Shown piece by piece: positions 1 through 64,000 of a DNA stretch of 64,000 nucleotides. Below the pieces are notes generated by a model, which was not told where the DNA came from, ran no database searches, and saw nothing but the letters and a program-made list of their open reading frames with translations. A program made the translations under genes and the position numbers. The stretch is from positions 37,595,570 to 37,659,569 of the forward strand of contig OX381705.1 in the NCBI GenBank assembly GCA_947462335.1. Direction: 5' to 3'. Every line of letters begins with the position of its first letter. The stretch's first letter is position 1. This DNA comes from Harmothoe impar. Lineage: Eukaryota > Annelida > Polychaeta > Phyllodocida > Polynoidae.

Positions 1-2208
1 ACCTGCACAGGCTGCGAGGGTTTCTGAACAGAAGGACCAGCACTCCAGTCTGTCTTTGTAGACGTGAAGGTAGGCCCTTTGTTTTGTGGCCGTACCTTCT
101 CCAGGACGGATGGTCGTTCCGTACTCTGAGTCCGCGCTCGCTTCGCAGCCTCATTTCCGGATTGATTTCCGCCCTGTCTCTTCGGTGGTCGCGAGGGCCG
201 GCCACTGTTCTGATACTTTACGAAGTCATCGTAAAGTTCTGCGTCCGGAACATGCAGACGGCTTTGGTCAGGGTTCACTTTATAGAACACCTTGACTTTC
301 CCCTTCTCGGTGGCTCAGAAATCAATATTGACGTTTTCCATGACTCCAGCACAGAAATCCGCCCACGCAGTTTGGTGTGCCAACTGGATCGAAGCGACAG
401 CTACCTCCAAAGCCACATTGTGCTTCAGGATCATATGCCGTATCATGTCTCCCCTGTCCTCCGTCACAGCTGAGCGAACTGTGTATGCCAAGTTTTCGCT
501 GCCCCATGAGAGGCATCCGTCTTCTGACACGTCTCAAACGGGCAGGGAGTGTTTGGAGACCACCGCCCGATCACCCAGTAGAGTGGTAGTACTTCTTCGA
601 AGCAGAACGTACTTTCTCCAGCATGTCAAAATGATACTGCTGAACCGAGCGGTCCAGCGGATCATCTTTGATCCAATCATCATTATCCGAGAAGCCATCC
701 TTGTTGGTTTCCAACGGATGCTGAGTGGAGTGACTATCTTTGGTACAGTTACCCACACACATCGGAGCAAAGTAGGCATACCCACTCGTTGCATTGGCTA
801 TGATGGTAGAATCCACCAAGGCAGTGAGCTCCTTCTCAGGCATCGTATCAATCCCCTTCAGCACTGCGTCCACAGCTTCCGGAGATTGTCCCGCATCGAG
901 AGACACCTGGCGGACAGCGGTCATCAGGACAGTGTCCCGAATCTGCTCCCTTTTCTGACGAGCACTAAGAGTCTGCTGGACTCCTACTGCCTCCTGCCGA
1001 AGTCTCTCGGCCCCACGTTCGGAGTCGGCGTTAGCCTCCTTTGTCTTTTGAGCTACGGCCTTATCAAGTTTGCCAGCCGGAGTTCTCTCCTTCCGCTTCT
1101 CACGCCGCTCCAAGACTACGTGAAACTCACTAGAGATCGGAGTCCACAGCCGTTATAGCTGTTGGCTCCTGCAGGATACCCTATCCATAGTCAGAAAGAA
1201 GCAAGGCACGCTCCTCCTTAAGTTGGATCCGTCAGAGTGGTCAGAACAGGTGGAGTAGCTGGTACCTCCGGGACAACAGCAGTGGTCACTGACAAACCAC
1301 TGCGGGCTTCGGTGCAGTGTCCAAACGGAAATGTGAACGGGCTCCTTGAGAGTTTTTACACTCTCAGTCAACCGGCTCACCGTGTTGGAGGTCTTCGGAC
1401 GACCACCCTGACCCACAAGAGCAGCTGTGGCAGTCACCGAGGGACTCTTGTCCAGATCCTGGTTTAAAGCTACTAGGTCTGTCAGTGGTCGAGAAGATAC
1501 ATTCTTAATGAATGACTTCCTGATTTCACTTTCGGATTTCTTCCGACCAGAAGCTGTCTTGGATGTAGGCTCAGCTTTCGCATCAGCGCCACCTTTCGGC
1601 TTCTTCACCTCTTTTGCTGCACTGCTAGCAGTGGAAGAGGTGACGGCATCCTTCCGGACACTGCCCTTAGTACTGGAAGTACCGGGCTTCTTCACCTTCG
1701 GGGCCTCCTGCTTCTCAACCTTCGTAGCAGGTTTCTTGCCCGGACCCGACTTCATCGTCACCTTGGAAGCAGAGGTTCGGTCCGCTGACTTCGACCTAGA
1801 CCTAGGTGTTTTCTTGGTTGCACAAGTCCGGGTAGTAGGACCAGTAGACACATCAGAGTCTTTGTCACTCGTGGCGCTCTCTTTCAAAGTCAGGCGGCAA
1901 CTCACCGACTGCTTCAAACTCGGAGAGACCCTCAGATTGGCCAGCCGAGACGGATGGTACACAATTCCCATTGCTTCGGAGTCAACTTGGGTTGACCCAA
2001 GGCGCTGGGGCAGGACAAAATCCTGATCGCTCGCCGGCGATGGGGATTTTCGGATCGGGGAGAGAGCCACATCGATGTCCATGTCGGCGAGCTTCTCTGA
2101 CAACTCATCTCCTGACCCACCAGCAGCGGTGTTCAGGAGTCCCTCGACAGCTGCTGCTATCTCGGGGTCCACAAGTGGTTCGGACTGGTGGAGCTGTTGC
2201 TCGGCCAT
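1..2208 (-). pseudogene. Degenerate Lys/Ser-rich ORF block, probably retroelement-derived
   Basis: A minus-strand open frame starts at 2,208 and runs to 1,153 (351 codons). After an acidic N-terminus its middle is very rich in Lys, Ser, Thr and Ala, like a disordered nucleic-acid-binding region. Frame appears to shift near 1,350, since the last ~60 residues become Cys/Ser-rich and lose the composition. Coding-like sequence resumes in other frames at 1,113-571 (charged, helix-like, 180 codons) and 530-315. The last is interrupted by a TGA at 315-317, after which the same frame stays open down to about position 100. I recognise no domain. The orientation matches the adjacent LTR element, so a gag-like or accessory ORF of a second decayed retroelement is the best guess. 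A host gene is less likely, because several frame breaks occur without splice sites. Confidence 0.4.
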
Positions 2209-2566
2209 CCTCCCCCTTACACGATGTCGTTTGATGACTTTTCCAATGTTTGCCTCATTTCCGACTGACTTTGGAGTCGTCCTGCCCCTACAAGTTGAGA
2301 GATATCTTAAATGTTACATGTTGTGTCCCCTGTCCATATATAGAATATTTCATTGCTATAGTTGTGGGGTCCCAGTTGCCATAGTTTTCACATGAGACAC
2401 TAATGAAAATGGACCAGCTTTAAGATCTGCTTTTGATGAGCCCACTACCCTCCACTAAATGGGTTGCCACATCCAAACCGCTTGGAATTTGGAGTCAATA
2501 TTTACAGATCTTACTCAGAAGATATAGAGCCATCATCCTACCCAATTAGGATGAATTCTGAGATGG
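2209..2566. other. Junction between two retroelement-like blocks
   Basis: No ORF or RNA gene is seen here. The stretch separates the truncated reverse transcriptase from the Lys-rich ORF block and is more AT-rich than either. No clear LTR end or target-site duplication can be read. Confidence 0.3.
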
Positions 2567-3710
2567 TCATCCGGGAGCCATTGGTCGATTATAGATGGAC
2601 TCACCCATCAGTTCGAACTGATACAGCCCAATATGACTCGTGAAAGCCGTCTTCTCCTTATCCTCCTCCTTCATCCCGGTTTGCCAATAGCCGGACTGCA
2701 AATCCAGGGTGCAGAACCATTGGTTCCCACCCAAAGAGTCCAGTGTCTCATCAATCCGGGGAAGTGGATAAGCATTTTTCTTGGTTACGCCGTTCAGACG
2801 TCTATAGTCGATACAAAACCGAATAGACCCGTCTTTCTTTGTAACCATCTGTACCGGACTGGACCAGGGACTAGTGCTAGGCACTATCACCTTCTGTTCC
2901 AGCATGGTCTTCACTTGTTCCTCAACAACTCTCTTCTTACTCAACGGCAACCATCGGTAAGGCATCTTGAATGGCTGTGCATCTCCGGTATCAATAGAAT
3001 GCAGCACTTTGTACGTTCGGCCCAAGGGCTCCCCTTCCACCTGCCATGCATCCTGATACCTTTCAACCAGCCGCCTCAGCGAACTGAAGTCCCCCGGATC
3101 CTGCAGGTCAGTCTCCGAGATCATTTTCTCCAGTCCCTCACTCAGGACTGTGGACGGATGGTCTCCCTTCATGCTGACATGACCTGGAGGTATCACTGCC
3201 TCACTGGAGAACACCTCGCCCAGAACGGTATCATTCTTCAGATACCTTGCCTCCAACCCCGGGTTGGAGACTGGCACAACGGTCCAGGCACCATCTCCCA
3301 CCAGGGTGTCCATGCCCACCAGACCAATACTCCCCAACATGGCCACATCCGGCTCCACTACTGCTTCTTCCTCTCTCCTAAGCCCCTTGCTTCGGACCAG
3401 CATGTCACACGTCTGTCTGGGAGGAATTTTCACAGTCCGGAAACTTGCCGGAGCACACACTGCTCCGCTACTCGGTATGGATGCTCTTTCCGGAGCACCC
3501 CCGTACTAGGAGCCACTCCTTCCAGGACTTTTTCTGCCAATACGGACTAGGTTCACTAGCAATCCGCCGAGCTGCAATAGTCGAGCCCCGGATCTTCGAC
3601 GTGATCGACAAACACTTTGTGATCGCTGCCGAAGCATCAGGTTCGATCCCCACGTTATGCAAACCGATCCCGGCTAAGGCGGAATTGGTATCATACAACT
3701 CCTGCATCGC
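2567..3710 (-). pseudogene. Ty3/Gypsy-like pol fragment, truncated reverse transcriptase
   Basis: The longest open frame, 3,460-2,567, encodes the spacer after protease followed by the N-terminal part of a Ty3/Gypsy reverse transcriptase. Visible landmarks are PWSSPVQMVTKKDGSIRFC, then IDYRRLN, then YPLPRIDETLDSLG and TLDLQSGYWQ, in the order expected for RT motifs 1 and 2. The frame leaves the family pattern right after GLYQFELM at about 2,603. The fingers/palm region with the catalytic YxDD box, RNase H and integrase are all missing, so the copy is dead. A further coding-like stretch lies upstream at 3,707-3,468 in another frame and may cover remnants of protease; I see no convincing catalytic DTG/DSG there. 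It lies downstream of the gag-like ORFs, as expected for one element. Confidence 0.85.
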
Positions 3711-3853
3711 TGCACTCAGGATGGATCATCTAGGAGCCTTTTTCGTACTCCCTCCACCAGACGCTCCTGCAGGAGCCGGTTGCCCCTTCAGTCGGTCCAG
3801 ATAGGCTTGGTACGTTCCATACTCTCCTTGGTAGGGTCAACCCCTTGATTGTA
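3711..3853 (-). other. gag-pol junction of the LTR element
   Basis: Short interval between the gag-like stop and the pol remnant. No zinc-knuckle CCHC motif could be read in any minus-strand frame, so the nucleocapsid part of gag is missing or diverged. Confidence 0.3.
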
Positions 3854-5244
3854 TCACCAATTCTTCTTACTATCAGACATACACTGACACTGTTGGGACA
3901 AAGCCATCAAGAACAAGTGCCTTGCCTTCTCCTTCTCCATCTTTGCTTTGGCAGCCTCCCCAGCAGCCTTCAAACCCTCCGCCCGGGCTCTTAGCACTGC
4001 TGCCTCCTGCTCGGCTAATTGCTCAGCCAAAACAGCATTCTCTGCCATACGCTTGCGCTGCACCTCTAAGGCCGCTTCTTTCGCACAGTAGACCTCACAT
4101 CTCTGATCCTCCAAGGCTTTTTGTTCATAGAACATCTTCTCGGTTTGGGTGACTTGCCAGTCAGCCAATGAACCCGGAGTATGATAGCCTTTTGCTGCCT
4201 CTTCCTGAGCACTAGATGCCTTTTGGCGCTCTGCTTCGAACACTTTCTGTTGTTGGAGCATTTTCCTATTTTGGGCTGCTTGCCATTCAGCCAACGGATT
4301 CGGAGGTTCTGATCCGCCAGACCCTGAGGACCCAGCAGCCATGTTCTTCTCCATCTGTTTTATCGCTGGTATACGTACCCGGGGTAATTCTACACTCACC
4401 ATGCCTCGACCTCTAGCCTTTCCGGGCCTACCCGGGGTAGAAGCCAAAAGCGCACCTTCCACGGTTACTCCCCGACCACCAGGTAAGTTTGGTGTGTCTG
4501 AGAAGCTCATGAAATGACCTCCGGACATACTGCCATTCTCAGCTGATGAGAACGAGGTACTGCTGTAGTCCCTATTCTCATTTACCAGGCTTTCCTGAAC
4601 CTCTAACAAGAACTGCTGCATCGCAGCTTTCTTGGTTCTCAGTAGTTCAACCTCTGAAGTGAGATTACAACAGGTCTCCTTCAAGTCATCAGCCTCCCGT
4701 ATCATTTCGATCCGGAGGACTTCGTTTTCCTCAGCAATCCGGTCCCTTGCTTCGCACAGCCAGTTTAGGTCCGTATTCGTTGTATCGAATTCAGACCGTA
4801 CTCTAGATAAAGACTGAGTTAACTTGTCGTTCTCCGTTACCAAATCCAACAGTCGTGCGTCCTTTTCTTTCAGTTTGGAATTTTGGTGGCAGATCGCCCC
4901 TTCCAATATCCGCAGCCTATCGGTCCTAGCTAGAGTCGCTCCTGGACTCTCGACTCCCTTAGGTCATCAAACTGTCCTTCCTCCGGATGTATATCCATCC
5001 GAGGTGTAGGCGCTGCCTGACCGGATCCGCCAATGTTAAACGTCGACAGATTCATGTCCTCGAGGGACCGACTCATCAGTCCTCTCACCCTTCCCATCGG
5101 AGAGTACCCTCTCCCAACTGGCGTCATTGCCCTACCTCGGGCAACTATTCCACGCGTCGGCTTTACTGCCACTCCTCGGGCAGCCGCTCCATCTGGAGAT
5201 GAGGCATCACCCTCATCTGACCTCCCTACTCCTCTCAAGAGCAC
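3854..5244 (-). pseudogene. gag-like coiled-coil ORF of the LTR element, frameshifted
   Basis: Two minus-strand frames together make one gag-like product. The first (5,244-4,930, 104 codons) is Gly/Arg-rich and disordered. The second (4,906-3,854, 350 codons) opens with a heptad-rich coiled coil of about 100 residues (LVTENDKLTQSLSRV and similar), a Gly/Ser linker, then a long Ala/Glu/Gln helix with two related segments (PLAEWQAAQNRKM and SLADWQVTQTEKM). The coding-like sequence moves from one frame to the other near 4,940, where the upstream frame meets a TAG. That is a disabling shift unless programmed frameshifting is invoked. Position between the primer-binding site and pol identifies it as gag by location. 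There is no capsid or zinc-knuckle signature. Confidence 0.6.
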
Positions 5245-5283
5245 GTGGTCTGGTAGCTAGCACAGGCTAACCTGTGTGTCACT

Positions 5284-5303
5284 CAGAACTGGTCACGGCA
5301 CCA
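5284..5303 (-). other. Primer-binding site of the LTR element
   Basis: Read on the minus strand, TGGTGCCGTGACCAG begins one base after the LTR terminal CA. TGGTGCC is the usual start of a tRNA-primed minus-strand primer-binding site in LTR retrotransposons. The cognate tRNA was not determined. Confidence 0.7.
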
Positions 5304-5304
5304 G

Positions 5305-5705
5305 TGTAATAAACGAGACTTTGTTCCCCTTGATATTGGTGTTATGTTATTAAGTCAAGAACAAGGTTGACACAGTTCGGATCAAGTGTACAGGTTGCTG
5401 ATAGAGGTTTATTTAGTATAACCTAGACAGGCTTAGCTAATCCGGGCGAACTCCCTATAGAGTTCGGAGCAGGTCAGTAGGCTCGGAGCCGATATGAACA
5501 TGGGTCTTTGCCCTATCACAGGTACAAAGGAACCAACGAGTTCCATCGGACGCTGGCTATATATAGGCAGCCAGCCTGCACACGCAGACTGGAAGCCTAT
5601 AGCGACCTCTATCCATACCCCAAGACTGGAGCAGTGCTACCACCTACTGCCGGGCTGAAGGGTTCGGACAGAGTACAAAAGTATAGCCCTCCACCTGAAA
5701 CCTCA
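5305..5705 (-). mobile_element. 5' LTR of Ty3/Gypsy-like retrotransposon
   Basis: About 401 bp on the minus strand, starting TGAGGTTTCAGG and ending ATTACA, directly before the primer-binding site. It holds a TATA-like TATATATAG at 5,558-5,566 and an AATAAA at 5,408-5,413, in the order expected for U3 then R. The 5' edge is chosen from the TG and is less certain than the 3' edge. A direct repeat of ATTCGTAATTT lies just outside the 5' edge. The partner LTR is not in the window. Confidence 0.65.
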
Positions 5706-8700
5706 AAATTCGTAATTTGACGAGGGCAATTCGTAATTTCGTTATCAGGCCATAAAAATGGCATTGTAATATTACGAAAAAATCTTAATAGTTGGCAGCT
5801 CTGTAATGATCATATAATGCTGCCCCCCTGTGACTCATATCCCATGTCCATATTTCAAATTGAAAACAAGTCACATGGTTTTGGAAACAATGATAGCGTA
5901 TTTTATTTCTGATTGTACTAAATCACATTTCTATCGTTTGTGTTATAATCTCCAATAAAATATTCGTTCATGAGTGTTAAAATGTTCTTTGTAAAGAAAG
6001 AGGCATTACGCTATGAGGAGAAAAGACATTTCCAGCATTTTCCTTCTTCTCTTTATTGCATGATATAATGATTAAAAGAACTCGATGGCGCCGCTACACA
6101 ATTTCAATCTTTATACAATTTATCTTCAGCTTGTATGAGACCGCATTATTTAAATAAGCAGTTGAAAACCATACAGCAACAGTACACAAAGTAGTTCTCA
6201 CACCCATAAGCATTAAGATGCCTTCCGACACAGTATTCAGGATACGTGTTGATGCACCCGTAATTAAAGGTCAGGACTATTTGTAAAAATTAGACTTTCA
6301 CGACCATTGAGACGAAAAACCTCATGATACAAATTAAATCCGATTTTTTACCAGTTCATTGAGAATCAAGAAATACAATTACCAGTAATGATACTGGCTA
6401 ACATTTTGTATGTACTGTAGTTGGCTAATAAATCGCAATATAAAAATACATTGTATCATTAGGATAATGTTATTGTTGTATTCTCGTTGTTCTACTGTAT
6501 AAACTTGTGTTAATTTCCACGAACTAATTATCAGAGGATTGAATGTGACTGCTATTTCTAAGCATTACATCCTCTCCTCGTACACCTATATACAATATAC
6601 CTACCACTGAGTAAAGTTCACTCTCATTGCCTTAAGGATGGATTTATATTTTGCTTATTAATATATATATATAATGTTTACATGTGTAGGACATTTTCTT
6701 AGTTAATATTCTACTCTTGGCCGGATTGTTTGATTATGTTATTATTCAATGATGAATCTCGCGTGAGAGACTTCTATATAATTAAAGGCCCACACACACA
6801 CTTTTTTTTTTTACAGTATAGTACATAATCATGATTATATAACTCCATAATTGTACAGCTGCACTATACCCGCCATTCCCTCATGACTGATTAAAATAAA
6901 ACAGAGCTCGGCCACCACTTCTTACAGGAAAATAAAGTGTGTTTTAAGTTCCATCATGGGGAGAAAATGGCAGGAGTAGGCCAGAAGTTTCACAAATAGG
7001 CTTTGTGATTTTTTAATTAGTATTACGATCTGCGGAATGGGACCTTATTACAGGGGCAATAACCCTAGTGCATGTCCCTTTGTTTTGTAAAATAAACAAA
7101 TGACCCGTCATTATTTGTTGCTGTGATTATCATGTCTATTTAAAGTCGAAAAATATATAATTATCTTTAGAAAACTGCCTTAAATGTATTAGTCAACCCT
7201 GTTTGAAATATTTACATGAAACACTCCTTCATTTTCCTTACTCGGAGGTGGTAGCCAATTCAGATACTTTACCTACAGTATCACGTCAATATTGAGTTAG
7301 AAAAAAACACATGACATAAATATAAATGAATGCCCAACACTAACTGTATCTGCTCGCAACAATCACTCAAATTTGTGGCTTTGTCCTCATGACCTATCTT
7401 GCCACTACATTTCTTAAAATATAGTAGCACCTGTACTGTAAAGCACAATCTGTACACACAAAAAGCCGTCCATTGATGTCTACAATTAGAATTAAAAGTT
7501 CAGAGGCATCTTAAAATGCACTGAGAAACCAAAGCCATAATTCAGCCATAAATCTAAAATTAATATGATAAATGTCTGGTTCAGTGACATTATTATCCGC
7601 AAAACGTTTGTCCTTTTATTCAAATAAAAAAGACAGATAATTATCAACTATCAAATTGACTCTGAAATCAATCGAATACATTATGTAGTTCAGTTACTTC
7701 GTATTCGATTTGTGCCATATTTCCATATAGTCAAACCTCTATATTTCGGACACTCATTACTTTAGATACCTACGGTATAAACTGTCAGGCATCAGGCACT
7801 CAACAACACCTTCAATTTCTCTTTAGATTTGAAATATCGAGGTCTGACTGTATGAAGCAGTATGGGAATAGTGAAAGTTTCTTCCGCCTTCCACGTATTG
7901 GAAGAAACACATATTTAACAGCTGCCATCAACATATATAAGCCTAGTAAACCTTCTGGTTTTGGATAAATAGAAAAAGGTTAGGCCACAAACCTGCTGCG
8001 CATTTGATCAGACCTCTAACTGCAAACGCTGGTATTATAATACTTATACATTAATATATGATTGAATGTTTATGCAAATGAGTTTTTTCAATTCCTTCTG
8101 TATGTATCAGCCACGCCAGACAACGCTACAGGTAGAAGTGTCAATCAACTCACAAAACATATGATAGACGGAAAACAATGGCAATATGCCATCCCCTTCT
8201 TCAATAGAGGTGTCCACATTGCTAATAACAGCTTGTCGTACACCAGGATGCTCTTCTAGATGTACTAGAACATGTGAATATTAATCAGTGAAACCTGTCC
8301 ACCAACATTTTATTCATGTTTTACAACAAAGGCATTGGCAAGAAGATTGTCCCGTAACCAGACATGTACAGGATACAAATTGCATATCTAGGTTTTAATC
8401 AGAGCTTTGAATCTCAATAATCTACCATATGACACTAGTAATCAGTTAATCAGCATGGATATTTGCAAAAGCAAATGATTATTATATTGACACACATTTG
8501 CAAAATTACTATACTATGATCTGTCAACCCATCCCATTTCCTCTGATATTTACTTATTTTCCTCCATCCTCTCCGTACTGGATTCTCTTGCACTGAAGGG
8601 GCCAGCTACATGTATATTAGGTGTTATTTACATTGTAACTGAGACTGCCCCTCTGAATGTCGTCTCATGAAGTTCCCCACTTTTTAACATTGATCTCGCA

Positions 8701-9662
8701 TCTAGACTCTGATAAACACAATGGAGGGTGTGGGGGCTGGAAGGCAGGGCTGACTGGGTGCTGAGTAGATAATGAGACTCTGACAGAGCCCGCGTGATCC
8801 CCAAGCTGCTATGGGCATCTAGATATACTGAAACACCACCATAGCTTGCTCAGCATAACAGAAATGGTGACTTTTCACTACTTCCCACTAACGTTCATGT
8901 CAGTGGAATTAAAATGAACAAGAGAATGTTGGTAAGGTATTAATCCTAAATCGTGCTGTTCCTTATGTGCCTTATGATAGAAAAAAAGGGATTCAGATAA
9001 GCAGATATAATGCCGCATAAAATACCATAAATTGGCCTTATTCATCACTTTACATTTCATGACCTATAGAAATGAAAGAATGAAGACAGTTCTGGAGGTA
9101 GGTTATAAAACAAATGTTTCATCTGCAGGTTCAATGGCTTATATATAATATAACTGAGACAAAAAATGTCATTTCCCCCTCAATATGTTAATGATTCCAG
9201 ATGGTGATTGCAGTGGAGATATTAAACTTATGCCTTTTGGTCTGATCTCCGAACCAGAAGTTAACAAGTATCTATATTAGTTACAATAACTATCATACAG
9301 ATATGGTCATTCCTTACAGAATAATAATCTGAAAAACGTAAGTCATACATGTCATATACATTCTTTAAATCTTGTCTCCTATGAGGCGCAGTCGTCGAGA
9401 GAATACCATAAACGAAACAGAAAAGAACCTACTTCTAAGTAGAACAAGATAAAGGGAGGAAATGCAGTTCTTCAGTTTAACTGAGACGAGCACAACTCTA
9501 TCGCATAGATAGATACATAAGAAATGATGCATTGCTCTTGTTACAAAAAAAAACCAACATTGTACAAACTAACAAAAGGAAGAGATGCAATAATAATGAT
9601 AATTTCTGAAGGTATAAAAAGTGGTGAAGAAAACACTGTAAGTCTGTAAAGCATGATTATGA
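5706..9662. other. AT-rich region downstream of the receptor gene
   Basis: No convincing ORF on either strand. The part next to the receptor stop codon is probably its 3' UTR. Minus-strand poly(A)-signal candidates are ATTAAA near 8,394 and AATAAA at 8,309-8,314, giving a 3' UTR of about 1.3 kb. The remainder down to 5,706 shows only AT-rich unique-looking sequence with a (TA)n run near 6,660. Confidence 0.35.
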
Positions 9663-11360
9663 CTACGTGTCGATGACCACATAACCAGATTTGTTAAGCA
9701 CCCTGTGACCACCATCTGATGGCAACAAAGAGGAGGTTTCATCAGAGTCTTCACTTAGATCAGTCTGAGGCTCATTTGACCTTTGTGTCGACATTAGATC
9801 GGAGGAGCGATCAATGTCATTGTCACTCACTGGTTTTACATATACCCCAGAATTGGCAACCTCATTGTGATTTGCATCACTGTTCCTGCTTCGTATTTCC
9901 TTTGCAGGAATACTGTCTGTCCTGCCAGAGCAGGTCGAGTCCGTCGAAGGCGGCAGAGATACATATGCCGAGTCAACACGAGGTACTTGTTTCTGTAGCT
10001 GTTGCGGTTTGCATAGTGCATTGTCTCTGTCTGAACCCCAAGGTGGTCCTTGGCAACTGTCCGTCAAGACATGAGGAGTAGACGCCGCTAGAGGAGCAGT
10101 ATCACCAGTCTGTACATATTCTAAATCAGTTCCTGGAGCAGAAACATACCCTCCAGTGTCATGAGCTAACCCAGCTGGTAGATTTGTAACATCGCTAAGA
10201 GGCTGATTGGCAGCCTCAGGACTTGTGACGTATCCTAATGGAGCTCCCTGATTGGCTGCCTCAGGACTCGTTACATATCCTAATGGAGCTCCCTGATTGG
10301 CTGCCTCAGGACTCGTTACATATCCTAATGGAGCTCCCTGATTGGCTGCCTCAGGACTCGTTACATATCCTAATGGAGCTCCCTGATTGGCTGCCTCAGG
10401 ACTCGTTACATATCCTAATGGAGCTCCCTGATTGGCTGCCTTAGGACTTGTTACATATCCCAAAGGAGCTCCATGATTGGCTGCCTCAGGACTTGTTACA
10501 TATCCCAAAGGAACTCCCGGATTGGTTGCCTCAGGACTCGTTACATATCCTAATGGAGCTCCATGATTGGCTGCCTCAGGACTTGTTACATATCCCAAAG
10601 GAGCTCCATGATTGGCTGCCTCAGGACTTGTTACATATCCCAAAGGAGCTCCATGATTGGCTGCCTCAGGACTTGCTACATATCCCAAAGGAGCTCCCTG
10701 ATTGGCTGCCTCTGGACTCGTGACATATCCAACATTTCCCTGATTGCCTGGTGCTTGATTCCTCAGTAATGCTGGATGGAAGTCCTGACCAACTGCGGGG
10801 GTTTGAATATATTCTTCCTGGCCTTCATTCTCAGCAATAATGTAATTCAGAATTGGCGTTTCTCCATTAGCTCTGGTATAGTCTGATATTGGACTGGAAT
10901 TAACAGAGCAATCTCTCATGGATGAATCTTCGTTCAAACTATAATCTCCTCCTGCTTGAGAGTTTCCTCCAACCATTACATAACTTGGAATTGATCCATT
11001 TGCCATGGAAGGGTTGTACTGCTGAGGTAGACTGGACATGGAGATTGACACCGTTCCGTTCACAGGTAAATTTCTGGCAGGCAGCTTTGGCTTTCCTACT
11101 GGAGAGGGAGTCACCAAACTAGCCGTGCTGTCAGAGGTCACCTGTGGCTCACTGTTGTGCATCACTCGCGCATAACCACCCATGGGCTCTGACGACTGCC
11201 GTATTCTGGCAGTACCATTGGCTTGGAGACCGTTCTTTACTAAGAAGACCTCATCAAACTCCCCCGAGTTGGACCGACGAATTGCAGGATGGATATGGTC
11301 TTGAGTCATACTGCCTCGTCCACTGTCTGCAGTGCTGTCCTGACTGTGTTGTTTCGCAAG
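9663..11360 (-). CDS. Receptor exon 14: tyrosine-rich signalling tail and stop
   Basis: Residues 714-1278 in one uninterrupted exon (acceptor CAATTTGCAG). It begins with DSTADSGRGS and is low-complexity and Ser/Asn/Pro-rich apart from regularly placed tyrosines. Outside the repeats these are SYVMV, DYSLN, DYTRA, NYIIA, EYIQT, GYVSA, EYVQT, AYVSLPP, VYVKP and, eight residues from the end, GYVVIDT. Most have Val or Ile at +1, typical of SH2 docking sites. No YxxQ (the STAT3 site of gp130) was seen. TAG stop at 9,665-9,663. Confidence 0.9.
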   Translation of the reverse strand, partial: LAKQHSQDSTADSGRGSMTQDHIHPAIRRSNSGEFDEVFLVKNGLQANGTARIRQSSEPMGGYARVMHNSEPQVTSDSTASLVTPSPVGKPKLPARNLPVNGTVSISMSSLPQQYNPSMANGSIPSYVMVGGNSQAGGDYSLNEDSSMRDCSVNSSPISDYTRANGETPILNYIIAENEGQEEYIQTPAVGQDFHPALLRNQAPGNQGNVGYVTSPEAANQGAPLGYVASPEAANHGAPLGYVTSPEAANHGAPLGYVTSPEAANHGAPLGYVTSPEATNPGVPLGYVTSPEAANHGAPLGYVTSPKAANQGAPLGYVTSPEAANQGAPLGYVTSPEAANQGAPLGYVTSPEAANQGAPLGYVTSPEAANQGAPLGYVTSPEAANQPLSDVTNLPAGLAHDTGGYVSAPGTDLEYVQTGDTAPLAASTPHVLTDSCQGPPWGSDRDNALCKPQQLQKQVPRVDSAYVSLPPSTDSTCSGRTDSIPAKEIRSRNSDANHNEVANSGVYVKPVSDNDIDRSSDLMSTQRSNEPQTDLSEDSDETSSLLPSDGGHRVLNKSGYVVIDT

Positions 11361-14300
11361 CTGCAAATTGAAATCATAATGATGAGTAAACGGTTCAGCT
11401 CAAATAATTACACTTCATTTATGAATCTGGAATCTGGGACATAGCAACATTCCATATTTAAACATCAACATGGAAATAGTTCAGACATTCTAAGGTTTAA
11501 TATAGATAGTGAAGTCTGTGTATCGGTCTTCACATGTGGTATCACACCAGACGGTATCCTAAATGTGCTACTTACTCATACTAATCAATCGATCATCTTA
11601 GGTATGGCTATATATGGCAAGGTCTATGACTACACAATACGACATAGAACTAAAATCCAAAACTACTCAAAAGCTACCGTCGCTGTGCCAGCGTGCAATT
11701 ATTATATTAAATCTATTACTTAAGGAACGTTCACAAATGACTTCATCAGCTAGGACAAGGGTACTGTATGGGCGGTATCGGGTTACTTACCAAGATTAGC
11801 AATAAGGGGGTGAGATGGGGGACGGGGTTATTCATAATTAACGTACTGGTACCAATAAGTCATTTGCGACTGTTACCTCATTAATAGATTGATTTCGAAT
11901 AAATTGTGATGGTTTCCAATAATACATACACCGGGTGAAGAATAGTCCTCAACGTTGTAGCTAAAACTATGGTTTTGATCGATAAGTTCTTTGTGGCTGG
12001 ACACGCTGAACTGAGTGGACTGGAAGAATAAATTGATTGACAAATGTGATTCTATGCAACATTCGCCTGGTTTGATTTCTAGTTGAAAGAGGCTATTGTT
12101 TTAGAAATATGATTTGTGTGAATGCTCAAATATTCAAGTGCAATAAAGGTGTGTAAAGTGTTAATCTACTAAGGCGATACGTGAGCTCATAGTTTAATAA
12201 CTACAAACCTACTTGTGCCACCAGAAAGTCTTCTGAAGGATCTTATTGTGATAAAGGAAGGCAACACATTTCCCAGCTAGGAAAAGAGTGAAGCTCGTGG
12301 TACTTACATAGGTTGTACGTGGTAGTTCCACACGTATTCCCTGCTGAAATTTGCTATAAAGCCTGTGACAGTGACTGAAATAAATGAAGAGGTATAGATC
12401 ACGGTTACCAATGTATTATGAATTTTATTTATTTATGACTTATTTACATAGTTTTAGCGGGAGGGGAATAAAAGGTATTCTTTATGTGAGATGACATGTT
12501 TATAGATAACCAATTCATCGCAGAAAACATAGACAAAAGCAGAATTTATTTATTCAAATTAGTTTTGCTAGTCTATTAAGCCATCAATAATGACCTGTTG
12601 TATCACCACATACCGTATTTACTATTTCATTCCTCATCTAATTTTAATGGGAGATTGTTGTATTAAAGCATAACACTTGCCATTTTATATCTGACATACG
12701 TTATGGATAATGCTGTTTGAATCATCTTGATATCATTGATTATGATGCATTTTTCGCCAGGATAAACTCTATACCTCAACCTCACGAAATCAAGATCATA
12801 GTACTTATACTATAATGAGGTGTTACACATAGGGTTGCACCTTCTTGGTATAATAAGTTCAAGGGTCCATACCATTAGCATCTGTTCGTGAGAATGGGTC
12901 CAGTTGAACTGTACGTATTTGCACAAGGCATTTCGAACAAGACATCAGAAAAACCTCTACATCTATATGTGACACTAGTATTACATGGTCTTATTGTTGT
13001 CCAATAGGCTAGCGATATGTTCTTGGGCTAGGGATGTACCAATGCATTTAAATGTTGTATTAGGGACCCTATTCAAGTTTAATCTTACGATTTCTTTCCA
13101 GCTGATAGTTAACAAACAGTAAAAAGAAAATTCACTCACCTTCCAAATTTGACAATTCCAAATATCACTAACAAGAGGACAACAATGCCACCCAACGTGA
13201 ACCCAACGATGATGCCTGGTGTCCACCCTGAAGAAAATCAAACACACTATTGATGTATACCGATAGGTAAAATATTTTGCACCAAGCTCAAATTCTGCAA
13301 AATTGGAATTTTTCAGAGATATCCCTATTCATTCCAGGCGCTCTTTCTAAATAACTTTACTACTACATGTATGTTTATTTTCAACTTTGTTGCAACCAGT
13401 TTACTGGATCAGAAATTTAAAATACGCATCATGAATTGGATTCGCTGGAAAGAAGAATACTCACAAGGTCCAGGAACAATAGCACACCGAGGCTCACTCT
13501 GCACGCGTGATGGACCTTTGCTGGTCAGACTGGTGACCGTTACACAATAGCGTGCTTTCTCTGTGAGCCCGGTGAGAATGGCACTTGTCTCAGAGCTGCT
13601 AATGTAGACGGTCGTCTGCTGGCTGGGATCTTCGGGACAAGCGTGCTCTGCCGTCTGGCAATAGTGCAGGGTATAGCCATAGACAAAGCCTCGGTGTGTG
13701 GAGCACTGCGTCCGTCTCCACTCCAGCACCAGCTCCCCATGCTCGGGCTCTGCTGTCTTGGATATAGCAAAGCTAGGTGGAGGTGGAGAGTCTGTAATTG
13801 TAAATCAGGTAGTGATCACACTTACATGAGTTATGTGATTCCCTGGCGGGGAAATTCCATAGAAAATATACTACGGTATTGCCTTCTGTTGTAAATCAGT
13901 TTGTTTTTGTCAATACACACTATCATGGCTTTTTGTCTCATAAATTTACTTCATATGTACATCCAGACAGACGATGGAAATCACTCTCTCAAACATTACT
14001 AGAAGTATACATTCCCCCCATTCCAAGAATGCCCTAATGAGTAATCGGTGCTTTACTAATACTTACACTGTCCATCCTGGTATGTACAGTCACTTAGCAC
14101 CATCCCACTGCTGCGCAACCCCTCTTCACGTGACACGGCAAACTCAAATTTAGTAAAGTCGTATTTTTCAGATGTGTATGCAGGGAGTGGTTGGACAACT
14201 CGATTTGTATCGGCCGGTATTGCTCTCCAGTTCATCTCAGCATCGTTGTTCAAGTGTCGCGGGGACCAGTAGAGCGTGTACCCAGTGGTAGCAGTGTCAT

Positions 14301-17300
14301 TCGGCTCCTTGTCCCAGCTGACGATCACTTCCTTCGCATTAACTGAGGCTATCACCGTGATGTTTGAGGGACCAGGTATTCCTGTAACGGTCAGTAGAAT
14401 TTATATTATACCTTATCTATAATAAAACTGCATAGTGTTTTGTATCGCAATGCTTTTAACATTCCCAATAAATTAACCGGATAAACTCTCTAGACCTTAC
14501 CCATGAAACGATTCCTTTAGAACATGTTAATCGATTTTTTAAAGTATTCTCTGTAAATAATAAATAAATTATGAGTGTAATACTAGGCTTGCCACTTTTT
14601 TTTGTGGCGATAGGTATGCTAGATTTGATAGAAACATACTTGTATTAGCAGGCTCAATCCTGACTGGTGTGGGTGGGGCATTTGATGTTCCATTGATGTT
14701 GACTGATTTGACGGTGACGTCGACCGTACAGTTCTTGGGGATCGTGACTTGGACATGGGTGGCTCTTTTCTTCCAGGAGAAACACCGCATACCACAGTGG
14801 TCAATTGGCTTGGCTTGTACCTCATATCTAAACTCGGGCCCATGCTGATCAACAACTGCGATAGCCTAAATAATATAAAAATACATAACTGTACTCATGC
14901 CTGTGTGATACTCATTTCTATTCAGTATATAAACGATAAAATGAGTCTCTTGATTGTGTTTTTTTTAAATAATAGATAAAATTTCCTGATTTGCAAATGA
15001 TTTGTCAAATGTACAGATCTTATCACAGTCAGAGTCTATAGTATACAAGCAATCGTTAAGGGCAAGGGTGCTCTAGGCAAAGAATATATTTCACGATCAC
15101 ATCAGTGATCCTTATACAAAGGGGGGGGGGGGGGCAATGAATAAACTATTGGTTGAAGTAATACTTTAAGGGGGGGAAATTGTAGATTGTTTTGCGCGAG
15201 TATGTTTCTGTCCATCTGCACCTTGGGAGGATCCTATAAGTGGGACTGTGGTTCGCATACAGCCCTTGCATTCTATGCGGTGTGAGCTGGTGGCCTGACA
15301 TAATTAAACATTTCAACCTGAATTTTATCCACATATATTACTACCTTATTGTCCGATCGCATCAACGCTTCATATACATTGTCCAGAAAATGCAGTAAAA
15401 AGGTTACTCTTTTAAGAGTTATAATTACCTTCCAGTATACGGTTACATCTATGCATGGGCTTCCCAACTTTTCAACAGAAGAGAATGCACCCTCCTTCAC
15501 ATCTGGGTGCTTTGCAGGAACTGCAACAATGAACCACATAAATATTAGTACAATGAATAATATCGGATGACCAGGGGCGTGGCAAGCAGGGGCGTGGCAA
15601 GCAGGGGCGTGGCAAGCAGTTTCAAAGGGGGGGGGGGAGGGTGGGGTCTAGCTAATTTTGACCTTTTTTGGCTTAACCTTTTAGGTTTGACCTTTATACA
15701 GTTGTGCAAAAATGAGGGGGGGGGGGGGCGTGGTCCCCCACGCCCCTGCGGATGATGTACGTATAATACAACAGATAGCCCCATTACGAATCACTCCAGA
15801 AAACGAGAAGGCATTTGCCATGAAGTGGCTATCATGTTGTTCATGGTCTCCACATGCATGTCAGATACGTACCATCAGATAATGCGAAAAAGCTGTACTC
15901 CAGTGGCGGACTCCAGTAGCCAAGGTCCTTAGTCTTCGCCTCCAGGGTAAAGCTATAGGGCTGATACGGTTTGAGACCATCCAGTCTCATCTGCAGATCC
16001 TGAAATGTTTTGGTCTGAAAAAGAAGAAAATATCATAGTTTTACACAATTAGAACATCTATTAGAAAGAGGAATTAGTTATAGTTGATAAACATATAGAT
16101 TCTCAATTCTAAATAAAGGTTGTGGTATTTTTCACTACCAGGTAAGGGGCTGCTAAGTTGTTATTACAGCAAATGATGTGAATAAGAGCAAAATGCATAG
16201 TATAGTAAATGTTTAAAAAACAAATCGCTGCATAATTACCCGGTAAGTTTTTTGTGGAATTTCATATGATTCTGATACCATGAGTGATGTTTTATCATTT
16301 CATACGTACCAGGTTTTCATATCCAATAGCCGAATGGCTAAAGTTGATCCGATAAAGGATGTCTTGGTTGCTTTCCACAGGTGGCCATTCCAATACGACT
16401 GAGGTAGAATTGAGGTGGTTTTCTGAGATTCTAGCCACTGGTGCAACTTGGACTGAAAGTCAAATATTCAGTAAAGGGTATGTAGAAATATTATATGGAA
16501 TACAAATGATCTAGATGCTGATTAGAATCCGTTCGTAAGCACAGGTTTAAAGGGTCTTATACGGGCACATCCATATTACGCATAATGTTTCTGGATGATA
16601 ATGGACAAATAACAAGGTATTTTTGGTAAGAAGTTTTTGAGCCCACAAGGTGTCATCAGGTACAACGTTGACAGGAGACCTGAAAATGTTCTGAGTCTCC
16701 CCAGCCGCAGGCATGCCCTGAGTCAATAGAATCGTTGTTCTGTTGACTCAGACGTCTCTGTATCAATTATTATACCAATGTTCATATTGATCTCTCCACC
16801 TAAACTGTGAGGGAGAAGGTTTTCTACAATGTATACCATACCATGGACGTCAATAGATTCATGACCATACCTATCTCTGATGAGTTAATTGTGTAGATGC
16901 CGTAGACACTGTCGTGTGAATAGCTGGCCTCAATCCTTATGGTGTAGACAGCATCCTTGACAAAGATCTCTGGCGGCCAGAGGCATTCTCCTGACTCCTG
17001 CTTCGAACAGTTGTTCCAAGTCCCATCAGGATCTCCACTGTAATAGAGTAAACTATGTTTAGTAAAATATCCAGTTATGAATACCAACCAATCCCATTTC
17101 AACATATTGACATCTATCTGGTTGTTAGCCTGAATAATATGGCTAAATGATAGAAACAAAGAAACATTTGCCATAACCCAAGTAATTCACACAAGTCTGG
17201 CATTTACTATCGCCCATTCAAGCCCTACAACATATCGACCGTAAATTCTTGCGCATAAGCCACCCCAAATTTGAGCCAATCCTTTAAGTCGCGGAGGCCT

Positions 17301-19239
17301 TCTGAACTAGGTGTAAAAAAAACTTGCATATTAGTCGCAGCGGAATGTTATATACATATATGTTATATGCCCACTTGTAGTCATAGTTTGAACACCGTCC
17401 GACCCACGATGCCCCCCCCCCCCCCTGACTTCCGGCCGATCCGCTAAGCTGTACTGACGATCTGATTCGCACGCTAGACGCGGCTTATACAGGATAATTT
17501 CCGGTATATATAATTGGTTTGTTAGATAATGCATATTGACAGTATTCGCTTTGACTATGCATGGCCAGATATTACACCTCATCTATTATGTCAATGACCG
17601 TTTACAGCCCACTCACCTCGTCCTCCACTCGAGATTGTCCGTAACTTTGGCTCTTATTATGGGTGTCTGGTTCTTGCCTGTCGGCGACCACTCACATCGC
17701 ATCGACGAATCACTCACGATACATTTGGTAATCTTTGGTACAACTGGTCTGACTGTAAAATGATACAGGGACAATGTAAATAGAAAACATCTTACAGGTA
17801 ACTACAAAACTCTCAGATTTGGATTTCTTGACTTTCCTCTTCGTAGAATGGTAAACTAGGATGATGGGGTACGTTGGAATGCATTATATCGGGGGTCGTC
17901 CATAAAGCAGGGGGGGGGGGGGGGGGAGAGATACAAGAGCTTCAGGGGTGGGGTCAATTTCTGGGGGAAATGTGCGCACATAATGTATGGAAGGCCTCCT
18001 GACATTAACCGTAAATTAATAATTCTATACAAGATTCCTCATGGCTAAGAATATAACTGTACTGTTGTTACTACTAAATAGTGCTCATTAAAACATTCAC
18101 AAAAGAGTGTAGGAACCTTCCCATAAGACGCCTGGCATGTTCTGTGTCAGGTATCCATTAACATACTACCGGTAATGTAAAACCCCTATCACTATACAAC
18201 AGAAAGTCCAAAAGGATATTAAAGCCATGAGATCACACAATAAGCCCATAGGTCTATATTGTTATCTATGGACTTCGTAAATATGCTGTTACCGTCTAAG
18301 TCCATTGAGTATATTATTACAACAATTGGCTTTCAGGGGGTGTCAGAAAATATCTCATATTCCATTCCATTCCTAGTAAAAATGTGAAAATACTAACGCA
18401 CGGCAGAGAAACGGCCGTTTTCACGGCCCTCAGCGGGACAGATAAACACCTCACAGACACGCAGCTAAACGGCAACTGCACTTACTGATCACTGTGACAA
18501 TCTGCATGCCCAGCAGGTTATCATTGATTTTGCAGAGTATGAACTTCTGGTTTAATTCCTTGGTGACATTGGGTAGCCGGAGCTGGGCGGTGCTGCCGTC
18601 TAGGATCGTCACATACTTGGAGTCTATAGGTTTCTGGTTTTTGAAGAAGTCGATGTCGTGCACCTTCGCAGACTGGCTTAGATCGTCCTCGTTGAGGGTA
18701 CAGTTCAGCACCAGCGTCTCACCAGGTGCCACTGCTGGGTTGTTGGGCGTCAGATCTGTCATTATAGGAAGGACGCTTTAGTATATACAAAATGTAACAG
18801 TAGAGGTATATGCACAACTGTGGTATCAGGTCTCTATATAAAGGTGTATTTGCACACCAATTACATCATAAATTAGGAATGTGTACATTGCACACGAGCA
18901 GCATGACATCATAGCTGCCGTAGTACCGTTAGTCGTGAAAGTATTTGACATTTTGACGTCTTAACACTACTAAGCTACTAGCTACTGAGAAACATTTGTA
19001 TTGATATTTTATTTCTTATTATTGCATACTTTTTGTATCGTTGCATAATTATGTTATAATCTAACATATCAATTTTGAAATATCGCCACATGCTCTATAT
19101 AAAATAAAACTCGGTGGCATGGGCGTTGATTGCATGAATTGAGACCAAGGCGAGGAGACGCACCACTCCTGATTTGAGCCGTCACGGCGGTGGTGGCAGC
19201 CAGTAGCACCGCCAGCAGCCTCACCAGCAGCACCGCCAT
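9663..19239 (-). CDS. gp130-like tall class I cytokine receptor, complete gene
   Basis: Fourteen coding exons splice, with GT-AG introns and matching phases, into 3,837 nt (1,278 residues). CDS exons on the minus strand: 19239-19164, 18755-18486, 17752-17617, 17037-16871, 16452-16310, 16014-15873, 15520-15429, 14865-14640, 14381-14067, 13791-13465, 13227-13140, 12374-12308, 12019-11930, 11360-9663. Predicted order: signal peptide 1-22; Ig-like domain 26-115; cytokine-binding region 116-311 with four cysteines, CxW and a degenerate WSxWS; three FnIII domains 312-631; membrane helix 637-657; box1-like IRVELP 674-679; DSGRGS 725-730; twelve 15-residue repeats 924-1099; stop at 9,663. Ig + cytokine-binding + 3 FnIII is the gp130/LIFR/G-CSFR plan. 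It should act at the cell surface, signalling through a JAK. Ligand and orthologue are unknown, so no gene symbol is given. Confidence 0.9.
10202..10730 (-). repeat. Coding minisatellite: twelve 45-bp (15-residue) tyrosine repeats
   Basis: Twelve head-to-tail units of 45 bp, residues about 924-1099 of the receptor. Unit consensus is GYVTSPEAANQGAPL. Tyrosine and Ser-Pro are kept in all twelve; variation is limited to T/A, E/K, A/T, Q/H/P and A/V positions. Units nearer the C-terminus are almost identical in DNA, while N-terminal units differ more, suggesting expansion from one side. The last unit is truncated after AANQ. Confidence 0.97.
11930..12019 (-). CDS. Receptor exon 13: cytoplasmic, possible box2 region
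   Basis: Residues 684-713, phases 0/0, exactly 30 codons, so it can be skipped without a frame change. Ends NVEDYSSPG, with two tyrosines. Donor is read as GGT|GTATGT, because the earlier CCCG|GTGTAT would break the frame with exon 14. Confidence 0.75.
12308..12374 (-). CDS. Receptor exon 12: juxtamembrane segment with box1-like motif
   Basis: Residues 661-683, phases 2/0. GIRVELPRTTY places an aliphatic-x-aliphatic-x-x-Pro cluster about 20 residues inside the membrane, where class I receptors bind JAK through box1. It is a weak box1: one proline, no tryptophan. A second in-frame acceptor 12 nt downstream (CACAG) could remove four residues. Donor TAT|GTAAGT. Confidence 0.7.
13140..13227 (-). 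CDS. Receptor exon 11: transmembrane helix
   Basis: Residues 632-660, phases 1/2. About 21 hydrophobic residues (637-657, IIVGFTLGGIVVLLLVIFGI) end at a lysine that marks the cytosolic side. Acceptor TTTTCTTCAG, donor GGAAG|GTGAGT. Confidence 0.88.
13465..13791 (-). CDS. Receptor exon 10: FnIII domain 6, membrane-proximal
   Basis: Residues 523-631, phases 1/1. Signatures are ELVLEWRRTQC, GFVYGYTLHYC and ILTGLTEKARYCVTVTSLT, an unmistakable FnIII domain with additional cysteines. Acceptor CAATTACAG, donor CCTT|GTGAGT. Confidence 0.88.
14067..14381 (-). CDS. Receptor exon 9: FnIII domain 5
   Basis: Residues 418-522, phases 1/1, a whole domain in one exon. EVIVSWDKEP and TTGYTLYWSP are clear FnIII B/C strand signatures. 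NIT and NDT sequons are present. Acceptor CCGTTACAG, donor CAGT|GTAAGT. Confidence 0.85.
14640..14865 (-). CDS. Receptor exon 8: second part of FnIII domain 4
   Basis: Residues 343-417, phases 0/1. Has FRYEVQAKPIDHCGMRC and CTVDVTVKSVNINGTS, i.e. FnIII strands with extra cysteines, and an NGT sequon. Acceptor TATTATTTAG, donor CAA|GTATGT. Confidence 0.8.
15429..15520 (-). CDS. Receptor exon 7: first part of FnIII domain 4
   Basis: Residues 312-342, phases 1/0. Short exon ending in CIDVTVYWK, an FnIII strand pattern. Acceptor ATTGTTGCAG, donor AAG|GTAATT. Domain 4 is the least canonical of the ectodomain. Confidence 0.75.
15572..15748. mobile_element. Short hAT-like MITE inside a receptor intron
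   Basis: 177 bp with ends CAGGGGCGTGG and CCACGCCCCTG, flanked by 8-bp direct repeats CGGATGAC and CGGATGAT (one mismatch). The left end is triplicated as a 15-bp AGGGGCGTGGCAAGC unit, and long G runs fill the interior. CAG...CTG ends with an 8-bp duplication are typical of hAT elements. It sits in the intron between receptor exons 6 and 7. Confidence 0.65.
15873..16014 (-). CDS. Receptor exon 6: second half of module 2 with WSxWS-equivalent
   Basis: Residues 265-311, phases 0/1. Ends the FnIII fold with LKPYQPYSFTLEAKT and then GYWSPPLEYSF. W298-S299-P-P-L302 occupies the WSxWS position, so the first Trp-Ser is kept and the second is lost. Acceptor TTTTTCAG, donor GATG|GTACGT. Confidence 0.85.
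16310..16452 (-). CDS. Receptor exon 5: first half of cytokine-binding module 2
   Basis: Residues 217-264, phases 1/0. FnIII strands A-C with VVLEWPPV and ILYRINFS. Acceptor GACTTTCAG, donor CTG|GTACGT. Confidence 0.85.
16871..17037 (-). CDS. Receptor exon 4: second half of cytokine-binding module 1
   Basis: Residues 161-216, phases 2/1. Carries the second cysteine pair (C171, C179, WNNCSKQESGEC) expected in module 1. NCS at 170-172 and the NSS near the 3' end are N-glycosylation sequons. Donor ATAG|GTATGG. Confidence 0.85.
17235..17500. mobile_element. Decayed relative of the CGTAAAACC MITE in a receptor intron
   Basis: Contains CCGTAAATTCTTGCGCATAAG and TTAAGTCGCGG fragments that match the better copies at 20,221 and 48,999, plus a C14 run. 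Termini cannot be placed exactly. Confidence 0.35.
17617..17752 (-). CDS. Receptor exon 3: first half of cytokine-binding module 1
   Basis: Residues 116-160, phases 1/2. Contains CIVSDSSMRCEWSPT, i.e. C-x8-C-x-W (C126, C135, W137), the hallmark of the N-terminal module of class I cytokine receptors. Acceptor TTTTACAG, donor GAG|GTGAGT. Confidence 0.88.
18486..18755 (-). CDS. Receptor exon 2: N-terminal Ig-like domain
   Basis: Residues 26-115, phases 1/1. One exon holds a whole domain with cysteines at about 44 (LVLNC) and 100 (FILCK), spaced as in an Ig fold, and an intervening FFKNQKPI strand-like segment. In gp130-family receptors this membrane-distal Ig domain helps bind the cytokine's third site. 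Acceptor ATGACAG, donor A|GTAAGT. Confidence 0.82.
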
Positions 19240-19295
19240 AGCGCTCCAGCCGCCGCACCGGGGCGCCCTCTTCAGCAACACCCGCCAACTAACAT
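19164..19295 (-). CDS. Receptor exon 1: 5' UTR end and signal peptide
   Basis: The chosen start is the ATG at 19,239. It gives MAVLLVRLLAVLLAATTAVT followed by AQIRS, a textbook signal peptide with likely cleavage near residue 20-22. Donor after 19,164 is G|GTGCGT (phase 1). A good acceptor (CTTATTTCAG) ends at 19,296, so the transcript probably has at least one upstream noncoding exon. An ATG at 19,295 opens a 7-codon out-of-frame uORF. The in-frame ATG at 19,308 lies upstream of that acceptor and would hide the signal peptide behind 23 residues, so it was rejected. Confidence 0.8.
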
Positions 19296-20220
19296 CTGAA
19301 ATAAGCAAACATGATCCAACTTATCCTGAGCCACCCTGGTGAATCACGCCGTCCTACAGTGTAGATCCAACTGTTCATCAAAAATCGCTTCAAGGGAGGG
19401 GGGGGGGGGGGGGGCGCGCTCACAAGTGATTTCATCACCTCGGGGGGTAGACAGTAGCACGCGGGCCCATAGCCTCAGAAATTTACGGGCCCGCACCTAA
19501 GACTGTAAGCCCAGTTTAGTTTTGTTAGAGAGAAACTCATACAGATCAACTCATACTCATAGATCCACATTTAACCAAAATGGTCGATTTCCTTGTACTT
19601 TTCCCTTTCCAATGACATGTATCATGGCTTTATTGATAACGATTTATTTGCCTAGAATATTTTCCATGCCCTCCTGTGGGCCACCCGGACCCATAGAAAG
19701 GTGGTTCTTGAGAAAACTGCGGGCCCGGACTAAGAACTACGGGCCATTGGCTCCCGGGCTAGTGTAAGTGTGTACCCCTGCTGGGGGTATTAGAATTTTA
19801 GTGACAGATTTGTGAAATGGATTACACATAAAGACCGACAAAACTTCGTTGGGGGTTCTGAAGAAAAAAGGCAGCAACATCAGACTTGAAAGATATATCT
19901 CTATGGTCACCTTGAATGTTTCCACCTGGAACTGCAAGTTACATACTGTAAATGTAGATATTTTCGCAGAAAAAAAAGTTCAGCGCGCAAGTATCTACGT
20001 TTACAGAAGTATTTGATTCTGAAGCTGTTCATGAAGTTTCTAGGTGTGTGTGCTTAGGTCCCAGCAGAGTCAAGATGCATTACTACATTATAAGAGTGTC
20101 CTCTAACGGTGGCACCTGGCCTGCTGCCAGCGGCACATCGACTTGACCCTGCCACACATTAACACTAGGCTGTAGGACAACAAGCCTGCCGCCACCAGCC
20201 AGTCATCAAAACAAACATGG
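19296..20220. repeat. Upstream flank with a diverged GGGCCCG-rich repeat
   Basis: About 19,446-19,785 carries several GGGCCCG(G/C) blocks between a left GGGGGGTAGACA and a right GTGTACCCCTGC, a probable short inverted-repeat element. A related piece is at 55,985-56,060. The rest shows nothing coding. A noncoding first exon of the receptor must lie here or further upstream. Confidence 0.35.
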
Positions 20221-20420
20221 ACCGTAAAACCTCGTGTATAAGCCTAACTCGCGTATACGCCGCACCCCGACTTAAGCGCAATCCTTTAAGCCTCACCAGC
20301 GATCTTATTTTGTACTTTATCATAATAGCAAAAACTTGCATATAAGCCACACCCCGGCTCTGTGCCGATCCTATAAGCCACACCAGCCACACCGCGGCCT
20401 ATACGCGGGGTTTTACAGTA
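20221..20420. mobile_element. CGTAAAACC-family MITE, copy 1
   Basis: 200 bp with ends ACCGTAAAACCTCG and CGGGGTTTTACAGTA, an inverted terminal repeat. The interior repeats variants of TATAAGCCGCACC. Same family as 35,197-35,395 and 48,999-49,219. Confidence 0.65.
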
Positions 20421-20869
20421 TGCAGTACCACCCCCAGTACTCCAGTACTCTCACTGTCCACACCCCCTCCGTCCACACCCAACCATACACTGGCCGCTGC
20501 AATGCATCATTTACTACATTTTAATAGTAGGAGTGGGAAGAGGGTGGGGAGAATGGCTCCATTGGCCAAGTGTACTGCCTCCATGCCCATCCTGTTGCTC
20601 TAGCCTCTACACCTCTTCAGATCTGCAATCTAACGTGTACCGGGTAATCTATTAAACCACTTATGGGCATACCAGCAAATTTGCTCCGGTCAATATACAC
20701 ACGAGCTAGGTACTGCAATGATATGTGACATTCTCTATCCTTTCATAATTATGGTCAGGTAGCTATTGGTATTGATGCCTGCCTGCCTGTCTGGTTAACC
20801 ATATCGGTGACGTCAAGTGCAGCAAGGGGCCCTTGAGGGAGGGGGGGGGGGTGTAATGTTATACTCCCC

Positions 20870-21360
20870 TTGGATGGAGTTGCAGGTTTAAGTCGCTAGG
20901 GATGGAGTTACCATTACAAATCACTAGATTTCAGAATAGAAGGTTAAATTGTTTTTTTATACATCTCCTACCAATATGTAACTCCAGGTTTAAGTCGCTA
21001 GGGATAAAGTCGCTGTCTAAATTTTAAGTTATTCACTGGATAGAATCAAGCTGAACCTCTATATGTAACTCCAGTTTTAGGTCGCTCTGGATGGAGTCGC
21101 TGTCTCAACTCAACTTCTTATCCACTAGTAAGGGTCAAGCTGTTACCCTTTTATTCACTATATAGGGTCAATGCAATTAAAAAAAACACGTAACTCCAGC
21201 TTTGGGTCGTTAGGGATGGACGCTATTCGAGCATCAGCGACCTAAACCTGTAGGTGTACCAGCAACTCATACTACATGGTATACAGTATATATTTTAATT
21301 GTATTCCGTTTAAAAGTAACCGGGTCCGTATTTTACATGGCGACCTAAACCTGGATTATG
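20870..21360. repeat. Interspersed repeat with TAAGTCGCTAGGGAT units
   Basis: At least four direct copies of a TAACTCCAGGTTTAAGTCGC-like unit (near 20,880, 20,982, 21,064, 21,189) and two in opposite orientation (AGCGACCTAAACCTG near 21,240 and 21,340), giving a partial foldback. Confidence 0.6.
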
Positions 21361-23245
21361 CCCTGGGGGCTATGAGTGAAAACATGGAGTAAAAAAGTAT
21401 CATTGCCCCGTTCTGCCTCTTCAGGTATTCATAGCATAACAGTACATATCCGGTATGTACAAAATATACCGGTACATACAGGGTTTTAACCGTTGTCCCA
21501 TGAATATAATATTGATTTGCACTATTTAAACAAAATTCTTTAAACAAACAAAATATAAAGATTATGCAATTGTGTGTATTCTGACCAGGTCAAGATATAG
21601 TACAGAGTGTGGTTCCATGAAGGGCTATACAGTCCGAACATAAGGTCCCCACAATGTACGCCGACGTAGGATTAATTGGACAATTGCATTTAAGAGAATT
21701 ATCTACTACAAAACAACAGGAAATGGTTCTCTTTTAAACTTCTGTTGATCGCCTTAACTTTTAAATTTAGATTGGATAAACAAACAGGCCCAACATGGCG
21801 GAAACCCACAGCAATAAAACCGATATGGAGTTATTTCTGCCTTCCAAAAGTCTGAAACAGTTTGGGCTTTCTAGTGATGCCCATTAAATTTACCGGAGTT
21901 GCCCGACTTTCTTTATACAATGTCCAACTGCTCGACTCCAGTTACGACAACACATGGTTCTTATCTTATCCTTTCTTGCGGGTGTCTTATCTACGTAAAC
22001 TATGACGTAGTTTGCCCTCTGATATCGTAGGAAAATATCATCACTCCTTCCTGTAGTGTAACTAACGTTTGTAATTATCTAAACTACACTGCCTTGACAA
22101 TAGTTGTAAACACTGGGCTGTGTTTTATCAGTCTAACCTATGTCTACAGGCCCCCATCGGTACCAGTCAGGGATATGGCACTATTAGTTGGGGAACAACC
22201 CACGTAACAATAGGCAGATACTTAGGGAACACACTCTTTGCATCAGTCACACTGAGGTTACACTGCTAATATTGTGAATATATCAATTAAAGTAGATAAG
22301 ACCAGTCAAAAAAAATTGGTTTATCATCACTACACACGTAACATTTATGCTTCGGGGAAAACGTTGTTAGGGGGGGGGGGGTAGAAAAAAAACATCAACA
22401 AATATTTACATATATGGTACCAAATCACAGCTTAAACTATCCGTAATGTAGTGAGCTAGAAACCCTTTTATTCTTGAGTGGCCTAAACATAGCCAGGTTT
22501 GCTCGCCTTCAATATTACCAATCCAATCAGGAATTATGGTAGAACTGTCTCAATGTTTGGTTTAAGTAAGCGACTGTAACCAAATAGTTCTATTTTACGA
22601 AATTGTTTGTTACAGATTCAAGTTTACAAGTTGTGTTTTTAATAGGCAAAGGTACATACGTTATACGTAACATCCAAGTATGCCTTTCTAGACAATCCAA
22701 ACCATCACAGGGTAAAGCCTTCGGCTCGTTATGGTGACCGAATCTATGAAGTGCAGACAGGGATTTAAGATACGGTCTATCCACTTTAGCCTCGATGTAG
22801 TCAGAAATCTATAATGCTGCTTGCCCAACGTTAGTGGCCGCATCTCTGGATATATGAAAGGGTTGACGGACGGGATTTTAACGTACAACCGAGGTGTTAG
22901 TCGCCTCTTACACGCCGGCACGCCCATCATGGTACCGTAGTGGTCATGTACCAGGGTAAGGGTGTTATTAAAACAAGATCTTGACTATGCACGAGCAATG
23001 TCATACATATTACATGAATGACCGAGAGATTTCTGTGACCGGGAAAATGTCATATAATGTGAAGGACTTTTCATGAGCAAAGTGTACATAGGCCTATAAT
23101 ATCTAGTGAATGACTATCCAGTGGGCACAGATCCTAGAATAAGCGTTGAGATATTGTTGATAACCGTGGATCAACCACTTTTCAACATTGATTCAACATT
23201 GAACTGCATGTTGTGACCACTGGGTATGATACACACATGGGCACT
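21361..23245. other. No gene seen
   Basis: AT-rich sequence with a G12 run near 22,370. No ORF with domain-like content, tRNA or clear inverted-repeat element was found. Confidence 0.4.
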
Positions 23246-23958
23246 GTGAGGAAGGGGACTATGGTAACTGCAGTTACCAGATCCAACATGGGCGCCAGTG
23301 AGTGAACAGTGTTAACACCTTAACTGTATGTTGCGGTATAAATACATGGATTATTTACACAAAAAGTTGCATAATCACCATTCATATATGTGTGCTTGTG
23401 TAGGCAAGAACTCAACCCCTGCTAATCAGCCTGGAATGAAAACTTGGGACTATGGTGACTGTTTGTGTAGGACTAGGGGTGGCTGGTCCTGTTGGTTGGA
23501 GAAACTACTATCATATGGTAACCGCTTAAACGAGTTCTATGGAAATTAACTGATATCATAGAGCTACAATGCGTTTTTTTTTGCAGCAGCAATTCCTTTT
23601 CTCGAATCATGGACCATCTCATCACCAACCATCAATATACAAGGTTTTCAATTACAGGCGTTCACTGGAAAAGGGATGTACATGTAGTGTCCATTTTCCT
23701 GTTCAAATTAGTGAAATGAAGAAAAACTAGAAAAAGGTTACACATATGACATATTAGCTTCAAAACAGTGGCACTAAAATGCAAGGGACCCCAAAAGGCT
23801 GTTGCTAAAAAGGACCCCCCCCTCCTCATTGAGTACCTCTTTTTACTTATGCCTCCCATATCCACCAGCCCAACCACAATCTGGTCCAAGGGGCGGACCC
23901 AGCAATTTGAAGGAGGGGTGGGGGTGGGGTCCACCAAACACCAGGATAGGGAAAAGAT

Positions 23959-24163
23959 GTGCCTATACATGGGTACCCAATTGTTGGCCGTGTCACCGTG
24001 TCAACTTTTAGCAAAAGGGCCGTGTTGCCCGTGTCGAATTTTATCCCATACATTGCCATACTTTCTACTCAACTTGTAAATTTTTAAAAGAGCTACCTAT
24101 CAATTACAGACAATTTTAAAAGGGCCGTGTCGCCCGTGTCGATTTTTAGCCATGTAGAGGCAC
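23959..24163. mobile_element. GTGTCG-family MITE, copy 1
   Basis: 205 bp; ends GTGCCTATACATGGG and GCCATGTAGAGGCAC form an inverted repeat. Interior has repeated GCC(G)GTGTCG(A)TTTTTA units. Other copies at 27,583, about 41,065 and 63,785. Confidence 0.7.
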
Positions 24164-24679
24164 AAAGATTCCTGCTCCGACTCACGGCAGATCACAATAT
24201 CATTAGAAAAATCTTTTAAAAAGTCTTAAGCTGGGATAGTGCCCCTGATGGTCCCATATGTATAGGATGGGAAATATAGCAAGTTCTTATTGGACAGCCT
24301 AGGCCAAAACTAATAAAAGGTGTGTTTCAGGTTACATGGTCTGAAAATCTAGGGTAGGTAGGTAGGATTCCCCCCCCCCCCCCCACTGGACTCAGTGTTG
24401 GAGATTGAAAATGTTACACCACTCAGACCCAATTTTCGATATGCTAAGGTATTCCCGCCATGCAGTATGGCCAGTATACATGTAGTAGGACTGTCTCCAT
24501 GATTTTCCCGCCACTCTCACCGGCAGCGGAGCTACTGGTTGTAGACCCCGGTTGTAGACAAAAATACAGTTACCATAGTCCATTTGATTCTAAAACCCCT
24601 TTATACTGCTGTTCTAGACAATTCTGTCATATATTTAGTGGCCCAAATGATAAAGTATGCTACCAGCTGTAACTATATA

Positions 24680-25010
24680 AGGGAGTGATCATTTATTATC
24701 AACAGGGGGGGGGTGGTGGGTTTGGGGGGGGGGGGCAAAAAAATTTGGACCCCTTGACCGGGGGGGGGGCAAAAAAATTTGGACCCCTCTTGGGGGGGGG
24801 GGGGGCAAAAAAACTTGACCTGTTTTGAGCCAAAAAGCCCGCGCGTTACTATGCTTCAAAGGGCCCGCGCGCGAGCCGATTTTCGACCCTAAGGGGGGGG
24901 GGGGTAAAAAAATTTGACCCCTTGACCGGGGGGGGGGTGTAAAAAATTTCGCACGCTCCGCGCGGAAACCCACCACCCCCCCCCCTGTTGTTAAAAAATG
25001 ATCACTCCCT
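24680..25010. mobile_element. Poly-G-rich inverted-repeat element
   Basis: 331 bp with 13-bp perfect ends AGGGAGTGATCAT and ATGATCACTCCCT. The interior alternates long G runs with CAAAAAAATTTGGACCCC units. A left-half relative lies at 28,930-29,210. Confidence 0.7.
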
Positions 25011-25133
25011 AATTATGCAATACCCAAGCTGCTATAAACACAGTGTAATCACCACTTTTGATTCTCTATGCTACAGTGGGGATCGCTCAAGGGTGATCTG
25101 GTAACTGCAGTTACCATAGTCCCTTCCTCACAG

Positions 25134-25959
25134 AGGTGGGGTCTAGGTGGCACCCGGTGGTAGCTGGGGCTGCTGTGTGCGGGACAGGCCCGGTGACTAG
25201 GTTACTCAGACTGCTGAGGACAACGTCCGAGGGATGTTTACCATATTGTTGGGGCATGCTTTCTTGTTTCTTCTTTGTGAACTATTTTGGATGCGGACAA
25301 AGTGTATATATATAGGCCTAGCTAAAATAATAGGCAAATTTAAAAACTGCCCAAGTACTATTAAAGACCGTGGGCTATGCCTACCAGTAGTAGGGGTGGG
25401 GGTCACTTTAAAGTTTACTGTGGATACATCCGGCGTCAGGAAGCTGTTACCTCCCGAGAGAAGAGCAAACCAGACTTCTCACCCTGTCTCTCCTCATGGT
25501 AGGTGATTTCAAGCCATTTGGCGCAATTTTTCCCTGCTAAATGGAGAAAATGGCACGAAAACAGAGATATGGGCACTTATCAGTGTGACCACTATTCCCC
25601 TGCGCCCAGTCGCCACGCCCGCCAGTGCCTAATGGCCGCAGTGGAAACAGCTGCCAGAGCCAGGCAACCGACAGGCCAGCCCTGGAGTGGTTTTCACTGC
25701 CACTGGAGGGCATGGCAAACGGCGGGTCTGGAGGCAAACACGGCACTTGTATTGACCGTCCCTCAGTCCAACCGACAGCAGTGATTGAGGGCTCCTCGCC
25801 ACAATTGCGCACGCACAGACGTCATTTCCGGTGGAAGGAGAAGGGAACTCAACCTCGCTTTCACTTGTGCTGCTGCCCCTGCTCGTCCAGCCTAGACCAT
25901 ATTACAGTCCACTGCTCCGGGCAAAGGCTGGAGCGAGGGACCATTACAGAGTAACGTCT
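25134..25959. other. Unassigned GC-richer stretch
   Basis: Contains several short open frames on both strands between 25,500 and 25,950 but no recognisable domain, and base composition suggests promoter-flanking sequence. Contains CAGTCGCCACGCCC-type GC boxes. Confidence 0.3.
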
Positions 25960-26300
25960 GTACAGCCCATGATTGGTCCGAAATTTTGGCGCCATTATGA
26001 CGTCACATTAGAAACGTATGGCGCGCGGGGTACCCTGGGTAAACTAAGACCGTAAACTTTCCCCGGGCTGTAATGGGCCCTCGCTCCGGTCAGATATTGA
26101 GAGGGCCCGCTCCTATGGGGTATCGTCCAGCCCTAGTTTATCGAGCTAAACATAGGTTACTCCCATCGTCGTCTGGCCTAAGTTTATGGGGTGCTGGCGC
26201 CATTTTGTGGTCTGACGTCATTTGTCACGTGACCTTCTATAAATAGATTCCTCCTCCAACTGTCTGATCACGTGACTTCCGCCAATCTCTATTCTATTGC
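25960..26300. promoter_or_regulatory. Candidate promoter: CREs, E-boxes, TATA box
   Basis: Within 340 bp: inverted CCAAT near 25,973, perfect CRE TGACGTCA at 25,998-26,005 and 26,213-26,220, E-boxes CACGTG at 26,226-26,231 and 26,269-26,274, and a plus-strand TATAAATAG at 26,238-26,246. Each CRE is next to a GGCGCCATT/AATGGCGCC block resembling a YY1-type start element. The TATA box points to plus-strand transcription starting near 26,270. The minus-strand AAAATGGCGCC could serve the receptor gene 7 kb away. Which gene it drives is unproven. Confidence 0.5.
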
Positions 26301-26679
26301 ATAAGGAGCGAGTTGAGCCAGCAGCAAAGCAGGGAACTCCCGGCTATTCAAGGTGGCCGCCGCAGGCTGGGACAGTCCCTATCAACGACCCGGGGACTTC
26401 TCGACAGTCTAGTCCAGCCCCTGGTGACCAACAATAGAACGCCGATCAAAGCCGAGGCTGTTTTGCATGGGTGTCCAGAGAAATAACACTCTGGAGGATG
26501 CATCGAAAAACTGTTCTGGGCTCAGAAATATCTAATATATACATGCCTTTTATATAGGCTCTCTGGCACTGCAGCATCTAGCATTTTAGAGGCCTGCTTA
26601 GATCTATAGTGTGATGATGTGATCTAGCCTAGGTTTAGTCTTGACTAAAGATGATCAAGTATGTAACAATTATCTTTTA

Positions 26680-26720
26680 CCCCCCCCCCCCTCCCCTCTC
26701 CCCATCCCCCCCCCCCCCTA
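26680..26720. repeat. Poly-C tracts
   Basis: Two runs of C (10 and 12) separated by CTCCCCTCTCCCCAT-like sequence; low complexity. Confidence 0.8.
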
Positions 26721-26822
26721 TAAATTGTAAGTGTACTCGGGCTGAAGTGTGGTACTGAGAGCCCAAAACACACATAGGACTGGATAGTGATATGTAACAC
26801 AAAAGAAAGATTGAGCGTATGA

Positions 26823-27356
26823 GTAACCCCCGGGGGGGCCACTCTTACATTTATGGGTACCATGTGCGTACATCACCCTGAAGTTAGACCTCTTTTACCG
26901 GGACAAAAATCCTCCAAAATACCCCCCTTTTGGCGGGATAGCCCCCTAAAATGTGAAGAAATCAGCCCCCTTTCAGTGAGACCCCACGATAAAGTCCCCA
27001 AAATTGACCCCCTTTTTGGCAGGATACTCCCTTTTAACGGGATACCTCCATAAATTGGGCAAAATGGAACCCCTTTTAGCGGGATAACACCATTAATCCG
27101 CCAAAAATGGACCCCTTTTAATGGGGCAAATTCCAACAAAATACACCCCTTTTGACAGAAACTTTTGGACTTTTTTAGGAAGTTATTCTTGGCCTAAAAA
27201 CATACCCCTTTTGCCCCAAAATAGCCCAAAAAGGACCCCTAATGGCGGATCCGGCCGGACCCGCCAGTGACACCAAAAAGGGACCCCTTTCCCGGGTTTT
27301 TGTGTACGCACATAGTTACTATAGGACATATAGGGAGTGGCCCCCCTGGGGAGTAA
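26823..27356. mobile_element. CCCCGGGGGG-ended element with internal repeats
   Basis: About 530 bp whose ends TAACCCCCGGGGGGGCCAC and GGCCCCCCTGGGGAGTAA are inverted copies, extended by inverted GTGCGTACA. The interior is a degenerate tandem array of CCCCTTTT(G/A)GCGGGATA units with a period of about 35 bp. Confidence 0.6.
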
Positions 27357-27412
27357 CCTCACAGATGACTCAGGGTAAGCTGGGTCTGTAGCTTATCATG
27401 TACCAGCAGGCC

Positions 27413-27560
27413 AGCAGGTGGGTGTAAGTGAACAGGTGGGTGTGGGAGAGCAGGTGGATGTGGGAGAGCAGGCGGGTGTGGGAGAGCAGGTGGGTGTGGG
27501 TGAGCTGGTGTGGGAGAGCAGGTGGGTGTGGGAGAACAGGTGGGTGTGGGGGAGCAGGCT
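27413..27560. repeat. Minisatellite, unit about 15-16 bp
   Basis: Degenerate tandem copies of GAGCAGGTGGGTGTGG. Open frames across it on both strands are artefacts of the repeat. Confidence 0.85.
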
Positions 27561-27582
27561 GCGGGGATCTGCAGCCTTCCAT

Positions 27583-27804
27583 GTGCCTCTACATGGGTGC
27601 CCACGATTTTGACCGTGTCGCCGTGTCGATTTTTAGCCACAGAGCCGTGTCGCCGTGTCGATTTTTATGCATATAGAATATACTAGGGCCTAATAAAGAG
27701 GTCTGAGTCCGTCGATTTTTAAAACCCCCGTGTCGCACGTGTCGGATTTTAAAACCCCCGTGTCGCCGTGTCGCACGTGTCGGATTTTACCCATGTAGAG
27801 GCAC
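27583..27804. mobile_element. GTGTCG-family MITE, copy 2
   Basis: 222 bp with a perfect 16-bp inverted repeat, GTGCCTCTACATGGGT and ACCCATGTAGAGGCAC. Interior has GTGTCGCCGTGTCG units. Best-preserved copy of the family. Confidence 0.75.
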
Positions 27805-28224
27805 TTCCATCCCTGTCGAAAAGCGAGATGGTCGGACCATAAATGAACAAGATATGGGTGGTATAGGTTCGCTCTGGACATGTTGCATCCATCGTCTGTG
27901 GATGACAGAGATATTGTACACGCCACCCCAGCCGAACACAGACCCAGCCCAACAGAAAAGCTGGGGGGGGGGGGAGGGGGGGGGGATTTGCCATAATTCT
28001 GACTATGGTGATGCAGAGGGGGTTACTTGCTATTTTTGGTTAAAAATTACATCCCTGCCAACAATTGAGTCATTCGGACCATAAACAACAAAGATATACC
28101 TTTTCTCCAATTCTCAAAACAAGGGCAGTACCAGCATGTTATGGTAAAGGAGCTTGAGCGGTCGGTCTCCTATAAGGTCCCTTGCACAATCCCCACTGGC
28201 GGCTGCCTTGTTATCGTGATGGGT

Positions 28225-28322
28225 GCATAGAGTTAACTGCAGATATCGGAGAATTTTTTCGTAAGAACCATTTGTCCCCCGATCTTGTCTATCTTTGTCC
28301 TTTCATGTCCATGTCTATATGA
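28225..28322. repeat. Dispersed repeat, first copy
   Basis: About 100 bp beginning GCATAGAGTTAACTGCAGAT, found again inverted and nearly identical at 32,005-32,105. Identity of the parent element is unknown. Confidence 0.75.
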
Positions 28323-31300
28323 CAAGCGGACAAATTCAATGATTTTACAGCAGAGCCGTAGTGGCTTTGGGGTTTTATAGGATTGTTATGAGTTGGAAGG
28401 AGGAGGGGAGAGAGGTGAGGAGGAGAAGAAGGAAGGGGCAGAGGGAGGACTTGTGATGGCCTTTTTAAGGACGGCAGAATGTTGTTGCACGTGTTTGTGT
28501 GTGTGTGGTGGAGTGATTTCAAGAGCAACCCTGAACCATTCAACTTCTAGTATAGGTCCTGCATGTACATAGTATGGGGATTACCATTGACATCGACACC
28601 TTGACTTGACATAGCAGTCAATGGTGCCTATCCTTGCCATTGAAAGACACATTCAAGGACCCAAAATATGGCTGTGAACTGTGTGGAGAGACCAGGCTTG
28701 GGCAAGGTTGAAGAGCCAACTAGGGCTTTATCTAACAATGAAAAAGGGGACATATGCTAGTCTTTTATAGTCATTTTTACCAACTATCCCTCTGTGGTGT
28801 AAATGCCTTGGGGACAAGGCCCCAAAGCCAATAACAATTCTCCCGTGTCTAGAAAACGTCTTTAAATGAATATTAGGCATTGCATATTACTCTAGGTTAG
28901 TAACCCTGAGTCAACAATGTTGCTTTACTTAGGGAGTGCTCATCTTTTAACAACAGGGTGGGGGTACTGAGATTTTGTGAGGAGCGGGCAATTTTTTTTT
29001 AACCCCCCCACCCCTAATGGTGTTCTAAATTTTTAGCCCCCTCCCCTGGCAGGTCGAAAATCGTTCGCGCCTCTTTGTAGCATAGTAATACGCAGGCTTT
29101 TTCCATGATGATACTGACCCTGTCACCCACCCTCCTATAAGTGATGACAATTTCTTATAAGAAAGTTTATTGATCGAGCCACTGAAGAAGTGATAATGTT
29201 TTACGATCAACTAGTTGGAATCAGTTTCTTTGGCACTTACTAGTATTATACAAATTCTTGTAGTTGTGGTCAAGTGGACAACAACTATTCCTCGTTCCTA
29301 CACTTATTATACAAATGTCTGAAAACCAAGAAATGGTAAATGAGTACAAAATAAGAAGAGTATTTTCCGATGAAGAATGTTGAAGTAGTCTAATTGACAC
29401 TAGCCCTAGTCCTTTGGTAATTGTTTTTTGTTTTGGTTATACATAATTATACATTTTACAAAAAATAAACAACAAAAACAGATTAAAGAAAACAACAAGA
29501 CAGGTCAAATAATCAGTAATCTCATTGAATTTTGGGCGAATCACAGAAACATAGCATAGAAAACTGAGAAGTTGTTTGCAGGTATGAAAGTTAGATGGGG
29601 GCCTACATCCATTTTTACCCCTTCCATATAGCCTGAAGTCCCGTATGCTAATAGTGTATTTCATACGAAACGATTGTAAAACAAGTACAAACCTAAAACA
29701 CAGGAGCGACAGGAGTAACTGTAATTGAGTTCGGGAAAGGCCTAGACTAATAGCCGGTGGGTATTTTAGGAAACCAAGAGAACAAGAAGGACTAAGTGCA
29801 GACCGTGTCGACTGTGCAACGTTTGCCCGGGAGAAACTATATATGGCTGGGATCTCCAACTAGGGCGGTACGGCCCGACACAGCATGTAATCAGAGATAT
29901 TGGCTCTGTTTTTAATGCCCCCTCAGCTCCAGCGCCCATGCCATTTTCCTAATCAACAGACCCCTCTCCATGCTCTCTGTCAACAATGGGGATGCCACTG
30001 GTCATGTTACCCAATACCATCTCCATAATATCAACCACTAAGGTCAGCAAAGTTTGTGGTGACCTTTGTTTAAGTGTTGACAAAGTGGGAACAAAAGAAC
30101 TGGGTTACAGAGAGAGCATACACTAGTGTTTGAGTAACTGAAAGTCAGCTCTGGATATCACCCAGATGGGGATATCGGAGATCTTTGGAGGGCTAATACA
30201 TCCATATGCCTGCAGTTTACTCTATTAGCAGTTAGACTCCTCGTGCATAACAGCACATGAGCTATCATTATAGGCCATACACGAAGGGTACAACCGCAGC
30301 ACAACCCAGCTGGAAAGGTGAGGGTTGAACTGGAAATGTCAGCAGTGGTGACAATGTCTTCAATCATGTCACAGTCTGGGGTCACTTGTTGCTGCTGGCG
30401 GACTTTGAACGCTACCCTCGGCTTGCCTGCCAGTCATGTCACAATCAGCACAGGGCCCTACAGAAGGAGAGGCTTATCATTCTCAGAAGAGTACCCACGC
30501 AGCTTGAGTCAGAACCACTTATAGTTGGGGGCTATGACTGAAGTATGCACAGCGCATGACAACGGTAATGATCTATGTGCCATGATTTACGCTCCTAAAC
30601 TCTTTAGTTTTGTGTGCGAAGAAACAGCCATTTAAGGATATTTAATATCTTACCCGGATTTAAAAGGTGCGGGTTTGTATGAGATAACAGATCAGAGAGC
30701 ACAAATAAGCTGTCAGACTCGATAGGTTTAACAGAATGCGTATGACCTTAATAAATGAAAGGCTATTTAAAGGTAAATCGTGGGAAATTCTGAATGACGT
30801 CAGAATTTTATAATTCCTCTTCTTAATGCAGTGCACCCTGTACCACCGACTAAGTAACACCAACTACGATATGATGAAGTTACTGATGGTATTGATGGTG
30901 ATAGCGCAGGGTGGTAATTAATCTGAAGGGGGAAATCTCAAAATTGAGTGGTACATGGGGAATTCTAATAAATTTGGTCATAATATTTCCCTTTCCCCCA
31001 TTTTCCCCTCATGACACGTGGGAACCCTGTCTAATGCTGTGTGACGGCAGTAAACACCCTGACCGATCTGAGACACTCCAGGTGTCTGCTACAGCTGGGG
31101 CTACAGTGATAGATTCTATCAAACCACCCTTAATCCCCATCCACGACCTGGAGGAGAACTGCCCCATCCATATAGCCAGGGCTTGGGCGCCACACCTACA
31201 GAATACCTTATTCATACTTAAGGTTGTAGAGCTTTATAAAGGATGCTTCACTTGCAGCTGCAATTTGTAGAGACTGGTATGTATACGTGTGTAGGCCTAC

Positions 31301-31700
31301 TATAGTGTGTACTGAACTCCTTGTATCTGGATAGGCCAGTGACGTAGGAAAAGGACCCCCCCCCCCCCAATCAGAGAGGAGAGGCGGTGGCGTAAGGCTA
31401 AGTGAATGACTCCATAAACTCTGTAGGATAAAGACTGGTCGATCTATGAGCTTAGCTTTTAAAGCCACTATATAGGCTTTGTGGGATAAAGACTAACGTT
31501 TCATCTCACACATAGGGAAAGGTGGTGGCAGGGGGGTCTGCACTTTTAGAAGTAAGTAGTGTTCCTGTACACCAAATAGTGGGGGCAACTTTGGTTCCAG
31601 TAGATTGTGCTGTAGACCTACCGCAAGTGAGCTTTTGTATATTTACAGCACTATGTACTGTATAGGGACAGCAGAATCTTCTGTTACTGTACAGCAAAAT
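28323..31700. other. No confirmed gene; one left-half element
   Basis: 28,930-29,210 matches the left half of the poly-G element at 24,680. 31,020-31,230 is a GC-richer, coding-looking stretch on the plus strand without recognised domain or paired splice sites. Otherwise AT-rich with nothing supported. Confidence 0.35.
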
Positions 31701-31717
31701 TGATTGTAAATCATAGT

Positions 31718-31937
31718 ATGAAGGTCCTGGGTTCACCTCCCAGTGCTGGTGATATTTTTAACCATCCATGTGAGGGAAAACGAATTTTAGGTGGATGTAG
31801 GTAAAACAAGAGAAGTGGCCCCACCAAGAATTGAACTCACCACCTGTGAGACAGGCCCTGATCCGTTGCGCCAAAGAGCCCGTGTTACAAACATTCATAT
31901 TGGGATATATCTCTACTCTACTTCTCAACTGATTAGG
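31718..31937 (-). mobile_element. tRNA-derived SINE, copy 1
   Basis: On the minus strand a tRNA-like head (GGCTCTTTGGCGCAACGG, then box-B-like GAGTTCAATTC) is followed by a body with AATTCGTTTTCCCTCACATG. Sister copies at 32,319 and 32,552. Confidence 0.65.
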
Positions 31938-32004
31938 CCGTTTTATTCTGATAACTTTTTTCTTTTTTTTACCCCCCTCCGCTGGGATTTTTTGAGAATT
32001 TTAG

Positions 32005-32105
32005 CAAAAAAATTTAGACATGGACATGAAAGGACAAAGATAGACAAGATCGGGGGACAAATGGTTCTTACGAAAAAATTCTCCGATATCTGCAGTTAAC
32101 TCTAT
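32005..32105. repeat. Dispersed repeat, second copy
   Basis: Inverted, nearly identical copy of 28,225-28,322, with the same TTTGTCCTTTCATGTCCATG (in reverse) and TTAACTGCAGATATCGGAGA signatures. Confidence 0.75.
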
Positions 32106-32318
32106 GCTGACTGGCAGACACCCAGAATTAGGCTTTCAAAATTGGGAATATTTCGCAATATACCTTCATTATTTCTCAATATACCTACATTTAATAGGCA
32201 AAACAAGACTTTTTGTATGCTTTTTTTTTCTTCTTTTTTTTCCTCCCACCCCCCAAAATATTTGCTCTGAGTGCCCGTAATCCAAGTTATCAAAAAAAGG
32301 GGGCCTTAATAATAATTT

Positions 32319-32540
32319 GTCTGGGGTTCACCTCCTGGTGCTGGTGATATTTTTAATCATCCATGTGAGGGAAAAACGAATTTTAGGTGGATGTAGGTGA
32401 AACAAGAGAAGTGGTTCCACCAAGGATTGAACTCACCACCTGTGGTGCTGGAGACAGGGGCTGATTCGTTACGCCACAGAGCCTGTGTTACAAACATTCA
32501 TATTGGGATATTTCTCTACTCTACTTCTCAACTGATTAAT
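32319..32540 (-). mobile_element. tRNA-derived SINE, copy 2
   Basis: Complete copy with minus-strand head GGCTCTGTGGCGTAACG and box-B-like GAGTTCAATCC. It abuts copy 3 head to tail with a period of about 233 bp. Confidence 0.7.
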
Positions 32541-32693
32541 AATAATTTGTAAAAGTCTGGGGTTTGCCTCCCAGTGCTGGTGATCTTTCTAACCATCCAT
32601 GTGAGGGGAAAACGAATTTTAGGTTGATGTAGGTAAAACAAGAGAAGTGGCCTCACCAAGGATTGAACTCACCACCTGTGGTGTTGGAGACAG

Positions 32694-33789
32694 CCCAGGA
32701 CAAGATGCAGTGCCAAAACAGTGTACTTGCAGTGATAATGCAGTGGGCACCAGAAGTAGTCTCTCAGTGTCAACACAGTGTACTTGAAGTGATATTGCAG
32801 TGGTTATTCAGGGAATAATCAGTGTATCAACAGTGTACCAGCAGTGATTATGCAGTGGTAAAGAAGAGGTCCAAAATATTTAAATGCGGTAAGCAGTGGT
32901 AAAAGAGCACACCACTTCTTCTCCACTGTATGCAAATTATGCAGTGTATAAGAAGTGTACCACTGCAGAACCACTGCTGGTGTAAAGGGGTATCCGGGGG
33001 AAGTGTTAAAGAGTGACCACTTCTATATTACTGCAGGGGATACTTGCACTAGTCTGAACACTTTCTGCTGCTTGCAGGATTCGAACCTGTGAGATATTTG
33101 CCCTCCTGACCTCATTACCCACGCTCTAACCAACTGAGCTAGCTCCCCATACCTATGTGGAGCAGCCTTGACTTCATATATATTTGGAAACAGCACTGGT
33201 GATGTTGAGGCTGATACAGATTCAGGGGTAATGGGTGTACCTACTAGTGCTATAAGCCGGGTATAAACCATTATTCATTATTAAATTCACCAAGGTCTTA
33301 AAATATAAGCTGTATTTCATATGAAAAACTTGTTTTGTGACACTGAGTCTGAGAAGTGTCAAATTATTAAACCTAATACTTCTAGAGTTACTCAACTCAT
33401 AGAATTATTTCAGTGATAATTCAACTTTTGCAGTTCTGCTGCGTTAAAATCTCTAAGCACAAAAAGAGAAAGAGTAGAACGCTCCGGTGACAATGCAGTG
33501 GACCACTGAATTAACACTGCAGGGAGAAGTGCAAGTGCAGTGATGTTAAGAAATTGCAGTCGGAATACAGTGGACCTCTGATTAATAACTGCATCTGCAG
33601 TAAGTGAAGAGTGAACCACTGATTAATAACTGCATGTACAGTAAAAATGCAGTGGACCACTGATTCATAACTGCATGAACAGTGTGAAAACGCAGTGATT
33701 ATCCAGTGGTTACTGCATACTGTAGTTACAAAGCAGTGGTATGGAAGTAACCACTGCAATCAGAAGTGACCACTGCCTTCTGTTCTGGG
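32694..33789. mobile_element. CAGTG-rich DNA element A, 2-bp target duplication
   Basis: 1,096 bp, starting CCCAGGACAAGATGCAGTG and ending CACTGCCTTCTGTTCTGGG (imperfect inverted repeat), flanked by AG on both sides. Dozens of GCAGTGG/CCACTGC units line the subterminal regions. No transposase ORF, so non-autonomous. The clear left and right edges come from the interrupted SINE. Related to element B at 36,994. Confidence 0.8.
33069..33148 (-). pseudogene. tRNA-like sequence inside element A
   Basis: Minus strand has a perfect A-box-like TAGCTCAGTTGG and B-box AGGTTCGAATCCTG at tRNA spacing. The 5' GGGGAGC does not pair with the 3' end and the anticodon arm is irregular. A tRNA-derived SINE head or pseudogene rather than a working tRNA. 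Confidence 0.6.
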
Positions 33790-34283
33790 AGGCGCTGATC
33801 CATTGCGCCACAGAGTTGGTGTTACAAATGGTCATATCGGGATATAAGCTACCCCTGCTATGTCTGTATTAAATGAGCTACAGCCTTGTTGCTAAAGATC
33901 CCTGATGAGAGTTGGCTAGACCTAGGATCGATCCCATGACCTCTCTTGTACATATTACAGGGAAAAGTACTACCATAACCTGCATCTACAGTAACAGAAT
34001 TGTACATGTACAGTAGAATTTGCTGTATTATTATTTACAGCTAGTACTGTACATTTACAGCAAATTTTGCTGTTCATGAACAACAACTTTTTACAGTGTG
34101 GGCCCCAAATCAGAACTAAAGTGGGCCCAACAACTACTTTTCTATACAAATTCAATATAAGCCATCATGCATAAAAGCTGATGATTAAAGCTGGTTGGAC
34201 ACCCCCCCCCCCCCAAATACATTGCTTCGGGCATTATAGTGCCCGCAATGATTTTAAGCTTTAAAGGGTTTCTTACCAAGAGT

Positions 34284-34640
34284 ATATTGATTGATTGATT
34301 GATTGGGTTGTTTAACGTCCAAGTGTACTGTGACGCCTGGGACATATCTCAAGTTGGCAAGGAGTCAGCCCAAGAGTATATCTCATGTATATTCAGCACT
34401 CGCAGGAGACTAGTTGGTGGTGCGAGGACAGTGTGTGAGGGATAGGGACGGTCAATAGCCCTGACACGCGGGGCTCATTGCCCCTGTGACGGTCAATATC
34501 CAGGCGACAAATCCTGTTGCAGCTGGTCCAAAGTGGGTAAGGGTGTGGTGGCAGGGAATGTTGGGATGAAAGAGGTGCAAGGATCGCCACAAAGCCTGAG
34601 TAACACCCGACGGTTTACAGAAGGTGTTGAGTGCGAGGGG
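34284..34640 (-). mobile_element. SINE-like element with (CAAT)n tail
   Basis: Minus-strand 3' end reads GGACGTTAAACAACCCAAT, then repeated CAAT. Upstream sequence to about 34,640 is GC-richer and unique in the window. Such tails are common on short retroposons of marine invertebrates. Head boundary not resolved. Confidence 0.45.
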
Positions 34641-35196
34641 TTGACGATAGGGGTGGGGGGAGCTCCCTCTTTAATTACAGCCCCTGTAATTGTCAGTTAA
34701 TTAGATGAGCTGTGACTCTATGAGGAACAGGAAACCTAATGAACCAAAGTGAATTGGATCCATCCGGGAAAAAGAGGAGAGAAAAGAACTGTGATGGCGA
34801 CACTAGTTAGAATTAAAAGAAATGAGAGACGTTGCACAGAACGATTCCCGGATACATGTGTTATGCGCCCACAGTTTGACCAGTAATCTATGGAAAGGGA
34901 AAGTGTCAAAATTCAGATCAACGCCAAGTGTATAATATAGTAGAATGAATTATGATATTTTACAATGCAGCAAACAGGCATCGTGGTATGATAAGCAAGA
35001 CCTTCTGTCCATGTCCTGTATCATGCCATAACAGCTCTTCAACATTGATACACTTTTTTAATTCTTATGGCTAAGGGCCCGCCGTACTACCATAAACACC
35101 CCTGCACTAAAAATAAAATGGTGAATCTCGGGTTAAATTGCTAAATTGCTATGTCAGTTTTTTATGGCATGTAAATCCGACCATTATAAAAAGGTT

Positions 35197-35395
35197 TACC
35201 GTAAAACCATGCGTACAAAGCCGCAGCTAGTATGTGAGTCAGATCGCTGGCGCGCCTTATAGGATATCGGTCCAAGGGTGCGGCTTATAGGCGAGTTTTT
35301 GCTACTATGGAACATTACTAAAGTGACCGTAATCAGATTGTCAGTGCAGCTTATAGGATCGGCCCAAAGTTGGGGTGCGGCGTATACGCGAGGCT
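35197..35395. mobile_element. CGTAAAACC-family MITE, copy 2
   Basis: Starts TACCGTAAAACC and ends GCGTATACGCGAGG; the interior has GTGCGGCTTATAGG units, the inverse of copy 1. Right end partly decayed. Confidence 0.5.
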
Positions 35396-36993
35396 GTTCT
35401 TGAGCAAATTTTCATGGTGTTCGTAACCCAAAAAATAAAGGAAATGTGGCCTAACTTTGTGTATATCATGTCCTATATCTTTATTTCTCTATCTGGACTT
35501 TAGGAGAACCACATGACCCGCACTTGGGCTAAATACATGTATGAGTTTGGCTTCGTTGGTACTGCAAACTGGGAGTATACTTTAATCCATTTCATCTTTT
35601 GGGAATTCATTTTCTTTATGACATTTTGATCCACCGTGAGTTGCGGCACTACATTTAACATATAATCTGATATCTAAGGGGTGCAGTACCATTGAGGGCT
35701 ACAGTGGTTTTAGTTATTTTTTTCCTAGGAGCAGTGATATTTCATTACTGTCCACATCATCCTTTTACTGGTACTAAGCTCCCCATTACCTGCGGCACGG
35801 TTTGGGGGGGGGGGGGATATGAGAAATACTGACAGTGTGTTCCAGGTTGACCACATGTCGAGGAAAAGTCATGACCAGGGGTGAGGGTTGCCAAATCTAT
35901 CTGTGAGCCACACTTCCAGAACAAGATGATGCTGATATCTAAGCCACCACATCCACCGTTCTGATAAGTGCAATGAGAGGAGGCAGGTAGACCGCTTCAT
36001 GTCACCTTGCATCTCTGAATCTGGGACTTAGACATTTAGAGATATATCTGCACATCGTCCACTAAAGAAGTAACAATGTCCCTCCACCAGACACACATCA
36101 TTGACTTATTTCACACGCAGTGCTGCAGTCTGGTCTGACATCTACAATGAAATGAGATTGAAATCGGCCAACCATAATGTTTGTCGTAACAATTAATCAT
36201 CGCTGTGCATACATACTATTAAACGCAGTGTATGTAAATCCCTTACTAGACACTGACAACGAGAGGGCTTGAACTGCAAAAGCAGTGCAAAAAACAAGGG
36301 CAATGTGTAATTTAGAGTTGTATAAATATGGGTCAAGTTAAATTTATGTAGTGCAATAAAGATTGATTGTGTGATTTAAATCACAAATGACCCAGGGCTT
36401 GGTGAAGATGCGGAAAGAGGATCAAAAAGAAAAGAAGGTCCACATAGGTCAAAACACCACCACTCCCCACCCTCTAGGTGTGGTCATTCTTCAGGGGGGA
36501 GAAACAGGGTGGACCATAGTGCTATATTTCTGGACTTTACATGTACCGTGGTGGGGGGGGGGGGGGGGGGGAGGAGGAGGATTCCCCTCTCTCCCAACAT
36601 GGGAGTTTGCCATTGTGCACACTCCTCCTCCAAGGTGAGGTCCTTATATTGCAAGGTCAAATGAAAGGTCCTCTTATTCTGTGTGTACCTATGCACTTGT
36701 CAGCCGAGTTCAAGATGGGTGAACCTAAATATGAGAATAGACAGAGGGGCCAGCCAGTATTTTATGTCTAACAATGAATGTCAAAGTATTTAACATTGTC
36801 TTTCAATATAGAAGTAAATAATGCACACTACCCAATCCTTCATAACCCATGAGCTACAACTGTGGACCCCATGTACCTAATTTGCATAAATGTTCCCGCC
36901 AAAATCTGAGCAAGAAGCTTCATTATTCTAATTTAGCTTCAATGTGGCACTTTATTAAGAAAATGGCTTGAAATGAGTATTCTAAATTGCACA
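35396..36993. other. No gene seen
   Basis: AT-rich with G runs near 35,803 and 36,549 (the latter about 20 G). A (GGA)n stretch at 36,570-36,580. No supported feature. Confidence 0.4.
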
Positions 36994-38265
36994 CCCGGAC
37001 CATAATGCAGTTGATATGCAGTCCCTAATCAGCATGGAAACAGTGTACTGTGTCAGTTGTGCTTCAGTCCCAAAACAGTATGAGAAGCAGTGCCAAATCA
37101 GCAACCGCTGCTCTAGTACTGCTTAACATTACAGAAGAGGGCAGCAGTGGTTCAGTAGTGAGGCAGCATTATACCAGTGTGTCAGCAGTAGTGAAACAGC
37201 ATGTCCCAAATATGTAAATGAGATGGCAGTACCTGATCAGTGTATGCAGCTTTACCACTGCTGCAGCAGTAGCTACTCAGTAGGGGTAGTAACCTACAGG
37301 TAACTAGGATTGGGGCAGCGTTGGATCAGTACCGCTGAGTAGGGACTGCCTAAACAGTATGGAAGCAGCAGTTTTGATTCTAAGGTGAGGGAGCAGTGAA
37401 TATATGTAAACACAAAATTACATATGCATGCACTAAAGGTCAAGAGACCAAACCCAACAAAACTGCAAGGGTTTATATTAGGCCCTACTTACTGGCTATG
37501 AAAGAATCCCCCTTCAGACACCCTACATTACTGATCCACTCTTGACAATCACAAACAATGATGTATAATCAGTACATCGAACAGACAATGAGATTCTCTT
37601 ACATACAGTCCCACTACTTCATCCACATATTGCTGCTTATTCAGTCAGATTGAAAATTACTGATTTACTCACCAAAGTGAACTCTCTAATCCTGTTCCAA
37701 GTAGCCTACCATGGTCACAAGGTCTTGAATGTAGTGTGTGCCCATTCTTGTAACATCCACTGAGATCTAATGAGTCTATTTCTCTAAAATATGCTCTCTG
37801 TGCGTTTCTTTGTTTGGTCCAGTGCAGCTTCCCTCCTTCTCTAACTGCCAGAATTTTATAAACCAAATACAACTAGGTCACAAACAGTAGGGCACCCTGG
37901 GAATTCAGCATTGAATCAGTTGACTGCTGCAACCACACTGACATTCCTACTGTGGACTATGTCCTGGAAGCATTGAATCAGTTGACCAACAAATAACCCA
38001 TGAACTGACAAAGGGATAGCAGTTGATTTTCAGTAGACTGCTGCCTCCGTACTGCTGCACAAAGTATGTGATCAGTAGTACCTGTATATCTTCTATCAAA
38101 TTTCAGTTGAAAGTTAGTAGACTGCTGAATCTAGACTGAATAAAGCAGTCTGAAATCAGCAGTTTTGGGAGTATTAGATCAGTACATACTGAAATCTGCA
38201 GTTGTTGATCAGCATTCTTTCAGTCTCTACTGATTTAAGAAGTAGATACTGCCTTCTGGTCCGGG
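36994..38265. mobile_element. CAGTA/CAGTG-rich DNA element B, 2-bp target duplication
   Basis: 1,272 bp, starting CCCGGACCATAATGCAGT and ending ACTGCCTTCTGGTCCGGG, flanked by CA on both sides. Terminal repeats share the pattern CCCRGRCC/AxxAxxGCAGT with element A, and the interior is full of CAGT/ACTG words. No transposase ORF. Confidence 0.75.
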
Positions 38266-38504
38266 CAGCCCATGCACGGTAAACTTTGCTCTTTTTTGGT
38301 CAGCACCTTCATTCCTATCCCCTCTACCATTTTAGCTTGGGTAGGATTAGTGCTATTTGATAGACTATATCACTTTTCCTGCATTCTCACTGGAATTCTC
38401 ACAATTCTCCATTGTATCCTATGTTAAAGGTAAAGTCTTAATTAACAACTGAAATTAAAGGCATCCATGGTAGTGGGGATGACAAATAATTTAGGGCAGT
38501 TGGT

Positions 38505-38985
38505 CAGATATTATGCCAGTTGCTAGGCATAGAATGTTTGGAATTGCTGTTGTAGCAGAATGGTCCTAGCAACATGACAATAGTTCCAATAGAATCCCCA
38601 GGGCTTGTATACTAGGGGTAGGTACGTTCAGTGCCTTCTATTCCCACCTATTATGCCGGTTGCTAGGCATGAAATGTTTGAAATTGGTGTTGCTAGGTAA
38701 CAGAGTGGTCCTAGGAACATGAAAATAGTTCCAATAGAATCCCCAGGGCTTGTATACTGGGGGTAGGTATGGTCAAATACCTTCTATTTCAAGGTAACAG
38801 GGTGGTCCTAGCAACTGCTGGTTGCTCGGCATGGAATGTTTGGAGTCGTTGTTGCTAGCTAACAGAGTGGTCCTAGCAACATGACAATTGTTCGATTAGA
38901 ATCCCCAAAGCTTGTATACTGGGGGTAGGTATGGTCAAATACCTTCTACTCCCACTTACTGTGCCAGTTGCTAGGCATAGTAGAT
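38505..38985 (+). repeat. Tandem repeat, unit about 140-160 bp
   Basis: About three and a bit copies of a unit containing GTTGCTAGGCATAGAATG and CCCCAGGGCTTGTATACTGG. Copies differ by short indels. Confidence 0.8.
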
Positions 38986-39221
38986 TGGGAAAAAAATCTA
39001 ATCTTTTGAATTAAAAAAAATCCATCGCCTTTTTAGGATATACATGTATAGCCGAGGATTATTACTCAGTTCAGATTATTAATTCAGTTCAGTGCAAGTT
39101 GCAAAACAAGTGACTTGCACTTTTTAACTTGACCTCATGTCCACTATGTAGGTCTTCACTATGCATGGGTCTGTCCAGAGTCCATGAATGGGATCACGCA
39201 TGGAGGGAGATTCCTCAGCTT

Positions 39222-39677
39222 TTGGCAAAAAAAAGTTCAACATCGCAAAAAAATGAAATTTCCCTAAAAACCCCCTATTTGGCGAGAAAAAAGTTCAAAA
39301 TCGCACAAAAAGTGAAATTTGCCAAAAAATAACCTATTTGGCGAGAAAAAAGTTCAAAATCGCAAAAAAGTGAAATTTGCCTCTAAACCCCCTATTTGGC
39401 GAAAAAAAGTTCAAAATCGCAAAAGAGTGAAATTTGCCTTTAAAACCCCTATTTGGCGAGAAAAAAGTTCAAAATCGCAAAAAAGTGAAATTTGCCTAAA
39501 AAACCCCTATTTGGCGAGAAAAAAGTTCAAAATTGTAAAAAAGTGAAATTTGCCTCAAACCACCTATTTGGCGAGAAAAAAGTTCAAAATCTCTAAAACT
39601 GTGAAATTTGCCTAGAAACACCCTATTGGCCGAAGAAGTTCAAAATCGCAAAAAAGGGAAATTTCCCTAAAATCACC
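39222..39677 (+). repeat. Tandem repeat, unit about 58 bp, eight copies
   Basis: Unit contains TTTGGCGAGAAAAAAGTTCA and AAAGTGAAATTTGCC. Eight AAGTTCAA occurrences are spaced 56-60 bp apart. Lysine-rich open frames across it are repeat artefacts. Confidence 0.92.
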
Positions 39678-40192
39678 CTGTGACTGTAGCATGAATGCAG
39701 ACACTCATGGACACAGACTCATGTACACCCACACAAACATATACATAGGCATGAACATGGCCTTCTCCTTCATATAGCAACCTATGGATTTCTACTTTGA
39801 TGAGACTGAATATAGCTTTCTGTTAGAAGGACTCTGATACATGGATGTCGATGTCCAGTTTTAGATATATACCCATATAGTGCACTGGAGTGCTATAATG
39901 TTGGACTGCTGTATATTATAAACATATATATATATTCCGGCCTGCTCCAGGGAGCAAGGGGAGGATTTGGGTGGGTTTGGCTGGTATGGGACAGCATCTC
40001 CTCTGATTACCATTACCAGTGAGTCCATGGCAGAATCGAAACGCCTTGGAGACATGCATTTGCGATTGAGAACAGTGCTGCACACATTGGGTAAAACATG
40101 TTACTTCATTTCTAATTAAAAAATAAATGAAGCACTGGAACATGGGAGGCTCGAGGGACTAATCATGATTATCTGGTCACTATATAGCTATT

Positions 40193-40688
40193 CAGTCTTT
40201 GCCAAATCCTGCTGGACAGTAGCAATGTCCGCCTAAAATGCCTCTGCAGGTCCGGCAGATTGACTGGTTTTCCCGGACCAGATGTCCTGCACGTTCAGGG
40301 CTTTCTAAATCTGAAGGAATTTTTCAAATGTTCCAACTAGAACGGAAGTTACAAAGAGTATATACTTAGAATATATACTTAGTATATTAATGCATAATAG
40401 GTACATTAAAGCAATGAGTTTGGATTTTATGTGGCAAAACATATCATATATCTAAGAATGTAACTTCTTTCTGTATTAAAAGGTATATTTCAGTTTAAAT
40501 TGTTTTAGTTAACTTGAATTGATTTTTTCCCGGTACTGTTTAAGTTAACTTGGATGAAATAGCATAATTATTATCTCAAATTTTGTGCAAAAGAATTCTC
40601 CGGTCCTGCAAAATCTAGCCGGTCCTGCAAAATTTACAATCTGCAGGACCAAATGTCCTGTAGGATGAAAAAGTTTTCGCAAAGACTG
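40193..40688. mobile_element. Inverted-repeat element with CAG...CTG ends
   Basis: About 496 bp with ends CAGTCTTTGCCAAA and TTTTCGCAAAGACTG. Subterminal GGTCCTGCA(A/G) repeats occur in both orientations. No clean target duplication was read. Confidence 0.5.
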
Positions 40689-41064
40689 CTTTTAAGTTAT
40701 TATAACCACATGACTACCCTCGTCCACCTCCAAACCGCGTCAAAGTCCAATTTCTAATATAAATATTCCAGATAGATATCAGCCGTTTATCAAGGTCAAT
40801 GCACTCCTTGATGTATGTGAACCTGCGCATGCACTTGAAGCATGTAAACACAACCGTATTGCTATCAGTAAGCGCCACGTTATCTCGTTATGACTCCTAT
40901 TCCAGCTATTATACCATACACATTGCCTAGCAGTGAGGAGTGACTAGACATGTATGATACTTATCATACTATCGGTATCTTAGAGATCAACTATTCGGGT
41001 TTCATTTCAGGCTGGCATGGGATATCATAATTATGGCCAAGTCCCACCTAAACGATACGATAAT

Positions 41065-41290
41065 GTGACTACATTTGTTGTATACATGGATAAAAATCGA
41101 CACGTGCGACACGGCAACATTGGGGTTGTTAAAATTGACACGTGCGACACGGGGGGGGGGGGTTAAAAATCTACGGACACAGAATTATAGACCAGAATGT
41201 ATAGAATAAAAATCGACACGGCGGCAGGCCACTTAGCTAAAAAAACGACACGGCGACACAGCAATAATTCTGGCTACCCATGTATAGTCA
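41065..41290. mobile_element. GTGTCG-family MITE, copy 3
   Basis: Reverse orientation relative to the other copies: TATACATGGATAAAAATCG at the left, ATTCTGGCTACCCATGTATA at the right, with CGACACG units inside. Left end disturbed. Confidence 0.65.
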
Positions 41291-41734
41291 CGATAATCGT
41301 ATGACGTACCGGCTGACGTACATGACCACACTGCGCCGCTCCACATATATATGGTTAGACTACGTGAGCTGTAACAGTTTGGTATATATGACCATAGCCA
41401 TAGTTTGTTTCAGTGGGTGCCATTTGTAATGCATATTAACCCTCCCATTGTCTGATGGGGAACACGTATAGATTGCTCCCTCCCCATACACAGCCATGTC
41501 CCAAAACAATCACATGTATCACTGTTGTTATACTATAGGATCAAAATGCAAGTGCAGTAGTACATTGATATATGTACCTGGATGTATAGAGATGGCAGAG
41601 ATCCCCTTTGGAGTCTCATAGATAATCACATCAGATACAATGTGTACACTGTAGTTGGTATCATTTTGAGCAGTACTGCATTATGTCGGATCATTGTTCT
41701 CCTCATCAAACATGTATACTTTTCGTTATTCATA

Positions 41735-41935
41735 CCCAAACACGGAGTTGGCCTGTGTCCATTTGTACTCTGTGGACGCTGCATACCATGGCCGCTCAGA
41801 GCACACGTCCGACGGACCGTTGGTCTGCTTTAATAACAGGGACCAGTGTAACACCCACCTGCAGCTGCCCCGTGCTCCTCCAGCCTCCTCCTCGTCCCCT
41901 ACCTCCGTGTCCGTACACGTAATGCCGCCTACCTC
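41735..41935. other. GC-rich, coding-looking stretch, strand undecided
   Basis: Both strands keep long, cysteine-containing frames: plus VDAAYHGRSEHTSDGPLVC, minus SDVCSERPWYAASTEYKW. The minus strand has an acceptor-like GCAGCTGCAG and donor-like GGGTATGA. No family recognised. It may be an exon, or simply GC-rich unique DNA next to the minisatellite. Confidence 0.2.
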
Positions 41936-41983
41936 AGGGACACCAGCACGCTGCTTGTTGCTGCTACCTGCCACCAGACTACC

Positions 41984-42660
41984 CGTTCACTAAGCAGGGG
42001 GACACAGACTACCCGTCCTCTAAGCAGGGGGACACAGACTACCCGTCCTCTAAGCAGGGGGACACAGACTACCCGTCCTCTAAGCAGGGGGACACAGACT
42101 ACCCGTCCTCTAAGCAGGGGGACACAGACTACCCGTCCTCTAAGCAGGGGGACACAGACTACCCGTCCTCTAAGCAGGGGGACACAGACTACCCGTCCTC
42201 TAAGCAGGGGGACACAGACTACCCGTCCTCTAAGCAGGGGGACACAGACTACCCGTCCTCTAAGCAGGGGGACACAGACTACCCGTCCTCTAAGCAGGGG
42301 ACACACACTACCCGTCCTCTAAGCAGGGGGACACAGACTACCCGTCCTCTAAGCAGGGGACACACACTACCCGTCCTCTAAGCAGGGGGACACAGACTAC
42401 CCGTCCTCTAAGCAGGGGACACAGACTACCCGTCCTCTAAGCAGGGGACACAGACTACCCGTCCTCTAAGCAGGGGGACACAGACTACCCGTCCTCTAAG
42501 CAGGGGGACACAGACTACCCGTCCTCTAAGCAGGGGGACACAGACTACCCGTCCTCTAAGCAGGGGGACACAGACTACCCGTCCTCTAAGCAGGGGGACA
42601 CAGACTACCCGTCCTCTAAGCAGGGGGACACAGACTACCCGTCCTCTAACCGGGGGGACA
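41984..42660. repeat. 30-bp minisatellite, 23 copies
   Basis: Unit GACTACCCGTCCTCTAAGCA plus GGGGGACACA, 30 bp, with 28-29 bp variants between 42,300 and 42,470. 22 units have GTCCTCTAA and the first has GTTCACTAA. Open frame on the minus strand (repeated VPLLRGRVVC) has no start or context of a real gene. Confidence 0.97.
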
Positions 42661-43230
42661 GGCCGCCCGGCACCCCGCGCCGCCTCCTACAGCACCCGCC
42701 GTGCTGCTGCTGGGGAGGCCGGCTCCGGGCACGTGATGGAGCTTTATTTATGTGTAGAGACCAGCACACTAGTTGCAACAGTACCAGCTGGATTACAGCA
42801 GTAATTAAGGCCACCTCACCATCGAGCAACAGTGCAATTTTTACTCCATAACACACAATAGGCTTTGCGTTTCCGGTTTTGCAGTTACCTGCGCCACTGT
42901 GGGTTAATTGGCTCAGTTACCCAGAGTAAATGGGCGGGTAGGAAGTGTGTGGGTGTGTTGGTGGCGGTTGTGGGGCGGTGCAGGGGGACAGGGTCTGGTG
43001 GTGGAGGGCAGTGGACCACGTCTACAAGAAGCAGTCAATGGTCTATCTATCAGCCGGTATTGATCCCACGGCACTGCACCACCAGCTCTTGCCCAGTGGA
43101 TGCCGCGTCCTCCAGACTTCTCACAGTTAGCCAATGTCCCCCTCCTTCTCTCCCATCCTCTGTGGTTCCCATATGTTAACCCATACCATTTGTTCTCTCT
43201 TTCTCTCACGGTCCCCTATATTTTTTATAG

Positions 43231-43390
43231 CTCTGTATATATAAGCTATGCTGGCTACCCTCAAGACCAGTGGACTGTTAAGTGGACCGGCCAGCAGGAT
43301 CCGGCCAGTCTCCACCCAGCAGAAAGGGAATCCATCACATCCTCCTGTCGGGAGTTATCTGTAGCAGGTCCATTAACCCGGCATCATTAG
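43231..43390 (+). CDS. Candidate exon of a plus-strand gene, low confidence
   Basis: Preceded by a very strong polypyrimidine tract and acceptor (ACGGTCCCCTATATTTTTTA then G). One frame stays open: SVYISYAGYPQDQWTVKW onward to a TAG at 43,388. A donor CAG|GTCCAT after 43,367 is possible. No domain recognised. Confidence 0.25.
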
Positions 43391-44211
43391 GTTTTAATGG
43401 AATAGACAATATAGTAACACGCATTTAATCTGCTTGTACTCATTAACGGTCAGTCGAGCATGTAATGTTCTTTTAATTAATGAGTCAGGCCTATAGGGCA
43501 TAACCTTCACATGTACTGGCATAACAGATAGATAGCCTAGCATTTATTTATTTCACACACACACCATTATGATCTTAGTAAACAATATTATAGCCTCGCC
43601 AAAATACAAAACCTGTACCATTGATCTGTTGGACTAGGGCGGCTTGTATTGCTGTGAGACCCCAGGTCTAGGATAGTCACAAAACAACAGCTTAATACAG
43701 TCAGATTCAAAAGCAATATTTACAGCAACTCTATGAATATGGCTTAGGCCGTCTCCTAGCTTCTATTACGGTAATCGTATTCCAGCAAGGCATTGAAACA
43801 GCAACTCTGTATGGCTGATGAAATCCATTTTGAGAAGTAGCGTTGAGCAATGGTGATCATTCACCAGAGTGCCACACATAGACTTGCCTCATGCTGGATG
43901 GAATTATTTTCACGAAAGATATTGAGAACTCTGGTCGACAAAAAATGGGAGCTTTTGTCAGTCATTTTTCTGCAGGCGTATACATAGGTTATACCTCTTT
44001 GATAACCCCAAAAACGTTTGAACGATCCATGCAGCAATTCTGGCTAAAAACAGGAATGTCTCTAAAATCAGGAAAATTGGTATGTGTGGAAAGTCTACAC
44101 CAAGGGTACCCTAGTCACGTGCTGTTGGTGCTATGTGCTGGTCGGTGCGCTGGGACCGATCATCTGCAGACAGTTAGGGAGGACACTGATCAGCCTGCCT
44201 CTCACCTCAGT

Positions 44212-44670
44212 CTGCACCCCGGGGGGGTTACTTAGTATATTTTGTATACACATGTGTGCGGCTGGCAAGGGTACTTTTCTAAAAAAAAAATTCCCCATGA
44301 CAAGGGTCCACTTTTCAAGAAAATTTGCCATGACAAGGGTCCAGTTTCATGAAAATCCCCATGACAAGGGTCTACTTTTAAAGAAAATGTCAGAGATTTT
44401 ACCAAAATTTCCCATATTTTCACTCAACCATCACATTTTCTTACAAAAGAATGTGCACAAGAGTAAATTCTCAAGGAGATTTTACTAAACACTGTCTAGT
44501 TTATTACTTTTTCCCCCAAACCTAGGAGCTTTTAGCCGAAAATGCCATAACAAGGGTAACATTTGAGGTAAAAATCGCCATGACAAGGGTAAGGGGTGTC
44601 GAAGGTCCAGCCGCACACCTGTGTCAAAAAATATTCAAGTGCCCCCCCCCCCCCCCCCGGGGGTCTGCAC
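44212..44670. mobile_element. CCCCGGGGGG-ended element with CATGACAAGGGT array
   Basis: Left TCTGCACCCCGGGGGG and right CCCCCCGGGGGTCTGCA are inverted, as are inner GTGTGCGGCTGG and CCAGCCGCACAC. Interior carries tandem CCATGACAAGGGT units. Built like the element at 26,823 but with a different repeat. Confidence 0.6.
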
Positions 44671-46608
44671 AGCTCAGTACCTCACACTCCCATCCAGGTC
44701 TGAGGGCTGTACACCAACCCTTTCCCTACTACACGGGAGATGCGAAATACTGAAATGAGGCATATATGGGGCATCTAGCATCAACGGAATGGGTATGACA
44801 GACTTGGTAATTCACCTGCTATCTACATTTCATCTATTATTTAGTACATGTACCGGTAGTCTGGTGACTACAAAAGACCAGTTAATTTATGTTATCACTA
44901 TTTATCTTCTGAAGATATCAGCAGACAACGTTGCCCAAGCCTATGTGAGTATGAACCCCGGGGCATAAATCGTCAATACAATGTACATGGTGCCTATATT
45001 ATACTAAACCTGCCTTCACGCCCGTTTTAGGAGTAATTCCCATTCCTACATAGGCATGACGTGGTGGGGTGTAGGGCTGAACAGGGTATAGTCTACGAGT
45101 GTAGTGACGCTGGGGTGGTGCTGCTGGTGGCGGTGGTGCTCAGAGTGGTGGTGCTGAGGCAGAGGGTGGTGCGGGGTGAATGTAGTTCCGGGATGCCTGC
45201 TTCTAGCACCTGGCACCGGCCCCGCCCACCTCCCGCTCGGCAGCAGCAAACTCACAGCCCTTAAATCCCGGCCTTAATCTGCCCCGAGCTGAATATTTAG
45301 CTGTTTATAAGGAAGCCAATTTACATTTAGATTATTGACGTTTTCCATGCACAATAACAGCTTTATTATATTTTATAGATGTGTGTACAGATATGGACAT
45401 CCAATTAGAATTCACCAACATAAACTAACAGTCCCATGAAATCTAATTTTGGCAAATCTATTTTATTTAAATAAGAATATATAGACCAAGTATAACGATT
45501 CATCACTAAATCCAAAGAGACCACCCCTTACCCGGTGACGCCTAGTGACGTAATTTAGGAACGTTCCCTACATACATAGTATCTAGGAAGCATATATCCA
45601 ACGGTGCTATCTAGAAGGCTGGTAATGTAGTATATGATATCAGTGACCATAACACGACTTAACTGACTATACACCACCTTTGCACCCTACCCACACCCAT
45701 CCCACCCCTCCCTACCCTGACCACCTCCGCTACGGACAAATCGAATTACGGCCTCGCCGAGTGGCACTATGGGCACGGGCTGGAGGTAAAAAGTAAATGT
45801 ATTTACATTTACGTAAATCACGATAAAAGCCCTTGGCAGTAGCCGGCCGCGTACGGCAGCCGATGTTGGGCCGTATCAAAGCGGCCAGTGTAATGGACGC
45901 CGTGCTGATTAAGGTGGCTAGACCCCATTGCAAACACGCTAACTGCGCAGGTCAGTGCGCATATGCACATGTCATTGTTTCAATAGACACCAGGGGGTGC
46001 CTTTGGTCATCTTTTGGTATATCAGATATATATTTTCATGTATTGTCAAAATTACCCTCCAAGACCTGACCGAGCCTTGAACCAAGGGTCTCCTGCATGT
46101 GAGTCTAAGGCTTTACCCCTACTCTACTGGGGCTCTGGTAGTAGGCATACTGAAAGCTATACCTATACCACATCAAGACTGTGTGCTCCATTTATATATT
46201 TTTTATTTCAAACACCAAAAACCTTTAAAATATGCAGGGGACCATATGTTCAAAATATTGTCTTTGGGTGTAAAAGATTATCAACTATATCCTGAGTGAA
46301 CTATAGGGAAAGTTAATTACTTTAAGATGCTATTCCATGCACATATGTACTATCTCAATATGATCCTATTATAGATCACTCCAAACTCAAAGCCAGATAT
46401 CTCAGAAACTAGCTGGGGACCCCCCTATTTTCTTTACACCATTTGAGACTACTTATAATATGGGCCTCATGGCGAAAATCCTGACGAAATCTAATTACTT
46501 CTACACTATGGGGACTACCCACCTTAAGGCACTGAGGTAAAGCATGCAGCGGGCCCAGGCCGCTGTTATATAGTGCATCATTATGGTGATCCATGCAGTC
46601 TCTACATC
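44671..46608. other. No gene confirmed
   Basis: A (GGTGGT)-rich stretch at 45,100-45,180 and otherwise AT-rich sequence. Short GC-rich frames around 45,050-45,260 look random. Nothing supported. Confidence 0.4.
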
Positions 46609-46875
46609 TGTACAACCGCGATCTGCAGTAAGTAACGTGATATGCAGAAGTGTAGATAACGGCAGACCGTCCAACCGTGATTTGCATCAAAATAACGTAA
46701 TCTAGATCATAACAATGTGATCTGCTACAACCATCTAACATTATTAGAGTGTAATGTAGCTGAGCAGTAGAATTTACTGCAGTTTTACAGCGTATATCTT
46801 GATGCAGATGATGGTTGGATGCCGTTATTTGCACTACTGCAGATCATGTTAGTTTCTGCACATCACGGTTGTACA
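46609..46875. mobile_element. Foldback element with GTACAACCG ends
   Basis: 267 bp; TGTACAACCGCGATCTGCAG at the left is matched inverted by ATCACGGTTGTACA at the right, with several internal GATCTGCAGTA/TACTGCAGATC words. Open frames through it come from the repeats. Confidence 0.6.
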
Positions 46876-46948
46876 CGGATCAACAGGCCAAGTCGAGTGA
46901 ACATAGAAATGAATGGTATTGGCGATTGGCATCACATGTGACCCAGGG

Positions 46949-47277
46949 GAGGGAGAGGGAGAGGGAGAGGGAGAGGAGAGGGAGAGGGAGAGGGAGAGGG
47001 AGAGGGAGAGGGAGAGGGAGAGGGAGAGGGAGAGGGAGAGGGAGAGGGAGAGGGAGAGGGAGAGGGAGAGGGAGAGGGAGAGGGGGAGGGGGAGAGGGAG
47101 AGAGAGAGGGAGGGAGGGAGGGAGGGAGGGAGGGAGGGAGGGAGGGAGGGAGGGAGGGAGGGCGGAGGGAGGGAGGGAGGGAGGGCGGAGGGAGGGAGGG
47201 AGGGAGGGAGGGAGGGAGGGAGGGAGGGAGGGAGGGAGGGAGGGAGGGAGGGAGGGAGGGAGGGAGGGAGGGAGGGA
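46949..47277. repeat. Purine microsatellites (GGGAGA)n then (GGGA)n
   Basis: About 160 bp of GGGAGA hexamers followed by about 170 bp of GGGA tetramers, almost pure purine on the plus strand, then A-rich GTTTGGAAAAAA repeats to 47,360. Long Gly/Arg/Glu or Pro/Leu/Ser frames are artefacts. Confidence 0.98.
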
Positions 47278-47379
47278 AAAAAAAGTTTGGAAAAAACGAA
47301 GTTTGGAAAAAAAGAAGTTTGGAAAAAACGAAGTTTGAAAAAAAAAAAAGAAAAAAAAAAAAATTAATTAGAGGGAGGT

Positions 47380-48614
47380 AATCACAAAGCATCTCATATA
47401 CCGTCTCAAAAAAGCGTTCCTGGCTGCTTTAACATGGAACTCTATGGGCTTGACAAGTTGGTGGAGGACATCAGAGGGAGGTTTTTCCTATACCTGCAAT
47501 GCTAAAGGAATTTGTGCAAAAAAAAGCTAAAAGTGACACTTTTTTAAATGCCTTTTTTGAGCATTTGAGCAAACCCACATATACAATACTGGTATGGGGA
47601 GATTGGCATTGACCAGCAGTACATAGAACAGTGACATTTGTTTGGCAGGAACATTTATTTGCAGAATTATTCCAGATACAAGTGATGGGAAAAATGTCTT
47701 AAATTGGGTTCAGAACCGTCGTATAAGACCCTGAGGCACAGCAGTGCCCCTGGGTCAATTATATATGTACATGTATAAGGTTGGGTTGGGGAGTGTGTGT
47801 GTGGGGGGTTGTGATAACTAAGGGTGAAAGTCTAACCCACACAGTTGTCCAACATCAGACTCATATGGGGAAACCGTCGTGGGGCAACTGACCATATATT
47901 CCCGCGTACAATTCGCACCCCGACTTTAGGAGAATCCTAGAACACACACCTGGGCTCTGAAAACCATCGCCATTTCATTATCAAATGTGCTATATATTAC
48001 TTACATAAACCCTCGTATCACCCGCACACACACCTTGGGAATATTCTATAACCTGCACTAGAGGTTTGGTTCGCGGATAACCCCCGGGTTATACATGTAC
48101 GTGGGAATCTATGATACCGTTTCGTATTCTTTGAAGTGTCATCCCGTGTTACCTGGGCCAAAAAAAGGCGCGTTTCAGGCAACATGGCCTTGAGAATTAG
48201 GGTCGGTAGGTCAGATTGTCTATCTAGGGTTGGGTTGCCTGAAACGCCCCCCCCCCCTCCCGGAACACACCTCTTTTATCCGTATGCCTCGGCCTACACT
48301 CATGCACTCGGACTGGTCCCGTATCTTGGGCATGCTCCACTAACATAATTAAGGTATTACTAAAATGGCGTCCATGCCAACTATTGTGTTTCTGAACGAA
48401 TTAATAGTTGTAAATTTAAGTAAATCCATTGTAGCCTGTTGAACGTTGCCGACACTACCCGAGTTAAGCAACTACAATAAACCATCTCTATACTTTATAT
48501 ATTGCATTAACACGGTGGTGCCAACCCTCTGCCCGTGGTAAAGCTACACCAACAGTAAAAAAAAACCGCGGGACTAAAGCGTCTTAGTGGGAGGAAGAAC
48601 CTTGTCATTGTTAG
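47380..48614. other. No gene seen; decayed MITE fragments
   Basis: 47,900-48,080 has CCCGCGTACAATTCGCACCC and similar pieces of the CGTAAAACC MITE family without intact ends. Rest unremarkable. Confidence 0.35.
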
Positions 48615-48700
48615 ATTACGTCGTGTCTTGGTGCCTTGGCGAGGCAGCCAACAGAACAGTGTGTGACCAATATGGTGCTGTGGGACTGCCACATGGACAG
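48615..48700 (+). CDS. Candidate exon of a plus-strand gene, low confidence
   Basis: Between acceptor CATTGTTAG and donor ACAG|GTGCTT one frame stays open: YVVSWCLGEAANRTVCDQYG and following residues (phases 1/0). Unrecognised. The opposite strand is equally open, so this may be chance. Confidence 0.2.
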
Positions 48701-48998
48701 GTGCTTACCCACTGTTTGCCAAGTCCTTCTTGCCTCGGCACACAATGCCTACCAAAAAGGTTTATACATGTACATGTACATGTACGAAGTCTTGTAGATG
48801 GCATTAACTAAATAGGTCAGGTGTATACCGTTACTTCTACCATAACAAAAATGTCCAATTACTCAGATGCAAAATGTCTGAAAACTGGAGGATAGCTACA
48901 TGAATGTACATGTATTTATTTGTTCTGCCACAACATATGGGAGAACGTTCACAAATGACGTTACCTCCTAGGGGTGGGTTTTTTGGTCTAGTGACAAA

Positions 48999-49219
48999 TA
49001 CCGTAAAACCTCGTATAAGCCTAATTCGCGTATAAGCCGCACCCGACTTTGGGCCGATCCTTTAAGCCGCACCAGCGATGTGATTATGGTGACAACTGTA
49101 CTATAATAGCAAAACCTCGTGTTATTAGCCACACCCTGACTATGTGCTGATGTTCTGAGCCGCACTGGCGATCTGACTTGCGTACTATAGCCGCGGCCAG
49201 TACGCGAGGTTTTACAGTA
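48999..49219. mobile_element. CGTAAAACC-family MITE, copy 3
   Basis: 221 bp with ends TACCGTAAAACCTCG and CGCGAGGTTTTACAGTA, nearly perfect inverted repeats. The interior has ATAAGCCGCACC units. Best copy of the family. Confidence 0.75.
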
Positions 49220-49980
49220 GTGACATGGGGGTGGGGGTGTCAGGTTTTGTGTGACATCAGTTTTCTACAATATTTATTGAACTACAATAACACAACAAAT
49301 AAAAACGAGTGACTACAGAAATGGTAAAAGTAAGGGGGGTTGGAAAAAGATTTCGTCTCCCCTAGAGCATGCAGGGGTGGGAGCATTTCTGTGCACTCGC
49401 CTGCGGCAATTCATTCCCCTCTTTGACAATTTAATATCATTCCTGATATCTTACACATGGGATTGTACGTAATTGCCCAGAGTCACCGGGTGCAGAGATG
49501 GACTTATCTAGCTATTATGGTATCATCAGTGAGCTGCCGTATTAATTTTCGCGTATTACTGTAAACGTATATATTTATGCGAATATATTTTCGCGAATTG
49601 ACTACAAAGTACAGGTTCACGTGTATATATATTTGGATAAATATTCGCTCTGTATGAATCTTCGCAGATTTTAATATCCGCGAAAATCGCGAATATATGT
49701 ACAGCGCAAAATAAAGTATGTTTACAGTATATGTAAACTGTCTGAATTTGAGGTGTCTGCTTGGGGAGGGGGTCTTGATATTTCGTGACGTCAGGGTATT
49801 AGTTACGCAATTGATGGTAGTTTTCCCTGAAAACCGTACCGGTATATACTAGTATGCTTTACATATCTAGACCAGGACGTCGATGCTCTTTCACAAAGTC
49901 GCTTATCTGATATTATACCACGATTCTGGCTTTTCCCCTGCTGAGAGTGGATATTTGCAGGCTTCTATATATTATAACCA

Positions 49981-51796
49981 CAGGGTGTCAACCAGATTTT
50001 GCCTCAGAAAAATAGGAATATAGGAGTTCTGAAATCGGAAAAATAGGAACAATCGGCACAATATAGGGGAGAAAATAGGAGTTATTACGGGAGAAAATTA
50101 GAACTAACAAATACAGATATAAGAGGAAAATATCTGAGCCCAGGGGTTTTGTCCCCCCGAACACCGCAAGCGAAGTATAGTGGTCCGAGTAGGCGGGTTT
50201 GGGGGCATTCCCCCTCAAGAAAATTTGGAAAGTCTAGATTTGAAATTGTGCGTTCTGGTGCATTTTGGCACAAAAATATATCAAAGCTCAACTCTGCATT
50301 AGTCTTTATGATTGGGGCTGGATCTAAGCTATTTCTTCTGGAGAGGTTCTGGGAAAATTTGAAACTCTAGACTTGAAATAGTGCATCCTGGTTCATTTTG
50401 GCCAAAAACATATTACAGCTCATACCTGTATCATCTAGCATCTATGATTAGGGTTGGAACTTTTTTTGTTGGGAAGGTTTTTCAGAAAGTTAAAAAATCT
50501 AGACTTAAAATAGTGCATTCTGGCCGAAAATGTATCAAAGCTCAGATCTGTATCATCCAGACTAAATGATTTGGGATGAAATCTTTTTGGAAGGAAAGGT
50601 TTTGAGAAATGTGTATCATAGTTGCTTATAGAAAATATGAGTATATATTGTGTTCCCACCAAATGCTTAACTAATGTTAGGTGGTAGTTCCACCCTCTAC
50701 CTCCAGGGTGTACTCCACCACCTAGGGAATTGCCGCCAATTCGCGCACTTCCACTTCAGTTCCCAGGGAGGAACAGGTTGATTTTTTCTTTTGTTCATTT
50801 ATGATTGGGGCTGAAAATTTATTTTTGGAGACACAGGCTTTAGGAAAATTTTGAAATTTTATACATGATCATTGCAATCTGAAGGTCTTTATCTATTTTC
50901 TAGGATTGGGGCCGGAACCTTGTACTTGGAAGAAAGTTTTTAGAAAATTTTGAATTCTAGACTTAAGTGGTGCATTCTGGTGTATTTTGGCCAAAAATGT
51001 ATCAAATCTCAGGTTTATTACTATCCAGCCTCTATGATTGGGGATGGAACAGAGATTTTGGAGGGAAAGGTTTCCAGACAATTTTGAAATTCTGGCCTTG
51101 AAATGGTGCAATTTTGGCACAAGACATTAACAATTAGGTCTGCATCAGGTTTTTTATGATTGGAGCTGGAATCCAATTTTTTAAAGGGAAAGTATTTGGA
51201 ATGTCTAAAATTTTAAATGGTGCATCTAGTACATTTTGGCACAAATATATTCAGATCTGTATTTGTACATTTGGGGCTGGGACAATCTGCTTTTCTGATG
51301 CTTTACATATATGCACTTCCCCCCTCACCCCCAATATAAATATTTAAGGCATGCCTGTCCCCCCACCTTAAAGGTGCAAATCTCGCTCCCCCTCCAGAGA
51401 AAGTCAGAGTGGAGTCGGGACAGGTACTCATCAGTGGTGGATTAATCCACCACTGAAACAGTTTAGTTTGGAGGCATGCCCCCCACTAGATCCAAAGAAA
51501 ATTTTTAAAATCAAGAAGACAAATTCTGCAATTTGGTGCGATTTCCTGGTCTGAGGAAATTGCTAAGCCCCATCTACTTAAAGGTGAACAAATTCCTCAC
51601 TGGATTTAGACAAATCTCATGAAGTGCCAAAAATATCACCATTTTCAGTTTTTAAAATGATTTTTTTTTACAAATCTTCAAACAATAGGAGGAAATAGGA
51701 GTTTTTTGTCCAAATATAGGAGAAAATAGGAGATATAGGAGTTTTTGCCCAAATGTAGGAGAATATAGGAGAAAATAGGAAACGGTTGACAGCCTG
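49981..51796. mobile_element. 1.8-kb hAT-like element with 6-bp target duplication
   Basis: Ends CAGGGTGTCAACC and GGTTGACAGCCTG are inverted; flanks are TAACCA at 49,975-49,980 and 51,797-51,802. Both ends carry AATAGGA/ATAGGAG words. The interior is about six diverged copies of a 150-160 bp unit (TCTATGATTGGGGCTGGA ... TAGTGCATTCTGG). No transposase ORF. Confidence 0.75.
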
Positions 51797-51840
51797 TAAC
51801 CAGGTAATGAAAGATTTGCTTAGCCATCTTGGCTACGGAA

Positions 51841-51907
51841 TTCGTCCAGGATTCTAACCCCGGCCTCCCGCGTGGAAAGCGAGCATGCTACCATTACACC
51901 AGGGTGG
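51841..51907 (-). pseudogene. tRNA-Gly(UCC)-like sequence
   Basis: Minus strand shows A-box-like TGGTGTAATGGTAGC, an anticodon arm CTCGC-TTTCCAC-GCGGG with anticodon TCC, and T-arm GCCGGGGTTAGAATCCTGG. The T-loop has A where C is invariant, and acceptor ends do not pair, so it is a tRNA pseudogene or SINE head. Confidence 0.55.
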
Positions 51908-52213
51908 GCTGGCTTGACGCAGCCTTCTCAGCAGGCGTACTGATATGGGTGTGGACCACTTAATTCGACTTAAGCATGTCCTTTTCAGAAGCTATTTAAA
52001 AATATTAATCCTGCGAATTGAATAATAATTTCAACATGGGTGGATTGAGACTTGAATTTTCTTATTCTTAGGTTTATTTTAGGTCTGCATCAATTGTCTA
52101 GTCAGGGGGACTCCGACAGACCATGAAACTTTGACACTTTGGCCCCTTTCAGCGGAATTTCCGGAACTCGACGAGAGAATGACCCGTGTTAGACCTATCA
52201 AAATTATTATGTC

Positions 52214-52670
52214 TACACTGTCAGAAGTTAGTGTAGCTGCACAGCGAGATATACTGTAGCTGTACAGTATAAAAGGAGGTATTTTTGGTTTCCAGTATCA
52301 CATACTGTACAACTACACTTACCTACTGTAATACCCACACACAGAAGGTTGTGAGTTCGAGTCTAACCTTTGCACCATGGGAAATACGTTTTTCTTTTCA
52401 TTTTTCTTTAACCCAGTTGGCATGCATTTCCACCTATATTGGCATAGAAATGTTAGTTAGTGAATATTTGAATATTTACATGTGTAAAATTTATTTTTTC
52501 TAAAGATAAACAACAGTAGTGTCTATTGTGCCAAGGTGGGATTCGAACCCACGATCTCCTGTGTGTGGTGTTCTACAGTAGGTGACTGTAGCTGTACAGT
52601 ATGTGATACTGGAAACCAAAAATACCTGCTTTTATACTGTACAGCTACAGTTCTTACTTCTAACAGTGTA
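52214..52670. mobile_element. Foldback element with tRNA-like B boxes on both arms
   Basis: 457 bp; TACACTGTCAGAAGTTAG pairs with CTTCTAACAGTGTA, and arms of about 150 bp continue (CAGTATCACATACTGTAC versus GTACAGTATGTGATACTG). Each arm ends, near the centre, in a tRNA-like T-arm: GGTTGTGAGTTCGAGTCT and, inverted, GGGATTCGAACCCACGA. Confidence 0.7.
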
Positions 52671-52795
52671 CTTTATCTACAACTTCCATCTTCTAGTATA
52701 CAACGTAGAAATATATAAATATGACCCGCATATAGGTAAATTGGCTATAATTAACTCAGTTTAGCCATATCGGTGGTGGAAAGTGAAGTGAGGTG

Positions 52796-52919
52796 TTAGG
52801 GACCTTTAGCAAACCCGACATAGCTCATTAAACGCAGACGTATCCTATGCCTTCAGCACTGCTACGTCTGTGTTTTATGAGCTTTGACGTGGTTTCTAAA
52901 GGTCCCTAATCGCGCATGC
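52796..52919. mobile_element. Small palindromic MITE, TTAGGGACCTTTAG ends
   Basis: 124 bp, two 47-bp inverted arms of about 80% identity starting TTAGGGACCTTTAG and ending CTAAAGGTCCCTAA, with a 30-bp loop. Confidence 0.75.
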
Positions 52920-53225
52920 AAACCTTCACGTAGCCATGCATACACTTCATGGCAGGCACGTTTGGGGTCAAAATGTCTGACGTAGGCCTACCTGTTGAAT
53001 AAGCAATTCTCATGGCTACTTTTCAACCTTTTGGCAAAAATTGTCTAAAGAATCGCAAACTATAGGTCCATATCTATCATTTCATAATTTGAAGGATTAC
53101 TATTTCTAACTAGCCTCTGAAAATGGGCCCTTTAGCACTACGGCCTATGGCAGCTCGCCGTTCTACACCCTGGTGCAAGCTGGCTGCTGTAACACGCTTT
53201 CCGCTGAGTGGATTCTCTCTCATTC

Positions 53226-53283
53226 GGCATATCTGCCTTTTAATGCACTCGCCTTCGGCTCGTGCATTATTGGCAGATATACC
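53226..53283. repeat. Strong 58-bp hairpin
   Basis: GGCATATCTGCC ... AATGCACTCG, loop CCTTCG, then CTCGTGCATT ... GGCAGATATACC. Likely core of a palindromic MITE. Confidence 0.7.
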
Positions 53284-53339
53284 TCACTTGTGCTTTCCCA
53301 ACAAGCCGTTAGTGCCTCAATAATCTATCGACACCATCG

Positions 53340-54247
53340 TGTAAGCCCCTATAAATTGTGACTTATCGGGTAGTAACAGGTCATACAAAGCATACCAAAA
53401 GTACTGCATGATCCATGTGGGAGCGCTGAAGACTTCGTGGTGAATACGACAACCACTATTGACCCATGCAGCATAAAAGGGTGACTTTTTCATAATAAAG
53501 TTGTGACTCGTCATGGATATATTCATGCACCATGTCGGCAAAGGGCACATATCACAATTAAACACCATTCGACTTATATAGGGTTTAGTTGTGAATACAT
53601 GCCTCCATGTTGCAGGTGACAAAGAGAGCTTAAATATCCCAGCCCCCCCCCCCCACCTTAATTCTCACATATCAAACACCTACAACTTTGTTAATTAATG
53701 GCCAACATCGATGGACTATTTTCCACGTACGTCCCTTTTGTGACAGGATTGACTGACAAAGTTAACTAACTAAAACACTGACTCGGAGTGAAAAGTGAAC
53801 TACGGTAAACATGCACATTCTACATGAACTCCCGCTACATAATCCCCTTTTAAAAACACTTTACATTTTACAATCAATATCCTTTAGCCCCTTTTAATTC
53901 ATCTTACTGTTCTATCAGTTAGATGGCTTACTTGTAGGACAATCAACTCAGACGCTTCAAATCAATCAATCAATATCCTTATATTTGGATTAGCTACCAC
54001 TAAGGCACAACTGAAGCCATCAGATACAGATCACCAAAAGACGATTGAACGCGTGATTTACATCACAAATGACTCAGGGGCTCAGTGAAAACTGTTATCA
54101 AATGATGTGAAATCTGTATACGGATTACACCCCAGTATAGGTATGATGGATATTGATCTGTTGATACATGTACAATGGGCTATGCCAGATTTGAATGTTT
54201 TAAGTTTGTCTTTTCCCAAGGTATCCTGAGCCATCACACTAGACTCA
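53340..54247. other. No gene seen
   Basis: AT-rich with one C12 run near 53,643; no supported feature. Confidence 0.4.
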
Positions 54248-54328
54248 TTTAAAGGCGCACTCAACCCAGGACCTAACCCTGCCGAGTTTCGTACGCAAAT
54301 GACGTCGTGGGTTCAGTGCGCCTTTAAA
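54248..54328. repeat. 81-bp hairpin with 21-bp arms and a CRE-like loop
   Basis: TTTAAAGGCGCACTCAACCCA at 54,248-54,268 (shown without last base elsewhere) pairs with its inverse at 54,308-54,328, 20 of 21 positions matching. The loop contains AATGACGTCGTGG. Confidence 0.8.
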
Positions 54329-54479
54329 CGGTCTCGGATGGGGAGCATTACTTTATGAATAGGGGGCTGAACCCCAAAAACGTGTTTGTCTCTTCTTTGC
54401 TTCACCTACCAGCTTTAACAGCGCGTCCTGTCTAAGCATGTGACCTCCGAGGCGTTGACTTCACACTAGTACCTATAGC

Positions 54480-54965
54480 TAGCGCCACTTGTTGTAAAGA
54501 TCTAGTATTCTCAAAATATGCACACATTCTTTCATCTCGTCAATAAATCCGCCCTCGTTAATGAGACCCTTGCCCTCTTCCTTTCCCCACTGAGCATCTG
54601 CAAGGCCTTCAGTGTACACACATGATGAAATGTCTTATTTGGAGGCAGCTGGGGCCTCCTGTCGTCCCCTAATACATTAAATTAGTCCCTCTTCACGTGC
54701 TACCGCCGGCTCTGAGTTATGGCGCCCTCTGGTACAGAGGCTATCCTGCTCCCAACGAGCCGGGCTGAGCAATATAATCTTAACTCTGCATTAGAGGGCT
54801 TGTAGGCCTGGGCGGCCCTGTGAGCAGCTCCTTTTCTAAAAATAGAAACTGGCGCTAGTATAGCGAGACAGGCTAGAGTCTACTCAATGCCTGAGGCTCA
54901 GCTGGGTGAAGATTGGACGTGTCCCTAGAGGCCCTCATAGTGCCCCCTCATACATGAGACTACAT
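54480..54965. promoter_or_regulatory. Unique, GC-balanced stretch, possible regulatory element
   Basis: Unlike its repeat-rich neighbours this stretch has no internal repeats. It includes a perfect MEF2-type CTAAAAATAG near 54,837 and homeodomain-type TTAATGAG/TAAATTAG words. No ORF. A conserved noncoding element is possible; only cross-species alignment could show it. Confidence 0.25.
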
Positions 54966-55452
54966 AATGTCAACCCTCCACAGCATTGTGCAGTACTTGA
55001 CATACACAACTCACAATTGTCTTCACCTTTTAATATACGGTACACCTGGTATATTGCAGGCACCTTAAACAAACCTTCCAGGGACATGGTACTACATGTC
55101 TACAAGCCTGCTCGGCCATCATGAAATAGGACCGGCATGTGAACTCTACATGGACTCTAGTAGAAAGTATAGCAAGCAGGGGCGGATCCAGGGGGGGGGG
55201 GGGGGTGGTCCAATGGGTCCGGACCCTGCCCTTTTGGAATTTTTTTTATAGATTTTTTAAAATAATAATTTGATCCACACAGAATCGTTCTTCTCAATTG
55301 TCTCTTGACACGCGTACATAGGAATTGGACATAGATCACAACACTGATCGACTTCCTTAGCAGTGTGTAACGGATTCTACACCATATAGGTGAATATTGG
55401 ACATTGCTGGGCGGGGGGCGTCCAGTGCTACCCCCCCCCCCCCTCCCTTCAG

Positions 55453-55608
55453 GCGGGTGAGGTGGGGACCATGGCCACTCTGGGTGAGGACATTGCCATG
55501 TCACGCACGTCCTGGGCGGGTCCCCAGGAAGCAGTACGAGCGGCGATAAGCCTCCGCTGCCGCCGCTATAAGCAACTCGCTACAAATCAATTTGCTTCTA
55601 AAAGCTGA
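55453..55608 (+). CDS. Candidate exon of a plus-strand gene, low confidence
   Basis: Follows a C-rich tract ending CTCCCTTCAG. The open frame reads MATLGEDIAMSRTSWAGP and onward to a TGA at 55,606. The C tract is also a homopolymer repeat common in this window, so the acceptor may be fortuitous. Confidence 0.2.
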   Translation, partial: AGEVGTMATLGEDIAMSRTSWAGPQEAVRAAISLRCRRYKQLATNQFASKS

Positions 55609-56204
55609 ACTCCCCAACACACATTGAATAGCCCCTACAGCAAATATATGGGAAAGTAAGAGCCAATAATGGTTGCCTTTTAAAGGCTTTCACTCTGGTT
55701 GTGTCCGTATTCCTACATTGGCGTCCTTTCAGTAAATGTTCCTTGATTATAATATATATATAAGCTAATATTGCCAGTATTGCAGTAGTATAGAAATAAC
55801 TTACATTTTATCCACTTTTAAAGACCAATAAATTCCTAGAGATCATGATCTACAAAAATGTGAATTTTGGTTGTGAGTAACGTATCATCCTATACATTTT
55901 AGCCCGCGAATAAAAACAACAACAAAAAAAGCCTCCCTCGACATATTTTTCAGTCCTTGGTGATGAGAAACCACCTACAGCTAAAGGTCCGGGCCCATAG
56001 ATGTTTGGAGCTACGGGCCCGGGTGGCCCACAGCTGAAAAGGTTAGTGTCTACCCCTGCAGTCTAAATAAACCAATATCAACCCAACTCACCATGTACCA
56101 ACAGAAATCATTGAATCTCCCCCTATTACTATATCCATAAATTCCGTCTTAACCACTTATAACTGATTAAAATACATGTCAGAAATTACATTACTCAGTT
56201 ACGA

Positions 56205-56955
56205 AAACTCTGTGGACAAGTTCATAAAAATTGACACATATGCATGGATTATTTGACATAGATATGTTGAGACTATACATATAATACTCCAAAATGGTCT
56301 TATTTAATGTTTCTACCAAATTAGTTCCATTTTGGACGGTTTCAAAAGCCATTGAATGCAAATGGAACAAAAACCTTCTTTTTTTTAGAACGGCATCATG
56401 GGATGGAAAAAGAACATTTTCATCAGCTCTGATTATTGGAGATTATTTTTGGTGTCGATCCCTGGGGTCTTTTTTTTTCTTTTAGCTGTATCTTAATTAT
56501 TAAGCTCTACAGAGCTGTTCAAAGTAGCATAGTCACTTGAAAATTGGTGAACATTGGTGAAAACAGGGGAAAATAGGGGATTTTGGCCATTTTTCATGAA
56601 AAATCACCAATTTTCAAGTGACTACATGTATGCTACTTTGAACAGCTCTGTAGAGCTTAATAATTGAGATATAGCTAAAAGGGAAAAAAGGACCCCAGGG
56701 AATGACACCTAGATTAATCCCCAATTATTGATATTTATAAAAGTGTTCTTTTTCCATCCCATAGTGCTGTTCTAAGAAAAAAGAACGTTTTTGTTCCATT
56801 TGCACTCAATGGCTTCTGAAACCGTCCAAAATGGAACTAATTTGGTAGAAACATTAGATATGATAAATTTGGTGCATAATATGAATAGTCTCAACATGTC
56901 TGCGTCAAATAATGCATGCATATGTGCTAATTTTAACGAACCTGTTGAGAGCCCT
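56205..56955. mobile_element. Large foldback of about 745 bp
   Basis: Two arms of about 330 bp, inverted and highly similar, around a short centre near 56,570. Matching pairs include CATATGCATGGATTATTTGA / TCAAATAATGCATGCATATG, CCATTTTGGACGGTTTC / GAAACCGTCCAAAATGG and AGCTCTACAGAGCTGTTCAA / TTGAACAGCTCTGTAGAGCT. No ORF. Confidence 0.85.
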
Positions 56956-57029
56956 TAACTAGATCTATACATAAAGTGAAATATCTATACATCTGAGATA
57001 GTATAGCAGCTTCAAGTAATAGGCTTATA

Positions 57030-57656
57030 CAGAGCTGCCAACTTCAAAACTTACAAAATCGTATTTTTTAGGCAATTTTTTGCTTGAAAAGCGTATTGAG
57101 CGCACTCCCTTCACCTGAAAATCGTACTAAAATTGTATTTTTTATTTAGTCTATTCCTTTGAGGAATTGGTCCAAGAATGCAATGTTATTATTTATTGAT
57201 AAAGTTGGAGGGGGCAGCTCCCAAAAAATCGAGTGGGTGTTGATTGGAGTGGGGGGGGGGGGGGCAGGCCCCTGCAAACTTTTGGAATTTGACTCTTAGA
57301 TTAGTGCATTCAGAATGGTATGAAGCATACTATTTGATCCATAGAAATCTTTTGAATTTTTCATCCATTTATGTGTTTTTAGGGAGTTTTTGAAGAATTT
57401 TTTTAGGAATTGTACCTTCAGACTGGGGTATTCTAGGGTATTTAGTCTACAATGTAACTTTATCATTTCCCAAAAAGTATCTAGAACCAAAATGTGTACT
57501 CAGTATATATGAAATAACAGCCAAATTGATCAAAAACCGTACTATATACCTCTAATTCGTACTAAATCGTACTCAAGATGCAAAATCGTATTCAGGCTCA
57601 AAATGAGGCCAAAAAGCGTACTAATACGCCAAAAGCGTACTACTTGGCAGCCCTGC
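57030..57656. mobile_element. 627-bp hAT-like element with 6-bp target duplication
   Basis: Ends CAGAGCTGCCAACT and ACTTGGCAGCCCTG are inverted; CTTATA flanks both sides (57,024-57,029 and 57,657-57,662). Interior is rich in AATCGTA/CGTACTAA words near both ends. Confidence 0.7.
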
Positions 57657-57662
57657 TTATAA

Positions 57663-59560
57663 TATATGTCAGACTGGTAGTATGTTACACGAGAAAGCGG
57701 ACATATATGGCCAATTACATAATTAAGTGTCCAAAATTGAACGAAAAAAAGACACAATTAGCGGATATAAGATAAAAGGGAGTTATGTGCCATACGCTGA
57801 GTCACAAATTGCCCCTGTGGATGACCCAATTAGAACATGTGTTAGTACATTTACAGTTGTATGTAAATGTGGTCTTTAAAATGCCGACCTGAGTGTTGGT
57901 GCCATAGTCATCATTAGCATGGCTTTAACTCTGGTGCAACACTGGGGTCATAACAACTCAGAGACTCGGCGCTAAAAGGCCATGTAATTAGGTAACACTG
58001 TACAACAAATTTTCAAAAATTGAAAAAAACCGGGACCAGACTCAATTATTCTTATGTATTTCGACCTGGGGAACTCAAAAATAGCACTCAAAATTGTGTG
58101 GTAAGTCTCAGTTTCCAGATATTCACATGTATACCCAGTTAGAGCTTATATATACACTATTTGTTCAAAAAGTAGGAAAATGCTTCTTTTCATGTAAAAC
58201 TCATTTTTAACTAGTTACATTATTAATATATTACTGATCTGTTATGGAAATAAATATTCTTTGTGAATAAATAGGTCCAAAATAACACTTTGAAACATAT
58301 AACTAGTGCTTAAAAAGGTCGCTTTGTCTTCCTATTGTATTCCCCATAAGGACCACCTCTGACCATATTCCAGCAATGTACCTGGCTAATGTTTCATGTA
58401 AAATTAGGTTTGATGATCAAATATCCTCATACAAGGATACCTTTTAGTAGAAAATTGGTTCTGAAAGGAATTTGCAAGGCCTGTTTTGAGGTTTGCGATA
58501 TTGATGACATTTCCAATATTCTAGAGCCAATATCCAATATTTTGACTGTGTCAATGGCTACTATGGTAGCCAGAAACTGGCCTTTGTACCATTTTTGTCT
58601 ATAAAAACCATTATAGATATAGAATTTTAATCCTAAAGATGTAACACCAATGATCTATCATTGTATTCAGCATAAAGGGTTATCCAAGCAAATTTCTGTC
58701 TATTTATTACTCTTTTTGGGATTCCGGCACTGGTGGGGGCTAAAAACAGTAATAATAGCTTCCCTGAAGGTACCTCTTGTCAGAACGGGTCACAATCCTG
58801 ATCTTAGTAGCTTAAAAAAATGTTATATCGCTTTAGGATGAATCTATATATTTTATAGTATTTTTTCAATTAATATCGGTAAAATATCACTAATTTAGCT
58901 TCATAACAGTGTAGAATCCTGTTTTTTATGGTATGTTACCACTAAATGTGCTTCAGAGTCATGTTATCTCTGCCAGGCAAACAAAATAGACAATTTTTTA
59001 TGAATGCTGTCTCTGCTGTATATTGGTCGGACCATATATTCAGTAGTAGACCGACAAATAATCATGGTTGGAATATCTTGAAACTGAGACTTATGAGGCA
59101 TTTTTTACCATCATTTTTGGATTCAGTGACCTCAAATTAGTCTAGTCAGGTAGGTCTGCCCCCGTTTTTTTTTTCGTCGTTGCACAGTGTAATTTGACCA
59201 GCGTATGCCATATGGGATGGGCAAGCTATGCACCAGGATTGATGGTAGTCCAACAATGTGAGATCAAGAACTGTTAGAAGTGAGTTACAACACGTCCTTA
59301 TGTTACTGTCATGAACATTTGATGGGTAGTTTATCTAAGATAGCTAATGATACACGTGACCGGCTCATTTACCGACAGATGATCCATACTATGATACTTT
59401 AATGAATCGGGGGGCTATGGAAGGGAAAGGGCAAAGGTTTCACCCTAATGACCGGGGATAGGCATTATCAGTCGGCTACTTAGAGGCAAATGTCAACTCC
59501 TCCTCTATGATAATAGAATCATGGTGACTGATTGGGACATGAGTGGACAGGGAGGGACAT
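57663..59560. other. No gene seen
   Basis: AT-rich sequence with short meaningless frames; no inverted-repeat boundaries or RNA gene could be placed. Confidence 0.4.
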
Positions 59561-60480
59561 TTCCCTCTTAAATCATGATCACACTGTCCACTGACCCCCA
59601 ACTCAACCTGCGTCCTACCCACATGTGGGTGTCTAACTCACTGTACCTAGATACAGCATCAAACGGACATGGATCTGCTCACTCCACAACGTGATGAGTG
59701 GTGGCCACAGGGATGCTGATCTGGCATCAGCGTGTCCGTCACCCGCCGACCAGCGCCCCGACCTACATAGTGAGGGCGGTGCTCTATGGAGACCGCCTCA
59801 CATGTCGGCAGACAACATGCTCCATGCCGGAACATGTTGGAATGAGGGGATTCCCCGCCTCAGTTGACCAGGCTATGTGGGCCGCCAGGGCCTTCTCATG
59901 TTCTGCCCCCAGTTAGGGCAGGAGCAGGGTGGCGGCGCACATCGTGCTGCAATCAGGCCACCACACACATTTGTCAACACTATAATACTGGGATAAATGC
60001 ATTCCGCATTTATGAAACCAAAGCTCAATCATCTAGATCTAATTTGTTAGGGGAATACCAGTATTTATATGGGTTTCCTCTATGTTGAGAGCCCAGCAAC
60101 TGGAAGTTACCCAGAACAAAAAAACAACGTATACGTGTGGATACTTCATTGGTGTACAATACCATTTCTATCCTCCAACCAAATCAGAACGTTGGTTAAC
60201 TATTCCTTTCTATGACGTCGACTTGGAGCAGACGGTATTTTTCCTCGGGTGCCGGTGGACGTCAAGTCATGGTGGTGGTGAAAGAGGCGATCGGCCGCCC
60301 ACCCCTCTCCGCCCCCAAAACATGCCTTCTTTGGACGGGTGCCAACTCTACCCCCTGACACATCTCAACATGTCTACTGCCAACCAGTCCCTTAGCCTTG
60401 CCACCTCCAAGGCTTTCTTATGTGGCAGAATAGGCTGCCCCTCCCACATCACTTCTCTTGCGATGCCCTCAGTGTTATAA
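59560..60480. promoter_or_regulatory. GC-richer unique region with perfect kappaB site
   Basis: Non-repetitive, GC-richer than its surroundings. GGGGATTCCCC at 59,846-59,856 is a perfect palindromic Rel/NF-kappaB consensus. Open frames on the plus strand at 59,698-59,916 and 60,082-60,480 are cysteine-containing but unrecognised and lack paired splice sites. Enhancer or unrecognised exons; undecided. Confidence 0.25.
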
Positions 60481-61868
60481 TGACAGGCATTATTACTGAG
60501 AAAGCAGAGAAGGGAAAAAAGCGTAGAGAGGAATTATGAGGGGCTGAGCTGTATTATATGTTCTCCTTTCTCAATAGCTTAGCACGTGCAGGCATACCAA
60601 GCTATACCTTGTTATATAGTTGGTATAACTATAGCCTATAGGCCTACTAGTGTACCGTATTTATTAGATACAATCTCCTAGTATCATGTATAGCCTATAC
60701 ATAGAAAGGCCCTTCACAAAGTCAGCATTGTCCCCATGGAAACGTGACGTCAGAGATAGCAGGCGGCAGACCCCTGGCAGTACAAACCGCCTACAGTACC
60801 CCAGTCGGCCTGTCTGATTATTTCTGATAATGTTAGGGGGGGGGGGGGAGTTCTCCCTACAAACCTTCAGCAGTTGAAACAAGCTTCTGCCACCAGCTCC
60901 CCTGCCTGTCAAAGTATACTTTATCCTGGCTATCACCCCGCGGGAGGACGGGTTTTTGACTCATGGGGAGTCCCCTGATCCTGCAGGCAACCCAGGGTCG
61001 GGGATAGTTACAATATTTAGTTACTTATATACCACTCAGATCACATGTCAGGCTATGAATTATACCCTAACCTCGTGTGGTATAGGCTTGTGTTAGTCAC
61101 AATACAACAGAACTGTGTGGACAAATATACACTACACCCTCAAAGCACCTCTATGTATTTAGTTTACTTTATGGTAATAGAGGATATATAGCCGTATCAG
61201 TACCACTCACAAAATATGGACAGTAGACTCTATGTAGCGTAGTTCTCATATCGTTGTCACTGATATACAAATGTATCAGCATTTCATGGGAGCTACCGTA
61301 GTAATCCGCTAAATGTGAAAGTAGTACTGATATCCAAGCTAATCAGAATTAGAGCCCAAAAATTGTGTGCTGTTCAAATTGAGTGTAAATCTGGTAGCTT
61401 TTTAAGGAATTGAAACACAAACATGTATAATTTAATAATGGTATCTAATGGGAGCCACTGATACAATGTACTAGACCTCCGCTCGGGTATATTGCCCTAC
61501 ATCAAGGACTTTTCAGAAACAGTGTCTGCACTGTTTATATCTATATCTATGTATATTTACTTACAATCAAAACCATTACTTTACCATAAAATATACATCT
61601 GGGAGTCATTCATTCATTTATTCATTCATCATAAATCTACGCGTGCCAACTAGTGACTCCTGATTCAGGGGTCGAAGTCTGACTTCAGAGGTCGTATGTC
61701 AAGGTCTTAGGTCAGTACAGTGGTCCTCTCCGGGGTCACATGGTGTCAGTGGTCAGCACTGGCCAGGGGCCCGGTTATTATACTACATGTACAGGCGGTA
61801 AGGACACACACTGCATGGCGCTTTGATCCCGCAGCGCTTTGATCCCAAACCTCTCTTTAAACCCGCAG
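60481..61868. other. No gene seen
   Basis: AT-rich with a G14 run near 60,837. No supported feature. Confidence 0.4.
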
Positions 61869-61912
61869 ATCTTACTGCACATCCAGTAACAGTCAGAGAG
61901 CAGTTGGGACAG
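61869..61912 (+). CDS. Candidate 44-nt exon of a plus-strand gene
   Basis: Acceptor CTTTAAACCCGCAG and donor GACAG|GTACTC bracket a frame LTAHPVTVREQLGQ (phases 1/0). Its phase does not join directly to the terminal exon at 62,510, so another exon would be needed. Confidence 0.25.
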
Positions 61913-62509
61913 GTACTCAGCTCTATATATAGGGGCGCTGGGCCTTTAACGTCAGCCAAGCCTGCAATCAACCACCTCCTAATACACAATGGGTACCCTC
62001 TACATTTGATAGCTCTGCCTCGTGTCTGCTACTGTCTGGTTATTTCTAGGGCAAGATGTAATACTATTAATAGAAGTGAAAACAAAGGGATCCAGCCAAG
62101 CAAAATGTTTTAAATATTTCAAAAGCATTTCACGAGGGTCGATTCGCTTGTCACTGTCAGATGTAAAAGTATATGAAATTCGACAAAAGTGACGGACGCA
62201 CATCCCTGTATCATGAGTGACTGTAGGAAACCCAGCAGACAGCCCGGTAAATGTCAAAGATGTACGTCCCGAAATATTGTTTACCCATTCATCAGAATAA
62301 ATGGGCCGAATAAATACTTAAATGTTGGTGTTTTACAGCACATGTAAGTATTGTCTTGTTTATACTTTGAATCAGGATTCATGCTGATATTTTTTGAATA
62401 TGTGGGAAAATACTTTTGTTTTCCCTGCACTAAATAACCGACTATTGCAATTAAAGCCAATATATACATGGCACCATATATTCTACAAGGTTCTCCTCTG
62501 TGCTCTCAG

Positions 62510-62651
62510 GGTCTTGAAGTCAGAGCGTCAAGCCGACTCCGATGATGGTCAGCAGGTCCATAAGCCGACTCCCGCTGACCGCCCCACGCCACCCTCACCA
62601 CTAGTACGAGCAGGTCCTGAGTCGGTGCCCATCACTCAGCCCAACCCATAG
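62510..62651 (+). CDS. Terminal coding exon of an unidentified plus-strand gene
   Basis: A strong acceptor (TTCTCCTCTGTGCTCTCAG) opens 142 nt that has only one frame without early stops, requiring phase 2 from upstream. It encodes a hydrophilic, Pro/Asp-rich C-terminus of about 46 residues (LKSERQADSDDGQQVHKPTP, then PSPLVRAGPESVPITQPNP) and ends at TAG. A perfect AATAAA follows at 62,705-62,710 with GT-rich sequence about 35 bp after it. Together acceptor, stop and poly(A) signal make a coherent 3' end. The protein family is unknown; the composition suggests a disordered tail. Confidence 0.45.
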
Positions 62652-62704
62652 GTGGTGCTGTAGGGTAGAAAACAGGCCCGGTGCATGTTGTAGTAGCCAA
62701 TGTA

Positions 62705-62710
62705 AATAAA
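62705..62710 (+). terminator. Poly(A) signal AATAAA
   Basis: 54 bp downstream of the TAG at 62,651, followed by TGTTGT-rich sequence near 62,740; the right spacing for cleavage of the plus-strand transcript. Confidence 0.45.
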
Positions 62711-62879
62711 AGCACAGGACACCTTCCTCAGACTTACATGTTGTACCCTCATCTGGAACGGGTTGACCCAAGAATAAAGCAATGCGGTATAGTGGGTCCA
62801 CACGTATAGCGTCACGGTACCATACCACGGGCATTGTACTGCTACATGAAGATATGTAAGCCACGGCTTATACACACGA

Positions 62880-63105
62880 ATTTAGGGGCCCTTGATTGGG
62901 GGGGGGGGTCCCCATGTCGCATGTCGGATTTAAGAAATGACCATGTCGCATGTCTATGTCGCTTAAAATGCTCATGTCCCATGTCAATTTAAGAAATGGC
63001 CATGTCCCCTGTCACTAAGCCTCATGTCGCATGTCACTAGGCCTCATGTCCCATGTCGATTTTAAGAAATGCCCATGTCGCCATATCGAATTTAGGGGTC
63101 TAGAG
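62880..63105. repeat. CATGTCGCATGTCG repeat block
   Basis: Degenerate tandem copies of CCATGTCGCATGTC with TTTAAGAAATG spacers, bracketed by GAATTTAGGGG at both sides in direct orientation. A diverged relation of the GTGTCG family. Confidence 0.6.
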
Positions 63106-63784
63106 CCATAATTTACGGCAACACCAAAAAGGCCGAAATGTCGTTCCCTTGAAGTGCTGCCTGGTTAAACTTGTTCAAGTGTTTGATAATAAAGTGATGG
63201 ACAGTTAACTTAATTTGTATAACCTCTGGAGGACTTCTCAGTGTTGGGACTTCTGGTGGTTGGTATGGGTGTTAGTGAAGGGACTGTTTGCTCGTCCATG
63301 TAAAAGGGCATGGACAGGTCACATTGGACGGTACGTCACGACGACAAGCGTCCCGATAGGGGCCGCTACACGACACCATCACGCCCCTTGCCGCGGGATC
63401 CGATGGCGTTTCATGTTGACATTTGAACCCAAGAATAGATATGCTAATAGTATCATTCACTTCTTCTGTTTTACCCATTTTTCTCCGTACACTTACGTTG
63501 TCGAACTTTTTTTTCTCTTTCTATAAATAGCATTCAATCCTCGGATCGCACTACCAAGTGAAAGTGAGTAGATCTAGAACGGTGATATCCATTAACCTTT
63601 GACGGGAGCAGACATTAACCCCTTTAACCTGCTCGCTTTTTGCCTGGCTGCTTTTCCGGTTATTTCAGTATATGTAAACGCCAGAAATGTGATACACATG
63701 TATTCTCATGTATTGACTGTGGGGTATGCTGGGCGTACCTGGTAACTGGTCGGCACTGGTACATCAAGCCGACACTTCAGGAGT

Positions 63785-64000
63785 GTGACTATACATGGGT
63801 AGCCAGGATTATCACTGTGTCGCCGTGTCGTTTTTTAGCTAAGGTGCCATGTCGATTCCTATCCTATACATTCTGGCCTATAATTTCATGTCCGTCGATT
63901 TCTAAACCGCCCCCCCCCCCCCCCCCCGTGTCGTACGTGTCGATTTTTACAACCCCCGTGTCTCTGTGTCGCCCGTGTCGATTTTTACCCATGTATAGTC
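63785..64000. mobile_element. GTGTCG-family MITE, copy 4, reaching the window edge
   Basis: Starts GTGACTATACATGGGTAGCC and ends TACCCATGTATAGTC at the last base of the window, an inverted repeat of at least 15 bp. The final AC expected from the left end lies just outside. Contains a C18 run. Confidence 0.75.

Follow-up and report, generated by a model that had tools for sequence, protein, structure and literature searches.

Receptors of the gp130 (IL6ST) type, among them the invertebrate gp130-like receptors of the sea squirt and Drosophila (Domeless), have a common order of Ig domain, cytokine-receptor module, FN3 domains, transmembrane segment and cytoplasmic tail. A gp130-like receptor whose gene has many exons is reported in the sea squirt (accessible text of PMC1963337), and relatives named IL6R are reported in molluscs, hemichordates and echinoderms (accessible text of PMC13203501). 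The tails of the GH and prolactin receptors (GHR and PRLR) dock STAT5 through tyrosines and carry a DSGXXS phosphodegron (excerpts of PMC7444064), which in GHR is DSGRTS; the nine tail tyrosines of GHR are dispersed (excerpts of PMC7708378). The closest functional analogue of the locus described here is the substrate domain of p130Cas, a disordered region in which fifteen YxxP motifs bind SH2 and PTB domains once phosphorylated; these motifs are pseudo-repeats with a spacing that is conserved in 11 placental mammals (excerpts of PMC3983058). By genetics, the nearest system is the 48-bp VNTR of the dopamine receptor D4, a coding minisatellite of similar period that lies in a cytoplasmic loop and occurs in copy-number alleles (accessible text of PMC7031506).

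The window (the whole stretch of 64,000 nucleotides of the Harmothoe impar genome that was analysed) contains a predicted gene of this receptor type on the minus strand. The gene model was assembled from open frames and splice sites, and its exons are predicted ones throughout; it comprises 13 coding exons (19239-9663), encodes 1244 residues with no internal stops, and all introns are GT-AG introns with matching phases. The first coding exon (19164..19239) contains the start codon and, by eye, a signal peptide, and its donor is among the weaker ones. It is followed by a single exon for an N-terminal Ig-type domain (18486..18755), four exons for the cytokine-receptor module (first domain: 17617..17752, KCIVSDSSMRCEW, and 16871..17037, NNCSKQESGECLW; second domain: N-terminal half 16310..16452 and C-terminal half 15873..16014), and four exons for three FN3-type domains (the first split into 15429..15520 and 14640..14865, then 14067..14381 and, closest to the membrane, 13465..13791). 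The transmembrane exon (13140..13227, GIIVGFTLGGIVVLLLVIFGIVKFG) was recognized by eye from its hydrophobic stretch and precedes a short juxtamembrane exon (12308..12362, RLYSKFQQGIRVELPRTTY), which would be four residues longer if an alternative acceptor at 12374 were used. The large last exon (9663..11360, minus strand) encodes most of the cytoplasmic tail, including the whole tandem array, and ends with SGYVVIDT and a TAG stop. The gp130 gene likewise has a short exon after the membrane and then one long final exon. The 565 codons of the last exon contain no stop in the coding frame, whereas both remaining frames of its strand have 37 (200 single-base shuffles have a mean of 29.6). Because the exon is open in only one frame of its strand and joins in phase to the transmembrane exon and the gp130-like ectodomain, the frame of the array is beyond chance, and the earlier proposal that the array lies in a receptor tail is supported.

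The assignment to the gp130 family is based on several searches. A phmmer search of residues 1-679 against solved structures returned gp130 (interleukin-6 receptor subunit beta) as the top four entries (E 3.5e-8 to 6.5e-8), followed by the best non-gp130 entry at E 0.0073. The gp130 match consists of two stretches, the first of which aligns residues 29-359 of the query to residues 10-346 of the chain, and the best single stretch is weak (21.6 bits, E 0.00054). Pfam fn3 matches the ectodomain in three stretches (E 7.5e-20). Searched on its own, the cytokine-receptor module is matched slightly better by the receptor-type phosphatase S (E 0.001) than by IL-31 receptor alpha (E 0.002), and its first domain has no Pfam match; this domain contains four cysteines (C-x8-C and C-x7-C), all four of which align with gp130 cysteines. 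The domain order of the gp130 type is present, with the caveats that the Ig models are all under their cut-offs (Ig_3 E 0.0024, ig 0.0045, leptin-receptor Ig 0.01), that one FN3 domain is just under its cut-off (14067..14381, fn3 E 6.6e-5, 23.5 bits, cut-off 25), and that one FN3-type domain has no Pfam match alone and was placed by position and by eye (14640..14865); the FN3 domain closest to the membrane is above the curated cut-off (E 6.3e-7). The WSXWS motif of the second module domain is degenerate, as GYWSPPLEYS retains the first WS only. Because of this degenerate motif and the weak partial matches (the module alone, the sub-cut-off Ig and FN3 models and the 21.6-bit stretch) the label "gp130-like" is used, and the predicted product is best described as a protein resembling class I cytokine receptors. 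Relatives were sought with the full-length and with the tail protein; each time 7994 word-sharing candidates were scored and none reached E 0.1 or better in collections that may hold few animals. Among contigs of viral and prokaryote genomes, one scan gave 1 pattern match and another 69, none of which was confirmed as a relative.

The array is real. Repeat finding and translation identify twelve tandem 45-bp units at 10203..10742 on the minus strand, each encoding a 15-residue Y-V-[T/A]-S-P module; Tandem Repeats Finder reports 10203-10730 with a period of 45, 11.7 copies, 93% matches and 0% indels, and when read in the gene's frame it consists of exactly twelve units running from 10742 down to 10203. 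The usual unit is GAPLGYVTSPEAAN, then Q or H (final position: Gln in seven units, His in four, Pro in one), and unit 1 has a divergent beginning. Within the core, Tyr, Val, Ser and Pro are each present in 12/12 units and Thr is changed to Ala in one; outside the core, Glu to Lys, Ala to Thr and Ala to Val occur once each. Two claims of the earlier note are thereby confirmed: the in-frame minisatellite of twelve such units (placed there at 10202..10730), and the invariance of Tyr and Ser-Pro while other positions vary. At the DNA level, units 8-11 are identical to each other, as are units 3 and 4, and the twelve units are therefore not independent observations; Fisher p values on motif counts were set aside because the units are copies of one another. 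Two other interpretations of the array were rejected: a coding role of the opposite strand, since a repeat whose period is a multiple of three will have long plus-strand frames in any case, and a Pfam match to Glutenin_hmw (E 7.6e-6, 25.1 bits, cut-off 50), which reflects repeat composition.

The predicted tail of 584 residues contains 26 tyrosines, 12 within the array and 14 outside. Val or Ile follows the tyrosine at +1 in 8 of the 14 non-array tail tyrosines (background 10.4%, p 2.3e-5) and in 2/24 ectodomain tyrosines (background 14.5%), and 3/14 of the non-array tail tyrosines combine Val/Ile at +1 with Pro at +4 (YIQTP, YVSAP and YVSLP). Since Tyr-[Val/Ile] is favoured across the tail outside the array, the repeat multiplies a motif that the tail already favours, and this preference is the strongest sign that the tyrosine is functional rather than a passenger. 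A search of the tail for YXXQ, Y.N, YXXM and NPXY found none, and the STAT3-type YXXQ motif of gp130 tails is thus present at 0/26 tail tyrosines. Near the membrane, DSGRGS (residues 691-696, encoded early in the last exon) fits the DSGXXS phosphodegron, with 0.04 matches expected by chance in 404 residues, and also points to a cytokine-receptor tail.

The units were scored against the STAT, SOCS and endocytic patterns of class I receptor tails (excerpts of PMC7444064) and against the GRB2, PI3K and ITIM patterns. All twelve units fit the promiscuous STAT5 pattern Y[VLTFIC], and none (0/12) fits the STAT3, STAT1, STAT6, SOCS, endocytic, GRB2 or PI3K patterns (individually YXXQ, YXXP, YXXF, the loose SOCS pattern, endocytic YXX[LMVIF], Y.N and YXXM); the stricter YXXL was also sought in the units and is absent. 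The earlier suggestion, based on Val at +1 suiting many SH2 domains, can be refined to a loose STAT5-type pattern, as opposed to the SOCS, STAT3, GRB2, PI3K and endocytic patterns. Among the 14 tail tyrosines outside the array, 6 fit the SOCS pattern and 5 the endocytic pattern; in our reading, the array would add activating docking sites and leave inhibitory and endocytic sites single. A STAT5-class partner of the units is a guess because the STAT5 pattern is loose, fitting also 10/14 tail tyrosines outside the array.

The binding of a JAK is the weak point of a docking role. The juxtamembrane exon occupies the expected Box1 place and contains no PXP motif, its sequence GIRVELPRTTY having a single Pro. 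The stretch SGEFDEVFLVKN resembles Box2 by eye only (hydrophobic then charged residues). When 13135-11365 was scanned with filters for exons with the right phases, the only ones obtained were the juxtamembrane exon (with three acceptors) and one other at 11845-11791. The latter (11791-11845, minus strand) is a candidate alternative juxtamembrane exon of 55 bp with the same phases as 12362-12308 and a weak pyrimidine tract; it would encode STLIMNNPVPHLTPLLLIL, which has a PVP core.

The array was compared with other minisatellites in the genome (1.51 Gb, 736 contigs). Among the matches listed, the last exon has a full-length match only at its own place. The tail search, in which 75 of 1004 candidates were scored, gave at least 65 matches, one of which is the exon itself, and the other 64 listed matches all cover the array part of the query. 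Seven of these 64 loci, belonging to two places, were inspected and are minisatellites of other sequence, with units such as HVNSTELGKMGADIG and TEDKQGQPSYYMTSL, a period of 45 and copy numbers of about 25 at one place and, at the second, about 52 and 14. They have long open frames (e.g., L002, positions 1250-2376, and L005, positions 646-3645), and Tandem Repeats Finder gives them 0% indels; the minisatellite in L004-L008 repeats TEDKQGQPSYYMTSL with one Tyr-Tyr pair per unit. As neither the period of 45 nor the open frame nor the scarcity of indels is unusual in the genome, the intact frame of the array proves little. The 45-bp array has no off-length step in 11 spacings, compared with four 29-base steps in 22 spacings in a 30-bp array of the window (41975-42660), but the absence of indels was dropped as an argument for constraint because the other 45-bp arrays also have 0% indels. 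The 30-bp minisatellite has approximately 23 copies, four one-base register shifts and long open frames in several frames. Other repeats in the window include a tandem array with a 58-bp period and a long simple repeat of the GGGA type (39221-39679 and 46947-47277), and a retroelement reverse-transcriptase fragment (RVT_1 E 6.6e-10) lies at 2570-3505 on the minus strand, next to further long open frames that have no Pfam match.

The distances between units point to the history of the array. The two end units differ from their nearest twins at 12 and 4 positions and the inner units at 0-2. Isolated end units together with the identity of units 8-11 suggest that the array probably arose by recent unequal exchange, and its copy number may vary between individuals.

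Selection on the array was assessed by counting each distinct codon change once, with unit 1 included from its fifth codon on. Six nonsynonymous and seven synonymous changes were found, where 72% nonsynonymous changes are expected (one-sided p 0.042); in the two alternative frames of the strand the nonsynonymous:synonymous ratios are 9:4 and 10:3. The Tyr, Val and Pro codons of the units vary silently only and the Ser codons are invariant. As a control, a further two arrays of 45-bp period from the genome were counted and displayed no synonymous lean in 12 frames (lowest p 0.235), with 22/25 and 29/51 units used after out-of-register ones were dropped and only 6 changes in the first array. The codon counts of the 30-bp array (41975-42660) were set aside, as its copies drift out of register. 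The synonymous lean is marginal: the array contains identical units, the p value is 0.042, the opposite-strand frame that shares codon positions with the coding frame has p 0.062, and the contrast between core codons (0N:3S) and other codons (6N:4S) is not significant (0.12 by hand). The comparison of dN/dS per codon that the earlier note had proposed yields a marginal lean towards synonymous change beyond that of the two control arrays, and yields no significant difference between the core and the other codons.

We hold with modest confidence that this gp130-like receptor uses its twelve-module tail as a multivalent docking array, which would be phosphorylated by JAK and bring several SH2 proteins to one receptor, the STAT5 class being the most likely. 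A JAK kinase bound at the juxtamembrane exon would phosphorylate the unit tyrosines, the SH2 proteins would dock on them, whole units would be gained or lost by unequal exchange, and unit number would set signal strength while adding no described SOCS-docking or endocytosis patterns. The units might instead form a nearly neutral coding minisatellite, recently expanded in a disordered tail that tolerates additional linker, its tyrosines multiplied simply because there was one in the founding unit. This is possible, if somewhat unlikely. It would account for the identity of units 8-11 and the end units without a close twin, as unequal exchange yields both, and it is consistent with the 26 Tandem Repeats Finder rows in the window (some overlapping) and with a last exon that lacks a confident structure; a mean pLDDT of 36.3 is compatible with disorder, and a model from a single sequence proves little. 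The idea that a common mutational process struck an exon also gains from the other 45-bp minisatellites, which are open-framed too and reach about 25 copies at one place and about 52 and 14 at another. Against the neutral reading stand the enrichment of Tyr-[Val/Ile] in the tail outside the array and a synonymous lean in the coding frame that is missing from the two control arrays. The array stands apart from these minisatellites by its location in a receptor tail, by the occurrence of the same motif outside it and by the synonymous lean.

Two further explanations concern what the units might bind. A main role in Ser-Pro phosphorylation by proline-directed kinases, or in binding another partner, with the tyrosine secondary, is improbable: Ser-Pro is present in 12/12 units, and the array holds 12 of the 18 [S/T]P sites of the tail, but of the dispersed YIQTP, YVSAP and YVSLP sites one has Thr-Pro and none Ser-Pro. 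As these Y-[VI]-x-x-P sites mostly lack [S/T]P, the feature that they have in common with the array is the tyrosine end. Very improbable, too, is a platform for negative control, which would recruit a phosphatase or an inhibitory SH2 protein, or a decoy that would sequester the activity of the kinase or of STATs. SAYVSL and SGYVVI outside the array would fit the ITIM pattern, and in class I receptors a SOCS motif may coincide with a STAT motif (excerpts of PMC7444064), but the units themselves have Ser at +3 and none of the twelve fits the loose SOCS, ITIM or endocytic patterns. Returning to the docking array, a bolder form of it, which we regard as doubtful, is a signal gain written in a minisatellite: unequal exchange would add and remove Y-V-T-S-P modules, each an activating STAT site free of SOCS and endocytic patterns, and copy number would be an evolvable and possibly polymorphic volume knob of JAK-STAT output.

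Compared with the known systems, the receptor type itself is not new, and what appears to be new is the amplification of a tyrosine array in a receptor of the gp130 type. Like the sea squirt gene, the present gene has many exons, and gp130 is the best solved-structure match to its product. Unlike gp130, it has no YXXQ in the tail, a degenerate WSXWS and no PXP in the juxtamembrane exon, and the twelve-unit tyrosine array is absent from the accessible descriptions of the gp130-like receptors. The earlier note knew of no cytokine receptor with such an array, and searches of open-licence papers agree, as no title among the papers listed announces a tandem tyrosine array in a cytokine receptor. 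The GH and prolactin receptor tails have the DSGXXS phosphodegron in common with the present tail, which is likened to their STAT5-docking tails by pattern. The p130Cas substrate domain belongs to a docking protein rather than a receptor and has its Pro at +3, versus +4 here, and its pseudo-repeats contrast with the near-identical copies of the present units. The dopamine D4 receptor has seven transmembrane segments, and we know of no phosphotyrosine module in its VNTR. If the units dock STATs, the array would offer a ready natural setting in which to ask whether JAK-STAT output depends in strength, duration or threshold on how many docking sites there are, and whether a receptor can be tuned by unequal exchange in one mutational step. 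GHR, with nine tail tyrosines versus 26 here and no tandem array in the accessible part of its description (PMC7708378), has its tyrosines dispersed, whereas the present receptor has twelve near-identical modules in one block.
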